Source of the DNA: Planococcus sp. MSAK28401
GTDB taxonomy: Bacteria > Bacillota > Bacilli > Bacillales_A > Planococcaceae
NCBI RefSeq assembly: GCF_018283455.1
Contig: NZ_JAAMTH010000001.1
Coordinates: 867,501 to 931,500 of the forward strand
DNA length: 64,000 nucleotides
Direction: 5' to 3'
Under the pieces are notes generated by a model. It did no database searches, was not told where the DNA came from, and saw only the letters and a program-made list of their open reading frames with translations. A program made the translations under genes and the position numbers. Of the stretch, positions 1 to 64,000 are shown piece after piece. Position 1 is the first letter of the stretch; each line of letters begins with the position of its first letter.

Positions 1-800
1 TTCCTGCTTTTATTCTGACGCTGATTTTCTTCGGTGTGTTATCGCCGTCGGTTACTTTGGACCATACCGAGGACATTGCCCTTTTCAAGGAAGGTTTGCT
101 TGAGACGGGGTTGATCCATTGGTACGCCATGGCGCCTCTCGTCGTCTTGATCGCCTTGACGGTATTGAAAGTGCCTGCGGTTTTGACTTTAGCTGCTAGT
201 TCAGCGGTAGCGCTTGTCGTTTCTTTGTTCCACCAGAGCTTGCAAGCCTCGTCGATGCTCGGCATCCTATTCGGCGGCTATGAATCAAAGACTGGGATTG
301 ACGAAATCGATGCGCTGCTTTCACGAGGCGGCATGGAAAGCATGTTCTTCACCATCGCTTTGGTGTTGCTCGCACTCAGCATGGGCGGATTATTATTCAA
401 ACTCGGCATTATTCAAAGTTTGTTGGCGAAAATCGAAAGCCTGCTGAAGAAAGTGTCTTCTGTCATCGTCGCGTCCGCCTTGACGGCGATCGGCACGAAT
501 ATCCTCGTCGGGGAACAGTATTTATCGATCCTGCTGACGGGACAAGCGTTCAGTGAATCGTACGGAAAAGTCGGACTGGCCGGAAAGAACTTGAGCCGCG
601 TCATGGAAGATGCGGGGACGGTCGTCAATCCGCTCGTTCCGTGGAGCGTCTGCGGGATTTTCATCGCCTCGGTGTTGGATGTTTCGACATTGGAGTATTT
701 GCCGTTTGCGTTCTTCTGCTTGCTGTCGCCTCTTTTGACGGTGTTGCTCGGAGTGAGCGGGAAAACTTTGACGTATATTGAAAAATCTCCTGTAAAGTGA
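1..800 (+). CDS. NhaC-type Na+/H+ antiporter, C-terminal part
   Basis: The reading frame is open to the left edge, so the true start lies outside the window; the GTG near base 36 is internal. The visible ~265 residues are very hydrophobic, with about six membrane segments. They contain the polar stretches IGTNILVGEQYLSI and GTVVNPLVPWSVCG, which are typical of the C-terminal half of NhaC-family sodium/proton antiporters. The family exchanges cytoplasmic Na+ for H+ at the cell membrane in pH and salt homeostasis. A strong terminator follows directly, so this is the last gene of its unit. The family call is fairly sure; the transported ion is inferred. Confidence 0.8.
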   Translation, partial: PAFILTLIFFGVLSPSVTLDHTEDIALFKEGLLETGLIHWYAMAPLVVLIALTVLKVPAVLTLAASSAVALVVSLFHQSLQASSMLGILFGGYESKTGIDEIDALLSRGGMESMFFTIALVLLALSMGGLLFKLGIIQSLLAKIESLLKKVSSVIVASALTAIGTNILVGEQYLSILLTGQAFSESYGKVGLAGKNLSRVMEDAGTVVNPLVPWSVCGIFIASVLDVSTLEYLPFAFFCLLSPLLTVLLGVSGKTLTYIEKSPVK

Positions 801-814
801 ATGCTAAAGAAGCC

Positions 815-867
815 AAAAAAGGGCTGTCGCCAAGGTCATGAAGATGACTTGGAGACAGCCCTTTTTT
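815..867. terminator. Bidirectional intrinsic terminator
   Basis: Long inverted repeat with arms AAAAGGGCTGTC and GACAGCCCTTTT, extended by an inner CCAAGGTCAT/ATGACTTGG pairing and A/T tracts on both sides. It can end the antiporter gene and the convergent membrane-protein gene. Confidence 0.9.
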
Positions 868-874
868 GATAGTT

Positions 875-1300
875 CTATTGATTAAGAAGTTCCTTGCGAT
901 TTTGGGAACCGGTCTTGTGCTTTTTTAAAACACCGTACAAGCCGAGTGCCATTTGAATGAAACTGAGGAAGAAAAAGAACACGAGCGGCAAATACCAGTC
1001 GCCGAGTAATACAATCGGCAATGCCGCACTTAAAAATAACAGGATCCCTAAACTAAGATTAGCGACAAAAAATATCCTCGTTTTCTTCATAAACCCATAA
1101 ACCGCTGTCACAGCGTTTCCGATTCCGAAGATAATCATTCCATACATAGCTAAAGCGGACCAACTAGTAAAAGGCATGACGCCGACCCACTCGGGTGGAA
1201 ATTCTACGAAAACCCCCATGACCGGCAGCATGGAAATGCCCATAAAAAACGCGCCTAACGACATGGCTAGATTAAATGCAGCGACCAGTTTTGTCAGCAA
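875..1300 (-). CDS. Four-helix membrane protein, function unknown
   Basis: A 141-residue protein with about four predicted membrane segments and a short basic tail. The start is a TTG with a strong AAGGAGG site 7-8 bases upstream. I do not recognise the family. It is convergent with the antiporter and lies downstream of, but separate from, the Xre-regulator gene. A role in the membrane is all that can be said. Confidence 0.7.
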   Translation of the reverse strand: MLTKLVAAFNLAMSLGAFFMGISMLPVMGVFVEFPPEWVGVMPFTSWSALAMYGMIIFGIGNAVTAVYGFMKKTRIFFVANLSLGILLFLSAALPIVLLGDWYLPLVFFFFLSFIQMALGLYGVLKKHKTGSQNRKELLNQ

Positions 1301-1380
1301 GATCTTTTCCTCCTTTGTGTTCGAAGAATGAGCGAGATGCTCTGAAATTTCCTGTTTCCAAAAAGCGAAGGAAGTTTAGT

Positions 1381-1590
1381 CTACTCTTCCTCCCGGTATT
1401 CCAATACGTCTCCAGGCTGGCAGTCGAGCACTTTACAGATGGCTTCGAGCGTGGAGAAGCGGATCGCTTTCGCTTTGCCATTCTTCAGGATGGACAAATT
1501 GGGCATGGTAACGCCGACTTTTTCGGATAGCTCGGTCATGCTCATTTTGCGCTTGGCGAGCATGACATCGAGATTTATGATTATTGGCAT
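1381..1590 (-). CDS. Xre/Cro-type helix-turn-helix regulator (YozG-like)
   Basis: This small 69-residue DNA-binding protein is almost only a Cro/C1-type HTH: MTELSEKVGVTMPNLSILK is the first helix-turn-helix and FSTLEAICKVLDCQPGDVL the conserved tail. Its ribosome site lies at the end of the upstream DUF2975 gene and the spacing is 9 bp, so the two are co-transcribed. This membrane protein/HTH pair resembles the yoaS-yozG arrangement of Bacillus (from memory of the family). Such regulators often act on their own operon; a promoter with palindromic AT-rich sequence lies upstream of the pair. The target is not known. Confidence 0.85.
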   Translation of the reverse strand: MPIIINLDVMLAKRKMSMTELSEKVGVTMPNLSILKNGKAKAIRFSTLEAICKVLDCQPGDVLEYREEE

Positions 1591-1599
1591 GGTATCACC

Positions 1600-2079
1600 T
1601 CAGACCGTAAGATCGTTTTCTGATTTGATGTCGATGGCGTGCGTCAGCAGCTTCTGCAAAACCGCTGCGAAAACGGCGATGACAAGTGCGCCGAAGCCGA
1701 TTGCTGCGCCCATGAGGATCAGTCCCGGGGCATCATCAATTTCTGCGATGATGTAAAACAACGGCATCGCGAGAACGTAAATGCCGGTAATCACCAGCGC
1801 ACACCGTTTGATGTTTTTGATCGCCGTCACTGAGCGCACAGAGAAGGCGATATTGTCATCGATAAAGCTCAATAATTTATAAGTCTGGTACAGCGCGACG
1901 AAATACGCAACCGCCGTTGCATAAAGCAAGGCGACAAACACATATTGCAAAAACGCCAGCTGATCCGGCCCGTCCTGGATAATGCTCGAAAGCGGTGGCA
2001 CCACGAAGATGCAAAGCGCGATGACCGGCAGCGCCATGAGGAATAGCACCACTTTCAAAAACAAAGTCTCCCGTTTCAT
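1600..2079 (-). CDS. DUF2975-family membrane protein
   Basis: About 159 residues with four membrane segments, beginning MKRETLFLKVVLFLMALPV, which fits the DUF2975 (YoaS-like) family. ATG 2079 is preferred because AGAGGTG sits at proper spacing; the in-frame GTG nine bases earlier overlaps that ribosome site. It is the first gene of a two-gene operon with the Xre regulator, driven by the promoter at 2111-2139. The biochemical role is unknown; the constant pairing with an HTH protein in this family suggests signal sensing or export linked to regulation (inference). Confidence 0.75.
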   Translation of the reverse strand: MKRETLFLKVVLFLMALPVIALCIFVVPPLSSIIQDGPDQLAFLQYVFVALLYATAVAYFVALYQTYKLLSFIDDNIAFSVRSVTAIKNIKRCALVITGIYVLAMPLFYIIAEIDDAPGLILMGAAIGFGALVIAVFAAVLQKLLTHAIDIKSENDLTV

Positions 2080-2382
2080 AAAACACACCTCTTTACTTGT
2101 TAATAACCAAAGTATAGCGATTTATTTATCGTTTATCAATAAATAATTGTTGTTTAGCGATATTACAATTTTGAAAGGGAAGGATGAACAGATGCATTTC
2201 TAATCAGTTTCTAACAAGTTACGCCTATTAATTAAAGAAAATCATCATAATTGTAAATTCCCTAGTCTTTTATTATCAGAATATTGAAAAATTTAATAGA
2301 AAAGAGTACACTGAGAGTGTTTAGGCCTATGGAAAATGTCGCACGCCATCCGAATTTATGGAGTAAAAAAGGAGGAGTAGCA
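2080..2382. other. Divergent intergenic region
   Basis: An AT-rich spacer between the leftward DUF2975 operon and the rightward E1 operon. Besides the promoter at 2111-2139 I see no gene and no known riboswitch. The rightward promoter is not obvious. Confidence 0.5.
2111..2139 (-). promoter_or_regulatory. Sigma-A promoter of the DUF2975-Xre operon
   Basis: On the minus strand TTGATA and TATACT are separated by exactly 17 bases, a near-consensus vegetative promoter. The spacer holds the interrupted palindrome CGAT-TTATTT-ATCG, a possible autoregulatory operator for the operon's HTH protein (inference). Confidence 0.7.
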
Positions 2383-3396
2383 GTGACTAAGTTCGAAGAA
2401 AAACAGCCTTCTGTATCCGTCGACAAGCTGATGTGGATGTACGAGCAGATGGTCAAAATCCGCTATTACGAAGACCAGATGGTGGAGGCGTATACGGAAG
2501 GCAAGTCGCCGGTGTTCAATATCGGTGAAGGCCCCGTGCCAGGTGAGATGCATCTCGCGACCGGACAGGAACCAGCCGCCGCAGGCATGATGGTGCATTT
2601 GACGAAGGACGATACGGTAACGGCGCCTCACCGTCCGCACCATCACGCGATTGCCAAAGGCGTCGATCTGAAGAAAATGACGGCGGAGATTTTCGGCAAG
2701 GAGTCGGGGCTCGGAAAAGGCAAAGGCGGCCATATGCATTTGTTCGATCCGGAAGTGAAGTTCTCGTGCGGCGGCATTGTCGCAGCCGGGATCCCGCATG
2801 CGGTCGGTGCAGCAATGGCGAATAAGATGAAAGGAAAAGACTGGGTCGCCGTCGCATTCATCGGCGAAGGGGCAGCGAATGCCGGTGCGTTCCATGAATC
2901 GCTCAATTTGGCAGCGCTGTGGAATTTGCCGCTCATCGTAGTCGTCGAAGACAATTCGTACGGTATTTCAGTGCAGAAATCGGCATCGACTTCTGTCGAA
3001 TCGAATGACCTACGCGCTTCGGCGTATGGCGTTGCGGGGGCTTATGTAAAAGATAATGATCCGATCGCGATGTATAAAGCCGCAGAAGAAGCGGTCAACC
3101 GGGCGCGCAACGGCCAAGGCCCGACAATCATCGAAATCGAGACTTTCCGTTTCCTCGGCCATTTCCAAGGCGACCCGGAACTGTACCGCGACAAACAAGA
3201 AGTGCCTGGACTTCGCGCACGCGATCCAATCATGAAACTGCGACAGCAGCTATTGGATGCAGAACAAGTGAATGAATCTGAACTGGAAGCTATCGAAACT
3301 CGAGCCAAAAAAGAAGTTGATGAAGCGTATCAGTTCGCACACGACAGCGATTATCCGAAACCTGAAGCCGCATTGGATGACGTCTTTACATCTTAA
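2383..3396 (+). CDS. TPP-dependent 2-oxoacid/acetoin dehydrogenase E1, alpha subunit
   Basis: E1alpha of a 2-oxoacid-dehydrogenase-type complex: with the beta subunit it decarboxylates its substrate on thiamine diphosphate and passes the acyl group to a lipoyl domain. The thiamine-diphosphate motif runs from GEG at residue 161 to EDN at 191, and HRPHHH plus GKGGHMH match the family's phosphorylation/cofactor loops. The 337-residue length is typical of AcoA-like subunits. GTG 2383 follows a strong AAAGGAGGAG; upstream in-frame ATGs give an unlikely leader. It is first in a three-gene operon. Acetoin dehydrogenase is the closest match, but substrate cannot be fixed from sequence. Confidence 0.88.
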   Translation: MTKFEEKQPSVSVDKLMWMYEQMVKIRYYEDQMVEAYTEGKSPVFNIGEGPVPGEMHLATGQEPAAAGMMVHLTKDDTVTAPHRPHHHAIAKGVDLKKMTAEIFGKESGLGKGKGGHMHLFDPEVKFSCGGIVAAGIPHAVGAAMANKMKGKDWVAVAFIGEGAANAGAFHESLNLAALWNLPLIVVVEDNSYGISVQKSASTSVESNDLRASAYGVAGAYVKDNDPIAMYKAAEEAVNRARNGQGPTIIEIETFRFLGHFQGDPELYRDKQEVPGLRARDPIMKLRQQLLDAEQVNESELEAIETRAKKEVDEAYQFAHDSDYPKPEAALDDVFTS

Positions 3397-3419
3397 ATCC
3401 GGAAAGGAGCCTATCCGAA

Positions 3420-4442
3420 ATGGAGACAGCGAAAAAAAGAATGCTGACGGGCAATAAAGCGATGGCGGAAGCAATTGCCCAGGAGATGGAGAACGACAAA
3501 AACGTATTCGTGCTCGGTGAAGATATCGGAAAATACGGCGGCATTTTCGGTTCAACGCAAGGCTTGATGGAAAAATTCGGGCCGGAGCGCGTGCTCGATA
3601 CCCCGATTTCCGAAACAGCGTTTATCGGTGCGGCGATTGGAGCAGCGGCAGAAGGCATGCGGCCGATTGCGGAATTGATGTTCGTTGATTTCTTCGGTGT
3701 TTGCATGGACCAGATTTACAACCATATGGCGAAGATTCCTTATATGTCCGGCGGCAATGTACGCTTGCCGATGGTGCTCATGACCGCGGTCGGTGGAGGC
3801 TATAGCGACGCCGCGCAGCATTCCCAAACTTTGTATGCGACATTCGCCCATATGCCGGGAATGAAAGTGGTGGCACCAAGTACGCCATATGATTTGAAAG
3901 GCATGATGACCTCTGCAATTCGCGATGACAATCCGGTCGTTTTCATGTTCCACAAATCATTGCAGGGCCTCGGCTGGATGGACCAGCTCGATTATGCGGT
4001 CGGCCATGTGCCGGAAGAATCGTATACCGTCCCACTCGACAAGGCGAACATCATGCGTGAAGGGAAAGACGTGACGATCGTCGGCATTCAGATGATGACG
4101 CATTTCGCGATGGAAGCGGCTGAACGTCTCGCAAAAGACGGTATCGAAGCGGAAGTTATCGACCTGCGCTCCTTGGCCCCAATCGATAAAGATACCATCA
4201 TCAATTCAGTGAAGAAAACGCATCGGCTGGTCGTCGTCGATGAAGATTACCGCTCGTACGGCATGACCGCAGAAATTGCGGCCATCGTCTCGGAAGAAGC
4301 GCTCTATGAACTCGAATCGCCAATCAAACGCTTGGCAATTCCAGATGTGCCAATTCCGTATAGCCATGTACTCGAAGATTTTGTCTTGCCAGGCCCGACT
4401 AAAATTGTCGAGACAGTCAAACAGATGATGGATGAAGCGTAA
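3420..4442 (+). CDS. TPP-dependent 2-oxoacid/acetoin dehydrogenase E1, beta subunit
   Basis: A 340-residue E1beta subunit. It has the start MLTGNKAMAEAIAQEM, the conserved LGEDIGKYGG and DTPISE motifs, and AAQHSQTLYATFAHMPG, the cofactor-binding segment typical of PdhB/AcoB. It forms the heterotetramer with the alpha subunit 23 bp upstream (AAAGGAGCC ribosome site). The next gene supplies a lipoyl domain. The gene ends 14 bp before it. Function as an E1beta is secure; whether the complex uses acetoin, pyruvate or another substrate is open. Confidence 0.9.
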   Translation: METAKKRMLTGNKAMAEAIAQEMENDKNVFVLGEDIGKYGGIFGSTQGLMEKFGPERVLDTPISETAFIGAAIGAAAEGMRPIAELMFVDFFGVCMDQIYNHMAKIPYMSGGNVRLPMVLMTAVGGGYSDAAQHSQTLYATFAHMPGMKVVAPSTPYDLKGMMTSAIRDDNPVVFMFHKSLQGLGWMDQLDYAVGHVPEESYTVPLDKANIMREGKDVTIVGIQMMTHFAMEAAERLAKDGIEAEVIDLRSLAPIDKDTIINSVKKTHRLVVVDEDYRSYGMTAEIAAIVSEEALYELESPIKRLAIPDVPIPYSHVLEDFVLPGPTKIVETVKQMMDEA

Positions 4443-4456
4443 AAGGAGGCTAGGGA

Positions 4457-4906
4457 ATGCATGATGTAACGTTGCCGAAGCTGTCTGAAGATACAGATGA
4501 GAGCTTGATTGTGCTATGGTTTGTGGACGAAGGCGATTACGTCGAAGAAGGCACCGTGCTTTGTGAAGTGCAGACGGAAAAAGCGGTGTCGGAAATTCGT
4601 GCCGAAACGAGCGGGACGGTGAAGAAAATTCACGTAAAGCGTGGAGATTCCGCCAAAGCTGACACATTGCTTGCAGTCATCGACCCAAAAGGACAAGCTG
4701 CCGAGAACACGGGGGCTTCCGAAAAAGTCCATCTCGAACAGGCAGAGGAAAACGAAGCGTCACAAGAGACCGCGAGCTTTACCCGCGTGTCGCCGAGACT
4801 TCGTCATCTCGCGAAAGAACTGGGCGTTGAACTTGAAGACGTCAATGGCACTGGAAAGGGCGGGGCGATTACCGAGCAGGACATCCGCGATGAAGCGGGA
4901 TTATGA
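4457..4906 (+). CDS. Short lipoyl/E3-binding protein without acyltransferase domain
   Basis: 149 residues with two domains: an N-terminal lipoyl domain (1-78) with the lipoylation lysine at 42 in QTEKAVSEI, then an acidic linker and a peripheral subunit-binding domain (about 110-146, SPRLRHLAKELGVELEDVNGTG). The ~230-residue catalytic E2 core that normally follows is absent, and the stop is followed at once by a terminator, so this is not a sequencing break within the visible DNA. It may act as a swinging-arm carrier that docks the E1 pair to a core made elsewhere (inference). Confidence 0.88.
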   Translation: MHDVTLPKLSEDTDESLIVLWFVDEGDYVEEGTVLCEVQTEKAVSEIRAETSGTVKKIHVKRGDSAKADTLLAVIDPKGQAAENTGASEKVHLEQAEENEASQETASFTRVSPRLRHLAKELGVELEDVNGTGKGGAITEQDIRDEAGL

Positions 4907-4910
4907 ATAG

Positions 4911-4950
4911 AAAAAAGGCGCAACCGACTTGATCGGTTGCGCCTTTTTTT
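4911..4950 (+). terminator. Intrinsic terminator of the E1 operon
   Basis: Perfect stem AAAAAAGGCGCAACCGA/TCGGTTGCGCCTTTTTT with a short loop, directly after the lipoyl-protein stop codon. The A-tract would also let it work for leftward transcription. Confidence 0.93.
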
Positions 4951-5086
4951 ATTGATGAATAGATTATTCATTCCCTCTGAACCAGAGTGAGAACAGCACT
5001 TACGCCGTTATTACGCGCGACTTTATAAGCAGTGAAATAGCTTGAAAAATGTCTGTGCTTATTGAGTGAAGCGTGAATGAATAGTC

Positions 5087-6046
5087 TTATTCCATTATTT
5101 CCGGATACACCGTTTCCGCAACTAACTGCACGGCTTCGCCAATGCGCGGCCCAGGGCGGGAAGTGATGTCGGAATCGATGAAATGCACTTCGCCGTTCTC
5201 GATCGCTTCAACAGCCGACCAGCTGTCGCGTGCTTCGATATCACCAACGGCATCTTCCACATAAGACACGGTTGTTAAAATGACTTCCGGATCGCGGGTG
5301 ATGACTTCTTCTTCAGAGATATTCGGCCAGCCTTCCAGATCATCAAAAACGTTGGTCACTTGGGCGTGGTTCAGAATCTCTTGCTGGAACGTCGATTTTC
5401 CGGTTGTGTAAATTTCAGGGGACGGGCTGATTTCCACGTAGACTTCTTTTTGCTCTTCGACCGCTGCGAGGCGTTCCTGGACATCTTCGATTTGCGTTTG
5501 GATGCCTTCAATCACTTCAGCACCTTTTTCTTCCTTGGCAAGAACAGAGGCGATTTGTTCGATATCGCCGTATACTTCGTCGAATGAAGTAGCCGATTCA
5601 ATAACGAATACCGGAATATCGGCATCTTCAAGCTGGGAAAGGGCAGGTGGCGCTTCGCCGGTTGAATAAGCCAGGACGACATCCGGGTCGAGCTGGATGA
5701 TTTTCTCGGCATTGAATTCAACGGAATCACTGACGCGTTCGATGTCCTGTGCCGCTTCCGGGTAGTTGTCATAGTCAGTTACGCCGACCAATTGATCTCC
5801 GGCATCGAGTGCAAAGACGATCTCGGTGTTGCTCGGGATAAGTGACACGATGGTTTCAGGCGCTTGCTCGAATTCGAGTTCTTCGCCGCGGTCATCGGTG
5901 ACGGTGTACGGTGCGTCGCTTGCAGTTTCAGTTGACGATTCTTCTGTTGTTTCTTCTGTAGCTGGTGCTTCGGCAGTATCATCTTGGCAAGCACCGAGTG
6001 TTAAAGCGAGTGGAATGCTGAGTAAGAGAAATGATTTGATTTTCAC
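5087..6046 (-). CDS. BtuF-like cobalamin-binding lipoprotein of an ABC transporter
   Basis: A 319-residue class III periplasmic-binding-type lipoprotein: signal peptide, lipobox LGAC with Cys20, acidic linker, then the BtuF/FhuD fold (ETIVSLIPSNTEIVFALDAG, IIQLDPDVVLAYS, RPGPRIGEAVQLVAE). It would capture cobalamin or a corrinoid outside the membrane. It starts at a GTG that overlaps the upstream stop by 4 bases (GTGA), so it is translationally coupled, and it lies under a cobalamin riboswitch, which supports B12 as ligand. No permease or ATPase gene follows, so the partner BtuCD must be elsewhere. Confidence 0.88.
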   Translation of the reverse strand: MKIKSFLLLSIPLALTLGACQDDTAEAPATEETTEESSTETASDAPYTVTDDRGEELEFEQAPETIVSLIPSNTEIVFALDAGDQLVGVTDYDNYPEAAQDIERVSDSVEFNAEKIIQLDPDVVLAYSTGEAPPALSQLEDADIPVFVIESATSFDEVYGDIEQIASVLAKEEKGAEVIEGIQTQIEDVQERLAAVEEQKEVYVEISPSPEIYTTGKSTFQQEILNHAQVTNVFDDLEGWPNISEEEVITRDPEVILTTVSYVEDAVGDIEARDSWSAVEAIENGEVHFIDSDITSRPGPRIGEAVQLVAETVYPEIME

Positions 6047-6585
6047 GAGTGAGTCTCCTTTTTCTTCATGCGTTTTGTTGGATAGGATTTGCTGACAAAC
6101 CGGATTTCATCGACGCTGTGCCGTTTATTGGCGTAGACAGCCATCACGAAAAAGACATTTGCGAGCAGGTTGGCATAGTCCATCAAATGCTCCGGTACTT
6201 CGCGCTCAAGCGTTACGTGGTGAAGGGCACGGACGGACTTTTTCGCTTCACTGCGGCATACGTGAAGAATGCATGCACCGTGCGTTCCTTGCGGCAGGAC
6301 GAACTGGTCGATTTCTTCTTTCACTTCCGCCACGTAACGGTCGTACAAGTCACTGAGATCGGCGAGGTCTTGTTCGGTAATGGCGAGTTTCCCGCGCACC
6401 GAGCCGTTCAAGTGATAAACCATCGGCTGCAGGTAACGCAAATCATCGATGATTTGCAGGTTGTCATTGACTGATATGGCTTCGCCGATGCTCGTCGTCA
6501 AGGAATCGGTGCGGATCTCGAAATCGACCGTTGAAGCACTTTCCCTCATGAACGGGTAGCACAAATAGCGCATGTCTTTTTTCAT
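6043..6585 (-). CDS. Cobalamin adenosyltransferase-like protein
   Basis: A 180-residue protein. Residues 95-120 (FVLPQG, then ILHVCRSEAKKSVRAL) match the ATP-binding core of PduO-type ATP:cob(I)alamin adenosyltransferases, which make adenosylcobalamin. The usual N-terminal TGDxG motif is not visible, so it is divergent and activity should not be assumed. ATG 6585 has GGAGGTGAACAG in front; a longer frame would run through the riboswitch terminator and is rejected. It is the first gene after the cobalamin riboswitch and is coupled to the BtuF-like gene. Confidence 0.68.
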   Translation of the reverse strand: MKKDMRYLCYPFMRESASTVDFEIRTDSLTTSIGEAISVNDNLQIIDDLRYLQPMVYHLNGSVRGKLAITEQDLADLSDLYDRYVAEVKEEIDQFVLPQGTHGACILHVCRSEAKKSVRALHHVTLEREVPEHLMDYANLLANVFFVMAVYANKRHSVDEIRFVSKSYPTKRMKKKETHS

Positions 6586-6643
6586 CTGTTCACCTCCAAA
6601 ATAGTGTCCGTAAATATCAGCAGACGTATCGCTTTCAAAAAAG

Positions 6644-6678
6644 AGACAAAAAAAGCCACTCTCAACGAAGAGAGTGGC
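6644..6678 (-). terminator. Riboswitch expression-platform terminator
   Basis: Nine-bp stem (GCCACTCTC/GAGAGTGGC) followed on the minus strand by a T-rich tract, between the cobalamin aptamer and the adenosyltransferase ribosome site. Ligand binding probably promotes this hairpin and stops transcription of the operon. Confidence 0.88.
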
Positions 6679-6768
6679 ACGATTGCGAATATCCAGCACA
6701 AAGCTGTCCATAGGAAAAAGTTGCCGTAGATCCTCTTATCTTCCGAAGAGCAAAAATACGTTCAGAAA

Positions 6769-6925
6769 AAGGTAGGTCTCCTGGCTTGTGCATCGCTTTA
6801 CTCTAAGGCCTTCCCGGGTCTCCCCAGTGGCATCTCTTATTTCATACGCACTTACAGTTGCGGAAACAGCTCCGGATTTTCACCGGATTCCCTGTTACGC
6901 TGACGAATCAGCACCTTTTTCCTGC
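6769..6925 (-). ncRNA. Cobalamin (B12) riboswitch aptamer
   Basis: Read on the minus strand, the segment shows the full conserved cobalamin-riboswitch order: GGTGCTGA, the CAGGGAATCCGGTG core, AATCCGGAGCTG, the B12 box GCCACTGGG, GGGAAGGC, and the closing AAGCCAGGAGACC. It sits about 180 bases upstream of the adenosyltransferase gene, with an intrinsic terminator between. High cobalamin should reduce expression of both downstream genes (family knowledge). Confidence 0.96.
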
Positions 6926-7124
6926 ATGATTATTTACTTAGTTTCAGTGTAGCACTTTTGATTTGAGTTTAGGAGGGCTGGACGAAAATGTTTGGAGCAT
7001 AAGTCGACAGAATAGGGGGAGGGGGATGAAAGTTTTATCAGCTGGGCATAGGGTCTATTTTTTGAGGGTAATTGAACAATAGTAGGAAAGTGAGTGGTAT
7101 TGCAAAACTTCAAGGAGGGGAACT

Positions 7125-7373
7125 ATGGAAAATCACAATGGCCTGACATGTCCATTTTGCCAATCGGAAATGAAAAAAGGATTTATACAGAGTGGCACAA
7201 GACTCGCGTGGGTGCCGAAAGTATCCAAACTGAGTGCTGAACCGAGCCTGACTAAAGGTTCTGTATTGTTATCGGAACAAAGCCGTTTTTCCATTAATCA
7301 TGTCGATGCTTTTCTGTGTGAATCATGCAAGAAGGTCATCATTGATTATGAAAGCAATGAACAAGAACAATAA
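7125..7373 (+). CDS. Small zinc-ribbon protein (DUF6487-like)
   Basis: 82 residues with CPFC near the N-terminus and CESC near the C-terminus, enclosing a hydrophobic/basic core (KGFIQSGTRLAWVPK). This pattern fits a small zinc-ribbon family, probably DUF6487 (PF20097). AAGGAGGGG precedes the ATG. It stands alone and shares a bidirectional terminator with the bacteriocin operon that comes from the other side. Function unknown; zinc binding is inferred from the two CxxC motifs. Confidence 0.75.
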   Translation: MENHNGLTCPFCQSEMKKGFIQSGTRLAWVPKVSKLSAEPSLTKGSVLLSEQSRFSINHVDAFLCESCKKVIIDYESNEQEQ

Positions 7374-7422
7374 CATGTATTCACTTGAGAAAAATAGCAG
7401 ATCAGTTTTTCCATCAAAATAA

Positions 7423-7455
7423 GAAAAAGAGTAGCGACGTCGCTGCTCTTTTTTG
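7423..7455. terminator. Bidirectional intrinsic terminator
   Basis: Hairpin AAAAAGAGTAGCGAC/GTCGCTGCTCTTTTTT (one mismatch) between the convergent zinc-ribbon and halocin-like genes. Confidence 0.85.
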
Positions 7456-7482
7456 CTTTGAATAAATGAAGTGTTCAAGTCA

Positions 7483-8268
7483 TTAATTGCAGATTTGATC
7501 AGTAGCGGCTGTACAGCCAACACTTCCTACAAGCGCACATATCGCAGCAAGTCCGAGACCGCCAAGGCCTGTTGTGATTCCTAAAGCGCCAGCAAGAGCG
7601 TAACACGCCACACCGCCGCCCGTTCCGCAAAGAGCGCCTACTGCATATTCACAAAAAGAAGCATACGCAGTGAATTCGTTGCCATTTTCACTGGCATTTT
7701 GACTAGCGCCTTTGATATTCTTTTCTGCATTGGCCACAAAATCTTCATGGCTTACTTCTAAGCCATCTTGATCCAACAGGCCTCCTTCATTATCGACCGT
7801 TACGTTGTAAACTTCAGTTTGTTTTCCGTCTAGGTTGAAGACTGCCTGGATGTTGATGTTGTCGTCATCCATTTGTTTAGCAAAGAGGGCTTGGTCTGTG
7901 ATGACATCACGGTTTGCCACATCATATGTGAATTGTACGTAAGCCAAGTTTTCGCTTTGTTTAGCAAGTTCATCGAAGATAAATTCGACATATGCGATAT
8001 CGCCTTTAGGACCTGGGACTGTGTTGATGATGATGTTATCAGTGGAGATGGCATTGATTTTACTGATCTTTTTATAAACTTGGTATTCATCCGTTTTTTT
8101 CAAGGTATTTCTGATTTGATTAAATTCCTTTTGACTAACATTTGAGGTCCCTTTTTCAAACATTGGTCCTTCAGCTTGAGCAGCGCCTACAGAACTGAAT
8201 GCTGATGAAACCAAAAGAATGGCCACTGCTACTAACATGAAGACTTTCTCAAACGATTTAATCGACAT
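7483..8268 (-). CDS. Halocin C8-like bacteriocin precursor
   Basis: 261 residues: Sec-type signal peptide (about 1-32), a hydrophilic middle domain (33-200), then a glycine/alanine-rich hydrophobic C-terminal domain (203-261). That domain has six cysteines at 206, 214, 222, 244, 252 and 260, i.e. C-x7-C-x7-C-x21-C-x7-C-x7-C. This matches the halocin C8-like domain. In haloarchaeal halocin C8 the precursor is cut into an N-terminal immunity protein and a C-terminal cysteine-rich antimicrobial peptide; length and layout here are the same. Disulfides, cleavage near residue 203 and N-terminal immunity are inferred. A 32-residue membrane peptide is encoded 14 bp upstream; no dedicated ABC exporter is nearby. 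SdpC-like toxins were considered but fit less well. Confidence 0.75.
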   Translation of the reverse strand: MSIKSFEKVFMLVAVAILLVSSAFSSVGAAQAEGPMFEKGTSNVSQKEFNQIRNTLKKTDEYQVYKKISKINAISTDNIIINTVPGPKGDIAYVEFIFDELAKQSENLAYVQFTYDVANRDVITDQALFAKQMDDDNINIQAVFNLDGKQTEVYNVTVDNEGGLLDQDGLEVSHEDFVANAEKNIKGASQNASENGNEFTAYASFCEYAVGALCGTGGGVACYALAGALGITTGLGGLGLAAICALVGSVGCTAATDQICN

Positions 8269-8282
8269 AGTTAACCTGCCTC

Positions 8283-8381
8283 CTAATTTTTTCTCTTTTG
8301 TGATATAAGCATGAAAGAAACAACCAAGGCGAAAATAAACAGAAACAACACAATGCCTAATTCCAAATTCGTGTCAAACAT
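8283..8381 (-). CDS. 32-residue single-pass membrane peptide in bacteriocin operon
   Basis: Starts MFDTNLELGIVLF, continues as one hydrophobic helix, and ends with a basic SQKRKN tail, so the C-terminus is probably cytoplasmic. AAGGAGGGG precedes the ATG, and the stop codon overlaps the ribosome site (TAGGAGG) of the halocin-like gene 14 bp downstream, so the pair is surely one transcript. It could be an accessory for immunity or secretion (inference); I recognise no family. Confidence 0.75.
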   Translation of the reverse strand: MFDTNLELGIVLFLFIFALVVSFMLISQKRKN

Positions 8382-8567
8382 GTGCCTCCCCTCCTTCTCA
8401 AATGTGTCTTTACTATAATTTCCAATTATTTAACTTTTAAACTTATTTTTTGAAAATTAAAAATAATTATAAAAAAATAAATAGCCATAAAGCATTCCGA
8501 ATGAGAACGTGCTTCCCTTTTTCTTGCCCACATTATTGATAAGGGGCAGCAGAAGCGGTCTGTCATT

Positions 8568-8596
8568 TATTAGTTGATCAACATACGTGTTATAAT
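8568..8596 (+). promoter_or_regulatory. Putative ferritin promoter
   Basis: A perfect TATAAT at 8591-8596 lies 31 bases before the ferritin ATG. The -35 region (around TTATTAG) is a poor match, so an activator or derepression may be involved. No clear Fur or PerR box was identified by eye. Confidence 0.45.
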
Positions 8597-8627
8597 ACCG
8601 CTAACTAGAGTAGAGGAGGAGTTCAAC

Positions 8628-9125
8628 ATGCTACCAACAAATTTGACAGAAGCGTTAAACGCTCAATTCAATAACGAACTTCAGGCAGCACATGCGTACA
8701 TAGCGATGGCCTCGTACTTTTCAGGAAAAGGGTATCACGGATTTGCCAACTTCTATTTGATCCAATCACGAGAAGAACATGTACACGCGATGAAATTCTA
8801 TCATTATTTGGTAACGATGGATGAACAGCCCGTACTCCAGGCGTTAACAGAGCCAAGAAACGAATATGAAAATGCTTTGGATGTTGTGGAAGCGTCACTT
8901 GCACAGGAAAAGTCAGTGACGGCAAACATCTATAAATTGGTAAGCTTGGCGGACGAACTGCAGGAACATGCTACGCTTTCATTTTTGGATTGGTTCATCG
9001 AAGAGCAAATGGAAGAAGAAAAAATGTTCCGCGACATGATCATTCGCATAAAAGGCATCGAAGAAGGCGGCGAGTATTTCCTGAAAATGGACGACGAGTT
9101 TGCCGCAAGAAAACTGGAAGAATAA
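8628..9125 (+). CDS. ftnA: Ferritin (iron storage)
   Basis: A 165-residue non-haem ferritin that oxidises Fe(II) and stores the mineral in a 24-mer shell in the cytoplasm. The ferroxidase ligands are visible: E17 with Y24 in helix A, E50 and H53 in REEHVHAM, and further acids in DELQEHAT and EEQMEEE. ATG 8628 with AGAGGAGGAG is chosen over the upstream ATG at 8574, which lies within the promoter. Single gene, closed by its own terminator. Confidence 0.93.
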   Translation: MLPTNLTEALNAQFNNELQAAHAYIAMASYFSGKGYHGFANFYLIQSREEHVHAMKFYHYLVTMDEQPVLQALTEPRNEYENALDVVEASLAQEKSVTANIYKLVSLADELQEHATLSFLDWFIEEQMEEEKMFRDMIIRIKGIEEGGEYFLKMDDEFAARKLEE

Positions 9126-9138
9126 TTGGGTAGAAAAC

Positions 9139-9174
9139 AAACAGCACACGGCTTAGCGTGTGCTGTTTGCTTTC
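9139..9174 (+). terminator. Intrinsic terminator after ferritin
   Basis: Perfect 12-bp stem AAACAGCACACG/CGTGTGCTGTTT with a six-base loop, followed by a short T-rich run. Confidence 0.85.
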
Positions 9175-9192
9175 ATGGAAAGAAGTGGTGGG

Positions 9193-9603
9193 CTATTGAA
9201 GAAAATCGGATTCTACCGATGCAACTTGACCGCCATTTGAGTAATCAAATAGTAATCGGTCTTGCTCTTTAAGTTGAGGATCTTCTGAAATCAATAACAC
9301 AGCATGTTGTTCTCCATCAGTGATAGTAGCGGGGAGCTTGCTGATTTTGTTTTTCTCCCACTCTTTGGGAGAGTTCACATTAGAAACATTGAGCAAATAA
9401 GCTTCTTTTATTGAAATGCCGCCAACTTTAACGGCTGCTAACTTTGTGCCGTTAGGGATATCTTCAGGGGTAAAAACAATTTTCATGTAATAGTCGGAGG
9501 CTTGCTGGTATTCTGAGATCTCAGTGACCAAGAAATCTGCTTCATTAGAACAACCTGACATCAAAAATAGTACTCCGAATACCCCGATGATAGACTTTTT
9601 CAT
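9193..9603 (-). CDS. Small secreted lipoprotein, unknown function
   Basis: 136 residues with signal peptide and lipobox LMSGC (MKKSIIGVFGVLFLMSGCSN), so it is anchored outside the membrane. The mature part is soluble and beta-rich with no recognised motif. ATG 9603 has TTGGAGGAAC at good spacing, which rejects the longer frame starting at 9645. It is a lone gene in an AT-rich stretch of hypothetical genes. Confidence 0.75.
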   Translation of the reverse strand: MKKSIIGVFGVLFLMSGCSNEADFLVTEISEYQQASDYYMKIVFTPEDIPNGTKLAAVKVGGISIKEAYLLNVSNVNSPKEWEKNKISKLPATITDGEQHAVLLISEDPQLKEQDRLLFDYSNGGQVASVESDFLQ

Positions 9604-9784
9604 ATAGTTCCTCCAAAAGAATTTTGGTGTGTCTCCGTTTACCAAGGTTGTTTAAATGAACCTTCGGGTTAGTGTAGCTGCGGATGAGACAGCAAGCACA
9701 GCAAGATGACTAACATAAGACGCTAAGAAAATTTTTTTACACATTCGCTCCCATATTTACAGCGACTGCTCTCAAAGAAAGCTA

Positions 9785-10099
9785 TTAAGAACTTGAAAAG
9801 TAAGAAGTGAGGTCGTGTATTTCAAACAGAGAGCGATCATCATTTAGCAAAACTTCATAAGTGTATTCTTTTCCCTGCTCATTTTTCACGATAACTACAT
9901 ACCTTCCTTGACCATAATTATAGTTAGTACCACCGTGAAATAAAGGCTCATTTTCATCATAAGAGTTTGCTACTTCTACAGCTGCATAATGAAAGACAGC
10001 CATTTCATTTTCTTTATGCTCACTATACAGATATGTCGACCCAAGGATGATTCCGATAAGCAATACAGAGATGAAAAATATGGCGAAGATTCTTTTCAT
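9785..10099 (-). CDS. Membrane-anchored small protein, unknown function
   Basis: 104 residues: an N-terminal membrane helix (MKRIFAIFFISVLLIGIIL), then a small extracytoplasmic domain with tyrosine- and glycine-rich NYNYGQGRY and a beta-type VVIVKNEQGKEYTYEV segment. The arrangement resembles DUF3139-type exported proteins, but I cannot confirm a family. Lone gene in an AT-rich region. Confidence 0.65.
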   Translation of the reverse strand: MKRIFAIFFISVLLIGIILGSTYLYSEHKENEMAVFHYAAVEVANSYDENEPLFHGGTNYNYGQGRYVVIVKNEQGKEYTYEVLLNDDRSLFEIHDLTSYFSSS

Positions 10100-10211
10100 G
10101 AACTGTGCTCCTAGGTTTTATTTTACGGCTGCTTTTAATTATTTACGAATACTGATAATGGCCGATTGTCGATACTGTCCTCATTTTCTATTACAATAAG
10201 TACTTCAAAAA

Positions 10212-10304
10212 AATTGGCTGGCACGGACCCAGTGAAATACCGAGCTCATGACAGCCAATTCGCTTCATAGCCTTAAACTCTAGCTTTAAGGGCTCGCTAG
10301 CTAC
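10212..10304 (+). mobile_element. Remnant of an IS3-family right end
   Basis: About 90 bases match the last codons of orfB and the right end of the intact IS3-family copy at 42955-43039: the run GTGAAATACCGAGCTCATG is identical, followed by AGCCAATT and CTTTAAGGG in the same order. The frame is broken and the rest of the element is missing. This marks an old insertion later deleted. Confidence 0.85.
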
Positions 10305-10327
10305 CCAATCACTTTTTTTACGTTAGT

Positions 10328-10651
10328 TTAGTTAACCATTAGTCCCCATCCCTCTGTGTATCCATCATAGGGCTTACATAATTCGTCCAATCGTTTTTGT
10401 ATCGCAATTATCTCTTCGTACTTTAAAAGCATGGTGATAAAACAATAACAAGTCCATTCTTCCATTTCCTCATCTTGTTCTAATTCACAAGTAAATCCAT
10501 CACTTCTTAATGTTTCTAAAACAACTTCACCACTCTTTTGATCCGGAACTGCTATCACAAAATCAAGGTTTTGTGGTTCTTTAAAATCGACACCTTGTTT
10601 ATATAACATTTTCAATACTTGTCCATCTTCATCGTTAGGAAATACTGTCAT
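10328..10651 (-). CDS. RraB-family protein (regulator of ribonuclease E activity B-like)
   Basis: 107 residues that match the RraB fold from end to end: FPNDEDGQVLKMLYKQG at the start, DFVIAVPDQKSGEVVLETL, a central EEWTCYCF strand, and the closing PYDGYTEGWGL. In Proteobacteria RraB inhibits RNase E; Bacillales generally use RNase Y/J and often lack RNase E, so the target here must differ or be unknown. It lies between an IS remnant and an alpha/beta hydrolase, in AT-rich accessory DNA. Confidence 0.8.
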   Translation of the reverse strand: MTVFPNDEDGQVLKMLYKQGVDFKEPQNLDFVIAVPDQKSGEVVLETLRSDGFTCELEQDEEMEEWTCYCFITMLLKYEEIIAIQKRLDELCKPYDGYTEGWGLMVN

Positions 10652-10790
10652 GTTTTCGTCTCCTTCAGTTCTTGAGTAGTGAATTATTTCTCATTAATTT
10701 TTACCGCTTTTTACAATTAAACTACTTCATCAGGAAGGTAATCAAGAAAAAACGTCGATCATTTTAATTAATAGTCAAATTCATAAATTT

Positions 10791-11549
10791 TCATGATACA
10801 CCTTGACTTAAGGAATGATCATTTTCTAACCAATCAATAATTAAATCGACAATGATTTCTTGTTGTTCACTAACGGTGATCTGAGCCTCATTGTCGCCAG
10901 ACTGACTACCATACACGCCAAAATAAGCGTGGTTTCCGCCTGGAATTTCAATGAAATCTGTTGTTTCCGGTAAGTTCGAGCTGTTTTCCTTAATTTTTTC
11001 AGGAGTACTTAATCCGTCTTCTGAACCGCTTATGGATAAAACGGGTAAGTTGGATTCACTTAAATAGTCATTGCTTGCTGCGTATGCCCCAAGCAATATG
11101 AGTCCGTTGACACGATCTAAATGTTGATCGGCATACATAGCGGCTGCTGCGCCTCCCATGGAATGGCCCGAAACATACCATTCGATGCTGTCGTCACTTT
11201 CGATCATTTCATCAGCTTTTGACACATCTAGAATTGATAAATTTAACCTGACTGAAGGTATGGCGACTGTGATATTTTGCTTTGATAATTCTTGTGCCAA
11301 ATAGCCGTATGCTTCAGGTTCGACTTTTGCACCAGGATAGAGAATCAAACCTTTTTCTGCATTTTCTGCTCTATAGATATACCATCCGTCCTCGGGTTCT
11401 ATAACTCCCTCCATTTCGATTTGATCATCATCTACCGCTTCAAATGTATTTTGAGACCATATAAAAAAGATGGTGAAGCTCAGAATTACGAGTAAAGCCA
11501 ATGTGAAAAGCGAGATGAATAGGGTTTTTTTGTTTAGAATTTTTTTCAT
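10791..11549 (-). CDS. Membrane-anchored alpha/beta hydrolase
   Basis: 252 residues: N-terminal membrane anchor (8-30), then an alpha/beta-hydrolase domain. The nucleophile is Ser130 in SGHSMGG, the acid probably in SGSEDG, and the histidine in PGGNHAYFG, giving a complete triad. The YPGAKVEPEAYGYLA segment is typical of the dienelactone-hydrolase-like Abhydrolase_5 family. Substrate unknown; it acts on the outer face of the membrane or cell wall (inference). The IS256-interrupted gene lies upstream. Confidence 0.82.
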   Translation of the reverse strand: MKKILNKKTLFISLFTLALLVILSFTIFFIWSQNTFEAVDDDQIEMEGVIEPEDGWYIYRAENAEKGLILYPGAKVEPEAYGYLAQELSKQNITVAIPSVRLNLSILDVSKADEMIESDDSIEWYVSGHSMGGAAAAMYADQHLDRVNGLILLGAYAASNDYLSESNLPVLSISGSEDGLSTPEKIKENSSNLPETTDFIEIPGGNHAYFGVYGSQSGDNEAQITVSEQQEIIVDLIIDWLENDHSLSQGVS

Positions 11550-11942
11550 CCTTATTACCGAATTATTCCTAATCCAATCAAGTAGAAAGATATAGACAAT
11601 CCACTAATTAGGACTATAAATAATTTTCCTTTCTGGGTTTTTTGAAAGTATTAATTTAATTCGTATTAAATTAAAGCTTCGTCCAACTTAAGTATGGATA
11701 TTAAAGGGATGCAATTACTAATATGCAACTGTTAATCTTTCACTTTTCCTTTGAAATATAGGTGCAAGCGCAAAAAAAGCAGCCGAAGTTACTCTTGCCT
11801 AGAAGGTTTGCTAAACAATTTGCTCTTGAAGCCAAGAAATTTTGAGAGCAATTCGAAAGGTGCTTTATTTCTCTTTTTGCTCCGAATCTTTTCTATAGTT
11901 AGCTTTTAAGGTTGTATTAATATTAATTAAAGCCATTAATAT

Positions 11943-13283
11943 GAGAGCGTAAAATATCTTGTGTAAATGAATAAATAGAAAAAGGAAGACCTTTTCTTGT
12001 AGAATTAAGTCACCACAACCAATTCACAGAAAAGAGGCCTTCCCTATGACTCAGTTTACAACAGATATTATGCAAGCTCTAGTAAAAAAAGAAGACATCT
12101 CCGAAGTTTTTCGCAAACATTTGGAGACGGCGGTGAATACACTTCTTCAAACGGAACTAACAGCGTTCCTGGATTACGAAAAATACGACCGCATCGGGTT
12201 TAATTCCGGCAACTCACGCAATGGTGTCTACACGCGGACACTCCATACGGAGTATGGGGATTTAGAGCTTTCGATGCCACGGGACCGGAACGGCGAATTC
12301 AACCAACAGACGGTCGCTCCGTACAAGCGCTCAAACGATACGCTGGAAGCCTTCGTTATTCACATGTTTCAAAAAGGCGTGACCATGTCCGAGATTTCGG
12401 ACCTGATCGAGAAAATGTACGGCCATCATTACACGCCACAAACCATTTCCAATATGACGAAAGTCATGAGCGAACAGGTCGAGGCGTTTAAATCTCGTCC
12501 GTTAGAACAGCGTTACGCGTGTGTCTATCTGGATGCAACTTACATTGCCCTCAAGCGCGACACGGTCTCGAAGGAAGCCGTCTATATTACGATTGGCATC
12601 CGAGAGGACGGCTCAAAAGAAGTCTTGGCCTATACAGTGGCACCTACGGAATCCGCATTTGTTTGGGAAGAAGTCCTGTTGGACTTGAAAGAGCGCGGTG
12701 TCGAAGAGGTGCTTTTGTTTATCTCCGACGGCTTAAAAGGCATCACTGATCGCATCTTCGCGGTCTTTCCCGATGCTCAATATCAGGCGTGCTGCGTCCA
12801 CTTGTCGCGTGGGATCCGCCACAAAGTTCGCGTTACCGATCGCAAGGAGATTCTGGATGATTTCAAATCGGTCTACCGGGCAGAGAACCAAGAACTGGGT
12901 GAAAAAGCGTTGAAAGCCTTTGTCGACAAATGGAAAACGGCCTATCCCAAAGTGGCGAAATCGTTGGAAGCGAATCCCTATATTTTCACTTTCTACAGCT
13001 TCCCAAAATCCATTTGGCGAAGCATCTATTCAACGAACCTGATCGAATCGTTCAACAAGAACGTAAAGAAATACAGCAAGCGCAAGGAGCAATTTCCGAA
13101 CGAAGATTCCTTGGATCGCTTCCTGGTTTCCCAGTTCGAAATCTATAACCAGAACTTCTCCACCCGTTGCCATATCGGATTCGATCAAGCTCGTGCAGAG
13201 CTGACTGAGATGTTCAAGCAAACCTAATCGATATACATACAAGAAAAGGATTTACTTATTTACACATAATTATTGACGGTCTC
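11943..13283 (+). mobile_element. Intact IS256-family insertion sequence (1341 bp)
   Basis: The ends are imperfect inverted repeats, left GAGAGCGTAAAATAT and right (reverse complement) GAGACCGTCAATAAT, continuing into GTGTAAAT on both sides. An exact 8-bp target duplication ATTAATAT flanks them (11935-11942 and 13284-13291), as expected for IS256. The transposase is full length. The element is thus complete and relatively young. Confidence 0.95.
12046..13227 (+). CDS. IS256-family DDE transposase
   Basis: 393 residues, full length for the family. The catalytic acids are visible in CVYLDATY (D), LFISDGLKG (D) and STNLIESFNKNVKK (E). C-x-x-H in CCVHLSRG is the usual IS256 motif between the second D and the E. 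It moves the element by cut-and-copy with 8-bp duplications. Both terminal repeats are intact, so it is probably functional. Confidence 0.97.
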   Translation: MTQFTTDIMQALVKKEDISEVFRKHLETAVNTLLQTELTAFLDYEKYDRIGFNSGNSRNGVYTRTLHTEYGDLELSMPRDRNGEFNQQTVAPYKRSNDTLEAFVIHMFQKGVTMSEISDLIEKMYGHHYTPQTISNMTKVMSEQVEAFKSRPLEQRYACVYLDATYIALKRDTVSKEAVYITIGIREDGSKEVLAYTVAPTESAFVWEEVLLDLKERGVEEVLLFISDGLKGITDRIFAVFPDAQYQACCVHLSRGIRHKVRVTDRKEILDDFKSVYRAENQELGEKALKAFVDKWKTAYPKVAKSLEANPYIFTFYSFPKSIWRSIYSTNLIESFNKNVKKYSKRKEQFPNEDSLDRFLVSQFEIYNQNFSTRCHIGFDQARAELTEMFKQT

Positions 13284-13494
13284 ATTAATATAAAACCAAG
13301 CATTATGAAAGTTACAATTTCACCTGTGAAAAAAGATACAATTCCTAATATCATGGCGTATACCCCGTACCACCTATTGTTCATATGTAAGATCTCTCCT
13401 TCGCTTATTATAGTTTTAGTAAACACAATATTTACTTAAGGATACCAGAATAGCCAATTATCGTATCAGCTCAAAGATAAAACGAAAGGACAGA

Positions 13495-13524
13495 CAAAAA
13501 AAGAGTGGCTGTGGCCACTCTTTT
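13495..13524 (-). terminator. Intrinsic terminator
   Basis: Stem AAAAGAGTGGC/GCCACTCTTTT with a tiny loop and a T7 run on the minus strand, 70 bases after the stop of the leftward membrane-protein gene. Confidence 0.85.
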
Positions 13525-13596
13525 CTAAAGCGTTTACCCAACAATCGAGTTGGTTTGCTGAAATATTTTTTAAGTACTAGTGAAAAGGCTTTATAC

Positions 13597-13914
13597 CTAC
13601 AATACAAATATAGAAACGCCAAAAATAAATATCGTAGTGATCAACAGTAACTTAAAGTGTTCGGTTTTCTTATTAATTAACATTTCAACTAGTTGTACAA
13701 CATTTGATAATCCTATGGAAAGGAGCATACTGAAAAGTAAAATATTCATGTTGTCTGGTGAAGGCCTCTCAGTCGTTAGCGCTGCCACAGAAACGAATAT
13801 AACTCGAACGGCAAAGTAAGTTGCAACTACATTTGTAAAAAACTTTAAGAAAAAAAACACCTTACTTTTTCTATATTCTGTTTGAATTTTATCTAATATC
13901 TTCACTTTCGCCAC
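13597..13914 (-). CDS. Three-helix membrane protein, unknown function
   Basis: 105 residues with a basic N-terminus (MAKVKILDKIQTEYRKSK) and three hydrophobic segments. The GTG start has AAGGAG four bases before the codon. It stands alone with its own terminator. No family recognised; low GC as in its surroundings. Confidence 0.65.
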   Translation of the reverse strand: MAKVKILDKIQTEYRKSKVFFFLKFFTNVVATYFAVRVIFVSVAALTTERPSPDNMNILLFSMLLSIGLSNVVQLVEMLINKKTEHFKLLLITTIFIFGVSIFVL

Positions 13915-14439
13915 TTCACTCCTTCATTAATAATCTGATCGGTTTGTTTAAACTAACATGCCAGTAAATATTACATCAGAACACCGTTTACTGCTTTATT
14001 TAATTTTTCAATAAGGGCATTAAATCCTTATGAATCAATTAGTTATTGGGATTTTATCTTTGTTAAGTGGAACATATGATTGCTAGCAATGTCTACACAA
14101 GAATATTGTTCGGTTATAAAAATAGAGATCGGAGTCAATCAATAAAAATTAGAACTAGTGTAAGGCGCGCTGAAGAAAATAAAGAATAGTTAATATTAAG
14201 TTATAGAGTAAGAAAAAGTAGTAAACATCCTATCAGAGAAGAAGGTTTCAATTTTTTCTCTAGCTCTTTTTAGGTGTCTCATAATTCTTTTCAAAATCAA
14301 TTTATTGTTAGCGTTGGCTAATAATGATTTTGAAAGGAATCGGATAAATTTTTAATTTGAATACATGAAAAATATTCCATTTTATATGATATATTTATGG
14401 TGTTATTCAGCACTTAAAGTAGGCAAAGGGGCGTTTATA
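13915..14439. other. AT-rich intergenic region before hen1
   Basis: More than 500 bases without a supportable gene. Its one clear structure is the palindrome listed at 14287-14337. No known riboswitch or RNA gene was recognised. Confidence 0.5.
14287..14337. promoter_or_regulatory. Long imperfect palindrome upstream of hen1-pnkp
   Basis: Outer arms CTTTTCAAAATCA and TGATTTTGAAAGG pair almost perfectly, and an inner TTATTGTTAGC/GGCTAATAA extends the symmetry. There is no T-run on the plus strand, so it is not a usual terminator. It lies about 100 bases before the hen1 start and could be an operator or an RNA hairpin controlling the repair genes (inference). Confidence 0.5.
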
Positions 14440-15804
14440 TTGCAATTAACTATTAGCACGACAGGAGACAATGTCAAAGCGGTCTCATACTTACTAGCAA
14501 AAAATCCAAATAATTTATATGAAAGAAACCAAAAAGGGCACATGGTACGCATGTTTTACAGCAGGTTTACCGATAAAGAGCTCGAGATGACTATTTTTGT
14601 TACGCCAGATCCGATTGAAATGAGCCAGAATGGATCGAATTCCTACGACATTACCCATTATATTAACGATCGAGAATTTGCCGTCAGCAGTATTTTTCTA
14701 TCAATGATTCGTTCGGCTCTCGGAACAGCGTTGAACGGCCAGCCAAAAGAAGAGTATACGGAATGGGTCACCTATTCATTTCCATTCACTTTTGAACTTG
14801 GACCGGTCAATTCATCTTTGTCAGACCAGCAATTGATAGCTTTGTTTGAACCGATGGACTATCAAGTGCAGATAACCCGACCCGACATTCAATATTCTTT
14901 TCAATTAAAAGAAAAAAGTACAGTGCGGATGATCTCGTTAACTGGGGAGCAAACATTACAGAATGCACTGCGTCATCTATTTGTGTTGATTCCAGTGATT
15001 GACGACTACAAGCATTACTACATTGATGAAAAAGAGATTGAGAAAATCAGCAGATACGGAGAAGGCTGGCTCGAGCAACACCCGATGCGGGAAACCATCT
15101 ACCGGCGTGCACTTCGTTTCAAAGAAGTCTATAGCCTGGTCGAGAATGGCAACGGAGAAGCAGCTGTGGAAAAAACGCAAGCAACTGAACGCATAAGAGG
15201 CACTTCTTTGAATGAACTGCGCTATGCAAAAATCTCTGAAACAGCGGCAGCCTTAAAACCGAAAAGCATCGTCGATTTTGGCTCGGGAGAAGGAAAGTTG
15301 GCTGTCAAACTGGGTTTTATTGACGGAGTGGAAGAAGTATTGGCCGTGGAGCCGTCTCAAGTGGAGACGATGAAGGCGGTTCGGCGCTTTGACAAAGTGG
15401 AAGATAAAGAGAATTTCGTGGAACCGGAAACCTTATGGGGGTCGCTGTATTATTTTGATGAACGCTTGAAAGAGAAAGATCTGATGATTTTGTGTGAGGT
15501 CATCGAGCATATCGACGAGCCACGGTTGCCGAAAGTGTTCGATTTAATCTTGCATCACTATGCGCCGAAATCACTCATCGTGACGACCCCAAACCGCGAG
15601 TACAATGAAGTTTACGATATGGCCGATCATTTTCGACATGCCGACCACCGATTCGAATGGACACGGCAGGAATTCCAGAATTGGTGCAAGAAAATTAACT
15701 ACGCGGGATTGTATGATATCGAATTTGCAGGAATTGGTGAAGAGCATCCGGAACAGGGATGTCCGACGCAAATGTGTGTGTTCAAAAGGAAGGTGACTAT
15801 TTGA
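14440..15804 (+). CDS. hen1: Hen1: 3'-terminal RNA ribose 2'-O-methyltransferase
   Basis: 454 residues with the bacterial Hen1 layout: an N-terminal Hen1-specific domain (MQLTISTTGDNVKAVSYLL...) and a C-terminal methyltransferase. SAM motif I is DFGSGEG at 279-285; the metal-binding EVIEH is at 353-357, with the conserved HRFEW at 403-407. It adds a 2'-O-methyl group at the 3' end of a cleaved RNA before ligation, so the repaired RNA resists recutting. TTG 14440 with AAAGGGG fits the family's N-terminus better than the upstream ATG at 14365. The stop overlaps the pnkp start by one base (TGATG). Confidence 0.93.
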   Translation: MQLTISTTGDNVKAVSYLLAKNPNNLYERNQKGHMVRMFYSRFTDKELEMTIFVTPDPIEMSQNGSNSYDITHYINDREFAVSSIFLSMIRSALGTALNGQPKEEYTEWVTYSFPFTFELGPVNSSLSDQQLIALFEPMDYQVQITRPDIQYSFQLKEKSTVRMISLTGEQTLQNALRHLFVLIPVIDDYKHYYIDEKEIEKISRYGEGWLEQHPMRETIYRRALRFKEVYSLVENGNGEAAVEKTQATERIRGTSLNELRYAKISETAAALKPKSIVDFGSGEGKLAVKLGFIDGVEEVLAVEPSQVETMKAVRRFDKVEDKENFVEPETLWGSLYYFDERLKEKDLMILCEVIEHIDEPRLPKVFDLILHHYAPKSLIVTTPNREYNEVYDMADHFRHADHRFEWTRQEFQNWCKKINYAGLYDIEFAGIGEEHPEQGCPTQMCVFKRKVTI

Positions 15805-18395
15805 TGAGAATTGGCTTGCCGTACGGAGGAATCGTTTTATTAATTGGTCCCTCCAATAGTGGGAAATCCACTTTATTGAAAAGGCTCGTGGAAGAAGAGA
15901 AGATTTTACCGTCTGAAGTGGTAAGTTCCGATGAATTCAGGGTTTTGGTGAGTGACAAAGAATTTATAGATTGGCGCAACCGGCCGCAAGATGAAGCAGC
16001 CGGGTTATTGATTGAATACCAGGAGATTTCAGCAGAAGCTTTTGCCATGATGGACACGGTCATTGAAGCCAGATGCCGGTTGAACAAATTGGTGATGGTT
16101 GATGCCACACATCTCCGTTCAGAAGACCGTAAAAGATACATAGCGCTTGCTAAAAAGAACCATGTAGCGATTCAGGCGATTGTTTTTGATGTGCCAGAGC
16201 GAATTTTGACTGACAGGGATGAAGACCGTGATAACCCACGGGGAAAACGCCGCATCAAGCAACAATATCAGATTTTCCGCAATGAAAAACGCTTTATTAA
16301 AAAAGAGGGCTTTGCTTCTGTTTATACAATAAAAGATATATTGGATGTGGAAGTATTCAGGCATCCCAATCCAGTTGAAGTGGAGATAGAAAATGGCATC
16401 GACATTATCGGCGATGTCCATGGATGCTACGATGAGCTGATTGAACTGCTGGAAAAAATCGGTTATGCGGAAAACGAAGAAGGCTTCTATGAGCATCCGG
16501 AAGGTCGCAAATTCGTTTCGATCGGTGACGTCATGAGCAGAGGACCGGCTTCGCTTGAGACGATGTGCTTCTTCCTCAAGCATGTCAAGAGCGGCCGGGC
16601 ACTGATGGTCGACAGCAACCACGGCTGGAAAATCGCCAGGTGGCTGGACGGGCGGCAAGTGGTCTTGAGCCATGGGGATGAACGAGTGGAAGAAGAGTTG
16701 TCGGTTTACGAAGAACGCGAAGGAATAGAAAAGGCTCAAAAGCTGAAGCTGCAATTAAAAGAGTTTCTGCTAGAGGCGCCTTCTCATTATGTGTTCACGA
16801 AAAATGGCGTCCGGACACTGGTCTGTGCGCATGCAGGAATCAAGGATTCGTTTATCGGCAAGCAATCCGAGGCCATCAGTGATTTTTGCCGATACGGGGA
16901 TACGGGCGGGTTTGACGACAACGGCAAACCCCTCCGGAAAGACTGGACGGTGGGGCACGAAAATCGTTTGTTAATCGTATGGGGCCATGACCCGAAACCG
17001 AAGACCTTATTGATCAACAATACGATCAATATTGATCAAGGAGTTGTTTTCGGCGGCGAATTGACAGCTTACCGCTATCCGGAAAGGACTTTTGTGTCTG
17101 TTAAGGCAAAGAAAGATTATTCCGGAGCCATTGATAATCCACTAGCTGAGTGGGAAAAAAACCGGTTAAATGCACCGAATATCGCGAAGTTTATAAACGG
17201 TTATTCTGTATTGACTGAGCAGTTGAGTGAAGTGAAGATACCACAGGAATTGGTGAAATCGGCAATCGATGCGGTGTCGCATTACACAGTTCCCATCGAG
17301 CAATTGGTGTATATTCCGCCGACAATGAGCCCAACACCGAAACCATCCGCTTTGCCGCAATATTTGGAGCATCCTAAAGAAGCAATAGAGTATTTCAGAA
17401 GTAACGGAATTCACGCAATGATTGCGGAGAAAAAGCATATGGGCAGCAGAGGGATCTTGTTTTTATTTAAAGACAAAGAGACTTCATCAAAACATACCGG
17501 CATCGAATCGCTGGGCTGCATCTATACCCGGACCGGCAAACGCTTTTTCGACAACGAAACTGAAGCGCAAATGCTTCTGCAATTGAATGAAGAACTGACT
17601 CGAATAAATTATTTCGGGGAACACGGAACGGATTATGTGCTGCTGGATGCGGAAATCATGCCGTGGAACTTAAAAGCCAAGGAATTAATCAGCAGCCAAT
17701 ACGCGCATGTGGCGGAAAATGCCATACTCGACCGGTCGCTGCTGACAGAAAAATTGTCGGCTGCACTACCATCGAATAGCGAATTGCAAATATGGCTGGA
17801 TGAATATGAAGAAAAGCTTGAAAATGCGCTGGACTTTCAAAAAGTCTTTCAGAAGTATTGCTGGGACATCGACTCAGACAAGCCTATCCAGATTGCACCT
17901 TTCCATGTATTGGCCCACAGCAACGGAACCTTTTTCGACAAACCGCATACATGGCACATGGAAATGAACCGGCAACTTGCCAGCCAATCCGAACTGTTTG
18001 TGGAAACGGAATTTAAAGTCATCACTGACCAAGCCAGTGAGGATGAAGTGATTCGTTGGTGGCAGGAGATAACGGAAGACGGGCATGAAGGTATTGTAAT
18101 CAAACCTGAATTTTATATTGCCCGAAGCAAAGGCAAGTTGTTGCAGCCGGCCATTAAGGTAAGGGGCCGGAAATACTTGCGTATCATTTACGGCATGGAC
18201 TATTTGGAGCAGAAAAACCTGGAAAGATTAAAAAATAGGAATACTGGTAAAAAGCAGAAGATGGCCTTGAAAGAATTCGCACTTGGACTCGAGGGCCTTA
18301 CGCGATATGTAAATGGAGAAACGATTGAGCGGGTTCACGAATGCACTTTAGCCGCATTGGCCATGGAGTCTGACCCGGTCGACCCACGATTATAA
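15804..18395 (+). CDS. pnkp: Pnkp: RNA repair polynucleotide kinase-phosphatase-ligase
   Basis: 863 residues, the usual length of bacterial Pnkp. Domain order: 5' kinase with P-loop GPSNSGKST (15-23); metallophosphoesterase (about 198-430) with GDVHG (203-207), GDVMSRGP (241-248), SNH (271-273), LSHGDE and VWGHD; then the adenylyltransferase-type ligase domain with KHMGSRG around 544-550. It heals 5'-OH and 2',3'-cyclic-phosphate ends and, with Hen1, seals the RNA. The phosphatase motif has M-S-R where many relatives read V-D-R, which may change its activity. Translationally coupled to hen1, followed by a terminator. Confidence 0.93.
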   Translation: MRIGLPYGGIVLLIGPSNSGKSTLLKRLVEEEKILPSEVVSSDEFRVLVSDKEFIDWRNRPQDEAAGLLIEYQEISAEAFAMMDTVIEARCRLNKLVMVDATHLRSEDRKRYIALAKKNHVAIQAIVFDVPERILTDRDEDRDNPRGKRRIKQQYQIFRNEKRFIKKEGFASVYTIKDILDVEVFRHPNPVEVEIENGIDIIGDVHGCYDELIELLEKIGYAENEEGFYEHPEGRKFVSIGDVMSRGPASLETMCFFLKHVKSGRALMVDSNHGWKIARWLDGRQVVLSHGDERVEEELSVYEEREGIEKAQKLKLQLKEFLLEAPSHYVFTKNGVRTLVCAHAGIKDSFIGKQSEAISDFCRYGDTGGFDDNGKPLRKDWTVGHENRLLIVWGHDPKPKTLLINNTINIDQGVVFGGELTAYRYPERTFVSVKAKKDYSGAIDNPLAEWEKNRLNAPNIAKFINGYSVLTEQLSEVKIPQELVKSAIDAVSHYTVPIEQLVYIPPTMSPTPKPSALPQYLEHPKEAIEYFRSNGIHAMIAEKKHMGSRGILFLFKDKETSSKHTGIESLGCIYTRTGKRFFDNETEAQMLLQLNEELTRINYFGEHGTDYVLLDAEIMPWNLKAKELISSQYAHVAENAILDRSLLTEKLSAALPSNSELQIWLDEYEEKLENALDFQKVFQKYCWDIDSDKPIQIAPFHVLAHSNGTFFDKPHTWHMEMNRQLASQSELFVETEFKVITDQASEDEVIRWWQEITEDGHEGIVIKPEFYIARSKGKLLQPAIKVRGRKYLRIIYGMDYLEQKNLERLKNRNTGKKQKMALKEFALGLEGLTRYVNGETIERVHECTLAALAMESDPVDPRL

Positions 18396-18407
18396 ACAGT
18401 AGAGTAT

Positions 18408-18442
18408 GAACCGAAAGGCACTTCTTGCCTTTCGGTTTTTTG
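18408..18442 (+). terminator. Terminator of the hen1-pnkp operon
   Basis: Perfect 12-bp stem AACCGAAAGGCA/TGCCTTTCGGTT with a TTTTTT tail. Confidence 0.92.
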
Positions 18443-18872
18443 GATATAGAAAAGCAATAAGTAGAAAGGCATTCGAATGTGATAAATAAGAAGTTTTTAA
18501 GTTAGTAGAAGTTGCAAAACACTCTCGATAACTTATGTTAAAAAGCTATGGCATTGCTGGTATAAAAAAAGTTGCTTAAAAAGAAGTATCGGAAGGTATG
18601 CAGACAATATCGTTATATTCGGATTGAGTTTCTTCTGTTTTATATCTGAAAGTCGGTCGTAAAGTTGTATGTAAATTTGCAAACCTTCGTAAAGTAATTT
18701 GATATGTTTGCGAACGTTTTAAAATTAAGCCAGGCTATAAAAAACGCTAAAAGCGTTACTATAAAAGTTACTGCTTACGCGGTAAAACAATGAGTAGATT
18801 ATTTGTCTCTTCCATAATTTAATTTCTGAGATTGAAGCATAATCACTTATACTGTTATACATAGTTTTTCAT
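18443..18872. other. AT-rich intergenic region, no gene seen
   Basis: About 430 bases between pnkp and the DUF1648 gene. I see no ORF with a ribosome site, no strong hairpin and no repeat. Confidence 0.5.
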
Positions 18873-19379
18873 TTAATTAATTTTCTTTTGTTTAATGATT
18901 CCTATCACAATCGGAGTAAGTCCGATTAAAACCACTAATGGCAAAAACCAAGCGCCAAATCCATTGCTCCAGGCTTTAGCAACAAAAATGGATTCCACCA
19001 GAATCGAAGCGAGGATTATCAGTGAGATGTTTTTAAATTGATTCATCAGCTTTCTACTGTGTAGATAGAATTCTTTTGCATTAGTTTTGTTTAGTCGCTC
19101 GGGATAATTGTGAGATTGGGGAAATTTTTCGAGAAGCTGCAGGAAGATGATAATAAATGCACCGACTGCTGGCAAGACAAAAAGCTCACCTTTTGTTCCC
19201 CATCGGTCTACTTCTCCAAAAGCGTTATAGTGAACAGGAACTTCCTCTGGAAGTAGATTGTAAATGACCATGAGAAAGATTAAAGAACCAAAGTAAAATG
19301 TAAAGCCAATGACATCCCATATCCATTCGCTTTTTGTTCTGGGAATTTTAATTTTGGGGCGCTCCCACATGTTTAACAT
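18873..19379 (-). CDS. DUF1648-domain membrane protein
   Basis: 168 residues with four membrane segments. The loop LPEEVPVHYNAFGEVDRWGTKGEL is the hallmark of DUF1648, found in SdpI-like and related membrane proteins of Firmicutes. SdpI is the immunity protein and signal receptor for the SDP toxin, but DUF1648 alone does not show that role. ATG 19379 lies downstream of AAAGGAG with rather long spacing (about 10). Single gene in AT-rich DNA. Confidence 0.8.
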   Translation of the reverse strand: MLNMWERPKIKIPRTKSEWIWDVIGFTFYFGSLIFLMVIYNLLPEEVPVHYNAFGEVDRWGTKGELFVLPAVGAFIIIFLQLLEKFPQSHNYPERLNKTNAKEFYLHSRKLMNQFKNISLIILASILVESIFVAKAWSNGFGAWFLPLVVLIGLTPIVIGIIKQKKIN

Positions 19380-19665
19380 CCCTTTACACTCCTTTGTTTT
19401 GAACAATAAAACTTGGAATTTCTAAATGTGTTTTCATTACATATTTTTAATCAATGAAAAAGAGAATTTTTTTCTTTCTTTATTACTTACGATTTGAGAT
19501 TAAATCAGTTTCGCTTAATTCACTGCTATCGTTCTAATCTATTAATGCGATTCTAAATTTTATATATCTGCATTATCGGAAGAGCGGCTCAAACAAGAGT
19601 CTCTTTTTCTTTGTGAAAGTTTACTTTTACGTACGCTTATTTATGATATTGTTAGCTCACGACTC

Positions 19666-19719
19666 AAAGACCCCAGTGTAATAAAAGCTTTTAAAAAGCT
19701 TCATAACACTGGGGTCTTT
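19666..19719. terminator. Bidirectional terminator-like hairpin
   Basis: Perfect 14-bp arms AAAGACCCCAGTGT/ACACTGGGGTCTTT; the inner part AAAGCTTTTAAAAAGCTT can also pair. It stands between the ABC-ATPase remnant and the DUF1648 gene. Confidence 0.75.
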
Positions 19720-19762
19720 ACACATAGAAGTTCTTGCAGTTGTTCATTTATAACTCCGCCTC

Positions 19763-19965
19763 TACTCAGCCAAGAACATTTCTTCAAGAGAAGGTTCGTT
19801 GACTTCCACACGAAAGATGTTCACGTGGCAGTTCGTGAAAGCGCGGATGATTTCGGCGATTTTTTGTTCGCTGCCGACGGTGATCGTGGTGAAGGCTGCG
19901 TCTCTTTGCAATTCGGTGCCGATCGTTTCGAGCCATGAGTATAGCTTTTGCGCTTCACCAGTGGG
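19763..19965 (-). pseudogene. C-terminal fragment of an ABC transporter ATPase
   Basis: On the minus strand about 65 codons encode GEAQKLYSWLETIG...NIFRVEVNEPSLEEMFLAE and a stop. The EPSLEEMFL ending is the classic C-terminus of ABC-2-type ATP-binding subunits (DUF4162 region). Walker motifs and the rest of the gene are missing, and no start or ribosome site precedes the fragment. GC is higher than in its flanks. It is a decayed leftover of a drug- or peptide-type ABC exporter. Confidence 0.8.
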
Positions 19966-20019
19966 GGGACATGTTTTAATTCCTTCATTCCTATCGCTGG
20001 CCAGTTTCTTTTTTTACTT

Positions 20020-20337
20020 TTAATGAATCTTACAGCGATTACCGGTATTCATATGGATTAGCCCGCCTATTACGATGGCGATCATTAAGATAATACCTGC
20101 GATTAACAACCAATCTTGCTGAAAAAATTCCCCAACAAAGAGTAAAGCCATTGAAAACGTAATACCTAACATCAGTTTGCCAGTTGCTTTACATAAAGCC
20201 GCTTCGTCATATTTTGCTTTCTCTTCGGCTGATAGCGTGTTATAACCCGCAATTAAAATCGCGCCTTTCCCTTGTAAGAGGACCAGGCCCATAGTCAAAA
20301 ATAATAGCATTCCACTAAGCGGAACAAGCATTTCCAT
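20020..20337 (-). CDS. DUF3784-family membrane protein
   Basis: 105 residues with three hydrophobic segments and the family signature QGKGAILIAGYNTLSAEEKAKYD, matching the DUF3784 family. The first ATG is at 20337; a GTG at 20355 overlaps the GGGAGGTG ribosome site and is less likely. A paralogue with the same signature lies at 52194-52556. Function is unknown. Confidence 0.8.
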   Translation of the reverse strand: MEMLVPLSGMLLFLTMGLVLLQGKGAILIAGYNTLSAEEKAKYDEAALCKATGKLMLGITFSMALLFVGEFFQQDWLLIAGIILMIAIVIGGLIHMNTGNRCKIH

Positions 20338-20492
20338 CGTCGTGATAATGAACACCTCCCAATAAAAGAGTATCTGTATTAACTATACCGTTCTATTTCT
20401 TGGAAGGTTTCAGTTTTTCAATGAAGAAAGGTTCAATAAAACTAGGAAAAAGAGGACTTCTTTATCGACCTTTATTTGAAGCTGATGCATTG

Positions 20493-20705
20493 TTAAACTT
20501 CACTTTCTTCTGAACGCACTCGTTTACTAGGATTTTTTATTCTCCACAGGAAAAACGCAGTCAGCAATATATAAAATACTGTAGCGAAAATAATGAAGGT
20601 TCTGTCTTGAGGATAAGTAAAGGTATCATTCATAAATACGAGAAGGTAAACGATCCAGATACCGATAATTTTGAGAATTTGGTTTGTACGATTGGATTTA
20701 AACAT
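20493..20705 (-). CDS. Two-helix small membrane protein
   Basis: 70 residues: a basic start (MFKSNRTNQILK), two membrane segments and a charged tail SKRVRSEESEV. GAAAGGATG precedes the ATG. No family recognised. Confidence 0.65.
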   Translation of the reverse strand: MFKSNRTNQILKIIGIWIVYLLVFMNDTFTYPQDRTFIIFATVFYILLTAFFLWRIKNPSKRVRSEESEV

Positions 20706-20811
20706 GTCATCATCCTTTCGATTAGAGTCATTTAACTACTTTAATTGCTAATACAAAGCGAAGTTTTCACCCGTTTCAACTTTTGAGATATTATATTAAC
20801 TTATTAAAAAG

Positions 20812-21312
20812 TCAGTTTTCCAAAGTGAAAACAGTATAGATACTTCCCAATAACTTCTGGTTGTCTTCGCTATACCATTCGGCTCCGATTACATATATTT
20901 TCGGCATATCTCCAACGACTTCAATTACACCTTCTTCAATGTTTTGAGTTGATATACTTGTACTGCCAGATTCTCCATCACGTTCATATGTAGTATAAGA
21001 AAAACGCGTAGGGTCGATTTCAGTCCCTAGCTCGACAGTTAAAGTTTGCTGGTCATCCACTTGAAAAATGGGAGCTTCTTTTGCAAGATTGTCCAGATCA
21101 CTGAACTGATTATTAAGGAGGGCTTCGCTACTTTTACATTCTTCCCAACAAAGTGTTTGGGTGGACGTCTCTAATTGGTCAGCTGTGCTTATGGAAAATT
21201 GAGGGCGCTCGCTTGGAAGAGCCGCTTGTTCCGTCACAGGGGCCTCGACAGGTTGGCAAGCCACTAAGAAAAGGCTAGTGAACATTGTTATGGAAAGGGC
21301 TAAAGATTTCAT
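20812..21312 (-). CDS. Lipoprotein, unknown function
   Basis: 166 residues with signal peptide and lipobox LVAC (Cys19), a Pro/Ala/Glu-rich linker, then a beta-rich domain. Two further cysteines in TLCWEECKSS could form a disulfide outside the cell. It lies 30 bp downstream of a 56-residue membrane-peptide gene on the same strand and may be co-transcribed with it. No family recognised. Confidence 0.75.
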   Translation of the reverse strand: MKSLALSITMFTSLFLVACQPVEAPVTEQAALPSERPQFSISTADQLETSTQTLCWEECKSSEALLNNQFSDLDNLAKEAPIFQVDDQQTLTVELGTEIDPTRFSYTTYERDGESGSTSISTQNIEEGVIEVVGDMPKIYVIGAEWYSEDNQKLLGSIYTVFTLEN

Positions 21313-21342
21313 TCAACTGAGTTCCTTTCTTCTGTTAAATAG

Positions 21343-21513
21343 CTAATCATGATTTTTATCAAAATACTTCACTGAAATAAAATGCAAAACAAAAGCAGAG
21401 GCTGAGGCAATCATTATGAAAGGGGTATAAGGGGTGGAATCTTCAATAAAAAATAAAACATATAATAAAAACACTAAAATGCCAGCAGATATAATTCTGA
21501 CGATGGTTTCCAT
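21343..21513 (-). CDS. 56-residue two-helix membrane peptide
   Basis: Starts METIVRIISAGILVFLLYVLFF, then a polar turn EDSTPYTP, a second helix, and the tail VKYFDKNHD. AAGGAGG lies seven bases before the ATG. It is 30 bp upstream of the lipoprotein gene, so probably the same transcript. Unrecognised. Confidence 0.65.
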   Translation of the reverse strand: METIVRIISAGILVFLLYVLFFIEDSTPYTPFIMIASASAFVLHFISVKYFDKNHD

Positions 21514-21688
21514 AAAAAACCTCCTTGCCTAAAATTAAAGTGACCCAATAAAAGTTGTTTCCAAATATTGTACATATACCCTACAATAGGAATGTGCAGC
21601 GAGTAAAGAAAAAACTGCAAATACTTATTGAAAACTTTCAATGCGTTTAGATATTGGAAAACAAATGTCTTAGAAGAGGTGGAATCTA

Positions 21689-22720
21689 TTGAAGAAAAGT
21701 CTAGCCCTCATTGTGGTGTGTTCAGCGTTATTCTCCTCAGCGTGTTCAGCGGAGCTCGTGGAAACCGGTGATTTGACCGATACAGCAGTAAAAAGTAAAG
21801 CGGTACAAGAAGTAGAGAACGAACAATTACCTTCGATTGAACCGGCCGTAGTGGAGGTAGAAAACCAAAAGTTCGACTTGTTTTCGTATTATTCATCATT
21901 TGACCATTACATAAAATTAGCCAAGAAAAATCCGGATTCACTTGAGGAGTCTTATGCTCAAACCGTTACAGAGCCGTTCCAAATGAACGCTTTTGGGGAA
22001 GTGAAGGGCAAAAAGTATGCAGATTACTGGTTTTTTACGCCACCTAAAGACATCATCCCGTTGCAGAGCGAACTTCAGGCCTTATCGGATTGGGAAGAGC
22101 CTCTAAATACAGCAATCGAGGAGGCCTTAAAGAAATCGGCGGAAATGTTGCCCGGCAGTGACAAGACCGTACATGTTTTTCCGGCTAATCCGGCATATAC
22201 ACATGGGAAGACCCAAGAACTAAATCCTCCAGGAGTCGCATTGGAGCAGGACGTCATTGCCCTATTTGTCACTTCAATTATTCTTGAAGAAGACTTGCAA
22301 CACACCATTGCCCATGAATACTTTCACATGATCGATATGGAAAGAGGAACAGCGAAGAATTCAATTTCCTCAACCTTGCTGGAGGTTGCAGTGATGGAAG
22401 GAAAAGCTGAAGCGTTTGCGAAAATAATCTACCCTGAATTCAAACTGGATTGGATGGCCAATGCAGATGGAAAAATTACAGAACAAACTAAAACGCTGTT
22501 CTTAAAAGAAAAAGATTCTGCTGAAGTCGAAGTTTGGAATGATTTTTATTACGGAAATGCCACTACCAAAGTGCCGTCTTTTTCTACTCATATCATTGGG
22601 TATGACATTATGCAGAAATTTTTAAAGCAGCACCCTGATGTGCCGGTTGAGGAATGGCTTAAATTGACTGCTGAGGAGATTTTGGCAGGGAGTGGGTATG
22701 CGAAACCAGCATCGAACTAA
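21689..22720 (+). CDS. DUF2268-type zinc metallopeptidase lipoprotein
   Basis: 343 residues. Signal peptide with lipobox SSAC, an acidic linker, then a domain with the zinc-protease signature HTIAHEYFHMID and a downstream glutamate in LEVAVMEGKAEAFA, which fits DUF2268-like gluzincins. It would act at the outer face of the membrane. The TTG start has GAAGAGGTGG. Substrate unknown. Single gene with its own terminator. Confidence 0.82.
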   Translation: MKKSLALIVVCSALFSSACSAELVETGDLTDTAVKSKAVQEVENEQLPSIEPAVVEVENQKFDLFSYYSSFDHYIKLAKKNPDSLEESYAQTVTEPFQMNAFGEVKGKKYADYWFFTPPKDIIPLQSELQALSDWEEPLNTAIEEALKKSAEMLPGSDKTVHVFPANPAYTHGKTQELNPPGVALEQDVIALFVTSIILEEDLQHTIAHEYFHMIDMERGTAKNSISSTLLEVAVMEGKAEAFAKIIYPEFKLDWMANADGKITEQTKTLFLKEKDSAEVEVWNDFYYGNATTKVPSFSTHIIGYDIMQKFLKQHPDVPVEEWLKLTAEEILAGSGYAKPASN

Positions 22721-22753
22721 TCTAAATTCAAAATGAAAATAAATTCGGAAGAG

Positions 22754-22783
22754 AAGAAGCTCTAAATTGAGCTTCTTTTTTTC
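22754..22783 (+). terminator. Terminator after the metallopeptidase
   Basis: Stem GAAGAAGCTC/GAGCTTCTTT with a TTTTTTT tail. Confidence 0.88.
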
Positions 22784-23067
22784 GAGAAAATAAATCATCA
22801 CTGAAGATTGCTTTCTGAATTTTCCTTTCGGCTATTGCGTATTTTTGAAATGAAACTTATAGTAAAATTGGTATAGGTAATTTTTTGAAATATATAACAA
22901 TTATAAAGGCTTAATTCCACGTAGGATAAAAGGTTTCAAGCAGCGATAAAAGAGCTAGCCGTTCAATGGTCAAGATACAAATGCAGTCCAAGAAGTTATG
23001 TAAAGATTTTTTGATATAAGAACGAAGTGAAGCTTAGGCTATTACTATTTGGGGAGAGTGGCGTGTT

Positions 23068-24708
23068 ATGAAAGCGGTTCGTACTGTTTTGGAATATTTA
23101 GAGGAAAATGGCGTTAAGTATATCTTTGGAATACCAGCGGGCTCAGTCAATGCGTTTTATGACCAATTGTTAGATTTTCCTAACATCACGCCAATTGTCA
23201 CAAAACACGAAGGGGCTGCCTCCTACATGGCGGCTTCCTACGCAAAATATTCCCAGCAACTGGGCGTATGCATCGGCAGCAGCGGACCTGGAGGCACCAA
23301 CTTATTAACAGGCGCTGCCAATGCGATGCGCGAGCATTTGCCAATCCTGTTTCTCACTGGGGCCGTGCCAGTCAGTACGATGGGGCTCAATGCTTCCCAG
23401 GAACTTGATGCGCAGTCGCTTTTTCAGTCTGTCACGAAGTATAGTGTGACGGTTTTGGAATCGGAGAATTTATTAGGGGAAATTGCCAAAGCGACACAAA
23501 TTGCCCTTTCCGGTGTCCCCGGTCCTGTCCATGTGGCGATGCCGATCGATGTGCAAATGGGACAGGTAAACCAATTGCCGATTCCGAAGCTGGAAATCGA
23601 AGGACACTCACCTACTGATCCAGAGCTAGTAAAGCAAGTAGCTGATCAATTGATGCAGAAGAAAAAGGGCTTCATCTTTGCGGGGCAAGGCGTGCGCAAT
23701 TCGGTAGCCCAAGTAATAGAACTGGCTGAATTGCTCGATTGGCCAATCGTTGCGACACCTGTAGCGAAGGGGCTGTTCCGCGAAGACCATCCGCTTTTTT
23801 CAGGGGTCTTCGGTTTTGCTGGGAATGAGCATACGTCGTTGTTGGTGAACGAAGGAGATGCAGAGACGCTGCTTGTCTTGGGATCCAGTTTAGGGGAGAC
23901 AGCGACCAGCAATTACAACCCGAATCTAGCAAAAAATCGCTTTGTGATTCAGGTCGATATAGATCCTACCGTTTTCAACCGAAAGTATCCCGTGGATATA
24001 CCAGTCCATGGCGATATGTCAGACAGTTTAACCAAATTAATTGAAGAACTGAGCACGAGAGGCCTGACAAAACCGGGAAATGGGAAGAACGTTAAGCCGG
24101 ATCCGGAAATCGATGCAGACGAGGAATTCAATACAAAAAACGTTTTGCTGAAGTTGCAAGAATTATTGCCGCCTTCCACACGCTATACGATTGATATCGG
24201 TGAATTCATGGCCTATGTAATTCACCACATGGAAGTGTTGGAGGAAGATACCTTTGACATCAACGTCCATTTTGGGGCGATGGGAAGCGGGTTAAGCGCG
24301 GCGATTGGCTCGAAACTGGCTGAACCTGATCGGCCGGTCGTTGCGCTTACGGGAGATGGTTGTTTCTTTATGCATGGCATGGAAATCTTAACGGCTAAAG
24401 AATACAATTTGCCTATTTTATTCGTGGTGATGAATAATGCGCGCCTAGGCATGGTCTACCAAGGACATACCTTGCAGTACAAACGCTCGCATCCTTCTTT
24501 CGAACAAGAGCCGGTCAATATTGCGGCAATGGCTGAAGCATTGAATATCCCGAATTTCCGCGTAGATGCTTTAGAAGACCTGTCTCAAAATGTAATGAAC
24601 GCATTAACAGGCTTGAACGGCCCTGCCATTTTAGAAGTGGCTTTAGTCGATAACAACATTCCGCCGATGGGGGACAGAGTGAAGTTTCTTTCATCCTTTG
24701 GAAAATAG
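23068..24708 (+). CDS. Thiamine-diphosphate enzyme, acetolactate synthase-like
   Basis: 546 residues of the POX/AHAS family in the usual order: N-terminal pyrimidine domain with the catalytic glutamate in KHEGAAS and the GSSGPGGTNLLTG loop; central domain; C-terminal diphosphate domain with GDGCFFMHGMEILTAKEYNLPI and FVVMNNARLGMV. It cleaves or joins 2-oxoacids. No regulatory-subunit gene follows, so a biosynthetic IlvB role is less likely; catabolic acetolactate synthase, pyruvate oxidase or a decarboxylase remain possible. GGGGAGAG precedes the ATG. Single gene with own terminator. Confidence 0.85.
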   Translation: MKAVRTVLEYLEENGVKYIFGIPAGSVNAFYDQLLDFPNITPIVTKHEGAASYMAASYAKYSQQLGVCIGSSGPGGTNLLTGAANAMREHLPILFLTGAVPVSTMGLNASQELDAQSLFQSVTKYSVTVLESENLLGEIAKATQIALSGVPGPVHVAMPIDVQMGQVNQLPIPKLEIEGHSPTDPELVKQVADQLMQKKKGFIFAGQGVRNSVAQVIELAELLDWPIVATPVAKGLFREDHPLFSGVFGFAGNEHTSLLVNEGDAETLLVLGSSLGETATSNYNPNLAKNRFVIQVDIDPTVFNRKYPVDIPVHGDMSDSLTKLIEELSTRGLTKPGNGKNVKPDPEIDADEEFNTKNVLLKLQELLPPSTRYTIDIGEFMAYVIHHMEVLEEDTFDINVHFGAMGSGLSAAIGSKLAEPDRPVVALTGDGCFFMHGMEILTAKEYNLPILFVVMNNARLGMVYQGHTLQYKRSHPSFEQEPVNIAAMAEALNIPNFRVDALEDLSQNVMNALTGLNGPAILEVALVDNNIPPMGDRVKFLSSFGK

Positions 24709-24763
24709 TTTCTTGGGTGCAGCTCGTTTTTCCCCATCATTGCAAATCAATAACAGCTATTTA

Positions 24764-24797
24764 GAGAAGGTACTGATTCTGAGTACCTTCTTTTTTA
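24764..24797 (+). terminator. Terminator after the TPP enzyme
   Basis: Stem AGAAGGTACT/AGTACCTTCT, seven-base loop, TTTTTT tail. Confidence 0.9.
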
Positions 24798-24961
24798 TTG
24801 CTTACAGATGCCGCTGAATAGTTCAAAAAACAAAAGTGGCGAACTTTTCCCTATGGTTCCAGAAAAATGTAAGGTACAATTCAATTAACAAATTTTTCTA
24901 TATTTTAACTGGATTGAATAATCGTTTTTTTAAATTTATGCAAAAAGTGAGGAGAATCACA

Positions 24962-25672
24962 GTGATCTTACATACAGAAGAAGTGGGAGCAGGAGAGCCT
25001 ATTGTGTTCTTGCACACAGGTCTGCAGACAGGTTTGACTGACTTTGTATACCAAAGAGAATTCTTCAAAGAATATTTTCGGGTGATTCTGCCAGATTTGC
25101 GGGGGCATGGCAAATCCATCAATAATGATTTGGCCAATTTTTTTGAGGACGCTGCAAGGGATCTGTTTGATACATTAGAGAAAAAAGAAATGGACTCTGT
25201 ACATATTGTTGGTGCTTCATTGGGAGCGTTGGTGGGTTTATTTTTTGCCAAGAGATTTCCCGGAAAAGTCAAAAGCTTAACACTATCCGGTATAACTCCA
25301 GGAAAGCCAGAGAATTGGAGCCAGATGCACAAGGAAGATGTAGAAGTTCAAACTCAACTCCTTCAAAATGACGAAGCCGTTAGTTACTTCGATCAATTGC
25401 ACGCAGCCGCCTGGAAGCAGTTTCTTTATATGGCACGGAACGACGAGTGGTATCCATTCGAAGAAACAAAAGATTTAGCTGGAATCCATTCACCTATCTT
25501 GCTTATTGCAGGCGAAGGGAATCCGAATGAGACAACAGGGGCGCTGTCCTACCGTTCCATGCATCATAATGTTCATGTTGCTATTATTCCTTTTGCCTCT
25601 CACTTGGTTCATATTGAACAACCTAAACTATATAGCGAAGTATTGAACTTGTTTCTTAAGGACATTTCGTAA
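24962..25672 (+). CDS. Alpha/beta-hydrolase
   Basis: 236 residues of the classic hydrolase fold: oxyanion loop VFLHTGLQTG, LPDLRGHGKS, nucleophile Ser in GASLGALVG, and C-terminal histidine in FASHLVHIEQP. The GTG at 24962 with GTGAGGAGA fits the family N-terminus (HTEEVGAGEPIVFLH); the ATG at 24836 adds a 42-residue stretch unlike the family. Probably an esterase or lactonase; substrate unknown. It follows the TPP enzyme's terminator, so it is an independent unit. Confidence 0.82.
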   Translation: MILHTEEVGAGEPIVFLHTGLQTGLTDFVYQREFFKEYFRVILPDLRGHGKSINNDLANFFEDAARDLFDTLEKKEMDSVHIVGASLGALVGLFFAKRFPGKVKSLTLSGITPGKPENWSQMHKEDVEVQTQLLQNDEAVSYFDQLHAAAWKQFLYMARNDEWYPFEETKDLAGIHSPILLIAGEGNPNETTGALSYRSMHHNVHVAIIPFASHLVHIEQPKLYSEVLNLFLKDIS

Positions 25673-25717
25673 AGTCAGACGGAATGGATGACTTGCACGG
25701 GAGGGGAGATAGGAGTT

Positions 25718-25879
25718 ATGACAAAAATCGTGAGCAAGGATAATCAAGAAAACGTCTATTTATTTATCTTGCTTTTTGTTCTATCAGTTATTACGCTTCG
25801 AAAAATCAAAACAATCGAGCACAAAAGAAAAGAAGTGACATCAGCTCTGATGGAGCCCTATGATCCCAATATTTTATGA
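25718..25879 (+). CDS. 53-residue single-pass membrane protein
   Basis: A short polar N-terminus, one hydrophobic helix (VYLFILLFVLSVITL) and a basic/acidic tail. The ATG has GATAGGAG ahead. It follows the hydrolase by 45 bp and may be co-transcribed. Unrecognised. Confidence 0.55.
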   Translation: MTKIVSKDNQENVYLFILLFVLSVITLRKIKTIEHKRKEVTSALMEPYDPNIL

Positions 25880-25983
25880 GAATGAAAATCGTTTGGCGTT
25901 GAATAATCTGTCTAGGGGAATCACACCGGATTAAAAATTACCCGTACGAGAACTTGAATATTAGTGCTGAGGGTGAAGATATA

Positions 25984-26223
25984 ATGAATAGGTGGAAAGC
26001 GGAAGAAGTGGTTTTTGAGACGATGCATGAAGCAGATGTATGGGCTAATTCCATAGCTAATGAAATGTACGGTAGACTTTATGACGGCTACAGTACTCCC
26101 GACTATAAAATAGCTTGTGCGTTGGCTTTTAGATTAGCGGCTATTGAGAACTGCAGGGTTTATACCGAGGACGAAGGAGATAGCTATAAGGTATATGCGA
26201 TATTTGATTCTCCAGATTCATAA
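25984..26223 (+). CDS. Hypothetical soluble protein
   Basis: 79 residues, hydrophilic, with an Ala-rich helix (YKIACALAFRLAAIE) and a C-terminal strand (DSYKVYAIFDS). The ATG has GAGGGTGA upstream. I do not recognise a family. It lies in a run of small genes on the plus strand. Confidence 0.6.
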   Translation: MNRWKAEEVVFETMHEADVWANSIANEMYGRLYDGYSTPDYKIACALAFRLAAIENCRVYTEDEGDSYKVYAIFDSPDS

Positions 26224-26290
26224 ATCTACTAAATAGATCTCTCAATAGGGATGGAAGACTAAAAAATCGAGAGGGTAAGGGAGGGGTTCT

Positions 26291-26752
26291 TTGAAAAGCT
26301 TCAAAACGATAATTCTTGGCATTTGTGTCGTGTTCATCTTGGCTGCTTGCGATCAGGCCGTTTGGTACGATACGCGGGAAGAGGCAATTGAAAAGGGTCT
26401 GCGAGAGGAAGGCATCAGTGCATCGTCCCCTATGTCCGTTGAAGAATACGATGACGAAACAATCGTGTCGTATGTACAGGACAATTCTCTAGGTGTAGCA
26501 AGTATCACAGAAAGTGAAAAGGGTTATAGTTGGTACCGAAGCGCTCCCTACCACGGATTTGAAGTCACGGGCGACTTGCCATATACGACAGGGAGTTTCA
26601 CGTTTGAAACAGAAGCTGGAGTAGAAGTTTCTGTGATATACGGAGAAATTTTTGATCCCACAATGCAAGTTAATGAGGTAGCAAGCCGTGAAGGATTGGA
26701 TGAAGTGACACTGCTTGGTGAGTCCAATCTCTTTTACACTTTTCTCGAATAA
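26291..26752 (+). CDS. Lipoprotein, unknown function
   Basis: 153 residues with signal peptide and lipobox LAAC (Cys20). The mature part is acidic with aromatic clusters (SWYRSAPYHGFEV). The TTG start has GGGAGGGG at good spacing. Its 55-residue membrane neighbour begins 32 bp downstream. No family recognised. Confidence 0.75.
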   Translation: MKSFKTIILGICVVFILAACDQAVWYDTREEAIEKGLREEGISASSPMSVEEYDDETIVSYVQDNSLGVASITESEKGYSWYRSAPYHGFEVTGDLPYTTGSFTFETEAGVEVSVIYGEIFDPTMQVNEVASREGLDEVTLLGESNLFYTFLE

Positions 26753-26784
26753 GCTTTGCAGACAAATATTTTAGGGGGAAGTTG

Positions 26785-26952
26785 ATGATACCTGTTTTGA
26801 AAGTAGTAAGTATTATTCTCTTGTTTTCACCCGCCGTTTTGATCTACACAGAAACGACGAGTATACTAGTTGCCGTAATTCCATTCGTTATAGGCGCCTT
26901 GCTTTACACTTATGTTCAAAGCAAAAAACGTACCCAGCATCGTCCAAGTTAA
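26785..26952 (+). CDS. 55-residue two-helix membrane peptide
   Basis: MIPVLKVVSIILLFSPAVLI, polar TETTS, a second helix, and a basic tail SKKRTQHRPS. TTAGGGGGA precedes the ATG and a terminator follows. It resembles in design the peptide at 21343-21513, which also accompanies a lipoprotein gene. Unrecognised. Confidence 0.65.
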   Translation: MIPVLKVVSIILLFSPAVLIYTETTSILVAVIPFVIGALLYTYVQSKKRTQHRPS

Positions 26953-26967
26953 TTAGCAGGAATCATT

Positions 26968-26996
26968 AAACCAACTTATCTTAAGTTGGTTTTTTA
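26968..26996 (+). terminator. Intrinsic terminator
   Basis: Stem AAACCAACTTA/TAAGTTGGTTT with a T-run, after the small membrane-peptide gene. Confidence 0.88.
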
Positions 26997-27266
26997 TTTG
27001 TGAAGAGAATTTTCTAAGTAACTAGCAGGATTTAGAGCGATGGCGTGGCAAAGATCCAATCGCGGGAGAGCTTTTATGTTTTATTAACTTTATGTAACTT
27101 TTGCTAAATAACGTTGACGCTAAAGACTACCTTCTGTAAGGTTGGATAAGGAAGAAGAAAAAACTGTAAATTATAATAATTGAGTCTCAATAATTTACAG
27201 AAGAAGACCAAAAAAGTCAGTAGTTCAGAAGGCAAGGTTTTTAAAAAAAGGGAGGACAACAATACA

Positions 27267-29213
27267 ATGCACAATAGCTTATGGAACAAATCAGCTAAGG
27301 CGCTGCTATCAGTCGGGTTGGTGGCGAGTCTTTGGGTACCGGCTTCGCAAACAACGGCACAAGCCGCTGCCCCGGCAAGCGATCTATTTATTTCGGAATA
27401 CATTGAAGGCAGCAGCTTGAATAAGGCGATCGAAATTTATAATGGGACAGGTGCTTCAATCGACTTGAGTCCTTATTCAGTGGCCTTGTATGCAAACGGC
27501 AGCACATCCATACAAAGTGAAATGGCGCTGTCCGGTAATGTAGCAAGCGGGGATACAATCGTTCTTTATAATAGTGGGGCAGATGCTGCGATTCTGGAAC
27601 AAGGAGATTTGCAAAATAATGGTGTCATCAACTTTAATGGCGACGACGCATTGGTATTGGAAAAAGATGGCCTCCCAATCGATTCAATCGGCCAAGTGGG
27701 CACGCGCATTGAAAACACAAAAGACGTTACGCTGGTCCGCAATCCAGAGATCCAATCTGGCGACAGCGTAGTAGATGACGCATTCGACCCTTCGGCTGAA
27801 TGGACGGCATACCCTGCTGATACATTTGAGCATTTAGGGAGCCACACGATGAATGGAGCTGGTGAAACGCCAGTTCCTGAGCCTGAATTGCAGCCGATGG
27901 AGCCCAAAAAGAATTTGCGCTACGAAAACTTGAAAAAGAAAAAATTGACGGTTGGCCAACATAGTGTATCCTTGACCTTGGATGGCAAGACATCCATCAC
28001 GGATGGGGTCTATATGAAAGGGAAATACGGAGAATTCCATGGTACAGGCTTTGAGGATGTGAAGGTAGTGCTAAGCCCTGCCCGCACAGAATCGGTCTTT
28101 GATTTTAACGGAATTGAGGTAAAGCACGTGTTAGTGGATGGCGAGAAGGTTTCTGAGATCAGGGGAGCTGAAAATATCCAAAAAATCGAGTTTATCGATG
28201 GAGCGGATTATGAAGCGATTCGCTTCTACAATTCGGGCGGCGAGCCGATCTCTTCTCCTCATTTGCCGAAAGAAAACAAGGCACCCATAGCAACGAAAGT
28301 ATTTGCGGGGGAACAAGTATGGGCAGGAGACCGCTTACAATATGACTTGACTGAATACTTCTCGGATCCTGAAGGACAGAGCTTGTCATTTTCATCTACG
28401 AAAGGAACTATTACCGGCTCGGACTTGACGCTCGACTTGCCGGAAGGCTCACACATAGTCGGTGTGACAGCAAGCGATGGCAATCAAAGCGTCACCCAGT
28501 CATTTTCAGTGACGGTGTCTGCAGAAGCGCCAGCACCAGACGAATACTATGACACAGCCGATGGTTTGCAAGGTGACGCATTGAAAGCAGAGCTTCATGA
28601 AATCATCGATGACCACACACAGCTCAGTTATTCACAAGTATGGGATGCATTGAAAATTACGGATGAAGACCCGAACAATTCAAACAATGTGCTGTTATTG
28701 TATACGGGCGAGTCGCGTTCGAAATCCTTGAATGGCGGCAATGTCGGTGACTGGAACCGCGAGCATACGTGGGCGAAGTCTCATGGCGGTTTCGGTACAG
28801 CAAGAGGCGCGGGGACGGATATCCACCATTTGCGTCCAACCGATGTGCAAGTGAATGGGCTGCGCGGCAATTTGGACTTTAACTACGGCGGCAGTACGGT
28901 AAGCGGCTGTGACGGCTGCTTGCGCACATCCACTTCGTGGGAGCCGCCGAATGAAGTCAAAGGCGACGTCGCCCGCATGCTATTCTATATGGCGGTCCGT
29001 TATGAATCAGGTGACGGCGTGGACTTGGAATTGAATGACCTGGTGAATAATGGTTCAATGCCTTACCACGGTAAGATTTCCGTGTTGCTCGAATGGCATG
29101 AGCAAGATCCTGTCAGCGCTTGGGAAGAGCAGCGCAACGAGAAAATTGAAGATATTCAAGGGAACCGCAACCCGTTTGTCGACCATCCAGAATGGGCGGA
29201 ATCGATCTGGTAG
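27267..29213 (+). CDS. Secreted endonuclease I-family nuclease with lamin-tail domain
   Basis: 648 residues. Signal peptide ending near AQAAA (about residue 35); lamin-tail-like domain (about 38-195, SDLFISEYIEGSSLNKAIEIYNG); a middle beta-rich region with a Pro/Glu linker; a cadherin/Ig-like segment (LTEYFSDPEGQSLSFS); then the endonuclease I domain from about residue 430, with DWNREHTWAKSHGG and DIHHLRP as the catalytic and metal sites. It degrades extracellular DNA or RNA, as B. subtilis YurI/BsnA does. ATG 27267 follows AAAGGGAGGAC at slightly long spacing. Terminator follows. Confidence 0.9.
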   Translation: MHNSLWNKSAKALLSVGLVASLWVPASQTTAQAAAPASDLFISEYIEGSSLNKAIEIYNGTGASIDLSPYSVALYANGSTSIQSEMALSGNVASGDTIVLYNSGADAAILEQGDLQNNGVINFNGDDALVLEKDGLPIDSIGQVGTRIENTKDVTLVRNPEIQSGDSVVDDAFDPSAEWTAYPADTFEHLGSHTMNGAGETPVPEPELQPMEPKKNLRYENLKKKKLTVGQHSVSLTLDGKTSITDGVYMKGKYGEFHGTGFEDVKVVLSPARTESVFDFNGIEVKHVLVDGEKVSEIRGAENIQKIEFIDGADYEAIRFYNSGGEPISSPHLPKENKAPIATKVFAGEQVWAGDRLQYDLTEYFSDPEGQSLSFSSTKGTITGSDLTLDLPEGSHIVGVTASDGNQSVTQSFSVTVSAEAPAPDEYYDTADGLQGDALKAELHEIIDDHTQLSYSQVWDALKITDEDPNNSNNVLLLYTGESRSKSLNGGNVGDWNREHTWAKSHGGFGTARGAGTDIHHLRPTDVQVNGLRGNLDFNYGGSTVSGCDGCLRTSTSWEPPNEVKGDVARMLFYMAVRYESGDGVDLELNDLVNNGSMPYHGKISVLLEWHEQDPVSAWEEQRNEKIEDIQGNRNPFVDHPEWAESIW

Positions 29214-29320
29214 GTAGTTGTTGACTGGGTATTTGATAAGCAAAACGTGAAAATGGCGTATGGATATGACTAACTATGCTAGCCAGGATATTTGTAGATA
29301 GTTCAATATTTACTTCCAAA

Positions 29321-29357
29321 GGGGAAAAGCGGTGCTAAGCCACGCTTTTCTCCTTTT
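29321..29357 (+). terminator. Terminator after the nuclease
   Basis: Stem GGGGAAAAGCG/CGCTTTTCTCC with a T-rich tail about 110 bases after the stop. Confidence 0.75.
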
Positions 29358-29426
29358 GCCTATCTACGTGTCCAATAGATGGAATCATTTTAGTTATACT
29401 AAGTTGAGGGAGAAGGGGTGGTGAAC

Positions 29427-30179
29427 ATGTTTACTACACGGGGAGCTAAAATTTTAGATGGGACCCCCAATTACTTGGTGATGGAAGAGATAGGGGAAAT
29501 CGAGTCTGCAAAACACTTTGAAGAAGTTTTAAATGAATTGAAGAAATACGTTATAGAAAAGGATATTCAATCAGTTTCGATCATACTTAACGAACAGCAA
29601 GCCGCAGATGCTTCGTATATAGAGTTGCTTGAAAAATTCAGTTTTCAAATACAAGATACTCAATTTTTCTATAGGCGACAACTGTCTGCTTTAGAAGATA
29701 TGGAGATAAAAGCGCCGCTTTCGGTTAAATCATTGGAAGAAATCACGGATGCTGTATTCTTGAAAACATGGATGGACGCCAGCGCTGGTTCGCTCAATGC
29801 TTCCGCTCCTTTCACCTCGCTGTCTGCGCAAAAAGAGTTTGAAGGGATGCAATCGGAACTTGGCGCGGGTTATCAAAAAAGCTGCCTCGTCATTTTTTAT
29901 GGAGACCAAGCGATAGGCGTGACTATGCCCCAAATCGAACAGGGAATTGTCGATGAAGGGAGATTGTTTTATTTCGGGCTCATACCCGCTTTTCGAGGCC
30001 TGGGATGGGGCGCATACCTTCATAAATTATCCCTGCAGCTCCTTAAACAAATGGGTGCCGAGTATTACATTGGCGCAACCGGCCAACACAATATCCCGAT
30101 GCAGCGAATATTTGAAGCGAATGCTTGTGAACTGATCGAAAGAAAGTTTATTTATCGATTGAAGGATGGCGTTAAGTGA
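29427..30179 (+). CDS. GNAT-family acetyltransferase
   Basis: 250 residues. The C-terminal half carries the acetyl-CoA motif in LFYFGLIPAFRGLGWGAYLHKLSLQLL and the GNIPMQRIFEANAC-type end of the GNAT fold; the N-terminal half is a degenerate second GNAT-like region. Acceptor unknown. Two GTGs lie just upstream (29418, 29421), but the ATG at 29427 has the best spacing from AAGGGG. It is 42 bp ahead of a second GNAT gene; the two are probably co-transcribed. Confidence 0.8.
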   Translation: MFTTRGAKILDGTPNYLVMEEIGEIESAKHFEEVLNELKKYVIEKDIQSVSIILNEQQAADASYIELLEKFSFQIQDTQFFYRRQLSALEDMEIKAPLSVKSLEEITDAVFLKTWMDASAGSLNASAPFTSLSAQKEFEGMQSELGAGYQKSCLVIFYGDQAIGVTMPQIEQGIVDEGRLFYFGLIPAFRGLGWGAYLHKLSLQLLKQMGAEYYIGATGQHNIPMQRIFEANACELIERKFIYRLKDGVK

Positions 30180-30221
30180 ATAAGGTCATCGGTCATGAGC
30201 CTTAAGTGATGGGAGGTCAAT

Positions 30222-30752
30222 ATGCTAGTGAATACGGAACGATTAGTGATTAGGCCATTTCAAGGGGAGAACATACAGGACGTTTTTGCAATTTACAGTG
30301 ACAAAGAGGTTTGTCAGTATTTATTGCATGAGGAATGGCATGTCGGGAATATGGAAGAAAAATTCAATAAAAAGCTAGTAAACCGTTCACTTACACCAAA
30401 CACCATGATCAGTTTAGCGGTTGTTCTGGATGAACAGGTCATTGGCGATCTGTCGGCTTGGTATACGGATATGAAAGACACTGTAGAAATTGGATATAGT
30501 TTTTCTTCTGCGTCTGGCGGAAAGGGCTATGCGACAGAAGCGGTGGGAAGCTTGGTGGCCCACTTATTTAATGACTATCATGTGCACCGAATCCAAGCGA
30601 CGCTTGATGCCAGAAATACTGCTTCCCAAAAGTTATGCGAACGCATAGGGATGAGAAAAGAAGCGCATTTTATACAAGATTATTGGAATAAAAATGAATG
30701 GACGGACAGCATCGTTTACGGAATGTTGGATCACGAATTGAACAAAATATAA
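30222..30752 (+). CDS. RimJ/RimL-type GNAT acetyltransferase
   Basis: 176 residues: TERLVIRPF at the start, the acetyl-CoA loop in SASGGKGYATEAVGSLVAHLF, and the ARNTASQKLCERIGMRKEAHF ending typical of RimJ/RimL-like N-acetyltransferases. Such enzymes modify protein N-termini or small amines; the target here is unknown. GGGAGG precedes the ATG. Confidence 0.87.
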   Translation: MLVNTERLVIRPFQGENIQDVFAIYSDKEVCQYLLHEEWHVGNMEEKFNKKLVNRSLTPNTMISLAVVLDEQVIGDLSAWYTDMKDTVEIGYSFSSASGGKGYATEAVGSLVAHLFNDYHVHRIQATLDARNTASQKLCERIGMRKEAHFIQDYWNKNEWTDSIVYGMLDHELNKI

Positions 30753-30789
30753 GGCTGGCCATATGAAAGACTATCGAAACGATTTACAC

Positions 30790-30832
30790 AAAAATCCTCG
30801 CAATTCCTTTTACAAGGACGCGGGGATTTTTG
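30790..30832. terminator. Bidirectional terminator
   Basis: Stem AAAATCCTCGC/GCGGGGATTTT (one G-T) with A/T tracts, between the GNAT pair and the convergent membrane protein. Confidence 0.85.
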
Positions 30833-30850
30833 ATCTTTGCAGAAAACCAG

Positions 30851-31138
30851 TTATTCTTTTGCGCTTTTATATTCCAGAAGTACGGGGATGATGTTCAATA
30901 AAATCGAGATGACCGTCAATACCCACAGCGCAGATGACATAATCGGCACCACGTCCGATAATGCAGACCAATCTTCTGCACGAACCCAATCAGCGACCAT
31001 GCTGTAATCAGCCGCAAGGGTCAGAGCGGTAAACGACAGTCCCATCGCCATCGCTAATTTATAATTCTTGCCTATTGCATACAGATAAAGATTTACGCAG
31101 GTGGCTGCGATTGCGATCAGCCCGAATAAGAACCACAT
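30851..31138 (-). CDS. Three-helix membrane protein, unknown function
   Basis: 95 residues, mostly membrane helices (MWFLFGLIAIAATCVNLYLY, and two more) with an acidic loop WVRAEDWSALSD. ATG 31138 has TGGAGGCAAAACT upstream; the longer frame from 31183 is not supported. Unrecognised. Confidence 0.68.
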   Translation of the reverse strand: MWFLFGLIAIAATCVNLYLYAIGKNYKLAMAMGLSFTALTLAADYSMVADWVRAEDWSALSDVVPIMSSALWVLTVISILLNIIPVLLEYKSAKE

Positions 31139-31359
31139 AGTTTTGCCTCCAATTTTACTGGGAATTAGTATTAATAGAGACAAGGTAAGGTTCCCATTAG
31201 TTTCCTAAAGACTCTTGGATATTTACGGGAAACTTCAAAAGATTCGCTTAGCAGATTATTAATTTACTGAAAATGCCGATTTTTGAAACTTTATGTAGCT
31301 GTAAACGTACTATAAGGCAAAGGAAATGAGTAATAGCCGAAATGAAAGGGGATGGTTTT

Positions 31360-31548
31360 ATGCATTGGATGATGTGGATCTTCTGGGGGTTTTTTGGAGC
31401 GTTATTTATTGGCAGTTATGTGGTGGACAAGTTGACCAAAAGGAAATACAGCTTAGATAAAAAAGCAAATACTGCAAACCAGGATTCTGCTGCTGCGGAT
31501 GCGAGCCGGCAAGCTGGGCGCAACAACCATGAAAGCGGCATGTTTTAA
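31360..31548 (+). CDS. 62-residue membrane-anchored protein
   Basis: N-terminal Trp-rich membrane helix (MHWMMWIFWGFFGALFIG) and a polar, basic then Asn/Ala/Gln-rich tail. ATG 31360 is preferred because GAAAGGGG precedes it. Unrecognised. Confidence 0.62.
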   Translation: MHWMMWIFWGFFGALFIGSYVVDKLTKRKYSLDKKANTANQDSAAADASRQAGRNNHESGMF

Positions 31549-31582
31549 CAGAATGGCTGGCCTTGTTTCTTTAGTCAAGCAG

Positions 31583-31607
31583 GTGTAATTTCCGGATGAA
31601 CGGGTAC
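31583..31607 (+). promoter_or_regulatory. Sigma-B-like promoter of the 74-residue protein gene
   Basis: GTGTAA and GGGTAC separated by 13 bases, one mismatch each from GTTTAA and GGGTAT. It is 36 bases before the start codon. General-stress control would fit the very hydrophilic product. Confidence 0.5.
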
Positions 31608-31642
31608 AGTATAGAAAATGTACGACAAGGAGGAATTGCTGT

Positions 31643-31867
31643 ATGGCTAGAAAAGGAACGGCAGGCCGCACACCTGAAAAGCAAGTCGGGGCTCATGAGT
31701 CTGCAATCGATAAAGCGATCAATAAAACAAAAGAAGCTTTGGACGGAGATAATGAAGCAACGAATTACAGCGAAGAAAAAGGCAGAGACGAGCAGGAAGA
31801 TGCGAAAGAGTATTCGAAACACGTCTCAAAAGAAGATGAACGCGATTTACCGGAACAACAGAAATAA
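31643..31867 (+). CDS. Very hydrophilic small protein, possibly stress-related
   Basis: 74 residues, almost only charged and polar (MARKGTAGRTPEKQVGAHES, then Lys/Glu/Asp-rich), with no hydrophobic core, so likely disordered. AAGGAGG precedes the ATG, and a sigma-B-like promoter lies upstream. Composition resembles small general-stress proteins of Bacillales, but no family is recognised. Strong terminator follows. Confidence 0.65.
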   Translation: MARKGTAGRTPEKQVGAHESAIDKAINKTKEALDGDNEATNYSEEKGRDEQEDAKEYSKHVSKEDERDLPEQQK

Positions 31868-31908
31868 AAAAATGGAGCTTGAGGAGATTCCCTCAAGCTC
31901 CATTTTTG
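31867..31908. terminator. Bidirectional terminator
   Basis: Stem AAAATGGAGCTTGAGG/CCTCAAGCTCCATTTT with a five-base loop, between the hydrophilic protein gene and the convergent dehydrogenase. Confidence 0.93.
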
Positions 31909-31909
31909 T

Positions 31910-32629
31910 TTAGGACGGGTTGGTCGACCATAATCCAGCGCTTTTAACAAAGACGCGCGGATGAAGTTTCAAGCTGGCGACGATCAAGTCGGCCAGGTCT
32001 TCCGGGTGCATAACTTTTTCAGCATCGCCGGTGATCAGGTTGGATTCGTGGGCAAGGTCCGTGACAACTGTGCTCGGCGTCATCGCCGTGACACGGATGT
32101 TGTGTTTGCGTACTTCAAGCGCGAGCGATTCGGTCAAGCCCATGACAGCGAATTTTGAAGAGCTATACGCGCTTGTGACCGGTGCGCCTTTTTGTCCGGC
32201 AGTGGATGAGATATTGATGATATCGCCTGAACTCTGCTCGATCATGCCTGGAAGTACGGCACGTGTTGCGTTATAGACGCCCATCAAATTGACGTCGACG
32301 ATATTTTTCCATTCTTCCGGTGACAATTCCAAAAAGCCGCCGAATTTCCCGGTGCCTGCGTTGTTGATCAGGATATCGATATCGCCAAGTTCGTTTTTTA
32401 GTTTCTCGATCGCTTGTTCAATCGCAGCGAGATCCGTCACGTCGGCAGAAGCAGTTGCCACTTTGACATTCGCATCTTGCAGTTCGACGGATACTTTGTC
32501 GAGGTTTTCCTGTTTCAAGCCGATTAAGCCGACATTGACGCCTTCATTGGCAAGGGCGATCGCTGTCGCACGGCCAATGCCGCGTCCTCCGCCCGTGATG
32601 ATGGCTGTTTTCCCTTTAATTGATTGCAT
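31910..32629 (-). CDS. SDR oxidoreductase, 3-ketoacyl-ACP-reductase-like (YoxD-like)
   Basis: 239 residues of the classical short-chain dehydrogenase fold: cofactor loop [14 protein letters not shown], catalytic Ser in [11 protein letters not shown] and YSSSKF (Tyr/Lys). Length and C-terminus ([15 protein letters not shown]) resemble the YoxD type rather than true FabG. Substrate unknown. ATG 32629 has AAGGAG; the much longer frame upstream has no support. One of six SDR genes in the window. Confidence 0.85.
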
Positions 32630-32850
32630 CGTAACACTCCTTAAATTCAGGTACGCTAAAGCCGTCCCGTAATTAAATACTTTCCTATTATCTTTGATTT
32701 GGGAGGGAAATGCATGTGAGGCGTCTTGAGTAGATGATTTTCCAGTTACTGCGAAAAATCGTATTTGCTGTGTATTGATATCAGCGAGATATTGAAGTGT
32801 TTGGAGAAGCGTCCGCTCGTAACCTCTTCTGCTCAATAATGCTGCGCATT

Positions 32851-33053
32851 ACTTTCGCAAAGATAATATCTCCCGCAGGTCGACCTTATCTTTCCAGTGG
32901 TAAAGCGAGACGACCGAGACCCCGCAGTGAATGAATGGGCGAAGCAACGCTGAGCACATTCATTTGCGACGCTTGAGCGTAGCGAAAGTAGAGCAAACCG
33001 AGGAGGCTTGGGTGCGAGCCCACGGAAAGCGAGCGGTAAGCTTCGGAAAATAC
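32851..33053. repeat. Dispersed structured intergenic repeat, copy 1
   Basis: GC-rich non-coding element in a ~480-base gap. It contains AAAGATAA/TTATCTTT arms, GCGAGACGACCGAGACCCCGC, the module CATTCATTTGCGACGC and CGAGGAGGCTTGGG...CGGAAAGCGAG. The last parts resemble the well-known intergenic repeat of Bacillus-type genomes with GAGACCCCGCAG and GGAAAGCGAG motifs (from memory). The CATTCATTTGCGACGC module recurs at 43870. ORFs through it are not coding. Confidence 0.65.
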
Positions 33054-33110
33054 GTTTAAGTATTGAGTAAAAATAAAAACAGCCCGGAAAATCCCGGGCT
33101 GTTCGTGTGT

Positions 33111-33893
33111 TCAATATTTATAGGATTGGCCGCCGTCGATTGGGATGACGGAAGCGTTGATGAATTTCGCTGCATCGGATAATAAGAAAGCGACGAGATT
33201 GCCGACTTCTTCCGGCTTGCCGAAACGCTTCATCGGATTGACGCTGACAAATTCCTTGCCGGCAGCTTCCCAGTCATCGCCAGCCATTTGCTTCAAGGAG
33301 CCTTCGACCATTGGGGTCATGATGGCGCCGGGTGCGATGGCGTTGATGCTGATGCCATATTCTCCGTATTCGATGCCGGAGTTGCGCGTCAAGCCGACAA
33401 CGCCGTGCTTGCTTGCCGCATAGCCGGATTGGTTGCCGACGCCGCGGATGCCGCCGACCGATGCCGTGTTGACGATCGAGCCGTAGCCTTGTTCTTTCAT
33501 CACTTTCAAGACATGCTTCATGCCGAAGAACACGCCGTTCAGGTTAACGCTGACGACTTTTTCGAATTCATCGGAGCCGTATTCTTCCGTCAAGTTCTGC
33601 TTGCCTTCGATGCCGGCGTTATTGAAGAAACCATCAATTTTGCCGAAAGTGTCGAGTGTAAATTGGACGTAATTTTTCACTTGTTCTTCATCGGTGACGT
33701 TGGCTTCAACGGTTTCGATGGAAGCGCCTTGGAAATCTGCCAGAATTTCATTTTTGCTCGCTTCTAGGGATTCTTTGTTCATGTCGACAAGGACGAGCTT
33801 GCCGCCTTGAGCTGCGATTGAATTTGCAGCGGCGCGGCCAAGGCCGGATCCCCCGCCAGTAATGATAATGACTTTGTTTTGGTAATTAATCAT
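33111..33893 (-). CDS. SDR oxidoreductase, glucose-1-dehydrogenase-like
   Basis: 260 residues: TGGGSGLGRA cofactor loop, acidic VDMN (NAD preference), NNAG, catalytic Ser in NTASVGGIRG, YAASKHG, and the C-terminal PIDGGQSYKY. This is the common classical SDR type; substrate not assignable. ATG 33893 has GGAGAG. It is divergent from a TetR regulator 156 bp away with a palindrome between, so it is a likely target of that regulator. Confidence 0.87.
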   Translation of the reverse strand: MINYQNKVIIITGGGSGLGRAAANSIAAQGGKLVLVDMNKESLEASKNEILADFQGASIETVEANVTDEEQVKNYVQFTLDTFGKIDGFFNNAGIEGKQNLTEEYGSDEFEKVVSVNLNGVFFGMKHVLKVMKEQGYGSIVNTASVGGIRGVGNQSGYAASKHGVVGLTRNSGIEYGEYGISINAIAPGAIMTPMVEGSLKQMAGDDWEAAGKEFVSVNPMKRFGKPEEVGNLVAFLLSDAAKFINASVIPIDGGQSYKY

Positions 33894-33991
33894 GGAAATA
33901 TCTCTCCTTTTCATGGGTATGCTAAACTGAAAATACGCTACTCTTTTACTGTAAGCCTTTGCAAAACAGCTCTCAATCAGTAAAATTTCCA

Positions 33992-34016
33992 GATGTGTTG
34001 AGTAATTCGACACATC
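33992..34016. promoter_or_regulatory. Putative TetR operator
   Basis: An imperfect palindrome with 10-base arms GATGTGTTGA/TCGACACATC (one mismatch) and a five-base centre lies between the divergent SDR and TetR genes. TetR regulators often bind such sites between themselves and their target. Confidence 0.65.
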
Positions 34017-34049
34017 CTTGATAAATGTCGAGTTTAAGGGGGATGGGCG

Positions 34050-34646
34050 ATGAAAAACAAGAAAGAGAAATTGTCTCCGCAGGCAGAACGGACCAAACAT
34101 CACCTGGCGGAAGCGTATATTGAATTGATCAATGAAAAAGGATACAGCCATGTATCAGTGACAGATATTGTCCAACGAGCACAGTATAACCGGGCGACTT
34201 TCTATTTGTATTATCTCGACAAGCCCGATCTCACTGAAGAGTTACTCGAAGAAATGTTCCAGCAGATCAAACGGACCAGCACTGAACGCTACGAGAAGGG
34301 AGCGGATATTCTCACTTCGGCCATGAATGCGGACTCTTTCGAGCTGATCAGTTTCGTGTATGATAATCGCTCTTTTTTTAATTTGTATTTAGTGGAAGAT
34401 ACCATTCCCGGCCTTCACGGAGAATTGCCGCAAGCGATTTTTGAGATGCTCAATGAAGGATTTACATTCGAAGGGATCGCAAGCGGCGATATTAATTCCA
34501 AGCCATTCAAACTGTATATGGCGCACGGCACTGCAGGCCTCATTTTGGAATGGGCCAAGACAGGCTATGAGAAATCCCCGAAAGAAATGACCGATACCTT
34601 GATCAGTATTGTGCGGTCTTTTGCCTCAGCATTCCGCGTGAATTAA
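34050..34646 (+). CDS. TetR-family transcriptional regulator
   Basis: 198 residues with an N-terminal HTH (GYSHVSVTDIVQRAQYNRATFYLYYLDKPDL) and a helical ligand-binding domain ending LISIVRSFASAFRVN. It probably represses the divergent dehydrogenase and perhaps nearby SDR and hydrolase genes, with an unknown small-molecule inducer. AAGGGGGATGG precedes the ATG. Its own terminator follows. Confidence 0.9.
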   Translation: MKNKKEKLSPQAERTKHHLAEAYIELINEKGYSHVSVTDIVQRAQYNRATFYLYYLDKPDLTEELLEEMFQQIKRTSTERYEKGADILTSAMNADSFELISFVYDNRSFFNLYLVEDTIPGLHGELPQAIFEMLNEGFTFEGIASGDINSKPFKLYMAHGTAGLILEWAKTGYEKSPKEMTDTLISIVRSFASAFRVN

Positions 34647-34684
34647 AAAATCCAGCCTTCCCAAATGTGGGGGCTGGATTTTAC
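34645..34684. terminator. Bidirectional terminator
   Basis: Stem AAAATCCAGCC/GGCTGGATTTT with additional CCC/GGG pairing in the loop, between tetR and the convergent hydrolase. Confidence 0.87.
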
Positions 34685-34701
34685 TTTGGCGTGAATGTAG
34701 A

Positions 34702-35517
34702 TTAGACGCCTGAACTCTTCAGGAAGCTTAGGAGTTCATTATTGAAACGCTCTGGCTCATCGGCATTGATGCCGTGTCCGCTGTCTTTAAACGGCACGAG
34801 TACAGAGTTCGGGATTTCCTTGTCCAGGATTTCGCCAAGTTCATAAGGGCAGATCTGGTCTTTTTTGCCGTGGAAAATGGCTGTCGGAACTGTAATGGAT
34901 GACAGCTCGCCACGCAAGTCTTCGTCGCGCAGGGCAACGGCTGAGTTCAACGTGGAATGCGCGCCGGCCTCAAGTGCCAGCGACTGGAACCAATCCAGGA
35001 ATTGCGGTGAATGTTTTTGTTCGAAAAACAGGTCCGCAAATTCCGCAAGAAACGCCGGGCGGTCTTTTTCGATTTGCGCGATGATATCGTCCACTTCTTC
35101 AGGCTTCATGCCAACGTTGAAATCGTCACGCTGCGTGAAGATCGGAGCTGCAGCACCCATCAAAAGGAGTTTGGCGACTTTGTCCTGGCCGAATTTCGTC
35201 AAATAGCGAATCGCAATCGGGCCGCCCATCGAAAAGCCGCCGAGCACGAATTGATCAAGGCGAAGCTCATTGACTACTGCCTCGAGGTCTTTTGCCATTG
35301 TGTCGTAATCATATCCTGACCATGGCTTATCAGATTTTCCATAGCCGCGCATATCGACGCCGATATAACGGAAGCCGTTTTTCGCAAGCAAGCTCGTCTG
35401 GTATTCAAACGCTTTGTTGTTCAATGGCCAGCCGTGAAGAAATACCACCGGCTGTCCTGAACCGATATCTTCGACGTGAATTTTTACGTTTTCTTCAACT
35501 TGAATATAATGTCCCAC
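34702..35517 (-). CDS. Alpha/beta-hydrolase, chloroperoxidase/esterase-like
   Basis: 271 residues. VVFLHGWPLNN (oxyanion), DMRGYGKSDKP, nucleophile Ser in GGFSMGGPIA, acid in FHGKKDQICP, and histidine in DSGHGINADEPE match the non-haem chloroperoxidase/arylesterase group of hydrolases. GGAGGAAC precedes the ATG. It sits in the SDR/TetR cluster, which may act on the same class of carbonyl or ester compounds (inference). Confidence 0.87.
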   Translation of the reverse strand: MGHYIQVEENVKIHVEDIGSGQPVVFLHGWPLNNKAFEYQTSLLAKNGFRYIGVDMRGYGKSDKPWSGYDYDTMAKDLEAVVNELRLDQFVLGGFSMGGPIAIRYLTKFGQDKVAKLLLMGAAAPIFTQRDDFNVGMKPEEVDDIIAQIEKDRPAFLAEFADLFFEQKHSPQFLDWFQSLALEAGAHSTLNSAVALRDEDLRGELSSITVPTAIFHGKKDQICPYELGEILDKEIPNSVLVPFKDSGHGINADEPERFNNELLSFLKSSGV

Positions 35518-35671
35518 TAAAGTTCCTCCTAAAATTTTGATTAACTACTCCCTTCTATTTCCTTTTTAAAAGTTTCTGTAAACTTAAATAAAGAAAAAAT
35601 CCTTAATTAAAATATCTTTAGTTCAAAAGAGGCGTGGTTTTAACCATCTATCTGCCAGACTTCTTCATCAA

Positions 35672-36427
35672 GTGAAGCAGTCGGGCAGGGGAAGCGCACG
35701 GGGCATCGGCTTTGCCTGCGCGAAAGCACTCGCAAAACGCGGGGCTTCGATTGTCCTAACGGATATTCTGGATTGCGGAGAAGCGAAGCAAGAACTCGAA
35801 ACAGAGTTTCCTGGCATTCGCGTGTTGGCGCTGCAAGTGGACGTCCGCGACAGGGCGCAAGTCGCACGGGCGATTCACGAAACGGTAGAGGAATTTGGCG
35901 GCATCGATATTGTCGTCAATAACGCTGGTACCGTTTCGCGCTTGAGCTTGAAAGATATGACGGACGATGATTGGGTCCGCGATATTGACACGAACTTGCG
36001 CGGCACGTTCTTGTTCACGCAAGCAGCCATCTATCCGCATATGGTCAACCAAGAGAGAGGGCGCATCATCAACATCAGCTCGATTTCCGGCATGATAGGC
36101 GGCGCCATTTCCTACGGGGAAGACGGCGAACGGCAAGGGCGTTCAGGGCCTGCCTATGCTGCGTCAAAAGGCTGCATCATCGCCTTCACGAAATGGGTCG
36201 CAAAAGAAGTCGGCGAGTTCGGCATCACGGTCAATAGCGTCGCGCCAGGGCCGGTTGAGACCGCCATCACCAAAGGCGTCAATTATCCGCTCGAGCTTCA
36301 ATCGATCAAGCGTCCTGGGCAGCCTGAAGATATTGGCGAAGCGGTCGCCTATTGGGCATCACCGGCTGCAAGCTATGTCACGGGCGAAGTGTTGAAAGTA
36401 TGCAGCGGGGCAGGAATCGGCGCATAA
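35672..36427 (+). pseudogene. 5'-truncated SDR oxidoreductase
   Basis: From about base 35696 the frame is a normal SDR: GSARGIGFACAKAL, NNAG, INISSISGMIGG, YAASKG, and a proper C-terminus. The first beta strand and the TG of the TGxxxGIG cofactor loop are missing; KQSGRGSARGIG stands in their place. No ribosome site precedes the GTG at 35672. The upstream 60 bases look unrelated, so a deletion probably removed promoter and start. It may be non-functional. Confidence 0.7.
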
Positions 36428-36428
36428 G

Positions 36429-36467
36429 AAAAAGGTTCCAAGGGAGTTGTCCCTTGGAACCTTTTTG
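36429..36467. terminator. Bidirectional terminator
   Basis: Perfect long stem AAAAGGTTCCAAGGGA/TCCCTTGGAACCTTTT with a GTTG loop, between two convergent SDR genes. Confidence 0.94.
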
Positions 36468-36469
36468 TA

Positions 36470-37219
36470 TCATTTCGTGCTGGTAAATCCGCCGTCGATG
36501 CGGATGACGTCGCCGTTGATGTATTGCGCTTTTGATGTCAGCAAGAACGCCACGAGTTCTGCGACTTCGTCTGCAGTGCCGAGGCGTTTTTGCGGAATGC
36601 CTTCTTCTGCGCTTTGTTTCATTTTCGGGTTGGCATCGAAATAGGCTTTGACCATCGGTGTTTCGGTCGGGCCTGGTGCAACGGCATTGACGCGCAAGCC
36701 GTCTTTGGCATATTCAGCGACCAGCGATTTGGTCATGCCGACGATGCCGTGCTTGGTGGCAGAATAGGTAACGACCGTATCCTGCCCAATGACACCAGCG
36801 CTCGATGCGGTATTGACGATCGACCCGCCGCCGTTTTTGACCATCACTTCCGCGACGTAGCGGAGGCCATAGAGTGCCCCGAGCATATTGATGCCGACAA
36901 TCTGCTCGATTTCTTCTATATCCGTTTCGAGGAACTGTTTGCCGCTTCCGGAAATTCCGGCGTTATTGAAGAAATAATCGATTGAACCGAAATGCTCGAC
37001 CGTTTTGTCGACGTAGTTTTTCACTTCTTGTGCTTTTGATACATCTGCACGGATAAAGATAGCGTCCGGACCGAGTGCTTTCACTTTCTCGACCGTCTCA
37101 TTGCCACCTTTTTCACTGATGTCGACGACCGCGATATTGATGCCTTCCTGTGCCAAGCGCAGTGCAGAGGATTGCCCGAGCCCGCTGCCGCCTCCTGTAA
37201 TGATTGCCGTTTTTGCCAT
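36470..37219 (-). CDS. SDR oxidoreductase
   Basis: 249 residues, classical SDR: TGGGSGLGQS, VVDIS (NAD-type acid), NNAG, NTASSAGVIG, YSATKHG and closing IRIDGGFTSTK. It is close in type to the SDR at 33111-33893 and may be a paralogue. ATG 37219 has AAGGAGGAG. Substrate unknown. Confidence 0.87.
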   Translation of the reverse strand: MAKTAIITGGGSGLGQSSALRLAQEGINIAVVDISEKGGNETVEKVKALGPDAIFIRADVSKAQEVKNYVDKTVEHFGSIDYFFNNAGISGSGKQFLETDIEEIEQIVGINMLGALYGLRYVAEVMVKNGGGSIVNTASSAGVIGQDTVVTYSATKHGIVGMTKSLVAEYAKDGLRVNAVAPGPTETPMVKAYFDANPKMKQSAEEGIPQKRLGTADEVAELVAFLLTSKAQYINGDVIRIDGGFTSTK

Positions 37220-37316
37220 GTAGAATCTCCTCCTTAAGCTAATTGCTTCTGTCATTTGTTTACCCGCAACAAGGGCTAAATAATCAATTCGGGGGACAGG
37301 GAGTTACCAGGAAGAG

Positions 37317-37835
37317 TCATTGGCTCTTAGAGATTAAATGATGCAAGCCTTCATATATTTCCACAATTTCGGCCTGTTTCATGCGCACCAGTCCGCTTGA
37401 GGAAGGGGCGACGTATTCGATGACTCCCGGAATGACCGGATCCGGCTGTTTGCCCCAGTGCGTTGATTTCTTGCCGCTGAACTGAAGGTAGACACCTTTG
37501 CCGACAAAACAAACCGCTTTTGGCCGGTAGCGTTCAATTTTTCGTTTCAATTGTTCGGCGCCTTCTTTGTATTCTTCCTTTGTGATATCGGCCGCCGCTT
37601 TGGTCGGGCGGGCGACGATATTGGTCAAACCATAGCCGAGTTCCAGCAAATCGTGGTTTTCCTCGGGAGCATATTTTCTGGGCGTCAGCCCGGATTCAAA
37701 AAGGATTTTCCAAAAGCGGTTGTTTGGGTTGGCGTAATGATAGCCGGTTTCACTTGAGCGGATGCTTGGATTGAATCCGACGAACAGGATGTCGAGATGG
37801 TCTTTCAAATGATCGGGTATGGGTGTAAGTTCCAA
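37317..37835 (-). CDS. mug: Mug/TDG-type mismatch-specific DNA glycosylase
   Basis: 172 residues. FVGFNPSIRSSETGYHYANPNNRFW is the active-site region of the Mug/TDG family: the Asn of GFNP is the catalytic position. GYGLTNIVARPTKAAADIT and the C-terminal PSSSGLVRM fit the rest. It removes uracil, thymine or alkylated bases from G mismatches in base excision repair. TTG start with AAAGGAGC. Single gene. Confidence 0.9.
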   Translation of the reverse strand: MELTPIPDHLKDHLDILFVGFNPSIRSSETGYHYANPNNRFWKILFESGLTPRKYAPEENHDLLELGYGLTNIVARPTKAAADITKEEYKEGAEQLKRKIERYRPKAVCFVGKGVYLQFSGKKSTHWGKQPDPVIPGVIEYVAPSSSGLVRMKQAEIVEIYEGLHHLISKSQ

Positions 37836-37970
37836 GAGAAAGCTCCTTTCACATAAATACAGTTGCAGAGTATTAGCGTATCAAAAAAATGTAATATATT
37901 CTGCGCTGAACCATCGTATAATAGAAGAAAATGGCAATGATTAATTGATCTTGCTAAAAGGAGCTGCGCG

Positions 37971-38492
37971 ATGCAGGAATTTTCGTACGAGTTGACAGAA
38001 CAGCAATTTGTTGATTTTAACCTTTATCATGCTAAACATTCCGAAGCGGTTAAGCGTTCATTGACGATCCAGCGCTTTGTCATTCCAGTTATTTATTTGA
38101 TGATGCCGTTTGTGATGGGGCCGATTTTTGATTGGTCGGTGTGGGGGCTGATGGTTCCCTTTATCCTATTCGCGGCTTTGTGGATCGTCTTCTTTCCGCC
38201 CTATTTCTACTGGAATATTAAACGCATGAGCCGGAAAATGGTCAATGAAGGGAAAAACGAAGGCTTGCTTGGTGTCCATGAACTGTTCATTGATTCACAG
38301 GGAATCCGGGAAGTAACGAAAAATGGAGAGACACATGTGCGCTGGTCAGGAATCGAAAAGTATGGGGAGGATGCGGACAATGTGTATGTATATAATAGCG
38401 CCATGTCTGCATTGATCATACCGAAAAAGGCAGTGCCTGAGCTGGAGTCATTGCTCAAGTTATTGGCTGAAAAAGTTCCGGCAAGCGCTTGA
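37971..38492 (+). CDS. YcxB-like membrane protein
   Basis: 173 residues: FSYELTEQQFVDFNLYHAKHSE at the start, two central membrane segments, and a C-terminal beta domain (ELFIDSQGIREVTKNGETHVRWSGIEKY...IPKKAV) typical of the YcxB-like family. Function unknown; the C-terminal domain is cytoplasmic by topology. AAAGGAGCTG precedes the ATG. Confidence 0.82.
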   Translation: MQEFSYELTEQQFVDFNLYHAKHSEAVKRSLTIQRFVIPVIYLMMPFVMGPIFDWSVWGLMVPFILFAALWIVFFPPYFYWNIKRMSRKMVNEGKNEGLLGVHELFIDSQGIREVTKNGETHVRWSGIEKYGEDADNVYVYNSAMSALIIPKKAVPELESLLKLLAEKVPASA

Positions 38493-38505
38493 AATTGAAT
38501 GGATC

Positions 38506-38540
38506 AAAAAACCGAACCGCGCTTGGCGGTTCGGTTTTTC
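38506..38540. terminator. Bidirectional terminator
   Basis: Stem AAAAACCGAACCGC/GCGGTTCGGTTTTT, between the YcxB-like gene and the convergent lipoprotein gene. Confidence 0.92.
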
Positions 38541-39001
38541 TATTCGATCGTATGCTCAATTTCCGCTGGATAATTCGTGCCTTCTGTCGGCGTCATCCAC
38601 ACTTCAAGCGTGTAGGTGCCAGGTTCAAGATTGGCTTCGGGAACTTGGATCTCGTATTGGAGCTCCTCGCCTTGGCGCAGGATTTCCTCGCCGAGCGCCT
38701 GGGTATACATGCTGACAGACGACATGCGGAACACTTCGTTGCCTTGTTCATCGGTCAATGTGAAATCATAGCGCTGCCCGCTCGTGAAGTTGAAAGTCAC
38801 TGCTTCCTGCGTGTCGTTTTTGACGGTATAGCGGTAAGTCCCGTTGTCTGTCTCTTCAATAGTCGATGTTACTTCACCTTCGATGATCTCACCCCCTGAC
38901 TCCGGATCTTCCGGCATAGTATCGCTTTCGGTGCCGCATGCTGCGAGTATGAAAGCGGCCATAAATATTATTAGCCAACCGATTGCGTTTTTTTGCCTCA
39001 T
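38540..39001 (-). CDS. Lipoprotein with BsuPI-type proteinase-inhibitor domain
   Basis: 153 residues. Signal peptide with lipobox LAAC, acidic linker, then a beta-sandwich of the BsuPI family: YTVKNDTQEAVTFNFTSGQRYDFTLTD, VFRMSS, and LRQGEELQYEI. The family is named for an intracellular proteinase inhibitor, but this copy is exported, so the partner is probably extracellular or unknown. Single gene. Confidence 0.82.
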   Translation of the reverse strand: MRQKNAIGWLIIFMAAFILAACGTESDTMPEDPESGGEIIEGEVTSTIEETDNGTYRYTVKNDTQEAVTFNFTSGQRYDFTLTDEQGNEVFRMSSVSMYTQALGEEILRQGEELQYEIQVPEANLEPGTYTLEVWMTPTEGTNYPAEIEHTIE

Positions 39002-39136
39002 CGGGTTCGCCCCCTTTTTTGTCTATAGAGTAGACCGCAAGAGGACCTAAAAAGTTACAAAAACGAGTACTTTGTCCTGTTCATGTGCCCGCTTGCTGCC
39101 CTATACTAGCACTATACCCTGAAGGAGGGCGTTGTA

Positions 39137-39274
39137 ATGCCCGGATTATTCAATGATTTCCGTGAAGCACTGGCCGCAAAGATGAAATGCCTCGGCATGA
39201 GTACATTCACAGTCGCTAAATACATGGCAATGGGATTGGTTCCGTTGTATATTCTTTATTTGATTATGAATTAA
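39137..39274 (+). CDS. 45-residue small membrane protein
   Basis: MPGLFNDFREALAAKMKCLGM, then one C-terminal hydrophobic helix ending LYLIMN. GAAGGAGGGC is ideally placed before the ATG, and a TATACT box lies upstream. The amphipathic N-terminal half and C-terminal helix suggest a tail-anchored peptide. Unrecognised. Confidence 0.6.
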   Translation: MPGLFNDFREALAAKMKCLGMSTFTVAKYMAMGLVPLYILYLIMN

Positions 39275-39417
39275 CCAGTGTATCGGAGGCTCTGAAAAGA
39301 GTTTTTTTTAATTCCCAATTATTGGTATATTGACTATATTTTCAGAATATTATAATATTGAAGAACTACCGATCAGGCAGAAGGGGAGATTCATGAGCAA
39401 ACAAAGGAGGAATGGGA

Positions 39418-40971
39418 ATGAACATTACCACATCATTGACGATGAATGCGACGCGCCAGCCCAATTTACCCGCATTGAATTTTGAAGGGAAGTCCTATAC
39501 GTATCAGGAATTGAACGCGGAAGTGAATCGCTTGGCGAATGGCTTGGTGCGGGAAGGGATCTCCAAAGGCGATAAAGTGGCCTTGTTCATGAAGAATTCG
39601 GATGCTTATGTGATTGCATTTTTTGCTGCATTGAAAGCAGGCGGCGTCGTGGTTCCGGTCAATTACCGGCTCAACGCCGAAGAAGCTGGCTATCTAGTCG
39701 GCCAGTCGAATGCGGTCTATGTGTTTTGCGATAACGAATTTGAAAGCTTAGTGGCGGAAGCGAAGGAATTGGATGATCTGCTGCATCAGGTGATCGTCTA
39801 TCCCGAAGCAAAAGAACAAGCGCATCTCAGTTGGGACGAAGCACTGGACGATGACCGCTCGGAGCCGAAAGTCGAGATCTTGCCGGAAGACGATGCAGAA
39901 ATCCTTTATACTTCGGGGACGACCGGCCCGCCTAAGGGAGCGCTTTTTGACCATCAGCGCATCGTCAATGTCAGCACTTCGTTCATTCTCGGAACGGGAG
40001 TCAACCATGATGACCGCTTACTTCATGCGGCGCCGTTTTTCCATCCTTCCCAACTTAATCTATTTCTCGTGACCGGGGTCATGCTCGGCATCCCGCAAAC
40101 CATTCTCCGTGAATTCGCTACCAGAGATGTAGTGGACGCAATCCACCAGGACGGCTGCACGGTGTTTTTCGGTTTGCCGGATATGTATCATGCGTTAATG
40201 GAGGCGCCTGAGAGCGAAAATTATAATCTGGGCACCATCCGGAAATGCATGTACGGGACCGACCCGATGCCGAATGGCCTTGTCGCGCGGGCCATGGAAT
40301 TCTTCGGCCACGAACAATTTTACAATTTATGCTTCCTCACTGAAGGGGGGCCGGGAGGTGTCTATTTGCTGCCAAGCGAGCATGCCCATAAAGAGGGAGC
40401 CGGCGGCAAGTCGATGTATATGACCCATGTCCGTGTGGTCGATGAGGAAATGAACGACGTTAAGCCGGGCCAAGTCGGCGAATTCATCATGCGCGGCGAG
40501 ACGATCATGAAGTCGTATTACAATATGCCAGAAGAAACCGAAGAAGCGTTCAGGGAGGGCTGGCTGTTGACCGGGGATCTCGCGACAATCGATGAAGACG
40601 GCTACATTACGCTTGTCGACCGCAAATCCGACCGCATCATTTCTGCTGGGAATAATATTTATTCCATCGAGATCGAGCAAGTGTTGAATCGTCATCCGCA
40701 AGTCCAGGAAGCGGCGACCGTCGGCATTCCGGAAGAGGAATGGGGCGAAATCGTTGGTGTCGTTATCGTCCCGAAAGACGGGTCGCCGATCGACGAAGTA
40801 GCACTCTCCGAATACTTGCTCGAGCATTTGCCGCAGCATAAAGCGCCGAAAAAATTCCGGTTCGCGGACGAATTGCCACGCAATGCTTCAGGCAAGATTC
40901 TGAAATACCAATTGCGCGAACTGCATATCAGCGAATATACATGGTTCCGCCATACGTTTATCGAACGCTGA
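39418..40971 (+). CDS. Acyl-CoA synthetase (AMP-forming)
   Basis: 517 residues of the ANL superfamily: AMP-binding P-loop ILYTSGTTGPPKGA, motif YGTDPMPNGL, LTEGGPGG, LTGDLATIDEDGY, and the C-terminal domain with VDRKSDRIISAGNNIYSIEIE and the lysine in NASGKILKYQLRE. It activates a carboxylic acid, probably a fatty acid, to its CoA thioester. ATG 39418 has AAAGGAGG at seven bases. Single gene; substrate class not determined. Confidence 0.9.
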   Translation: MNITTSLTMNATRQPNLPALNFEGKSYTYQELNAEVNRLANGLVREGISKGDKVALFMKNSDAYVIAFFAALKAGGVVVPVNYRLNAEEAGYLVGQSNAVYVFCDNEFESLVAEAKELDDLLHQVIVYPEAKEQAHLSWDEALDDDRSEPKVEILPEDDAEILYTSGTTGPPKGALFDHQRIVNVSTSFILGTGVNHDDRLLHAAPFFHPSQLNLFLVTGVMLGIPQTILREFATRDVVDAIHQDGCTVFFGLPDMYHALMEAPESENYNLGTIRKCMYGTDPMPNGLVARAMEFFGHEQFYNLCFLTEGGPGGVYLLPSEHAHKEGAGGKSMYMTHVRVVDEEMNDVKPGQVGEFIMRGETIMKSYYNMPEETEEAFREGWLLTGDLATIDEDGYITLVDRKSDRIISAGNNIYSIEIEQVLNRHPQVQEAATVGIPEEEWGEIVGVVIVPKDGSPIDEVALSEYLLEHLPQHKAPKKFRFADELPRNASGKILKYQLRELHISEYTWFRHTFIER

Positions 40972-41006
40972 AAAATGGCGCCCTGATGCTCCGGGGCGCC
41001 ATTTCT
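40971..41006 (+). terminator. Terminator after the acyl-CoA synthetase
   Basis: Stem AAATGGCGCC/GGCGCCATTT with inner CC/GG pairing. Confidence 0.88.
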
Positions 41007-41059
41007 CTGTGTTATGATGGAACAGGATTTGAATAGAACATGGCAGGAGGATTTTTCAT

Positions 41060-41542
41060 ATGGACAATAACGATATTTTGATCCGGCTGCGCTATGCGCT
41101 GGATTTGAAAAATAGCGATGTAAAAGAAATTTTCGCACTCGGCGGCGAGAAAGTGGATGCCGTCGATGTGCCATCGATTTTAACGAAAACGCCGGAACCC
41201 GACGATGAAGGGGCAGAAGCCAATATCCCGTTGGCAAACGACCAATTGGAGCGCTTCTTGAACGGGCTGATCACCTTCAACCGCGGACCCAAACCCGGCG
41301 ACTCCGGCCCGCCCGAAGTAAGCGGTGAGCACGTCAACAACCTGGTCTTGAAAAAGCTTCGCATCGCGCTGGAATTGACGAGTGAAGACTTGCTTGATTT
41401 ATGGAAGCTGGCCGGGATCAACGTTTCCAAAGGGGAACTCGGTGCCTTTCTCCGGAAAGAAGGCCATAAAAATTATAAGGAACTGGGCGACCAGCTCATG
41501 CGCAATCTTCTCAAAGGCATCACGCTTAATTATCGCCCATAA
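41060..41542 (+). CDS. DUF1456-family protein (YehS-like)
   Basis: 160 residues made of two similar helical repeats: MDNNDILIRLRYALDLKNSDVKEIFALGG near the N-terminus and NNLVLKKLRIALELTSEDLLDLWKLAG in the second half. This is the DUF1456 (YehS) family. The repeat is a small helical module that may bind nucleic acid (inference); function is unknown. Its terminator has been split by the IS3-family element downstream. Confidence 0.9.
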   Translation: MDNNDILIRLRYALDLKNSDVKEIFALGGEKVDAVDVPSILTKTPEPDDEGAEANIPLANDQLERFLNGLITFNRGPKPGDSGPPEVSGEHVNNLVLKKLRIALELTSEDLLDLWKLAGINVSKGELGAFLRKEGHKNYKELGDQLMRNLLKGITLNYRP

Positions 41543-41624
41543 CGAAAAGCCGCAGCATCCCAAATCGGGTGGGTAGTGCACCCCAAAAGTTAGAGTTCAA
41601 ATCTAACTTTTGGGGTGTTTTTAT

Positions 41625-42182
41625 ATGGCGAAATATAGCGAAGAATTTAAGTTGAAGCTAGTGAAGGAATACGCAGAAGGAAAGTTGGGGTATAGACGCT
41701 TAGCCCACAAATACGGCTTGCCAGATCCCTCTCCGATTATGCGCTGGGTTCGGGCGTATCAGGAGTTTGGCCTTAAAGCCTTGCGGAGAAAGCAGACAAA
41801 ACAAGTGTATTCTGTTCAATTCAAAGTGGATGTATTACACTTTATGGAATACACAGGTGCTTCTTACCAAGACGCAGCGATCCATTTCAAGATGAACAAT
41901 CCTTCACTCATTGTGAATTGGAACCGTCGAGTTCTGGAGAAAGGGGTAAAAGGCCTGGAAGCACGAGCGAAAGGACGGCCCTCCATGTCAAAAAGACCAA
42001 AACCGATCAAGAACGAAAAGCCCCTGTCTCGGGAAGCGCAATTGGAACGGGAGAATGAGCTCCTTCGTTTGGAAGTGGCGTATTTAAAAAAGTTAAAAGC
42101 TTTCCAGGAGAATCCGGATGCCTTCCTCGAAAAGCACAAGCAGCGCTGGCGTTCGAACTCCACGAAGAAGGATTCCGATTAA
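41625..42182 (+). CDS. IS3-family OrfA (DNA-binding, helix-turn-helix)
   Basis: 185 residues: two HTH units (EFKLKLVKEYAEGKLGYRRLAHKYG and FKVDVLHFMEYTGASYQDAAIHF), a basic region, and a C-terminal leucine-zipper-like helix (EAQLERENELLRLEVAYLKKL). It binds the element's ends and, through frameshifting, becomes the N-terminal half of the OrfAB transposase. Confidence 0.93.
   Translation: MAKYSEEFKLKLVKEYAEGKLGYRRLAHKYGLPDPSPIMRWVRAYQEFGLKALRRKQTKQVYSVQFKVDVLHFMEYTGASYQDAAIHFKMNNPSLIVNWNRRVLEKGVKGLEARAKGRPSMSKRPKPIKNEKPLSREAQLERENELLRLEVAYLKKLKAFQENPDAFLEKHKQRWRSNSTKKDSD
42086..42092 (+). promoter_or_regulatory. Programmed -1 frameshift site of the IS3 element
   Basis: The slippery heptamer AAAAAAG lies where the orfA and orfB frames overlap, and orfB is in the -1 frame and open upstream to this point. 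This is the standard arrangement for making the OrfAB fusion in IS150-like elements. Confidence 0.8.
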
Positions 42183-42187
42183 CGGAT

Positions 42188-43009
42188 GTGTTAAACATCG
42201 TCGATCTTCCAGATGCGACCTACCATTACCATCGCCAGCGATTCGATTGCGAAGACCCGGACCGGGAGTGGAAAACAGTGATCCGGATGCTCTTCGAGAA
42301 GCACCAAGGCCGTTACGGATACCGACGGATTCATCTGGAATTGCGAGCACAGGGATACGACATCAATCATAAGAAAGTCCAGCGTCTCATGCGAGACTTG
42401 GGATTGAACTGCGTGAAGTTCATCCGGAAATCCCGCTACAAGTCGTATAAGGGGAAAGTCGGAACCCTCGCTAAAAACCGGATGAACCGCAGGTTTTTCA
42501 CACCGTATGCCCTGCAAAAACTGACAACAGATGTCACCGAGTTCAAATGTACGGGCGAACAAAAACTTTATTTAAGTCCAGTGATGGATCTCTATAACGG
42601 CGAAGTCATTGGGTTCAGTATGGCCAAACGACCGACGCTGGAATTCGTGATGGAATCACTTAACCAAGCCCTGCCAGTGATTCAGGAACAAGCGGTTTAC
42701 CGGACCACCCTCCATTCCGATCAAGGGTGGCATTACCAGCACTTTGCCTGGGTGAAAGCGTTGAAAAAACAACGCATCTTCCAGAGCATGTCCCGAAAAG
42801 GGACCTGTGCCGACAATGCGGCCATGGAAAATTTCTTTGGTCTCCTAAAGCAAGAGATGTATTACGGAGAAACGTTGGTTTCGTATGAAGAGTTAAAACA
42901 GCGGATTGAACACTATATCGATTACTACAACAATGAACGCCTTAAACAAAAATTGGCCGGCATGAGCCCGGTGAAATACCGAGCTCATGCCAGCCAATTA
43001 GCTGCATGA
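42188..43009 (+). CDS. IS3-family OrfB (DDE integrase catalytic part)
   Basis: 273 residues from the GTG; the frame is open back to the slippery site at 42086. HTH-like segment YGYRRIHLELRAQGYDINHKKVQRLM, then the rve catalytic core with D in TTDVTEF, D in LHSDQGWHYQ and E in NAAMENFFGLLK. It is complete and probably active when fused to OrfA. Confidence 0.95.
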   Translation: MLNIVDLPDATYHYHRQRFDCEDPDREWKTVIRMLFEKHQGRYGYRRIHLELRAQGYDINHKKVQRLMRDLGLNCVKFIRKSRYKSYKGKVGTLAKNRMNRRFFTPYALQKLTTDVTEFKCTGEQKLYLSPVMDLYNGEVIGFSMAKRPTLEFVMESLNQALPVIQEQAVYRTTLHSDQGWHYQHFAWVKALKKQRIFQSMSRKGTCADNAAMENFFGLLKQEMYYGETLVSYEELKQRIEHYIDYYNNERLKQKLAGMSPVKYRAHASQLAA

Positions 43010-43064
43010 ACTAAACTTTAACTTTAAGGGGTCACTACCGTGCCGCGGCTTTTTTACTTGGCGC

Positions 43065-43235
43065 TTATTCGCCGCCACTCGTATAGCGGTTGTCGCCCAT
43101 CGTGTAATTCGAGCTGTCGCCAGGCTTGGCATCGGGATGGGTCGGCTTGTCATAGTAGGCAGAAGCTCTGCGCCGGCGGTCGACGATAAAGCCAAGACCC
43201 GCCACAATAGCGATCGGAACCAGGAAATAGAACAT
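43065..43235 (-). CDS. 56-residue membrane-anchored protein
   Basis: N-terminal helix (MFYFLVPIAIVAGLGFIVD), then Arg-rich RRRRAS and a polar Asp/Pro/Gly tail. AAGGAGGAA precedes ATG 43235. Upstream of it, on the same strand, lie the two tandem 217-bp repeats, which could be part of its leader. Unrecognised. Confidence 0.62.
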   Translation of the reverse strand: MFYFLVPIAIVAGLGFIVDRRRRASAYYDKPTHPDAKPGDSSNYTMGDNRYTSGGE

Positions 43236-43276
43236 GGAATTCCTCCTTTTTATTGGGGTGTTGGCAAATGAAACAA

Positions 43277-43709
43277 GTGAGTGAGATGGATCATTCGTTG
43301 ATGATTTCATCACCAAGCAGCTGCCTCCCGCTTAGGGCTGGCCTTTAGCCATAAGCCAAGAAGGGCGCTTGTCTCATTGCTGCGGCTTGCCCGTATGCGC
43401 GGTTCGGCTTTTACATTCCACTGAATTGTGTGCGTGATGAAGTGTCTCTTTTTCACATGTTCATCCGCTGATGGAGGATGCTTATTTAGGATTGTGAGTG
43501 AGATAGATTGTTCATTGATGATTTCATCACCAAGCAGCCGCCTCCGGCTTTGGGCTGGCCTCTTGCAATGAGCCAAGAAGAACGCTTGTCTCATTGCGTC
43601 GGCTCGCCCTTGTGCGCGGTTCGGCTTTAAGATTTCATTGGATATTATATGCAAAGAAATGTCACTGTTAGTTGTCTTCATCCGCTGGTGGCGACGCTTA
43701 GCTGGATTT
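43277..43709. repeat. Tandem pair of ~217-bp non-coding repeats
   Basis: Copy 1 (43277-43493) and copy 2 (43494-43709) align along their whole length at roughly 75% identity by eye. Shared blocks include GTGAGTGAGAT, GATTTCATCACCAAGCAGC, GGGCTGGCCT, GCTTGTCTCATTGC, GCGCGGTTCGGCTTT and TTCATCCGCTG. Copy 2 has a perfect GCAATGAG/CTCATTGC hairpin. No frame is conserved between copies, so this is non-coding, possibly structured RNA. Confidence 0.75.
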
Positions 43710-43817
43710 GATAATTGCAGAGAAGTTTCGTGTGCTGTTCAATTCGAATTTACGAAGATGATTAAAATAATTCAAGCTTACTTCAATGTGTGATGAATTT
43801 CATTTCCTCTCTAAAAC

Positions 43818-44080
43818 TAGAGATGGAGCGGAAAGGGGCGAATGGATGGCGAGGGGGAGCCGAGTCCATTCATTTGCGACGCATCTGCGTAGCAGATGTG
43901 GGAGCAACGCTTTTTTTGATGCTCGAACACAGGGAGGAATCGGCACCGTAGACCGAGTGTCAGTGATCGAAGCGGTTGAAGTCGGCCCCGGGCAGCTGAA
44001 AGCGCGACGTCCTGTCGCATCAGCTGCATGACTCGCATCCTGCGAGCCTCAAGCGTCCCCTTGAAGCGCAATCTTCATCC
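43818..44080. repeat. Dispersed structured intergenic repeat, copy 2
   Basis: GC-rich non-coding block in the same large gap. It shares GAATGGATGGCGA-like sequence and CATTCATTTGCGACGC with the element at 32851-33053, then has GCATCTGCGTAGCAGATG (hairpin) and GCAGGATGCGAG/CTCGCATCCTGC-type symmetry. ORFs here on both strands lack ribosome sites. Confidence 0.55.
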
Positions 44081-44134
44081 TTTACATTTCCGCTACAATC
44101 TGTTGAAGTTTTGTTTTTTTAATTCAACCCATTA

Positions 44135-44169
44135 GAAAAAAAGCGCACCACAAAGGGAGCGCTTTTTTT
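44135..44169 (-). terminator. Terminator of the aldolase gene
   Basis: Stem AAAAAAAGCGC/GCGCTTTTTTT just after the fda stop on the minus strand. Confidence 0.85.
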
Positions 44170-44172
44170 ATA

Positions 44173-45060
44173 TCATGTAATGGATGCTTCGTAGATTTCT
44201 TTGATGGACTTTTCGAGTGTCGTGTTGAACTCTTCATCCGACTGGTCAGCGCTCAAACCTTCTGACAAGGCACGTGAGAAGCTGGCGATCAAGCCTTTGT
44301 TTTCAGCAAGCTTCTGATTCGCCTGTTCGCGCGGATATCCGCCTGACAATGCCACAACACGCACGACACGAGGGTGGTCGATCAATTCTTTATAGAAATT
44401 CGCCAGCGTCGGAATCGTCAATTTCAACATGACGTGCTCATCGTCGCTGAGCTTATCAAGGTGGCTGAGGATTTCGTCATTCAGCATAGCCTCGATGCGT
44501 TCTTTATCTGCGCTGTTGATATCGACTTCTGGCTCGATGATCGGCACAAGTCCTGCAGCGATGACTTCTTTCGCCACTTCGAACTGCTGGTCGACAACTT
44601 GTTTGATGCCATCTTCATTCGGTTCTTTGACGACTGAGCGCATTTTCGTGCCAAAGACATTGCGTTCGACCGCACGTTGCAGCAACTCGTTCAAGTTCGG
44701 GTTCGGCTTCATCAGTTGAACGCCGTTCTGTTCATCCGCCAAGCCTTTATCGATTTTAAGGAAGGGAACGACGCCTTTCGCGTCCCATAGATAATTACTT
44801 GTATATTTGCCGTATACTTCGCGGTCCATCGTCTGTTCAAACAGGATGGCGCCTAGCACATAATCCGACGAAAATGCCGGGGCCGTCATGACGCGCGTTC
44901 TCATTTCGTGGATCAGGTCGTACATTTCATCTTCGTTGGAGTAAGCATCTTCATTAACACCATAAAGTTTTAACGCTTTTGGCGTACTGCCACCGCTTTG
45001 GTCGAGTGCAGCGATAAAGCCTTTACCGTTCTTCATTACTTCAAATTGTTTTGTGTTCAT
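44173..45060 (-). CDS. fda: Class I fructose-bisphosphate aldolase
   Basis: 295 residues, start to end like the Schiff-base aldolases of Staphylococcus and Planococcaceae ([63 protein letters not shown]). It splits fructose 1,6-bisphosphate into dihydroxyacetone phosphate and glyceraldehyde 3-phosphate via a lysine Schiff base. Single cytoplasmic gene with its own terminator. Confidence 0.95.
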
Positions 45061-45171
45061 CGTCTCAGCTCCTTAGATTAAGAAATTTTGACTCCATTTA
45101 TTCTGTTCCCTGCTAAGTGTACCAATAATCGGGTTTTTCATCAAAAAAAGATTTCAGAATTATCGTGCATT

Positions 45172-46095
45172 TTAATTGTCAGTGGAAACGTCTGGTTTTT
45201 TTGCTGTTTCAAAGTCGAAGCGGACGCCTGTCATCTGTTCGGATACGTCCCATAGTTTTCGGGCAAGTGCTTCGTCGACGGCCGTCGGGTGGGGCGTATC
45301 CAGTGCGGGATAACCTTTTCTGCGCCCTTTGCCGGCAGGGCCGATGTATTCGCCTCCTGTAAGACCCGGTTCTGTTGCGGCGTGGACAGTGGCGAGCGCT
45401 CCCATGTCCGGGGGCTGCAGAAAGCGGTTGGCGAAATCCCTCAGCAACACCGGAGCGTCGTACTTACCGATCTTGAAGATATTGGTGGCGGAAACGCCTG
45501 GATGGCAAGCGACGCTGATTGTCTGGATGCGGTGCTTCTTCAGCCGCCGGTCGAGTTCCATCGCAAATAGCATATTGGCGAGCTTGCTTTGGTTGTAGAA
45601 TTTTTTCGGGCGATAGCCTTTCGAGCCATCAAGATTATCGAAATCGATAGTGCCGCGGTTATGCGCCAGGCTGCCGAGTGTGATGACGCGCGAGCCCTGG
45701 GTTTTCGCGAGCAGCGGCAAAAGGTGGGCAGTCAACGCAAAATGGCCTAAGTAATTGCTGCCGAACTGCAATTCAAAGCCGTCTTTCGTTTTTCCGTAAG
45801 GCGGCATCATGATCCCCGCATTATTGACCAGTAAATCGAGTGAACGGAAATGCTTTTTGTAGCTATCTGCAAAATGGCGTACGCTTGCGAGATCCGCCAA
45901 GTCGAGCTTCAGGACGGCGACCGTTGATTCCGGATGGTAATCGAGGATCTCCCGTTTCGCGTTTTCGCCTTTGACCAGGTCGCGGACTGCCAGCAGAATG
46001 GAGAAGCCCCGGCCAGCGAGCATGTTGGCGGCTTCCCATCCGATGCCGCTGTTGCCCCCGGTGATAATGGCGACTTTGTGATGAATATCCTCCAA
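45172..46095 (-). CDS. SDR oxidoreductase, retinol-dehydrogenase-like
   Basis: 307 residues: TGGNSGIGWEAA, a basic R after beta-2 (NADPH preference likely), NNAGIMMPPYG, QFGSNYLGHFALTAHLLPLL, ITLGSLAHNRG and YNQSKLANMLFAMEL. This layout is that of the retinol dehydrogenase/protochlorophyllide-reductase-like SDRs. TTG 46095 with AAGGGGAG is preferred; longer frames lack support. Substrate unknown. Confidence 0.85.
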   Translation of the reverse strand: MEDIHHKVAIITGGNSGIGWEAANMLAGRGFSILLAVRDLVKGENAKREILDYHPESTVAVLKLDLADLASVRHFADSYKKHFRSLDLLVNNAGIMMPPYGKTKDGFELQFGSNYLGHFALTAHLLPLLAKTQGSRVITLGSLAHNRGTIDFDNLDGSKGYRPKKFYNQSKLANMLFAMELDRRLKKHRIQTISVACHPGVSATNIFKIGKYDAPVLLRDFANRFLQPPDMGALATVHAATEPGLTGGEYIGPAGKGRRKGYPALDTPHPTAVDEALARKLWDVSEQMTGVRFDFETAKKPDVSTDN

Positions 46096-46300
46096 AAAAT
46101 CATCTCCCCTTTTAAAAAATACATGCTTTCTAAAGCTTCTTTTTCTATCTAGTTTACCCCATTTAAAAGTTGAAACCGCATACATTCAAGAAAAGCTGAA
46201 AATCTTGTGAAAAGATCATCAAATTGTCTAAATTTTTACACAACAAAGCTTGCTGATGTGTTAGAGTAATTCAATAATCAAAATGAAGAGGGTGAATCAG

Positions 46301-47587
46301 ATGGCAAAAAACATCACAGAGCTGGAAAGGGAAGCTGTTGCTAAAGAGGTGACCGTGGCCGATATTATGGTCGCCAATCAGGCGCTGAAGGATGTTATCA
46401 TCCGGACGCCCTTGCAGCGCAACGAGATTCTTTCGGCACGCTATGGCTGCAATGTCTTTTTGAAGCGCGAAGACCAGCAGGTGGTCCGATCGTTCAAATT
46501 GCGCGGCGCCTATAATTTCATTCGCAGCATGACCGAATCTGAACGCTCCAAAGGCGTCGTCTGTGCGAGCGCCGGCAACCATGCGCAAGGTGTCGCTTAT
46601 TCCTGCAAGGCGCTTGGCATCGAAGGAAAGATCTTCATGCCGCTTACGACACCGAGCCAAAAAGTCTCACAAGTGAAACGCTTCGGAGGCGAGTATGTAG
46701 AAGTCGTCTTGATCGGCGACAGCTTCGATGATGCCTTTGCGGCAGCGATGGAAGTCTGTTCGGAAGAAGGCAAGACCTTCGTCCATCCATTCAATACAGA
46801 AGCTGTGATTGCAGGGCAAGGGACAGTCGCAGTCGAAGTGCTCAATGACATGCAGGAACCGGTCGATTACATGTTTTGCGCAATTGGCGGCGGGGGACTG
46901 GCGTCTGGCGTCGGGACGTATTTAAAAGGCGTTTCTCCTGCAACAAAATTGATCGGCGTCGAACCGGAAGGCGCGGCGAGCATGAAAGCTTCTCTCAAGG
47001 AAGGCCAAGTGACGCGGCTTGATACAATCGATACGTTTGTCGACGGGGCAGCAGTCAAGCAAGTCGGGGATTTATCGATGGCGATCTGCCAAAAAGTGCT
47101 GGATGACATCGTTCCGGTTCCAGAAGGCAAAGTGTGTACGACAATCCTTGAACTGTATAACGAAAATGCCATTGTCGCAGAACCGGCCGGCGCCTTATCG
47201 GTAGCGGCACTCGATTTCTACCGGGAGGAAATCCGCGGAAAAAATGTCGTCTGCGTTGTCAGCGGCGGCAATAATGATATCGAACGCATGCAGGAAATCA
47301 AAGAAAAATCCTTGATCTATGAAGGCTTAAAGCATTATTTCATCGTGACTTTCCCGCAACGTGCGGGAGCGCTCCGGAAGTTTATGGGGGATGTGCTTGG
47401 TGAACAAGATGATATCACTCATTTCGAATACACAAAGCGAAATAACCGGGAACACGGACCCGTCTTGGTGGGGATCGAATTGAAAGACCCGGCAGATTAC
47501 GGGCCACTCGTTGAGCGCATGGAACAAAATGGTTTCCCGTATAAAGACATCAATAACGATTCATTGCTTTTCAATTTGCTGATCTAA
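46301..47587 (+). CDS. ilvA: Threonine ammonia-lyase (threonine deaminase)
   Basis: 428 residues. PLP lysine in VRSFKLRGAYNF, CASAGNHAQGVAY, the phosphate loop IGGGGLASG, and a C-terminal ACT-like regulatory domain (from about 335, LKHYFIVTFPQRAGALRKFMG). It converts threonine to 2-oxobutanoate, the first step to isoleucine, and is usually inhibited by isoleucine through that domain. ATG 46301 has AGAGGGTG. No T-box is seen upstream, and it is not next to other ilv genes here. Confidence 0.95.
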   Translation: MAKNITELEREAVAKEVTVADIMVANQALKDVIIRTPLQRNEILSARYGCNVFLKREDQQVVRSFKLRGAYNFIRSMTESERSKGVVCASAGNHAQGVAYSCKALGIEGKIFMPLTTPSQKVSQVKRFGGEYVEVVLIGDSFDDAFAAAMEVCSEEGKTFVHPFNTEAVIAGQGTVAVEVLNDMQEPVDYMFCAIGGGGLASGVGTYLKGVSPATKLIGVEPEGAASMKASLKEGQVTRLDTIDTFVDGAAVKQVGDLSMAICQKVLDDIVPVPEGKVCTTILELYNENAIVAEPAGALSVAALDFYREEIRGKNVVCVVSGGNNDIERMQEIKEKSLIYEGLKHYFIVTFPQRAGALRKFMGDVLGEQDDITHFEYTKRNNREHGPVLVGIELKDPADYGPLVERMEQNGFPYKDINNDSLLFNLLI

Positions 47588-47812
47588 TTTGATGACTGTG
47601 CTGCCTGCTGTGTTTTAAGCGGACAGTGCAGTTTTTCCATTCTAAGGAGAAATTATGGCTTTTTCACTTCACTTCGAATGGAAAAGCATTTTTTATCAAT
47701 AATAAACAGAATAATAATAAAAAAATATTAATTTTAATATTCAGTAATTTAGGGTTTACAAGAAATGTGAAATATTGTAGGCTGATACTATCACATTATC
47801 TTATACAAATTA
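47588..47812 (+). other. Intergenic region after ilvA
   Basis: A weak hairpin (ACTGTGCTGCC...GGACAGTGCAGTTTTT) after ilvA may be its terminator. The rest is AT-rich and holds nothing recognisable before the promoter at 47813. Confidence 0.45.
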
Positions 47813-47841
47813 TTGATTCCTATTTCGGTTAGCTCTATATA
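47813..47841 (+). promoter_or_regulatory. Sigma-A promoter of the four-gene operon
   Basis: TTGATT and TATATA with exactly 17 bases between. Predicted transcription start is near 47848, at the first base of the structured leader, about 200 bases before the first gene. Confidence 0.72.
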
Positions 47842-47847
47842 TGCAAG

Positions 47848-48017
47848 TGGCGTCAAGTAAATTGAATGGCTACTGCCGGAGGAGGCAGAGAACAGGTAAA
47901 GCCGGTTCTGTGCAACTGGAAAATTAAAATTTGGTTGAATGTGGCAGACTATAGTGCTGTGCACAGCGCCGGAAATATTCTCCTTTGGATAGGGGAGTCT
48001 GTTCCGGTGCTTTTTTA
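47848..48017 (+). ncRNA. Structured 5' leader, candidate riboswitch or attenuator
   Basis: About 170 transcribed bases ahead of the first ORF. Visible hairpins are TGCC-GGAGGA-GGCA, AGAAC...GTTCT and GCTGTGCACAGC; it ends in a strong terminator at 47965-48017. CTGTGCA at about 47908 can pair with TGCACAG at about 47960, which would open the GCTGTGCACAGC hairpin next to the terminator stem: an alternative fold typical of switches. It does not match SAM, TPP, glycine, cobalamin, c-di-GMP, guanidine, T-box or other classes I know. Riboswitch status is inference. Confidence 0.5.
47965..48017 (+). terminator. Leader terminator upstream of the four-gene operon
   Basis: Stem AGCGCCGGAA/TTCCGGTGCT (one G-T) with an inner CTCC/GGAG pairing, followed by TTTTTTATT. 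Lying between promoter and first gene, it suggests conditional read-through. Confidence 0.82.
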
Positions 48018-48044
48018 TTAGTAAGGAAAGAGGGAGAGAAGCTT

Positions 48045-48401
48045 ATGGAAGAAAGGGGAGAGCTTGTTAAGCCAATTGGGGCCGCTGGGCAAGAACCGAA
48101 CTCATCAGCGAACAGCCGTGCCCGAATCGGCATCGGAACTGCAGGAGGGACAATCCGGTTTCTCGGCTATGATAACGGGGGTACAGCTATCAATCAGGTG
48201 GATATCTGGATGACCCAGGAAGAATTGCCTGTCTTTATTCACGCACTCGTCATTCACCCAATGCCGCTGCCGACAGATTATTTGCAAACAGCTAAACCCG
48301 ACGAAAATGGATTTTGGGTAAGGATTCGTTCCCATGAGTCACCGAAAGTCTTTGTTTCAAGGCTAAGTTCAGCAATTGGCTGCCTAGAGGAGCCAGCGTA
48401 A
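48045..48401 (+). CDS. Unrecognised 118-residue protein, first gene of small-gene operon
   Basis: Starts MEERGELVKPIGAAGQEPNS, a polar and probably flexible head, followed by a compact alpha/beta part (ARIGIGTAGGTIRFLGY, VDIWMTQEELPVFIHAL, GFWVRIRSH). No membrane segment or signal. GGGAGAGAAGCTT leads to ATG 48045; an earlier in-frame ATG at 47985 lies inside the terminator stem. I do not recognise the family. Confidence 0.65.
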   Translation: MEERGELVKPIGAAGQEPNSSANSRARIGIGTAGGTIRFLGYDNGGTAINQVDIWMTQEELPVFIHALVIHPMPLPTDYLQTAKPDENGFWVRIRSHESPKVFVSRLSSAIGCLEEPA

Positions 48402-48434
48402 TCAATCCAAATCAAGTGGAAGGCGGTAGTTTCA

Positions 48435-48647
48435 ATGGATAATCGGAGTGACCTGATTAAACTGGGCGATGAAGACATTTACCTGATCCTATACTTGTGG
48501 AAAGTAAAAGGCTATAAAACAAAAGAGTTGGCCCAGCGCTTTCATATCAGTGCTGAGTCTTTGGAGGATTTGCTGTCTGGCCATGTGAGAAGAGATTGCT
48601 ATATGGGATTCAACCGGATTGAAAAATATTTGGTGGAGACTTACTGA
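48435..48647 (+). CDS. Small helical protein A, paralogue of 48808-49041
   Basis: 70 residues, all helical. Core LIKLGDEDIYLILYLWKVKGYKTKELAQRFHIS looks like an HTH (helix KTKELAQRF, turn, HISAESLEDLL), followed by a basic SGHVRRDCYMGF segment. It aligns with the fourth gene: KL-DE--Y-ILY, AK-L---Y-VS, E-I--G--R--C, F-I-E--L. It is probably a DNA- or RNA-binding protein (inference). 33 bp after the first gene. Confidence 0.68.
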   Translation: MDNRSDLIKLGDEDIYLILYLWKVKGYKTKELAQRFHISAESLEDLLSGHVRRDCYMGFNRIEKYLVETY

Positions 48648-48677
48648 GCGGTAAACTTTTAATGAGGAGTGTTCAAT

Positions 48678-48833
48678 ATGGTAAATCACAACGAGATGAA
48701 AAAAATCAGCGCTGCTTTTACAGCCAGCTATGAGCGCTTTATTAAAGGTTATCAACAATACAAAACCGAGCGTACCTGGCAGCATCCTAATGGGGAGGTC
48801 GAGCGCTATGACAACAGCACACGAGTTAAATAA
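48678..48833 (+). CDS. 51-residue protein, third gene of small-gene operon
   Basis: MVNHNEMKKISAAFTASYER, then FIKGYQQYKTERTWQHPNGEVERYD and a short tail; helical N-terminal half, hydrophilic. AATGAGGAG precedes the ATG. Its last 26 bases overlap the start of the next gene in another frame, so translation of the two is likely coupled. Unrecognised. Confidence 0.62.
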   Translation: MVNHNEMKKISAAFTASYERFIKGYQQYKTERTWQHPNGEVERYDNSTRVK

Positions 48834-49041
48834 GCTCAGCGATGAGGCTGTTTACAGCATCTTGTATTTCTATCATATTGAAGAGTTCTCCGCTAAACAC
48901 TTAGGTATGAAATATGGCGTCAGCAGTTTGACGATAGAAGGCATCGCTAAAGGCCGGTACCGCCCGAAATGCCATGAAAATTTCAGGATCGTCGAAGGCA
49001 TTTTGGAACGCCGCTTGGTGAAGCGGGCCGAAAGCCAATAA
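48808..49041 (+). CDS. Small helical protein B, paralogue of 48435-48647
   Basis: 77 residues. LNKLSDEAVYSILYFYHIEEFSAKHLGMKYGVSSLTIEGIAKGRYRPKCHENF aligns over its length with the second gene, including the HTH-like core and the basic G-x-x-R-x-x-C segment. GGGGAGGTC precedes ATG 48808, inside the third gene. The two paralogues may form a heterodimer or act as opposed regulators (inference). Terminator follows. Confidence 0.68.
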   Translation: MTTAHELNKLSDEAVYSILYFYHIEEFSAKHLGMKYGVSSLTIEGIAKGRYRPKCHENFRIVEGILERRLVKRAESQ

Positions 49042-49057
49042 ACCACAATTTACTACC

Positions 49058-49098
49058 GAAAAAGCCGGAAGCCCATTCAAAAGGACTTCCGGCTTTTA
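49058..49098. terminator. Bidirectional terminator
   Basis: Stem AAAAGCCGGAAG/CTTCCGGCTTTT with further CC/GG pairing; it ends the four-gene operon and the convergent msrAB operon. Confidence 0.93.
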
Positions 49099-49104
49099 TC
49101 ATGC

Positions 49105-50220
49105 TTATTCAGTTACTTTGTCTGTCAGGTATCCGTAGCCTTGCGCTTCCATCTCTTCAAGCGGTACGAATCTCAATGCGGCGCTGTTCATGCAATAGCG
49201 CAAACCGCCGGCATCTTCCGGCCCGTCTTCAAAGACATGGCCCAAATGGCTATCGCCTGTGCGGCTTCTGATTTCGGTTTGCATGCCGAATAGGGAAAGG
49301 TCGTCGTGTTCGGTCACGACTGCTGGATCAATCGGTTTGGTGAAGCTTGGCCAGCCGGTCTTGGAATCGTATTTATCTTTGGAAGAAAAGAGGGGTTCGC
49401 CAGTGACGATGTCGACATAAATGCCAGGCTCGTAAAAGCCATCGTATTCATTGTCGAATGCAGTCTCCGTCCCGTCTTCTTGGGTAACGCGGTATTGTTC
49501 ATCGGTCAGCATTTCCCGGATTTCCTCTTCTTCTGGTTTCGGGTAATCGGCCGGATCGACCAATTGCGGGACTTCCTGGTCTTCTAAGCTTGTGAAGTCA
49601 ACATGGCAATAGCCATCAGGATTTTTCTCCAAATAGTCTTGGTGGTAGTTTTCCGCGAGGTAATAATTCGTCAGCGGTTCGACTTCTGTAACAATTGGCT
49701 TGTCATATTTTTTTTGCTCGTCGGCAATGGTCTCGTCGATCGTACTTACAACTGACGGGTCATCGTAGAAGATGGCAGTCCGGTATTGGTTGCCGCGGTC
49801 ATTACCTTGCTGGTCGACAAGTGTCGGGTCGATGATCAGGAAATAGCGGTCAAGCAATTCCTCGAGCGATACGCGCTCTGGATCATAGCGCAAATGGACG
49901 GTTTCGGCATAGCCGGTATCGCCTGTCAGCACTTCTTCGTATGTCGGGTCTTCAATCGTTCCTCCTGCATAGCCGGAAGTTACTTCATAGACGCCGTAGA
50001 TGCGTGCCATATAGGCTTCAACGCCCCAGAAGCAACCGCCTGCAAACCAAATGTCTTCCAAGTTTTCCGTATCGAACTCCAGCTCTTCGTTTGGATTGTC
50101 AGGAAAGCGCGATTCCGAAGAAGAGGAAGAGGAGGAGGCAGTAGTAGAGTCAGTGACTGCTTCGCTTGAACAGCCTGCCAGCAGCAACAATAAAAGCAGG
50201 GGCAAAAAATAGTGTTTCAT
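49105..50220 (-). CDS. msrAB: MsrA-MsrB fusion lipoprotein, methionine sulfoxide reductase
   Basis: 371 residues. Signal peptide with lipobox LAGC (Cys17), a Ser-rich linker, MsrA domain with catalytic Cys63 in [10 protein letters not shown], then MsrB domain (about 235-365) with catalytic Cys in [13 protein letters not shown]. The CxxC zinc pairs found in many MsrB proteins are absent. Anchored outside the membrane, it reduces both epimers of methionine sulfoxide in surface proteins. The TlpA-like gene 16 bp upstream can supply electrons. Confidence 0.93.
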
Positions 50221-50236
50221 CAGTGGTTCCGCCTTT

Positions 50237-50743
50237 CTAGCGAATCGAATTCATCAATTCGAGTATTTCGTCATTGGTCACGTGGCCGGTGCGTTGTTCG
50301 GTAATTCTCCCAGCAGAGTTGATCCAGGCAGAGCTGGGATAGGCCTCCATTTCGAACTGCCCAAATACATCCCCTCCATCATCAAGCAAGACGATAAAGT
50401 CGCCGTCACGGTCGATGGTCGAGAACCAAGCCTTGAACTCATTTGCATTTCGTTCAGCGTATGTTCCGGGGGAGATGATGGTGAGGATCGTAAAGTCTTC
50501 ATCGCTTTCGGCCAATTCTTCCAGTTCGTTCAATCCGGAAAGGCAAATCGAGCACCAGGATGCCCAAAAGAACAGATAGACTTTTTCGCCTTGGTAGTCG
50601 GCGAGCTGGTGGACACTGCCGTTAAGGTCAGGCAATGCAAAATCAGGTGCCGCGGGGCCGCGGTTTTCCGACAATGCTTCCGAGCAGGAAGTGAAAGTGA
50701 GCAGGAAGGCAGCTAGTATAAGCAGCCGGAGTGGTAATTTCAT
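50237..50743 (-). CDS. TlpA/ResA-like thioredoxin lipoprotein
   Basis: 168 residues. Signal peptide with Cys20 (TFTSC lipobox-like), then a TlpA-like thioredoxin fold: [11 protein letters not shown], active site WASWCSIC (C64, C67), and cis-Pro region [10 protein letters not shown]. It passes electrons to the downstream MsrAB, as the N-terminal TlpA-like domain of neisserial PilB does to its MsrA-MsrB parts; here the same three activities sit on two proteins. ATG 50743 has GGAAGG. A sigma-B-like promoter lies upstream. Confidence 0.9.
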
Positions 50744-50819
50744 GGTGATCATCCTTCCAGGTGGGCGCAATTGGCAATAATTTGGCGTTTTCTTGCTGGA
50801 ATTGCTATCTATTTGAGCT

Positions 50820-50844
50820 ATTCCCCAAATAGAGGCCTTTGAAC
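50820..50844 (-). promoter_or_regulatory. Sigma-B-like promoter of the tlpA-msrAB operon
   Basis: On the minus strand GTTCAA and GGGAAT are 13 bases apart, close to the GTTTAA/GGGTAT consensus. It is about 77 bases before the TlpA start. Stress control fits oxidative repair. Confidence 0.48.
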
Positions 50845-50924
50845 CACGGAACTGAAAGGATGGCGGCATACTTATCGGCAAAGTCGGGTAAACTGACGGT
50901 AAGTAAAAGTATAGGAGCGGTTGG

Positions 50925-51659
50925 ATGGATAGAGAAACGAAATTATCAGGCTTTGCTTTCATTGTGCTTCTAGTGGGTCTTGGGCTTGCGGCATTGTTCA
51001 TTACGCTGTTTGCGGAACTGGCCGATGAAATGCTTGAACAGGAATTGGCTGTGTTCGATGCAGTGGTCATTCAATTACTGGAAATAATCAGCAGCGACTG
51101 GATGGATACAGCGATGTTCGTCATCACCGAACTTGGGTCTGTGTGGTTTCTGGTGTTGATGTCGCTTGGTGTCTTATGGATTTTAGGTTACAAGATGCGC
51201 GACAAATGGGGCGCCCTGTTTTATTTGGTGGCAGTCGGCGGTGGATCGCTGTTGACAGTGCTATTGAAGCATTTCTTTAGCCGGGAGCGGCCGAGCATCA
51301 ACGAAACGATCGATGCGGTCGGCTATAGTTTCCCCAGCGGCCATTCGATGGGCTCGCTAATTTTTTACGGCTTTCTTATTTATTTGGTCATCCGAACCAA
51401 GCAGAATCCGTGGCTGCAATGGGTATCGGTTTTCGGGCTCAGTGTATTGATCGTGCTGATCGGGACCAGCCGGATTTACCTCGGCGCACATTTTCCAAGC
51501 GATGTCATCGCAGGCTATATCGCCGGAACCATCTGGCTTGTATTGAGCTTGGTGGCACTCGAATGGATCCAATGGCATCAAAGAAGCCCTGTGCCGCCTG
51601 TTACCGCTTTACGGAAAGTATTGGCACCGGTCTACCGGGCCGTTATCAATAAATTGTAA
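50925..51659 (+). CDS. PAP2-family phosphatase (membrane)
   Basis: 244 residues with about six membrane segments and the three phosphatase motifs: KHFFSRERP, PSGH and SRIYLGAHFPSDV (catalytic His residues in the last two). Such enzymes in Bacillales dephosphorylate undecaprenyl diphosphate or phosphatidylglycerophosphate/phosphatidate at the outer face of the membrane; which one is not decidable here. GGAGCGG precedes the ATG. Confidence 0.9.
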   Translation: MDRETKLSGFAFIVLLVGLGLAALFITLFAELADEMLEQELAVFDAVVIQLLEIISSDWMDTAMFVITELGSVWFLVLMSLGVLWILGYKMRDKWGALFYLVAVGGGSLLTVLLKHFFSRERPSINETIDAVGYSFPSGHSMGSLIFYGFLIYLVIRTKQNPWLQWVSVFGLSVLIVLIGTSRIYLGAHFPSDVIAGYIAGTIWLVLSLVALEWIQWHQRSPVPPVTALRKVLAPVYRAVINKL

Positions 51660-51663
51660 ACAT

Positions 51664-51694
51664 ATGGGCTGCCGGTTTGCCGGCGGCTTTTTTC
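51664..51694 (+). terminator. Terminator after the PAP2 gene
   Basis: Stem GGCTGCCGG/CCGGCGGCTTTTTT with a TTTG loop. Confidence 0.87.
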
Positions 51695-51954
51695 AATCGG
51701 CTAGATTTGTTAAATAGAGCTAATGATCCATTTATAGCATAGTTTCCTATCCCGCACAGCAGAATAAGTGAATGGCAGATGAACTTTGGGGATCCCTTCA
51801 GCTTGAAAAGCTTGAGCTCTTGGATGGCGATCCTTATTGTCATCTTAGTTTTATTCAGTAAACGGTGCAACCGTTAATAACTGAAAAATCAAACAATTTT
51901 GTGGCGTTTTCTGTCATATGGGCGTATGATCAAAGAAAAGGAGGTGCCCTTGGG

Positions 51955-52053
51955 ATGACCGACATTGTTGGGCTGCTGCCCATGCTCATTTTCGGCGGGA
52001 TAGCTGTTGTCATCATCGGGATGGTATTCTCATTCAAAAATTGGACACATTGA
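51955..52053 (+). CDS. 32-residue membrane peptide
   Basis: MTDIVGLLPMLIFGGIAVVI, then GMVFSFKNWTH: one membrane helix. AAAGGAGGTG is strong and ten bases before the ATG. Unrecognised; one of several microproteins of this type in the window. Confidence 0.6.
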   Translation: MTDIVGLLPMLIFGGIAVVIIGMVFSFKNWTH

Positions 52054-52193
52054 CGGAAAATGTGGAAGCGTTTGACAGAAAGTCCTGCACAGGGAAGACG
52101 GGTGCGGGATTTTCTCTTGTCTAAAAAGGAATGTCTCAGTCTTTATCGAATGAAAAACTAGAGAAGGAATTCAAGCAGCAAGGCGGGGGTTGG

Positions 52194-52556
52194 ATGGATG
52201 AAATCAAATCGGGCGTAATAGTCATCGGTGGGGTGGCAGTCATAATGGCGCTCCTGGGGCTTTATATGCTGCAAGGGAAGGGCACATTTTTAATCGCCGG
52301 CTATAACACGATGCCGAAAGAAGAAAAAGCGAAATATGATGGGCCGGCGATGGCTCGTTTTATCGGGAAATTGTTATTTGCTTTGGCATTCAGCATGCTG
52401 TTTTGGCTTGCGGGCATGCTGCTCGAGAAAAGTTGGATGTTCTATATCGGCGTTGCCTTGTTTCTTGGATTTACCGGAGCGGCTTTGATTTATATGAATA
52501 CAGGCGGGCGTTTTTTGAAACGTCCATCTGCCAGCGAACATGAAAAAAACAAGTGA
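52194..52556 (+). CDS. DUF3784-family membrane protein
   Basis: 120 residues with three membrane segments and the signature LQGKGTFLIAGYNTMPKEEKAKYD, like the paralogue at 20020-20337. The start is uncertain: ATG 52194 (behind GGCGGGGG) gives the family-like length, while ATG 52131 adds 21 polar residues and has a ribosome site almost touching the codon. Function unknown. Confidence 0.8.
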   Translation: MDEIKSGVIVIGGVAVIMALLGLYMLQGKGTFLIAGYNTMPKEEKAKYDGPAMARFIGKLLFALAFSMLFWLAGMLLEKSWMFYIGVALFLGFTGAALIYMNTGGRFLKRPSASEHEKNK

Positions 52557-52591
52557 AACGAGACAACTCCTCGTTTCACTTGTTTTTTTGG
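52547..52591. terminator. Bidirectional terminator
   Basis: Stem AAAAAACAAGTGAAACGAG/CTCGTTTCACTTGTTTTTT overlapping the ends of the convergent DUF3784 and STAS genes. Confidence 0.93.
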
Positions 52592-53598
52592 CTGATGGAA
52601 CGCCCGCTACGGCCAAGCGCATAATAAATACCGTGCTGCAGACTCTGCAAGGCTTCGAATTTCGACAGATCCTGCATCGTCCGTGTAATGATCATGGCGA
52701 GCTCCGGCGAGACGCCGACTAAAATCGTCTCAGTACCGAGCAAGCGCGCGGCCGCTGCCAATTTATCGATCAATTGCGCAGTGTGCTCTGAGATATTTCG
52801 GTTCAATCCTGTCAGGTCGAGCAACAGAAATTCCGCTTTATGTCTCGGCAGTTCGGTTAATGTGTTGTTGATCAGGTCTTCTGTCCGGTCTTCGTCGTAG
52901 CTTCCAATCATCGGCACCACAATGATTCCTTCAAGCACCGGAATGACGGGTGAAGAAAGTTCGCGCACCAGTTTCTGGAGCCTCTGGGTCTTTTCATCGA
53001 CCATCTCTTCGAGCAAACGAATCTGTTGATCTTCTTGCCGTCTCGCCAGTTCCCGGATATTTTGCTGAACGGTGACCTCTGATGGATAGTATTCCACAAT
53101 GCTGTAAGCTTGTTCCTCATTTTGATAGCGGATGGTCCGGTACCAGAAATTCTGGCCGAATAATCCCGTCAAGACGCCGGCATAATGGGAGGGAACGAAA
53201 ATGCCTTTAGTGCCTTTGCGATTCAATTGGTTCATTTTGAATTCCCAATCATCTTGTATATGCATCGTGAATGTATAGTTTTCAACGTCCATCTCAACGA
53301 TCTCTACTTTCCCCCAACCGGCCGGGGCATAAGTATTGGAAATCCATTCGACAACATTGCTGGCATCGATATTCTTCAGTTCCCGGAAGCCTTCTCCGAC
53401 AACAATACCTTGCCTGAATCCGGTTGTCTCAAGCACCAGGTCGGTCGCTTCGGTACCGGTAATTTCCCGGATCGTATCGAAAAACGTTTCCATGGCGGAA
53501 GTCCAGAAAAAGACGACATCGCCGCCGTCAAAGAGCACTTCTCCCGTTTCCAAATCCCATTTTAACTCGGCTGCGCCGACTGTGATTTCTTTTTTCAT
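52576..53598 (-). CDS. RsbR-like protein with C-terminal STAS domain
   Basis: 340 residues. N-terminal sensory part (1-175, includes GQNFWYRTIRYQNEEQAYSIVEYYP; perhaps V4R-like), coiled linker (about 180-215, RELARRQEDQQIRLLEEMVDEKTQRLQ), then the STAS domain (SPVIPVLEGIIVVPMIGSYDEDRT..., DLTGLNRN with the conserved Thr). This is the plan of stressosome RsbR paralogues, which feed signals to RsbT and so to sigma-B. The signal is unknown. No rsbS/rsbT beside it. Confidence 0.85.
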   Translation of the reverse strand: MKKEITVGAAELKWDLETGEVLFDGGDVVFFWTSAMETFFDTIREITGTEATDLVLETTGFRQGIVVGEGFRELKNIDASNVVEWISNTYAPAGWGKVEIVEMDVENYTFTMHIQDDWEFKMNQLNRKGTKGIFVPSHYAGVLTGLFGQNFWYRTIRYQNEEQAYSIVEYYPSEVTVQQNIRELARRQEDQQIRLLEEMVDEKTQRLQKLVRELSSPVIPVLEGIIVVPMIGSYDEDRTEDLINNTLTELPRHKAEFLLLDLTGLNRNISEHTAQLIDKLAAAARLLGTETILVGVSPELAMIITRTMQDLSKFEALQSLQHGIYYALGRSGRSISQKNK

Positions 53599-53714
53599 GA
53601 CAGTATCCTCCGCTTCATTCTATCTCAACTTCGCCGTTTGCCGGCAGTTGTTTCAGTATTCCCTGACCACACAGGAAATATGCATCGAACCGGAGGAGCT
53701 TTGCGGTGAAAAAT

Positions 53715-53750
53715 AAAAAAGCCTGGAATGTTTAATTCCGGGCTTTTTTA
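53715..53750. terminator. Bidirectional terminator
   Basis: Stem AAAAAAGCCTGGAAT/ATTCCGGGCTTTTTT (one mismatch); the MEDS stop codon is in the loop. It separates the MEDS gene from the STAS gene, so these are two transcripts. Confidence 0.88.
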
Positions 53751-54313
53751 TCGTCATAAAAAGATAATGCGGAAATGCTTTGGTCTTTCATCAAATAACC
53801 ATGGCAATACATGAGTCGTTCACGCAAGCTATCCGAGACACGTCGCGCATTGTATGCGCAAACGGAAACGACTTTACGCCGTGGAACGGAGCGGTCGATT
53901 TCCGTTTCGTACTCGATAATTTTCTGTTCGATATCTTCTTGGCTGCCCCATTCGATATGGCCCCATGTCCGGCACTGCCGGCCATCCGCAGTGAAGGATC
54001 CGACTATGCTCTCGAAATATTCCAAAATGGCCTCGGGGTGGAAGTTCCCTTTGCGCCAATAGAAATCGAAGTTATTGACATAATGGATCAAATCCAGCTC
54101 TTCGGCAGTCAATAGCTCCTGAAGTTTTTTTTGAATCTGGGGATAAATCCGGGGGTTTTCGACGAACAAGACACGATCGCCATTCCGGACGCCGTCCAGG
54201 ACGTAAGATACGGCATTTTCTATATAAATATCTGTTTGATCCGTCAGGTATAAAATATGGGCATAGTCTGTCTGGCGCAAGGTTTCGGTAAAATCACTCA
54301 TTTTTTGGTTCAT
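53732..54313 (-). CDS. MEDS-domain protein
   Basis: 193 residues. HILYLTDQTDIYIENAVSYVLDGVRNGDRVLFVENPRIYP is the start of a MEDS (DcmR-type sensory) domain, with CRTWGHIEWG and VSVCAYNARRV later. MEDS domains are thought to bind hydrocarbon-like or other small ligands and occur with anti-sigma/anti-anti-sigma and kinase proteins. ATG 54313 has GGAGGG. Its position next to an RsbR-like gene suggests a place in the same stress circuit (inference). Confidence 0.8.
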   Translation of the reverse strand: MNQKMSDFTETLRQTDYAHILYLTDQTDIYIENAVSYVLDGVRNGDRVLFVENPRIYPQIQKKLQELLTAEELDLIHYVNNFDFYWRKGNFHPEAILEYFESIVGSFTADGRQCRTWGHIEWGSQEDIEQKIIEYETEIDRSVPRRKVVSVCAYNARRVSDSLRERLMYCHGYLMKDQSISALSFYDDKKARN

Positions 54314-54474
54314 TTTTTTCCCTCCATATAACGCATAATCCAAATAGTGATGAAATTCGTCTTCAGCCTTAAAAATAGCTGGAAGTGAAAAAAATGACAG
54401 CACTTGTGCACTTCCCATTATTATATACTATTTGGTGCCTTTACGTCTCTTGTAAGCTGTCAGCTGCTTTACAT

Positions 54475-54501
54475 GTTTAAATGCACTGGGCTTAAGGGAA
54501 A
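54475..54501 (+). promoter_or_regulatory. Sigma-B promoter of the SDR gene
   Basis: Perfect -35 GTTTAA, a 15-base spacer and GGGAAA as -10, 26 bases before the SDR start. This is the best sigma-B match in the window. Confidence 0.72.
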
Positions 54502-54527
54502 CACTGCACACAAGGAGGCGTATATTT

Positions 54528-55328
54528 ATGAGCATTTTTGATAAACAAGCATTAGCAGAAAAACATATACTGATCACTGGCGCGACTGGCGGCATCGGCT
54601 GGGAAACAGCCAAGGCAGTTGCACAGATGGGAGCGAAACTGACAATTACTGGGCGCGATGCGGATAAACTGAAGCAGTTGGAAAATGAATTGAAAACCAT
54701 GATGGATGATAATCAACTGCATGCCCAAACGGCAGATTTGACGGATCCTCATGGCCGCGAACATCTGATCAGAACCGCTGAAGCGCAGCTCGGCTTTATC
54801 GGTGGTTTGGTCAATTCGGCCGGAGCAGCTGGCGGCAAGCAAGTGGAAGAACTGGACCAAGAATTTCTGGAGCACCTGATGAACATCAATTACACATCTA
54901 CGTTTATGCTGACGCAATTGGTGTACCGGCGCATGATGGAAGAAGGGAGAGGTGATATTGTCAATCTTGCTTCTCTTTCTGGTCTTCGTGGAACTGCCGG
55001 AAACACGGCCTACGCAGCAAGCAAATTCGCGGTGGTCGGTTGGACGCAATCAATGGCCTTGGAAGCGATTGAACATGGCGTCCGCGTCAATGCGGTATGC
55101 CCGGGATATGTCGATACAGAAATGGCTAGGGCGAGCATTCAAAGAAAGGCGGAACGCAAAGGGATTTCTGTTGAGCAGGCGATGGAAGAAGCGCAGTCAG
55201 GGATTCCGTCAAACCGGTTGTCAACTCCTCAAGAAGTCGCCCAAACGATTGCATTTCTATTAACGGATGCCGCCCCGAATATCGTCGGTGAATCGGTGAA
55301 GATTTCCGGCGGCAGCGTCATGAGATAA
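54528..55328 (+). CDS. SDR oxidoreductase, probably general-stress controlled
   Basis: 266 residues: TGATGGIGWETA cofactor loop, VNSAGAAG (S instead of the second N of NNAG), catalytic Ser in NLASLSGLRG, YAASKF, and C-terminal KISGGSVMR. AAGGAGG lies before the ATG and a consensus sigma-B promoter upstream. It is next to an RsbR-like and a MEDS gene. Substrate unknown. Confidence 0.87.
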   Translation: MSIFDKQALAEKHILITGATGGIGWETAKAVAQMGAKLTITGRDADKLKQLENELKTMMDDNQLHAQTADLTDPHGREHLIRTAEAQLGFIGGLVNSAGAAGGKQVEELDQEFLEHLMNINYTSTFMLTQLVYRRMMEEGRGDIVNLASLSGLRGTAGNTAYAASKFAVVGWTQSMALEAIEHGVRVNAVCPGYVDTEMARASIQRKAERKGISVEQAMEEAQSGIPSNRLSTPQEVAQTIAFLLTDAAPNIVGESVKISGGSVMR

Positions 55329-55390
55329 AAAGCTTTGAAGAAAACTATGAACCGCTATGGATCAAAGTGGACTTACTTTTTAGACAAGAT

Positions 55391-55429
55391 GAAAGCGTTG
55401 GACTCAGCCAAGAGTCCAACGCTTTTTTC
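55391..55429. terminator. Bidirectional terminator
   Basis: Stem AAAGCGTTGGACTC/GAGTCCAACGCTTT with a T-run, between the SDR and the convergent LtaS-like gene. Confidence 0.94.
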
Positions 55430-57242
55430 ATTGTTCGATATAGTCCAGTGCATTGTCTTCGATCACGGTATCTGAAATGCGCAATTGATCGAGCGCATCT
55501 TCGATATATGGTTCACAATCGGCACCGTTGATTTTTTCGCCGCTGTCGATTGAGTAGCATTCACCTGATCCGGATGTAGAGGTCAAATCCGGTTTGAAAT
55601 ACACATCGCCCTTTCGGAACGAGCCATCGCGGAAAACGACCAGTCTTTCGGTATCCGACAAAAGTGAAGTGCCGAGCATGAAGCCTTGGTCGATCCCTGC
55701 AAGTTCCAGGATCGTCGGTGCCAAGTCGATTTGGCCGCCGACGGTCTCGACCGTTTCGCCTTCCGTCAGATTTGGCGGCTTGATCCATAGAGGAACTTGG
55801 CGGAACAATTCAAACTGCTCTGTCACTCCATTGGCATCGAGATTGCTCGCCATCTCACGGCCTTGTTCGGTCAATCCGCTGTCATGGTCGCCGTAGAAAA
55901 TGACCAGCGAATCATCCCACATGTCTTGCTGCTTCAATTCATCGACGAGCACTTCGACCGCACCATCGACATAATGGACAGTATGGTAATAATTCTGTAC
56001 CAGCTCATCTTCATAACCTGGCATCGCCAACTCTTTTTTATCTTCAGGAATCGTAAAAGGGATATGGCTGCTCAAGGCGATCATGAACGCGTAATAGGGT
56101 TCTTCTAATTTTTGGATATGTTCGACCGACGTCCGGAAGAAATCTTCATCGTTGATCGCCATGCCGATTTTTTCCGTATCGGGGTAATCCTTTTCGCTGA
56201 AGAAGCGGGAAAAGCCGATATGTTCATAGACGGTATTGCGGTTCCAAAAACTTGCTTCATAAGCATGCATGGCCGCTGTATCGTAGCCGCCTTTTCGCAA
56301 AGCTTCCGGAAGCGGGGCGAAGGTGCTGTCTGGGAACCGCGTATAGACAGAACCTGTGCGCAATGGATGCAGCGAGGTGTTGATGACAAACTCTGCATCC
56401 GATGTACGCCCTTCATGGGTCTGATGGTGGAAAGAAGGGAAGTACAGCATTTCCTCCTCAAGTTGGTTCAAGTAAGGCGTCACTTCTTCGCCGCCGATTT
56501 CCTGGCCGATAACTGAGCTCTGCAGCGATTCCAACTGGACGAGGATAATATTCGGCTGCTCGCCGCTGTTTTTCGTGTTGAGTTCTGCGGCAGCTTCCAG
56601 GAGCAGGGCTTCGTCTTGTTCGGATGGTTCCGGCTCACGGAAAATGGAAACGACGCCTTTTCCGAAATCATAGCCATGGTAGCCCCAAAATCCAAGCTCA
56701 TAGTATTCACGCATATTGCTGGTGGCATCTCCTGTCAGCCAGCGTTCGCCTTTTGCAATGCTTGTGAGGAGTGGTGCGGCAAATATTAGCACGCCGCTTG
56801 CAGCAATCGCCGCTGCCAGTTTGCCATTTGTCGTCTGTGTTGTCGTTGTGCGGCGCTTTCTTAAGACGAATATGAAGGCGAGAAATAGCAGGAAGTCGGC
56901 AAAGAAGAAAAAGTCCGTCCAGCGGATCAAGCTCAAGAATCCACCGCCTACGTCATTCATTTGCGTCATTGATGGAATTAATTGAACAGATAATAGATCG
57001 CCGAAATAGCGGTAATACCAGACGTCCGAAATCAGCAGGATGCTGTGCAGCGCCAAAAGCGATAGTAAAATCCAGCGCCGCTTGCGGGCATCGATCAATA
57101 AAGTCCAGCTCGAAAGAATCAATGCGCTCGAGAAGCTGATCAGAAAAAAGCCGAAGCTGAACGGGGTATCGGTGTACAAGCTGAAAAGAAATAATTTAAA
57201 TGCGGAAAAGGCCAAATAGACCCAGTAATCAATTGTTTTCAT
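55428..57242 (-). CDS. LtaS-like lipoteichoic acid synthase family protein
   Basis: 604 residues: five membrane segments (1-165), then an extracellular sulfatase-type domain. Metal ligand E238 in VQLESLQ, catalytic Thr280 in GRTSDAEFV, and FYGDHDSGL match LtaS/YfnI-type enzymes, which transfer glycerol phosphate from phosphatidylglycerol to the growing lipoteichoic acid or its primer. Whether it is the main synthase or a primase/stress paralogue is open. ATG 57242 has AAAAGGAG. Confidence 0.92.
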   Translation of the reverse strand: MKTIDYWVYLAFSAFKLFLFSLYTDTPFSFGFFLISFSSALILSSWTLLIDARKRRWILLSLLALHSILLISDVWYYRYFGDLLSVQLIPSMTQMNDVGGGFLSLIRWTDFFFFADFLLFLAFIFVLRKRRTTTTQTTNGKLAAAIAASGVLIFAAPLLTSIAKGERWLTGDATSNMREYYELGFWGYHGYDFGKGVVSIFREPEPSEQDEALLLEAAAELNTKNSGEQPNIILVQLESLQSSVIGQEIGGEEVTPYLNQLEEEMLYFPSFHHQTHEGRTSDAEFVINTSLHPLRTGSVYTRFPDSTFAPLPEALRKGGYDTAAMHAYEASFWNRNTVYEHIGFSRFFSEKDYPDTEKIGMAINDEDFFRTSVEHIQKLEEPYYAFMIALSSHIPFTIPEDKKELAMPGYEDELVQNYYHTVHYVDGAVEVLVDELKQQDMWDDSLVIFYGDHDSGLTEQGREMASNLDANGVTEQFELFRQVPLWIKPPNLTEGETVETVGGQIDLAPTILELAGIDQGFMLGTSLLSDTERLVVFRDGSFRKGDVYFKPDLTSTSGSGECYSIDSGEKINGADCEPYIEDALDQLRISDTVIEDNALDYIEQ

Positions 57243-57325
57243 CGTCGTTCTCCTTTTTTGGCAGTGAGGGCTTTCTCTATTCACTACCTGTAAACAGGGG
57301 TTCGGAAACATCAGCGGGAAAAAGA

Positions 57326-57376
57326 AAAAAAGAGCGGCCCCAAAAGCTCAGTTTCATGAGCTCTTGGAACTGCTTC
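57326..57376 (-). terminator. Terminator of the glutamate dehydrogenase gene
   Basis: On the minus strand, inner stem AAGAGCTCATGAAACTGAGCTTTT lies within an outer AGCAG..CCG-CTC pairing followed by TTTTTTT. Confidence 0.7.
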
Positions 57377-57381
57377 TTTTC

Positions 57382-58707
57382 TTAAATCCAGCCGCGTGCT
57401 TCCATTGCTAGGGCGATGCGTTCGACAGCGACCAAATAGGCTGCTTCGCGCATGGTGCTGCCTTTTTGTTCTTTCATTTCATAGACATCATTAAAGGCCT
57501 CTGTCATTTCAGTGTGGAGCCGCTCATTCACTTCTTGTTCGGTCCAGCGCAGATGGGTTGTGTTCTGTACCCATTCGAAATAGGAAACCGTGACTCCGCC
57601 TGCATTGCACAAAATGTCGGGAATGACCGTGATCCCATTCTTTTCCATTGCAACGTTGCCTTCTGGCGTCGTCGGGCCGTTTGCCGCTTCCGCCACGATC
57701 TTGGCGCGGATGGTCGGGCCGGTAACTGAAGTGATCTGGTTTTCGAGCGCAGCGGGCACGAGGATATCCACATCGGCCGCAAACAATTCCTCGTTGCTGA
57801 GTGATCCATAGCCATTGTATCCCGCAACTGTGCCGGTTGTTTGGGCGTACCCGATCAACTCTTCGATCGGCAGGCCGTCTTTATGGTAAATGCCGCCGCC
57901 AGCGTCCACAATGCCGAGCACTTTCACGCCGCGTTCGTGTAATAGTTTGGCGGTGATCGATCCAACATTCCCAAAACCTTGGACGACTGCGGTCATGCCT
58001 TCGAGTTCAAGTCCTAGTTTCTTGGCGGCATCTTCGATGGTGAAGACGACACCGCGCCCGGTTGCTTCGACGCGGCCTTCCGATCCTCCAAGAATCAATG
58101 GCTTGCCGGTAATCGTACCGGGCACATTTTTTCCTTTCAGGCGGGAAAATTCATCGATCATCCACCCCATGATCTGAGGCGTCGTGTTGACGTCTGGCGC
58201 CGGGATATCTTTTTCAGGCCCCATGATCGGTTCGAGTTCGCGGATAAAGCCCCGTGACAATTCCTCGAGTTCCCGTTCGGACAGCTCTTTCGGATTCACG
58301 ACGATTCCGCCTTTACCGCCGCCATAAGGGATTCCGAGAATGGCCGCTTTCATTGACATCCAAATCGATAAGGCGGCTACTTCATCTTCTGTCACTCCCG
58401 GATGGAACCGTACGCCGCCTTTCGTCGGGCCGAGCACGTCCAAATGCTGGGAGCGGTAACCTTCGAATTCACGGTACGTCCCGTCATCCATGCGCACTGG
58501 AATCGATACTTTCAAGATGCGCTTCGGTTTTTTGAGGATTTCGTACACCCCTTGCGGCAATTTGAGTTCCTGCGTCGCTACTTCAAGCATGCGTTGGACA
58601 ATTTCAAGCGGGTTCGTAAGTTCGACGCCATTTTTCACTTCTTTTACCGGCATTTCCTGCTTCAAGTCTTCTGCTACTTCTTCTTGTCGATCTTCCTGCT
58701 GTGTCAT
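57382..58707 (-). CDS. gudB: Glutamate dehydrogenase (GudB/RocG type)
   Basis: 441 residues. Substrate-binding lysine in GIPYGGGKGGI, GPEKDIPAPDVNT, nucleotide-binding VVQGFGNVGS, and the conserved end EAAYLVAVERIALAMEARGW. It interconverts glutamate and 2-oxoglutarate plus ammonium, with NAD in this type, mainly for glutamate breakdown. The N-terminus has ~30 extra acidic residues (MTQQEDRQEEVAEDLKQEM). Single gene; rocG and gudB cannot be told apart here. Confidence 0.93.
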   Translation of the reverse strand: MTQQEDRQEEVAEDLKQEMPVKEVKNGVELTNPLEIVQRMLEVATQELKLPQGVYEILKKPKRILKVSIPVRMDDGTYREFEGYRSQHLDVLGPTKGGVRFHPGVTEDEVAALSIWMSMKAAILGIPYGGGKGGIVVNPKELSERELEELSRGFIRELEPIMGPEKDIPAPDVNTTPQIMGWMIDEFSRLKGKNVPGTITGKPLILGGSEGRVEATGRGVVFTIEDAAKKLGLELEGMTAVVQGFGNVGSITAKLLHERGVKVLGIVDAGGGIYHKDGLPIEELIGYAQTTGTVAGYNGYGSLSNEELFAADVDILVPAALENQITSVTGPTIRAKIVAEAANGPTTPEGNVAMEKNGITVIPDILCNAGGVTVSYFEWVQNTTHLRWTEQEVNERLHTEMTEAFNDVYEMKEQKGSTMREAAYLVAVERIALAMEARGWI

Positions 58708-58796
58708 TTTCTTCTCCTCCTTGGCTGATTTCCTTCTATACTTTATGTCTTCCTATTAAGAAGGGCACTTAAACATTAGAAGGGGAGAAGAACTAC

Positions 58797-59654
58797 TTAA
58801 TGGATATCCGTGCCGTATAAAAACCAAGGCGAGGGGAGATCAAACGGATGGCCTTCTGGCAGTTTGCCTGCCTGCTTGCGGGTCAAGTCCATCCAGACAA
58901 ATGCGCCTTCCACGGAACCGAGACGGATCTTCTCGAGGGGTTCGTGTAAAGTTTCCCATAATCCCGGCTGTTCGAATAAATCTTCCCAAGGATAAAGCGT
59001 GTGCAAATAATCATATTTCTTCACATCGTGTTTGGTGATGACGATCCGGTCACGGGCCGGATTTTCATAGAAGTCCCATTGTTCAAGCGCTTGGCTAGAA
59101 AATAGGTCAGGGCTTGCGGGAAACGGGTAATAGCATTCGAAGGGAAAGACCCGCTCCGAACGGATGTAGACCGCCTCGAGCCAGCCCATCTTCTCATCGG
59201 CGCTTTCAATTTTTCGCCAAGGGGCGCCAGCGGTTTCGAAAGTTTCCACGTTCTCTGCAATTGCAGAAAATAGTTCAGCTTGGCGGGACAGCCCGATTTT
59301 TTCCAGAACGCGTTGTGCCGGGAGATTGAACTCCTGTGTATTGGCGCCGACAAAACGGATGCCCGGATGATCGAGTGCCGCATCACGGACATGGGCCATC
59401 AAACGGGAGGATAGGCTGAGGCCGCGGAAGCGCACATCGCTCCGCATGCGTCCGAGCATGGCATAACTGCCCGCGAAAATGGTATAGCCCCCGATACTCG
59501 CCAGGCGGCCGTCGTGGAACAAACCGAATAAACGGTTAGGCCCTGTGGAAATCCGGTCGAATACCCGGATAACATAATCATCATCGATGCCGGTATCCAT
59601 GTCTTGCAAAGCCTGTAAATCATCGCCGGTCAACTGGCGGATCGTTTCGTTCAT
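58797..59654 (-). CDS. GNAT-family acetyltransferase
   Basis: 285 residues. N-terminal GNAT domain: IRQLTGDDLQALQDMD, GRLASIGGYTIF, and the acetyl-CoA loop DVRFRGLSLSSRLMAHV with NLPAQRVLEKIGL after it. The C-terminal ~120 residues (rich in Pro/Trp/Phe) are not recognised. Acceptor unknown. AAGGAGTGA precedes the ATG. Confidence 0.82.
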   Translation of the reverse strand: MNETIRQLTGDDLQALQDMDTGIDDDYVIRVFDRISTGPNRLFGLFHDGRLASIGGYTIFAGSYAMLGRMRSDVRFRGLSLSSRLMAHVRDAALDHPGIRFVGANTQEFNLPAQRVLEKIGLSRQAELFSAIAENVETFETAGAPWRKIESADEKMGWLEAVYIRSERVFPFECYYPFPASPDLFSSQALEQWDFYENPARDRIVITKHDVKKYDYLHTLYPWEDLFEQPGLWETLHEPLEKIRLGSVEGAFVWMDLTRKQAGKLPEGHPFDLPSPWFLYGTDIH

Positions 59655-59904
59655 GTATCGTCACTCCTTAAGGGGTCATAGTTGCATAATAATTTTAGTG
59701 TATTGCGGGCATGACTACAAAGCGAAAACGGTCGTGAAACGAAAAAAAATTAAGCGGGAGGCATTCGGATTATGTGAAGCACATGTTCTGATTTGAAGAG
59801 GCGGCAGGGGAAAGATGGGATGGCGGCGAACTAATCGGAATAGCCATTGTTTCCCGGGAGGCTGGATAGCCGAAAAGTTACGGGAACGATAAGGAGGGAA
59901 GGCG

Positions 59905-60327
59905 TTGGAAAATTGGAAAGCAGTGGAATTGGTTAAAGATCTGTTGTTCGGCTTGGGGCTTTATGCATTGATTACTGTCGTGGGGTTGTTAGTGACGATG
60001 GCAACTTCTAGCGGTTCGGATACGCTGTTGTTGAACGATGAAGTAAGAGGCGACATGGCGACAAGCACCTTATTGTGGATGGTAGTTCCTGCTTTTCTGT
60101 TGTCATTGGGCTTGGCAGCGCTGAGAAGGATCCGGATGAAAAATGCGGCGCTTCGCATCAGCATCGTCTGGGCATTGCTCTTGTTGTTTTTGTATTTGGT
60201 GGCGGCTTTATGGAGCGGCATTTTCACGGTACTTATTGCTTCAGTATCGTTTTATCTATTTTTGGCGGCCGTCTTTTTGGGGCCGATTGTCTATTCGTTT
60301 TTAAAAAAATTGCCCGCTTGGAAATAA
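59905..60327 (+). CDS. Four-helix membrane protein, unknown function
   Basis: 140 residues with about four membrane segments, starting MENWKAVELVKDLLFGLGLY. TTG start with GGAGGGAAGG. No family recognised. A short GCCCGCTT/AAGCGGGC hairpin follows but lacks a real T-run. Confidence 0.68.
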   Translation: MENWKAVELVKDLLFGLGLYALITVVGLLVTMATSSGSDTLLLNDEVRGDMATSTLLWMVVPAFLLSLGLAALRRIRMKNAALRISIVWALLLLFLYLVAALWSGIFTVLIASVSFYLFLAAVFLGPIVYSFLKKLPAWK

Positions 60328-60335
60328 AAGCGGGC

Positions 60336-60361
60336 GTTTAGCGCTGGAAGTCGAAGGGAAA
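60336..60361 (+). promoter_or_regulatory. Sigma-B-like promoter of the VOC gene
   Basis: GTTTAG and GGGAAA with 14 bases between, 38 bases before the next start codon; two substitutions from consensus. Confidence 0.45.
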
Positions 60362-60398
60362 AGAGGGTGATAGAGAAAGTTCAAGAGGGGGCGAAGAA

Positions 60399-60839
60399 GT
60401 GGCGATTCATCCACAAGTCATTTTTAACGGAAACTGCAAAGAAGTGCTGTCTTATTATGAAGGCGTGTTTGGCGTATCCGATGTTTCCGTCATCCATTAC
60501 GGAGACAATCCAGGATCAAAACTCGACGAGGATTTAAAGGAATTGATCCTGGAGGCCGCAATTCCACTCTACGGCAATTACTTATTGCTGTCGGACGCAA
60601 TGCCCGGAAAACCTGCGACATTCGGCAGTAATTTTCACGTGTCCGTCCGTTCGGAACAATTGGGTGAAATGAAAGCCGATTTCAATAAGCTGGCAGAAAG
60701 CGGCAAAGTGATCTTTGAATTCGAGGAGAGCTATTGGAGCGAAGCATACGGCGTCGTAGAAGATAAATTCGGTGTGCAATGGCAGTTCGATTATCGTAAA
60801 TCTGAAACGGGAGACAAGGAACAAAATCCCGTCGAATAA
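60399..60839 (+). CDS. VOC-family protein (PhnB-like glyoxalase fold)
   Basis: 146 residues: MAIHPQVIFNGNCKEVLSYYEGVFGV at the start, LLSDAMPGKPATFGSNFHVSV, and the ending YGVVEDKFGVQWQFDY typical of PhnB/3-demethylubiquinone-type VOC proteins. The family covers lyases and isomerases, but many members have no known reaction. GTG start behind a purine-rich GAGGGGGCGAAG. Terminator follows. Confidence 0.85.
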   Translation: MAIHPQVIFNGNCKEVLSYYEGVFGVSDVSVIHYGDNPGSKLDEDLKELILEAAIPLYGNYLLLSDAMPGKPATFGSNFHVSVRSEQLGEMKADFNKLAESGKVIFEFEESYWSEAYGVVEDKFGVQWQFDYRKSETGDKEQNPVE

Positions 60840-60875
60840 AGAAACCCCATCGCTTAGGCGATGGGGTTTCTTTAG
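60838..60875. terminator. Bidirectional terminator
   Basis: Perfect stem AAAGAAACCCCATCGC/GCGATGGGGTTTCTTT with a TTAG loop, between the VOC gene and the convergent small gene. Confidence 0.93.
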
Positions 60876-60885
60876 CTGAAGAGGG

Positions 60886-61056
60886 TTATGTCTGGAACGG
60901 GGATGACAGCATTTCGTATAAGATGGCTGCTGTTGGGAATTCAATACCCGCTAGGACAACCCCTCCGACAAAACGGTAATAGAGTGTAATGACAAAATAG
61001 AATCCGATGAACAACAGCGCCGACACGATCAAGAGGATCACGAATGTTCTTGTCAT
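60886..61056 (-). CDS. 56-residue membrane protein
   Basis: MTRTFVILLIVSALLFIGFYFVI is a membrane helix; a second hydrophobic stretch (FVGGVVLAGIEFPTAAILYEM) follows. TGGAGGAACTC precedes ATG 61056. Unrecognised. Confidence 0.65.
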   Translation of the reverse strand: MTRTFVILLIVSALLFIGFYFVITLYYRFVGGVVLAGIEFPTAAILYEMLSSPFQT

Positions 61057-61122
61057 CTGGAGTTCCTCCATTTCTAATATATGCAAAGCTTTCGCAGCGA
61101 TGGGACAGCAAACATGGCGCAG

Positions 61123-61209
61123 CTAGAAAAAGAGCAAATTTAGCAAAATGGTCAATACAATCGACAAGATAATTGAAATAAGTATACTTCCCATACAGGA
61201 AATGCGCAT
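61123..61209 (-). CDS. Putative 28-residue membrane microprotein
   Basis: MRISCMGSILISIILSIVLT, then ILLNLLFF: nearly one hydrophobic helix, with AAGGCGG before the ATG. It lies 66 bp upstream of the 56-residue membrane protein on the same strand. Without homologues it stays tentative. Confidence 0.45.
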   Translation of the reverse strand: MRISCMGSILISIILSIVLTILLNLLFF

Positions 61210-61494
61210 GAAAAGACCGCCTTTCTTTCTACTCTCCGTGAAAAAGGGGATGGTTGTTGAATGGAAAAATAATTCGGGCAGCTGATGATACTTGCAAATT
61301 GTTTACCCGAAAAAAACGGATGCTAATCTTTCAAATAGAGTGTAGAAGGGGTATGCAATCTGCTTCAGCAGTGATGAAAATCTTCATTGCTTTGTCGAAT
61401 TTTGTCATAATTTCTGCATTTCTTTAAAAAAACGGATGCTATTTTTAATGTTTTTTGTTACAATCGTGTTACGAATAGATGTCCGGAGGGTAAC

Positions 61495-62145
61495 ATGGCT
61501 AATTACAATGAGTTTTCAGATAGTAATCCGCATAATGAATCCAATCGAATCGAAGCGGAAAAAAACGCCGAAACCGGTGCTGAACCGCCAAATTTTCGAT
61601 CCAATAAAAAAGATCCAAGGCGCCGCAAACTTTGGCTGAAGGCCGGTGGCGGTATTTTACTGTTGTTTATCTTATGGAATGTGTATTCCTTCGCGAGTTA
61701 TGTCGCTCCGTGGAATGATGAACGCTCAAAGGCGGATGCTGAACAAGATGAAATCCAGCAATACATTTTCCAGAGCGAGAAGAGCGAGGAAACACTCAAA
61801 GAAGTGAGCAATTCGCTCATCCGCTTGTATGACCATAATTCGCTTACAGAACTCCATATCAAAGAGATGGAGGAAAAGTTGGAGCAATTGTCCAAAGAAC
61901 TCGACACGGACGACCCGCGTCTCGCGCAATTGGAATCCTATCATTTTGCGCAAATTGAGTTAACGCGTGAAATGACGAAGACTTTGCAAAAAAACCACGT
62001 TGAAGAAGTTCACGAAAGACTGGATGAGATCCTGGACCGCCAAAAAGAGAAAGCGGACGATAAAGCCGAGATTTTGATTTCGTTGATGGAACAGGAAGAC
62101 ATTAGGTATGAGCAGCAGGCAGACGGTTCGATTGCCTACGAATAA
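61495..62145 (+). CDS. Single-pass membrane protein with coiled-coil domain
   Basis: 216 residues: a polar, charged cytoplasmic head (1-52), one membrane helix (about 54-72, GGGILLLFILWNVYSFAS), then a long Glu/Lys-rich helical region (about 80-205) with heptad-like leucines, likely an extracytoplasmic coiled coil. CGGAGGGTAAC precedes the ATG. Its topology suggests an envelope scaffold or sensor; no family recognised. Confidence 0.72.
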   Translation: MANYNEFSDSNPHNESNRIEAEKNAETGAEPPNFRSNKKDPRRRKLWLKAGGGILLLFILWNVYSFASYVAPWNDERSKADAEQDEIQQYIFQSEKSEETLKEVSNSLIRLYDHNSLTELHIKEMEEKLEQLSKELDTDDPRLAQLESYHFAQIELTREMTKTLQKNHVEEVHERLDEILDRQKEKADDKAEILISLMEQEDIRYEQQADGSIAYE

Positions 62146-62158
62146 TTCAATTCATAAG

Positions 62159-62206
62159 CGAAAAAGCTCCTTTGGTATCCTTATGGGTATCGAAGGAGCT
62201 TTTTCG
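62159..62206 (+). terminator. Terminator after the coiled-coil protein
   Basis: Stem AAAAAGCTCC/GGAGCTTTTT with inner GGTATCC/GGGTATC pairing. Confidence 0.9.
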
Positions 62207-62343
62207 TACAGTGCGAGGACGGAAAGTTAATAGCTAACGGTGTGTAAAGTAGAAAAAAAGCAGATTGAGGAAAAAGCCCTGTAATTCCAAATGCTGAAAC
62301 AGGGTATAGGGATGGAAAACATCTATTTTGAAGGAGAGATTTC

Positions 62344-63207
62344 TTGGATACTCAACAATACAAAGTGAAGGATGGGCGCCACGTAGACTTGGCAGATTGG
62401 GCGACACATGAAAATAAAGGATCGGAATCCGATCACATCGAACAGCAATTGAAGGGAACGATCGAAGAACTGAAAAAATGGCATGCCCGACTTCATGCAG
62501 AAGAAGAAAAAGGCATTGTGGTGGCCCTTCAGGCGATGGACGCGGCTGGAAAAGACGAAGCCATCACTTATCTGTTCTCGAATTTGACCGCCCAAGGGCT
62601 GAAAGTGACGACGCTCGGAAAGCCGACGGAAGAGGAATTGAAGCATGATTATTTATGGCGCTTGCACAAGGCCTTGCCGGAGCGCGGGCAAATCGGCATT
62701 TTAAACCGTTCCCATTACGAAGAAGTCATTGCGACGCGTGTCCATAATCTGCTCGAAGAAGAGCCCTTGCCGAATCAATTGATCGATGGTGAAGTATGGA
62801 ACCGTCGCTACCGGCAAATCAACGAATTTGAGCGGTACATGTTCGAAAACGGTTTTCCGTTTGTGAAATTCTTCTTTAATATTTCCAAAGAAGAACAAAC
62901 CACGCGCCTGCTCGAACGGATGAAAAACCCAGAGAAGAATTGGGAGTTTTCCTTCAGCGATGTCGAAGAACGCGAGCATTGGGAGGATTACCAGGACATA
63001 TTTGGGGATATGCTGACACACACCTCTACAGATCATGCCCCTTGGTACATATTGCCGGCAGATGATGAAATGTATTCCCGTTTGATTATCGCCCGAGTGA
63101 TGGTGGAGATGTTGGAAGAAATTAACCCGGAATTACCGGAAATCAGCGGCAAGCAAAAAGACAAGCTCAAGCATTACATCGATAAGCTGGAAAAGGAAAC
63201 AGAATGA
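62344..63207 (+). CDS. Polyphosphate kinase 2 family protein
   Basis: 287 residues. Walker A MDAAGKDEA (65-73) after VVALQA, GKPTEEELKHDYLWRLHKALPERG, Walker-B region IGILNRSHYEEV, and RYRQINEFERYM make it a PPK2 kinase, which uses polyphosphate to phosphorylate nucleotides. The LNRS form in place of the common FDRS is noteworthy. AMP versus ADP as acceptor cannot be told. TTG start with GAAGGAGAG. A GGGTAT box upstream might be sigma-B. Confidence 0.92.
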   Translation: MDTQQYKVKDGRHVDLADWATHENKGSESDHIEQQLKGTIEELKKWHARLHAEEEKGIVVALQAMDAAGKDEAITYLFSNLTAQGLKVTTLGKPTEEELKHDYLWRLHKALPERGQIGILNRSHYEEVIATRVHNLLEEEPLPNQLIDGEVWNRRYRQINEFERYMFENGFPFVKFFFNISKEEQTTRLLERMKNPEKNWEFSFSDVEEREHWEDYQDIFGDMLTHTSTDHAPWYILPADDEMYSRLIIARVMVEMLEEINPELPEISGKQKDKLKHYIDKLEKETE

Positions 63208-63210
63208 TAT

Positions 63211-63247
63211 AACCCGAAGCGGCCAAGGCTGCTTCGGGTTTTGTTTT
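63211..63247 (+). terminator. Terminator after PPK2
   Basis: Perfect stem AACCCGAAGC/GCTTCGGGTT with additional pairing in the loop and a T-rich tail. Confidence 0.9.
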
Positions 63248-63257
63248 TGACTATGAT

Positions 63258-64000
63258 TTATTGGAACAATAGATAACCATTCTCGGAAATGAATTCGTAG
63301 CTTAGATCGACGAACAGGAAGCATGCATCCGACAGCGGATAGCTGAAAGTGCGGATCATTTCCCCTGTTTCGATATCAGCGTAAATATCCGATAGGCGTC
63401 CTTTATGGCTCACTTTCATGAGCATCATATTCTCCAAGAAATAAGGGCGAAAAGCCCAATGTGAACCAATTTGCTGCGGTTCGCTTTGCCAGCTTCCGGC
63501 TGTTTTCCGGAAGTTGGAGGAGACTTGTTCCCCGTCGCTGTTGCAGATGTAGATACGGAAACTTTCCGCCTCGAAAAGCGGCAGCACTTCCTTGATGAAC
63601 AGGTCGGCATAGTCTGGGCTTTGCCATTTGCCCGTCAATCGTTTGAGTTTATCTTCGGAACGGGCGGTATAGGCCAAGCGTTCGCTGACCATCGCTTTTT
63701 CGCGGTGGACAAATTCCTTTACGTGATGACCCACGTGGATGGACAAGGAATCCGTCGTCAGCAGGGCAGGGTTCGGATGAGCCAGATAATAGCCTTGGTA
63801 GTAATGGCCGCCGTGTTTCCAGGCGAAATACAATTGATGGTTATCTTCTATATATTCATACAACAGCCGTGCGCCGATACGGTGGGCAAGCATCGATAAC
63901 GAATGGATGATGTCCTGGAAAGCGTCGGGCTGGTGGTGCCGGCTGATGCTCATATCGATTTTCAGGATATGCGGCCGCAACTGCCGGATGCGGTCGATAT
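63258..64000 (-). CDS. ykuI: YkuI-like EAL-domain protein, C-terminal part
   Basis: The frame continues past the right edge, so the N-terminus is outside the window. The visible ~247 residues hold the end of an EAL domain (LKIDMSISRHH, LLYEYIEDNHQ, YYQGYYLAHPNP) and the YkuI-type C-terminal PAS-like domain (from about MVSERLAYTARSEDKLKRLTG). YkuI binds cyclic di-GMP but is thought to be catalytically weak or inactive; the active-site EAL motif itself cannot be seen here. Convergent with the PPK2 gene. Confidence 0.87.
   Translation of the reverse strand, partial: IDRIRQLRPHILKIDMSISRHHQPDAFQDIIHSLSMLAHRIGARLLYEYIEDNHQLYFAWKHGGHYYQGYYLAHPNPALLTTDSLSIHVGHHVKEFVHREKAMVSERLAYTARSEDKLKRLTGKWQSPDYADLFIKEVLPLFEAESFRIYICNSDGEQVSSNFRKTAGSWQSEPQQIGSHWAFRPYFLENMMLMKVSHKGRLSDIYADIETGEMIRTFSYPLSDACFLFVDLSYEFISENGYLLFQ

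What the first reader, a model, noticed from the sequence alone, without database searches (positions are those of the whole stretch)
7483..8381. Halocin C8-like bacteriocin operon with symmetric cysteine spacing
The sequence shows a secreted precursor whose last ~58 residues carry six cysteines spaced 8-8-22-8-8, in a Gly/Ala-rich hydrophobic segment, plus a 32-residue membrane peptide whose stop overlaps the precursor's ribosome site. The plan equals that of archaeal halocin C8 (N-terminal immunity, C-terminal peptide). A bacterial example with a dedicated membrane microprotein and no exporter could be a new antimicrobial system.
Basis: partly seen in the sequence, partly recalled or inferred. 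Interest (0 to 1): 0.78.

Follow-up and report, generated by a model that had tools for sequence, protein, structure and literature searches.

The report
Bacteriocin precursor with membrane-microprotein partner
A Planococcus bacterium carries a secreted protein that probably releases a small antibacterial peptide of a kind first known from salt-loving archaea, paired with a tiny 32-residue membrane protein that relatives often keep after the toxin gene has decayed or gone, which suggests that the tiny protein is a shield against the toxin.

Summary
Window 7483-8268(-) encodes a 261-aa secreted precursor whose last 57 residues hold six cysteines spaced 8-8-22-8-8; a 32-aa one-TM ORF (8283-8381) lies 14 nt upstream. 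The precursor belongs to a curated NCBI family, NF040679 'halocin C8 precursor-like protein' (371 bits, cut-off 200), and its end passes the halocin C8 domain model. So the toxin is not new.

The microprotein is the new part; Pfam, NCBIfam and PHROGs hold no family for it. All 7 full-length open precursor genes found have it, upstream in Planococcus (3), downstream in Staphylococcus (4). In Staphylococcus it stays open at 5 of 6 loci with a broken toxin gene and 5 of 6 with none nearby, under purifying selection. Four Planococcus copies stand alone. This looks like immunity kept without the toxin.

Against a simple reading: 11 of 19 genomes of another genus have a related microprotein where no toxin was seen. 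Immunity, cleavage and killing are inferred; a protective role of the pro-region is untested.

The parts
8283..8381 (-). 32-aa single-TM microprotein (MFDTNLELGIVLFLFIFALVVSFMLISQKRKN), proposed immunity peptide
   Evidence: AAGGAGG at 8390-8396; no Pfam, NCBIfam or PHROGs family
7483..8268 (-). 261-aa halocin C8-like precursor
   Evidence: NF040679 371 bits and TIGR04449 33 bits, both over cut-off
8173..8268 (-). Sec-type signal peptide, residues 1-32 (AxA before E33), no twin arginine
   Evidence: read from the sequence; helix 3-22 in the weak model; no signal-peptide program was available
7657..8172 (-). pro-region, residues 33-204
   Evidence: 106 of 169 aligned residues identical in the paralogue, 45 of 154 in S. 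argensis; model of low confidence
7486..7656 (-). presumed mature peptide, residues 205-261, about 5.24 kDa reduced, six cysteines, hydrophobic
   Evidence: 51 of 56 residues (from the first Cys) identical in the paralogue, 37 of 56 in S. argensis, mass computed; four-helix model, mean pLDDT 79.6; the exact cleavage point is a guess
8279..8285 (-). UAGGAGG ribosome site of the precursor, overlapping the microprotein stop 8283-8285 (translational coupling inferred)
8412..8441 (-). weak promoter-like site (TTTAAA - 18 nt - TATAGT)
   Evidence: 4 such sites found, 3.5 expected by chance; the block TAATTGGAAAT here is shared by the three Planococcus copies
7424..7455 (.). palindrome with A- and T-runs, probable bidirectional terminator between the two convergent genes
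   Evidence: read from the sequence, letters checked; the scan did not report it

Best explanation
A two-gene bacteriocin unit. The precursor is exported by the general Sec route, so no dedicated exporter is needed. An extracellular or wall protease (not seen next to the genes) frees the last ~57 residues, which fold into a compact four-helix peptide held by three disulfides and damage the membrane of related bacteria. The 32-aa microprotein sits in the producer's membrane with a short outside N-terminus and a lysine-rich inside C-terminus, and blocks the peptide in the plane of the membrane (self-immunity). Because it protects on its own, relatives that lost the toxin often keep it as orphan immunity. 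Shown: family membership, gene pairing, conservation, retention without toxin. Inferred: cleavage, disulfides, killing, immunity, topology.
For: Precursor: NF040679 371 bits (cut-off 200), TIGR04449 domain over cut-off; TIGR04449 also rings in Haloferax volcanii among 14 control genomes. Mature part more conserved than the pro-region: non-synonymous change 0.08 versus 0.214 at synonymous change 0.70 and 0.73. Pairing: 7 of 7 full-length open precursors have the microprotein on the same strand, 14 nt upstream in 3 Planococcus copies, 14-18 nt downstream in 4 Staphylococcus copies. Homology of the two forms: the best ungapped score is reached by 1 of 5000 shuffles. Retention, 16 examined Staphylococcus loci of the 25 rows: toxin gene open 4, microprotein open 4 of 4; toxin gene broken 6, microprotein open 5 of 6; no toxin within 1.5 kb 6, microprotein open 5 of 6. 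pN/pS over 22 codons: 0.07 beside broken toxins, 0.18 for orphans, 0.12 beside intact ones. A further lone copy in G367. Four lone Planococcus copies, all open.
Against: In Planococcus citreus and Planococcus sp. A6 only the last 26 toxin residues remain and no microprotein was found. Two of the 12 Staphylococcus microprotein genes without a working toxin gene are broken too. The short or broken precursors of Ornithinibacillus and Lysinibacillus have no recognisable microprotein. In genus g34 11 of 19 genomes have a related microprotein, in repeated positions beside lemA/htpX-like or degV-like genes, with no toxin nearby, so the family may have another ancestral job. The selection figures rest on 22 codons and on pairs that are not independent. 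The broken toxin genes in several loci may be too recently broken for retention to say much. No experiment shows killing or immunity.
Confidence: 0.55

Rival explanations
1. As in halocin C8, the pro-region of the precursor is the immunity domain; the microprotein has an accessory role such as membrane insertion, folding or release of the precursor.
For: The overall plan (signal, ~170-residue pro-region, C-terminal peptide) resembles halocin C8, where the other part of the precursor is the immune peptide HalI (PMC11509114, passages). The best-predicted part of the weak model is around a helix pair at 46-57 and 60-69 at the start of the pro-region; [quoted passage not shown]
Against: The microprotein is kept and selected where the precursor is broken or absent, which an accessory factor would not need. 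The pro-region changes about 2.7 times faster than the mature part at non-synonymous sites. The model is weak (mean pLDDT 55).
Confidence: 0.2
2. The microprotein is a general small membrane protein (for example an envelope-stress or protease helper) and was only captured beside the bacteriocin gene.
For: Related microproteins in 11 of 19 genomes of genus g34; of the ten fetched, six lie beside lemA/htpX-like and four beside degV-like genes, with no toxin nearby. Lone copies in Planococcus and Staphylococcus.
Against: Two opposite gene orders both put it within 14-18 nt of every intact precursor found (7 of 7). It is not a core gene in the window's family: of 261 genomes only 5 have a match better than E = 1e-10.
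Confidence: 0.17
3. The microprotein is itself an antibacterial or self-toxic peptide: a second component of a two-peptide bacteriocin, or a type I toxin-antitoxin toxin.
For: Small, hydrophobic and cationic like such peptides; stands alone in places.
Against: No secretion signal apart from the TM segment itself, a ribosome site of the precursor that overlaps its stop in Planococcus, no match over cut-off in Pfam or NCBIfam. Antisense RNA was not looked for beyond Rfam, which found nothing at this place at gathering scores.
Confidence: 0.06

Closest known systems
NCBIfam NF040679 'halocin C8 precursor-like protein'
   Same: Full-length match, residues 3-261, 371 bits against a cut-off of 200; the S. 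argensis relative scores 416 bits. This is the same family.
   Different: The model covers the precursor only; the microprotein partner has no match over cut-off in NCBIfam or Pfam and none at E 0.05 or better in PHROGs.
Archaeal halocin C8 (ProC8 -> HalI + HalC8)
   Same: One precursor gene with export signal, long second part and a hydrophobic peptide (PMC11509114, passages); the halocin C8 domain model TIGR04449 matches the window protein and an archaeal genome.
   Different: Archaeal precursor 283 aa, mature 76 aa, Tat export (PMC11509114, passages); here 261 aa, about 57 aa, no twin arginine. HalC8 has ten cysteines (recalled), here six. No microprotein partner is mentioned in the passages I saw.
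NCBIfam TIGR04450 'putative immunity/bacteriocin fusion bifunctional protein'
   Same: Similar plan in Gram-positive bacteria, by its name and description.
   Different: 10.8 bits against a cut-off of 27: not a member.
Orphan immunity genes of bacteriocin and T7SS systems
   Same: Immunity genes kept without their toxin (general knowledge); a T7SS immunity paper was seen in a search listing only.
   Different: A 25-35 aa one-TM peptide would be unusually small (recalled); its immunity role is not shown.

Membership tests
NF040679 halocin C8 precursor-like protein | Whole-protein score over the curated cut-off of 200 bits | tested here: met
   371.2 bits, E 2.2e-111
Halocin C8 domain (TIGR04449) | C-terminal domain over the cut-off of 24 bits | tested here: met
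   33.3 bits in the whole protein, 37.9 bits for the last 62 residues alone
Halocin C8 (archaeal type) | Tat (twin-arginine) export signal | tested here: not met
   No RR in the first 32 residues; Tat export of ProC8 from PMC11509114
Halocin C8 (archaeal type) | Mature peptide of 76 aa with ten cysteines (cysteine number recalled) | tested here: not met
   Six cysteines in about 57 residues
Halocin C8 (archaeal type) | N-terminal part of the precursor confers immunity | not testable with these tools
Halocin C8 (archaeal type) | Proteolytic release of an active antimicrobial peptide | not testable with these tools
   Needs culture fluid and mass spectrometry
TIGR04450 Gpos_C8_like | Whole-protein score over the cut-off of 27 bits | tested here: not met
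   10.8 bits
Immunity peptide (role of the microprotein) | Next to every intact toxin gene found | tested here: met
   7 of 7 full-length open precursors
Immunity peptide (role of the microprotein) | Kept when the toxin is broken or absent | tested here: met
   Open at 10 of 12 such Staphylococcus loci; not kept in the two Planococcus remnants
Immunity peptide (role of the microprotein) | Protects a sensitive cell | not testable with these tools
   Needs an expression and killing assay

The most novel reading that the evidence does not exclude
A new family of 25-35 aa single-TM microproteins gives self-immunity to halocin C8-type three-disulfide bacteriocins. It changes sides relative to the toxin gene, persists as orphan immunity in toxin-free strains and species, and in Planococcus sits on a ~500-660-bp segment found in different places. 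It would be among the smallest immunity proteins known, and would mean that bacterial halocins moved immunity out of the precursor into a separate membrane peptide.
Probability: 0.42. Interest if true: 0.68.

Novelty: new variant of a known kind. Interest (0 to 1): 0.5.

Why it matters
Halocin C8 is the best-described case of one gene that makes both a toxin and its antidote. If the bacterial branch uses a separate, tiny membrane peptide instead, it gives a simple system for how a one-helix peptide blocks a membrane-active bacteriocin. It also makes the role of the pro-region directly testable, and points to a group of small genes absent from the family libraries searched here. The presumed mature peptide is well conserved between genera (37 of 56 residues between Planococcus and S. 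argensis), which suggests a conserved target.

Tried and rejected
Phage or plasmid carriage: no match to either the window protein or the S. argensis precursor in 'phages' or 'plasmids' at E 1e-5. The first scan of viral contigs found nothing; the second, with an alignment, gave one relative on an IMG/VR contig, L035.

Exporter or protease next door: of eight neighbouring ORFs scanned against NCBIfam none looks like one; farther genes of the window were not scanned.

Fold: the full-length model is poor (mean pLDDT 55); Foldseek gave no match at E 0.001 or better. TipC2 chains, an immunity protein (recalled), appear at ranks 2, 6 and 7 with probability 0.44 or less, which I do not use. No solved structure by sequence (best E 0.18). 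The mature-domain model is fair (79.6) but Foldseek found nothing.

A possible precursor in G170 (22.9 bits, under the cut-off) was looked at only in the ORF list.

Pfam hits of the microprotein to TCR_zetazeta (E 2e-4 to 2e-3, under the cut-off) were taken as chance similarity of TM helices.

Dropped before counting: of 25 rows I used the 16 strongest (E 6.6e-12 or better) and left out nine weak ones (E 6e-5 to 9.5e-4); that search scored at most 10 candidates a genome, so its counts are lower bounds. In one search I used only the 7 of 56 rows with E under 1e-10 (5 genomes; three rows beside toxins, four alone). Of the other 49 rows 20 lie in open frames longer than 100 aa; one (G059, E 1.3e-4) was fetched and has a stop inside; the rest were not looked at.

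Literature, open-licence papers only: 19 papers hold 'halocin C8' (listing). None holds TIGR04449. NF040679, TIGR04450, 'bacteriocin fusion bifunctional', 'halocin C8-like' and 'halocin-like bacteriocin' gave one paper, on a haloarchaeon (listing). 'halocin' with 'Planococcus' gave four papers, all reviews by their titles (listing). A search for small immunity peptides gave none.

Full report
What is there. On the minus strand of the window a 32-aa ORF (8283-8381) is followed after 14 nt by a 261-aa ORF (7483-8268). The precursor has a Sec-type signal (residues 1-32, read by eye), a pro-region (33-204) and a C-terminal segment of about 57 residues with all six cysteines of the protein, spaced 8-8-22-8-8. 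Random placement gives a palindromic spacing in 0.26% of draws. The stop of the small ORF lies inside the precursor's UAGGAGG, and the small ORF has a strong ribosome site of its own. A palindrome at 7424-7455 between the precursor and the convergent gene 7125-7373(+) looks like a terminator for both. The promoter-like sites found are weak and no more than chance gives.

What family. The precursor is a full-length member of NCBIfam NF040679, 'halocin C8 precursor-like protein' (371 bits, cut-off 200), and its end passes TIGR04449, the halocin C8 domain, at 33 to 38 bits against 24. TIGR04449 also rings in the archaeon Haloferax volcanii, the only one of 14 control genomes. From PMC11509114 (passages only): ProC8 has 283 aa, is exported by Tat and yields HalI and the 76-aa halocin. 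The window protein has no twin arginine and a shorter peptide with six cysteines.

Who has it. NF040679 rings in 4 of 46 genomes of the genus, 2 over the cut-off, and in 5 of 261 of the family, 2 over the cut-off. The own genome has a second unit, 70% identical. G019 has a near-identical copy. P. citreus and Planococcus sp. A6 keep only the last 26 residues, in P. citreus between the same two neighbours as in the window. Outside the genus: Staphylococcus (9 of 84 genomes with a match; S. argensis and S. intermedius by name), Ornithinibacillus bavariensis and Lysinibacillus xylanilyticus (broken or short), and one IMG/VR contig. TIGR04449 rings in 5 of 398 genomes drawn from the class. Searches of phage and plasmid records found none. 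The distribution is sparse, with much decay.

The microprotein. In the paralogue and in G019 the 32-aa ORF is in the same place with its ribosome site. In Staphylococcus a 25-aa peptide, for example MTTFVIIFLFVYSIVITLMYFNKKK, follows the precursor. The two forms share the FLF core and a basic tail (alignment A3); 1 of 5000 composition-keeping shuffles reaches the observed score. The 7 full-length open precursors found all have the peptide within 14-18 nt on the same strand. It has no match over cut-off in Pfam or NCBIfam and none worth the name in PHROGs.

Retention without toxin. A DNA search with the Staphylococcus peptide gene over 84 genomes gave 25 rows in 20 genomes. I examined the 16 strong ones. 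Toxin gene open at 4 (G321 second copy, G638, G387, G639): peptide open at 4. Toxin gene broken at 6 (G321 first copy, G603, G645, G307, G640, G667): peptide open at 5, broken in G667. No toxin within 1.5 kb by tblastn at 6 (G628, G477, G629, G620, G645 second, G307 second): peptide open at 5, broken in the G307 second copy. In the 14 open ones, over 22 codons, pN/pS is 0.15 over all pairs, 0.07 among those beside broken toxins and 0.18 among orphans; pairs are not independent, and several toxin genes may have broken only recently. The DNA search misses some: a profile search found another lone copy in G367. In Planococcus a profile search of 261 family genomes found, besides the three beside toxins, four lone copies at E below 1e-10 (own genome contig C9, G002, G020, G039), all open, with no toxin in the fetched 12-14 kb; G002, G020 and G039 have no NF040679 match at all. 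These four lie on a shared segment of about 500-660 bp, 95-98% identical, in different surroundings, although G020 and G039 share one flank.

The wider family. In a sample of 388 genomes of the class, 22 match at E 0.001, in 4 genera. In the unnamed genus g34, 11 of 19 genomes have a relative. Ten of these loci were fetched: six lie beside lemA/htpX-like genes and four beside a degV-like gene (these gene names are my reading of the sequences), and none has a toxin nearby. TIGR04449 rang in no g34 genome in the class sample of 398; judging by handle numbers, 18 of the 19 were in that sample. So either orphan immunity became common there, or the peptide has an older job and was recruited as immunity.

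How it most likely works. Mature part conserved, pro-region variable: window versus paralogue, non-synonymous change 0.08 in the mature part and 0.214 in the pro-region, at synonymous change 0.70 and 0.73. The mature part is predicted as four short helices, consistent with a disulfide-held hydrophobic bundle (5.24 kDa reduced, GRAVY 1.2). I infer export by Sec, cleavage just before the first cysteine by a protease that is not among the eight neighbouring ORFs scanned, membrane damage in related bacteria, and in-membrane protection of the producer by the microprotein. In haloarchaea release of an antimicrobial part from another secreted precursor by extracellular proteases, even of another strain, has been reported (PMC12893001, abstract and one passage). 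In Planococcus the gene order would make the shield first; in Staphylococcus it is made second, so order seems not essential.

What would change my mind. If the peptide fails to protect a sensitive strain, the housekeeping rival gains. If only the pro-region protects, the halocin C8 scheme holds and the microprotein is accessory. The bacteriocin call itself rests on family membership and anatomy, not on an assay.

Noticed in passing
window 6754-6933 (-): Cobalamin riboswitch (Rfam RF00174, 119.9 bits) in front of an adenosyltransferase-like ORF (6043-6711) and a BtuF-like binding protein (5087-6046).
   Followed up: no
window 43991-44046 (+): Bacillaceae-1 RNA (Rfam RF01690, 41.1 bits).
   Followed up: no
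L102:6664-7326 (own genome contig C9): The lone microprotein lies on a 500-660-bp segment shared by four Planococcus genomes. Its ends (about 45 and 35 bp) and a 160-bp stretch behind the gene match many scattered places in the genus, so it may be built from or moved by repeats.
   Followed up: partly
L057:1903-2412 (+), Staphylococcus genome G620: Divergent from a lone microprotein lies a 169-aa secreted protein with a Gly-rich C-terminus after an 'ERGW' motif like that before the first cysteine of the staphylococcal precursors, with two cysteines; no Pfam or NCBIfam family over cut-off. Possibly a different bacteriocin; an assembly gap lies between them.
   Followed up: partly
L024, L031, L035: Three staphylococcal-type precursor genes are open except that the reading frame breaks in the signal-peptide region in each: repeated inactivation at the same part.
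   Followed up: no
L011/L032 (Lysinibacillus xylanilyticus): The six-cysteine domain follows a short N-terminal piece right behind a response-regulator gene that looks truncated; two small ORFs of 75 and 66 aa follow, the second with a weak hit to a bacteriocin-like WGxF model.
   Followed up: partly
L113, L115-L119 (genus g34): A relative of the microprotein sits beside lemA- and htpX-like genes in six genomes (gene names by eye), which hints at an envelope-stress context.
   Followed up: partly
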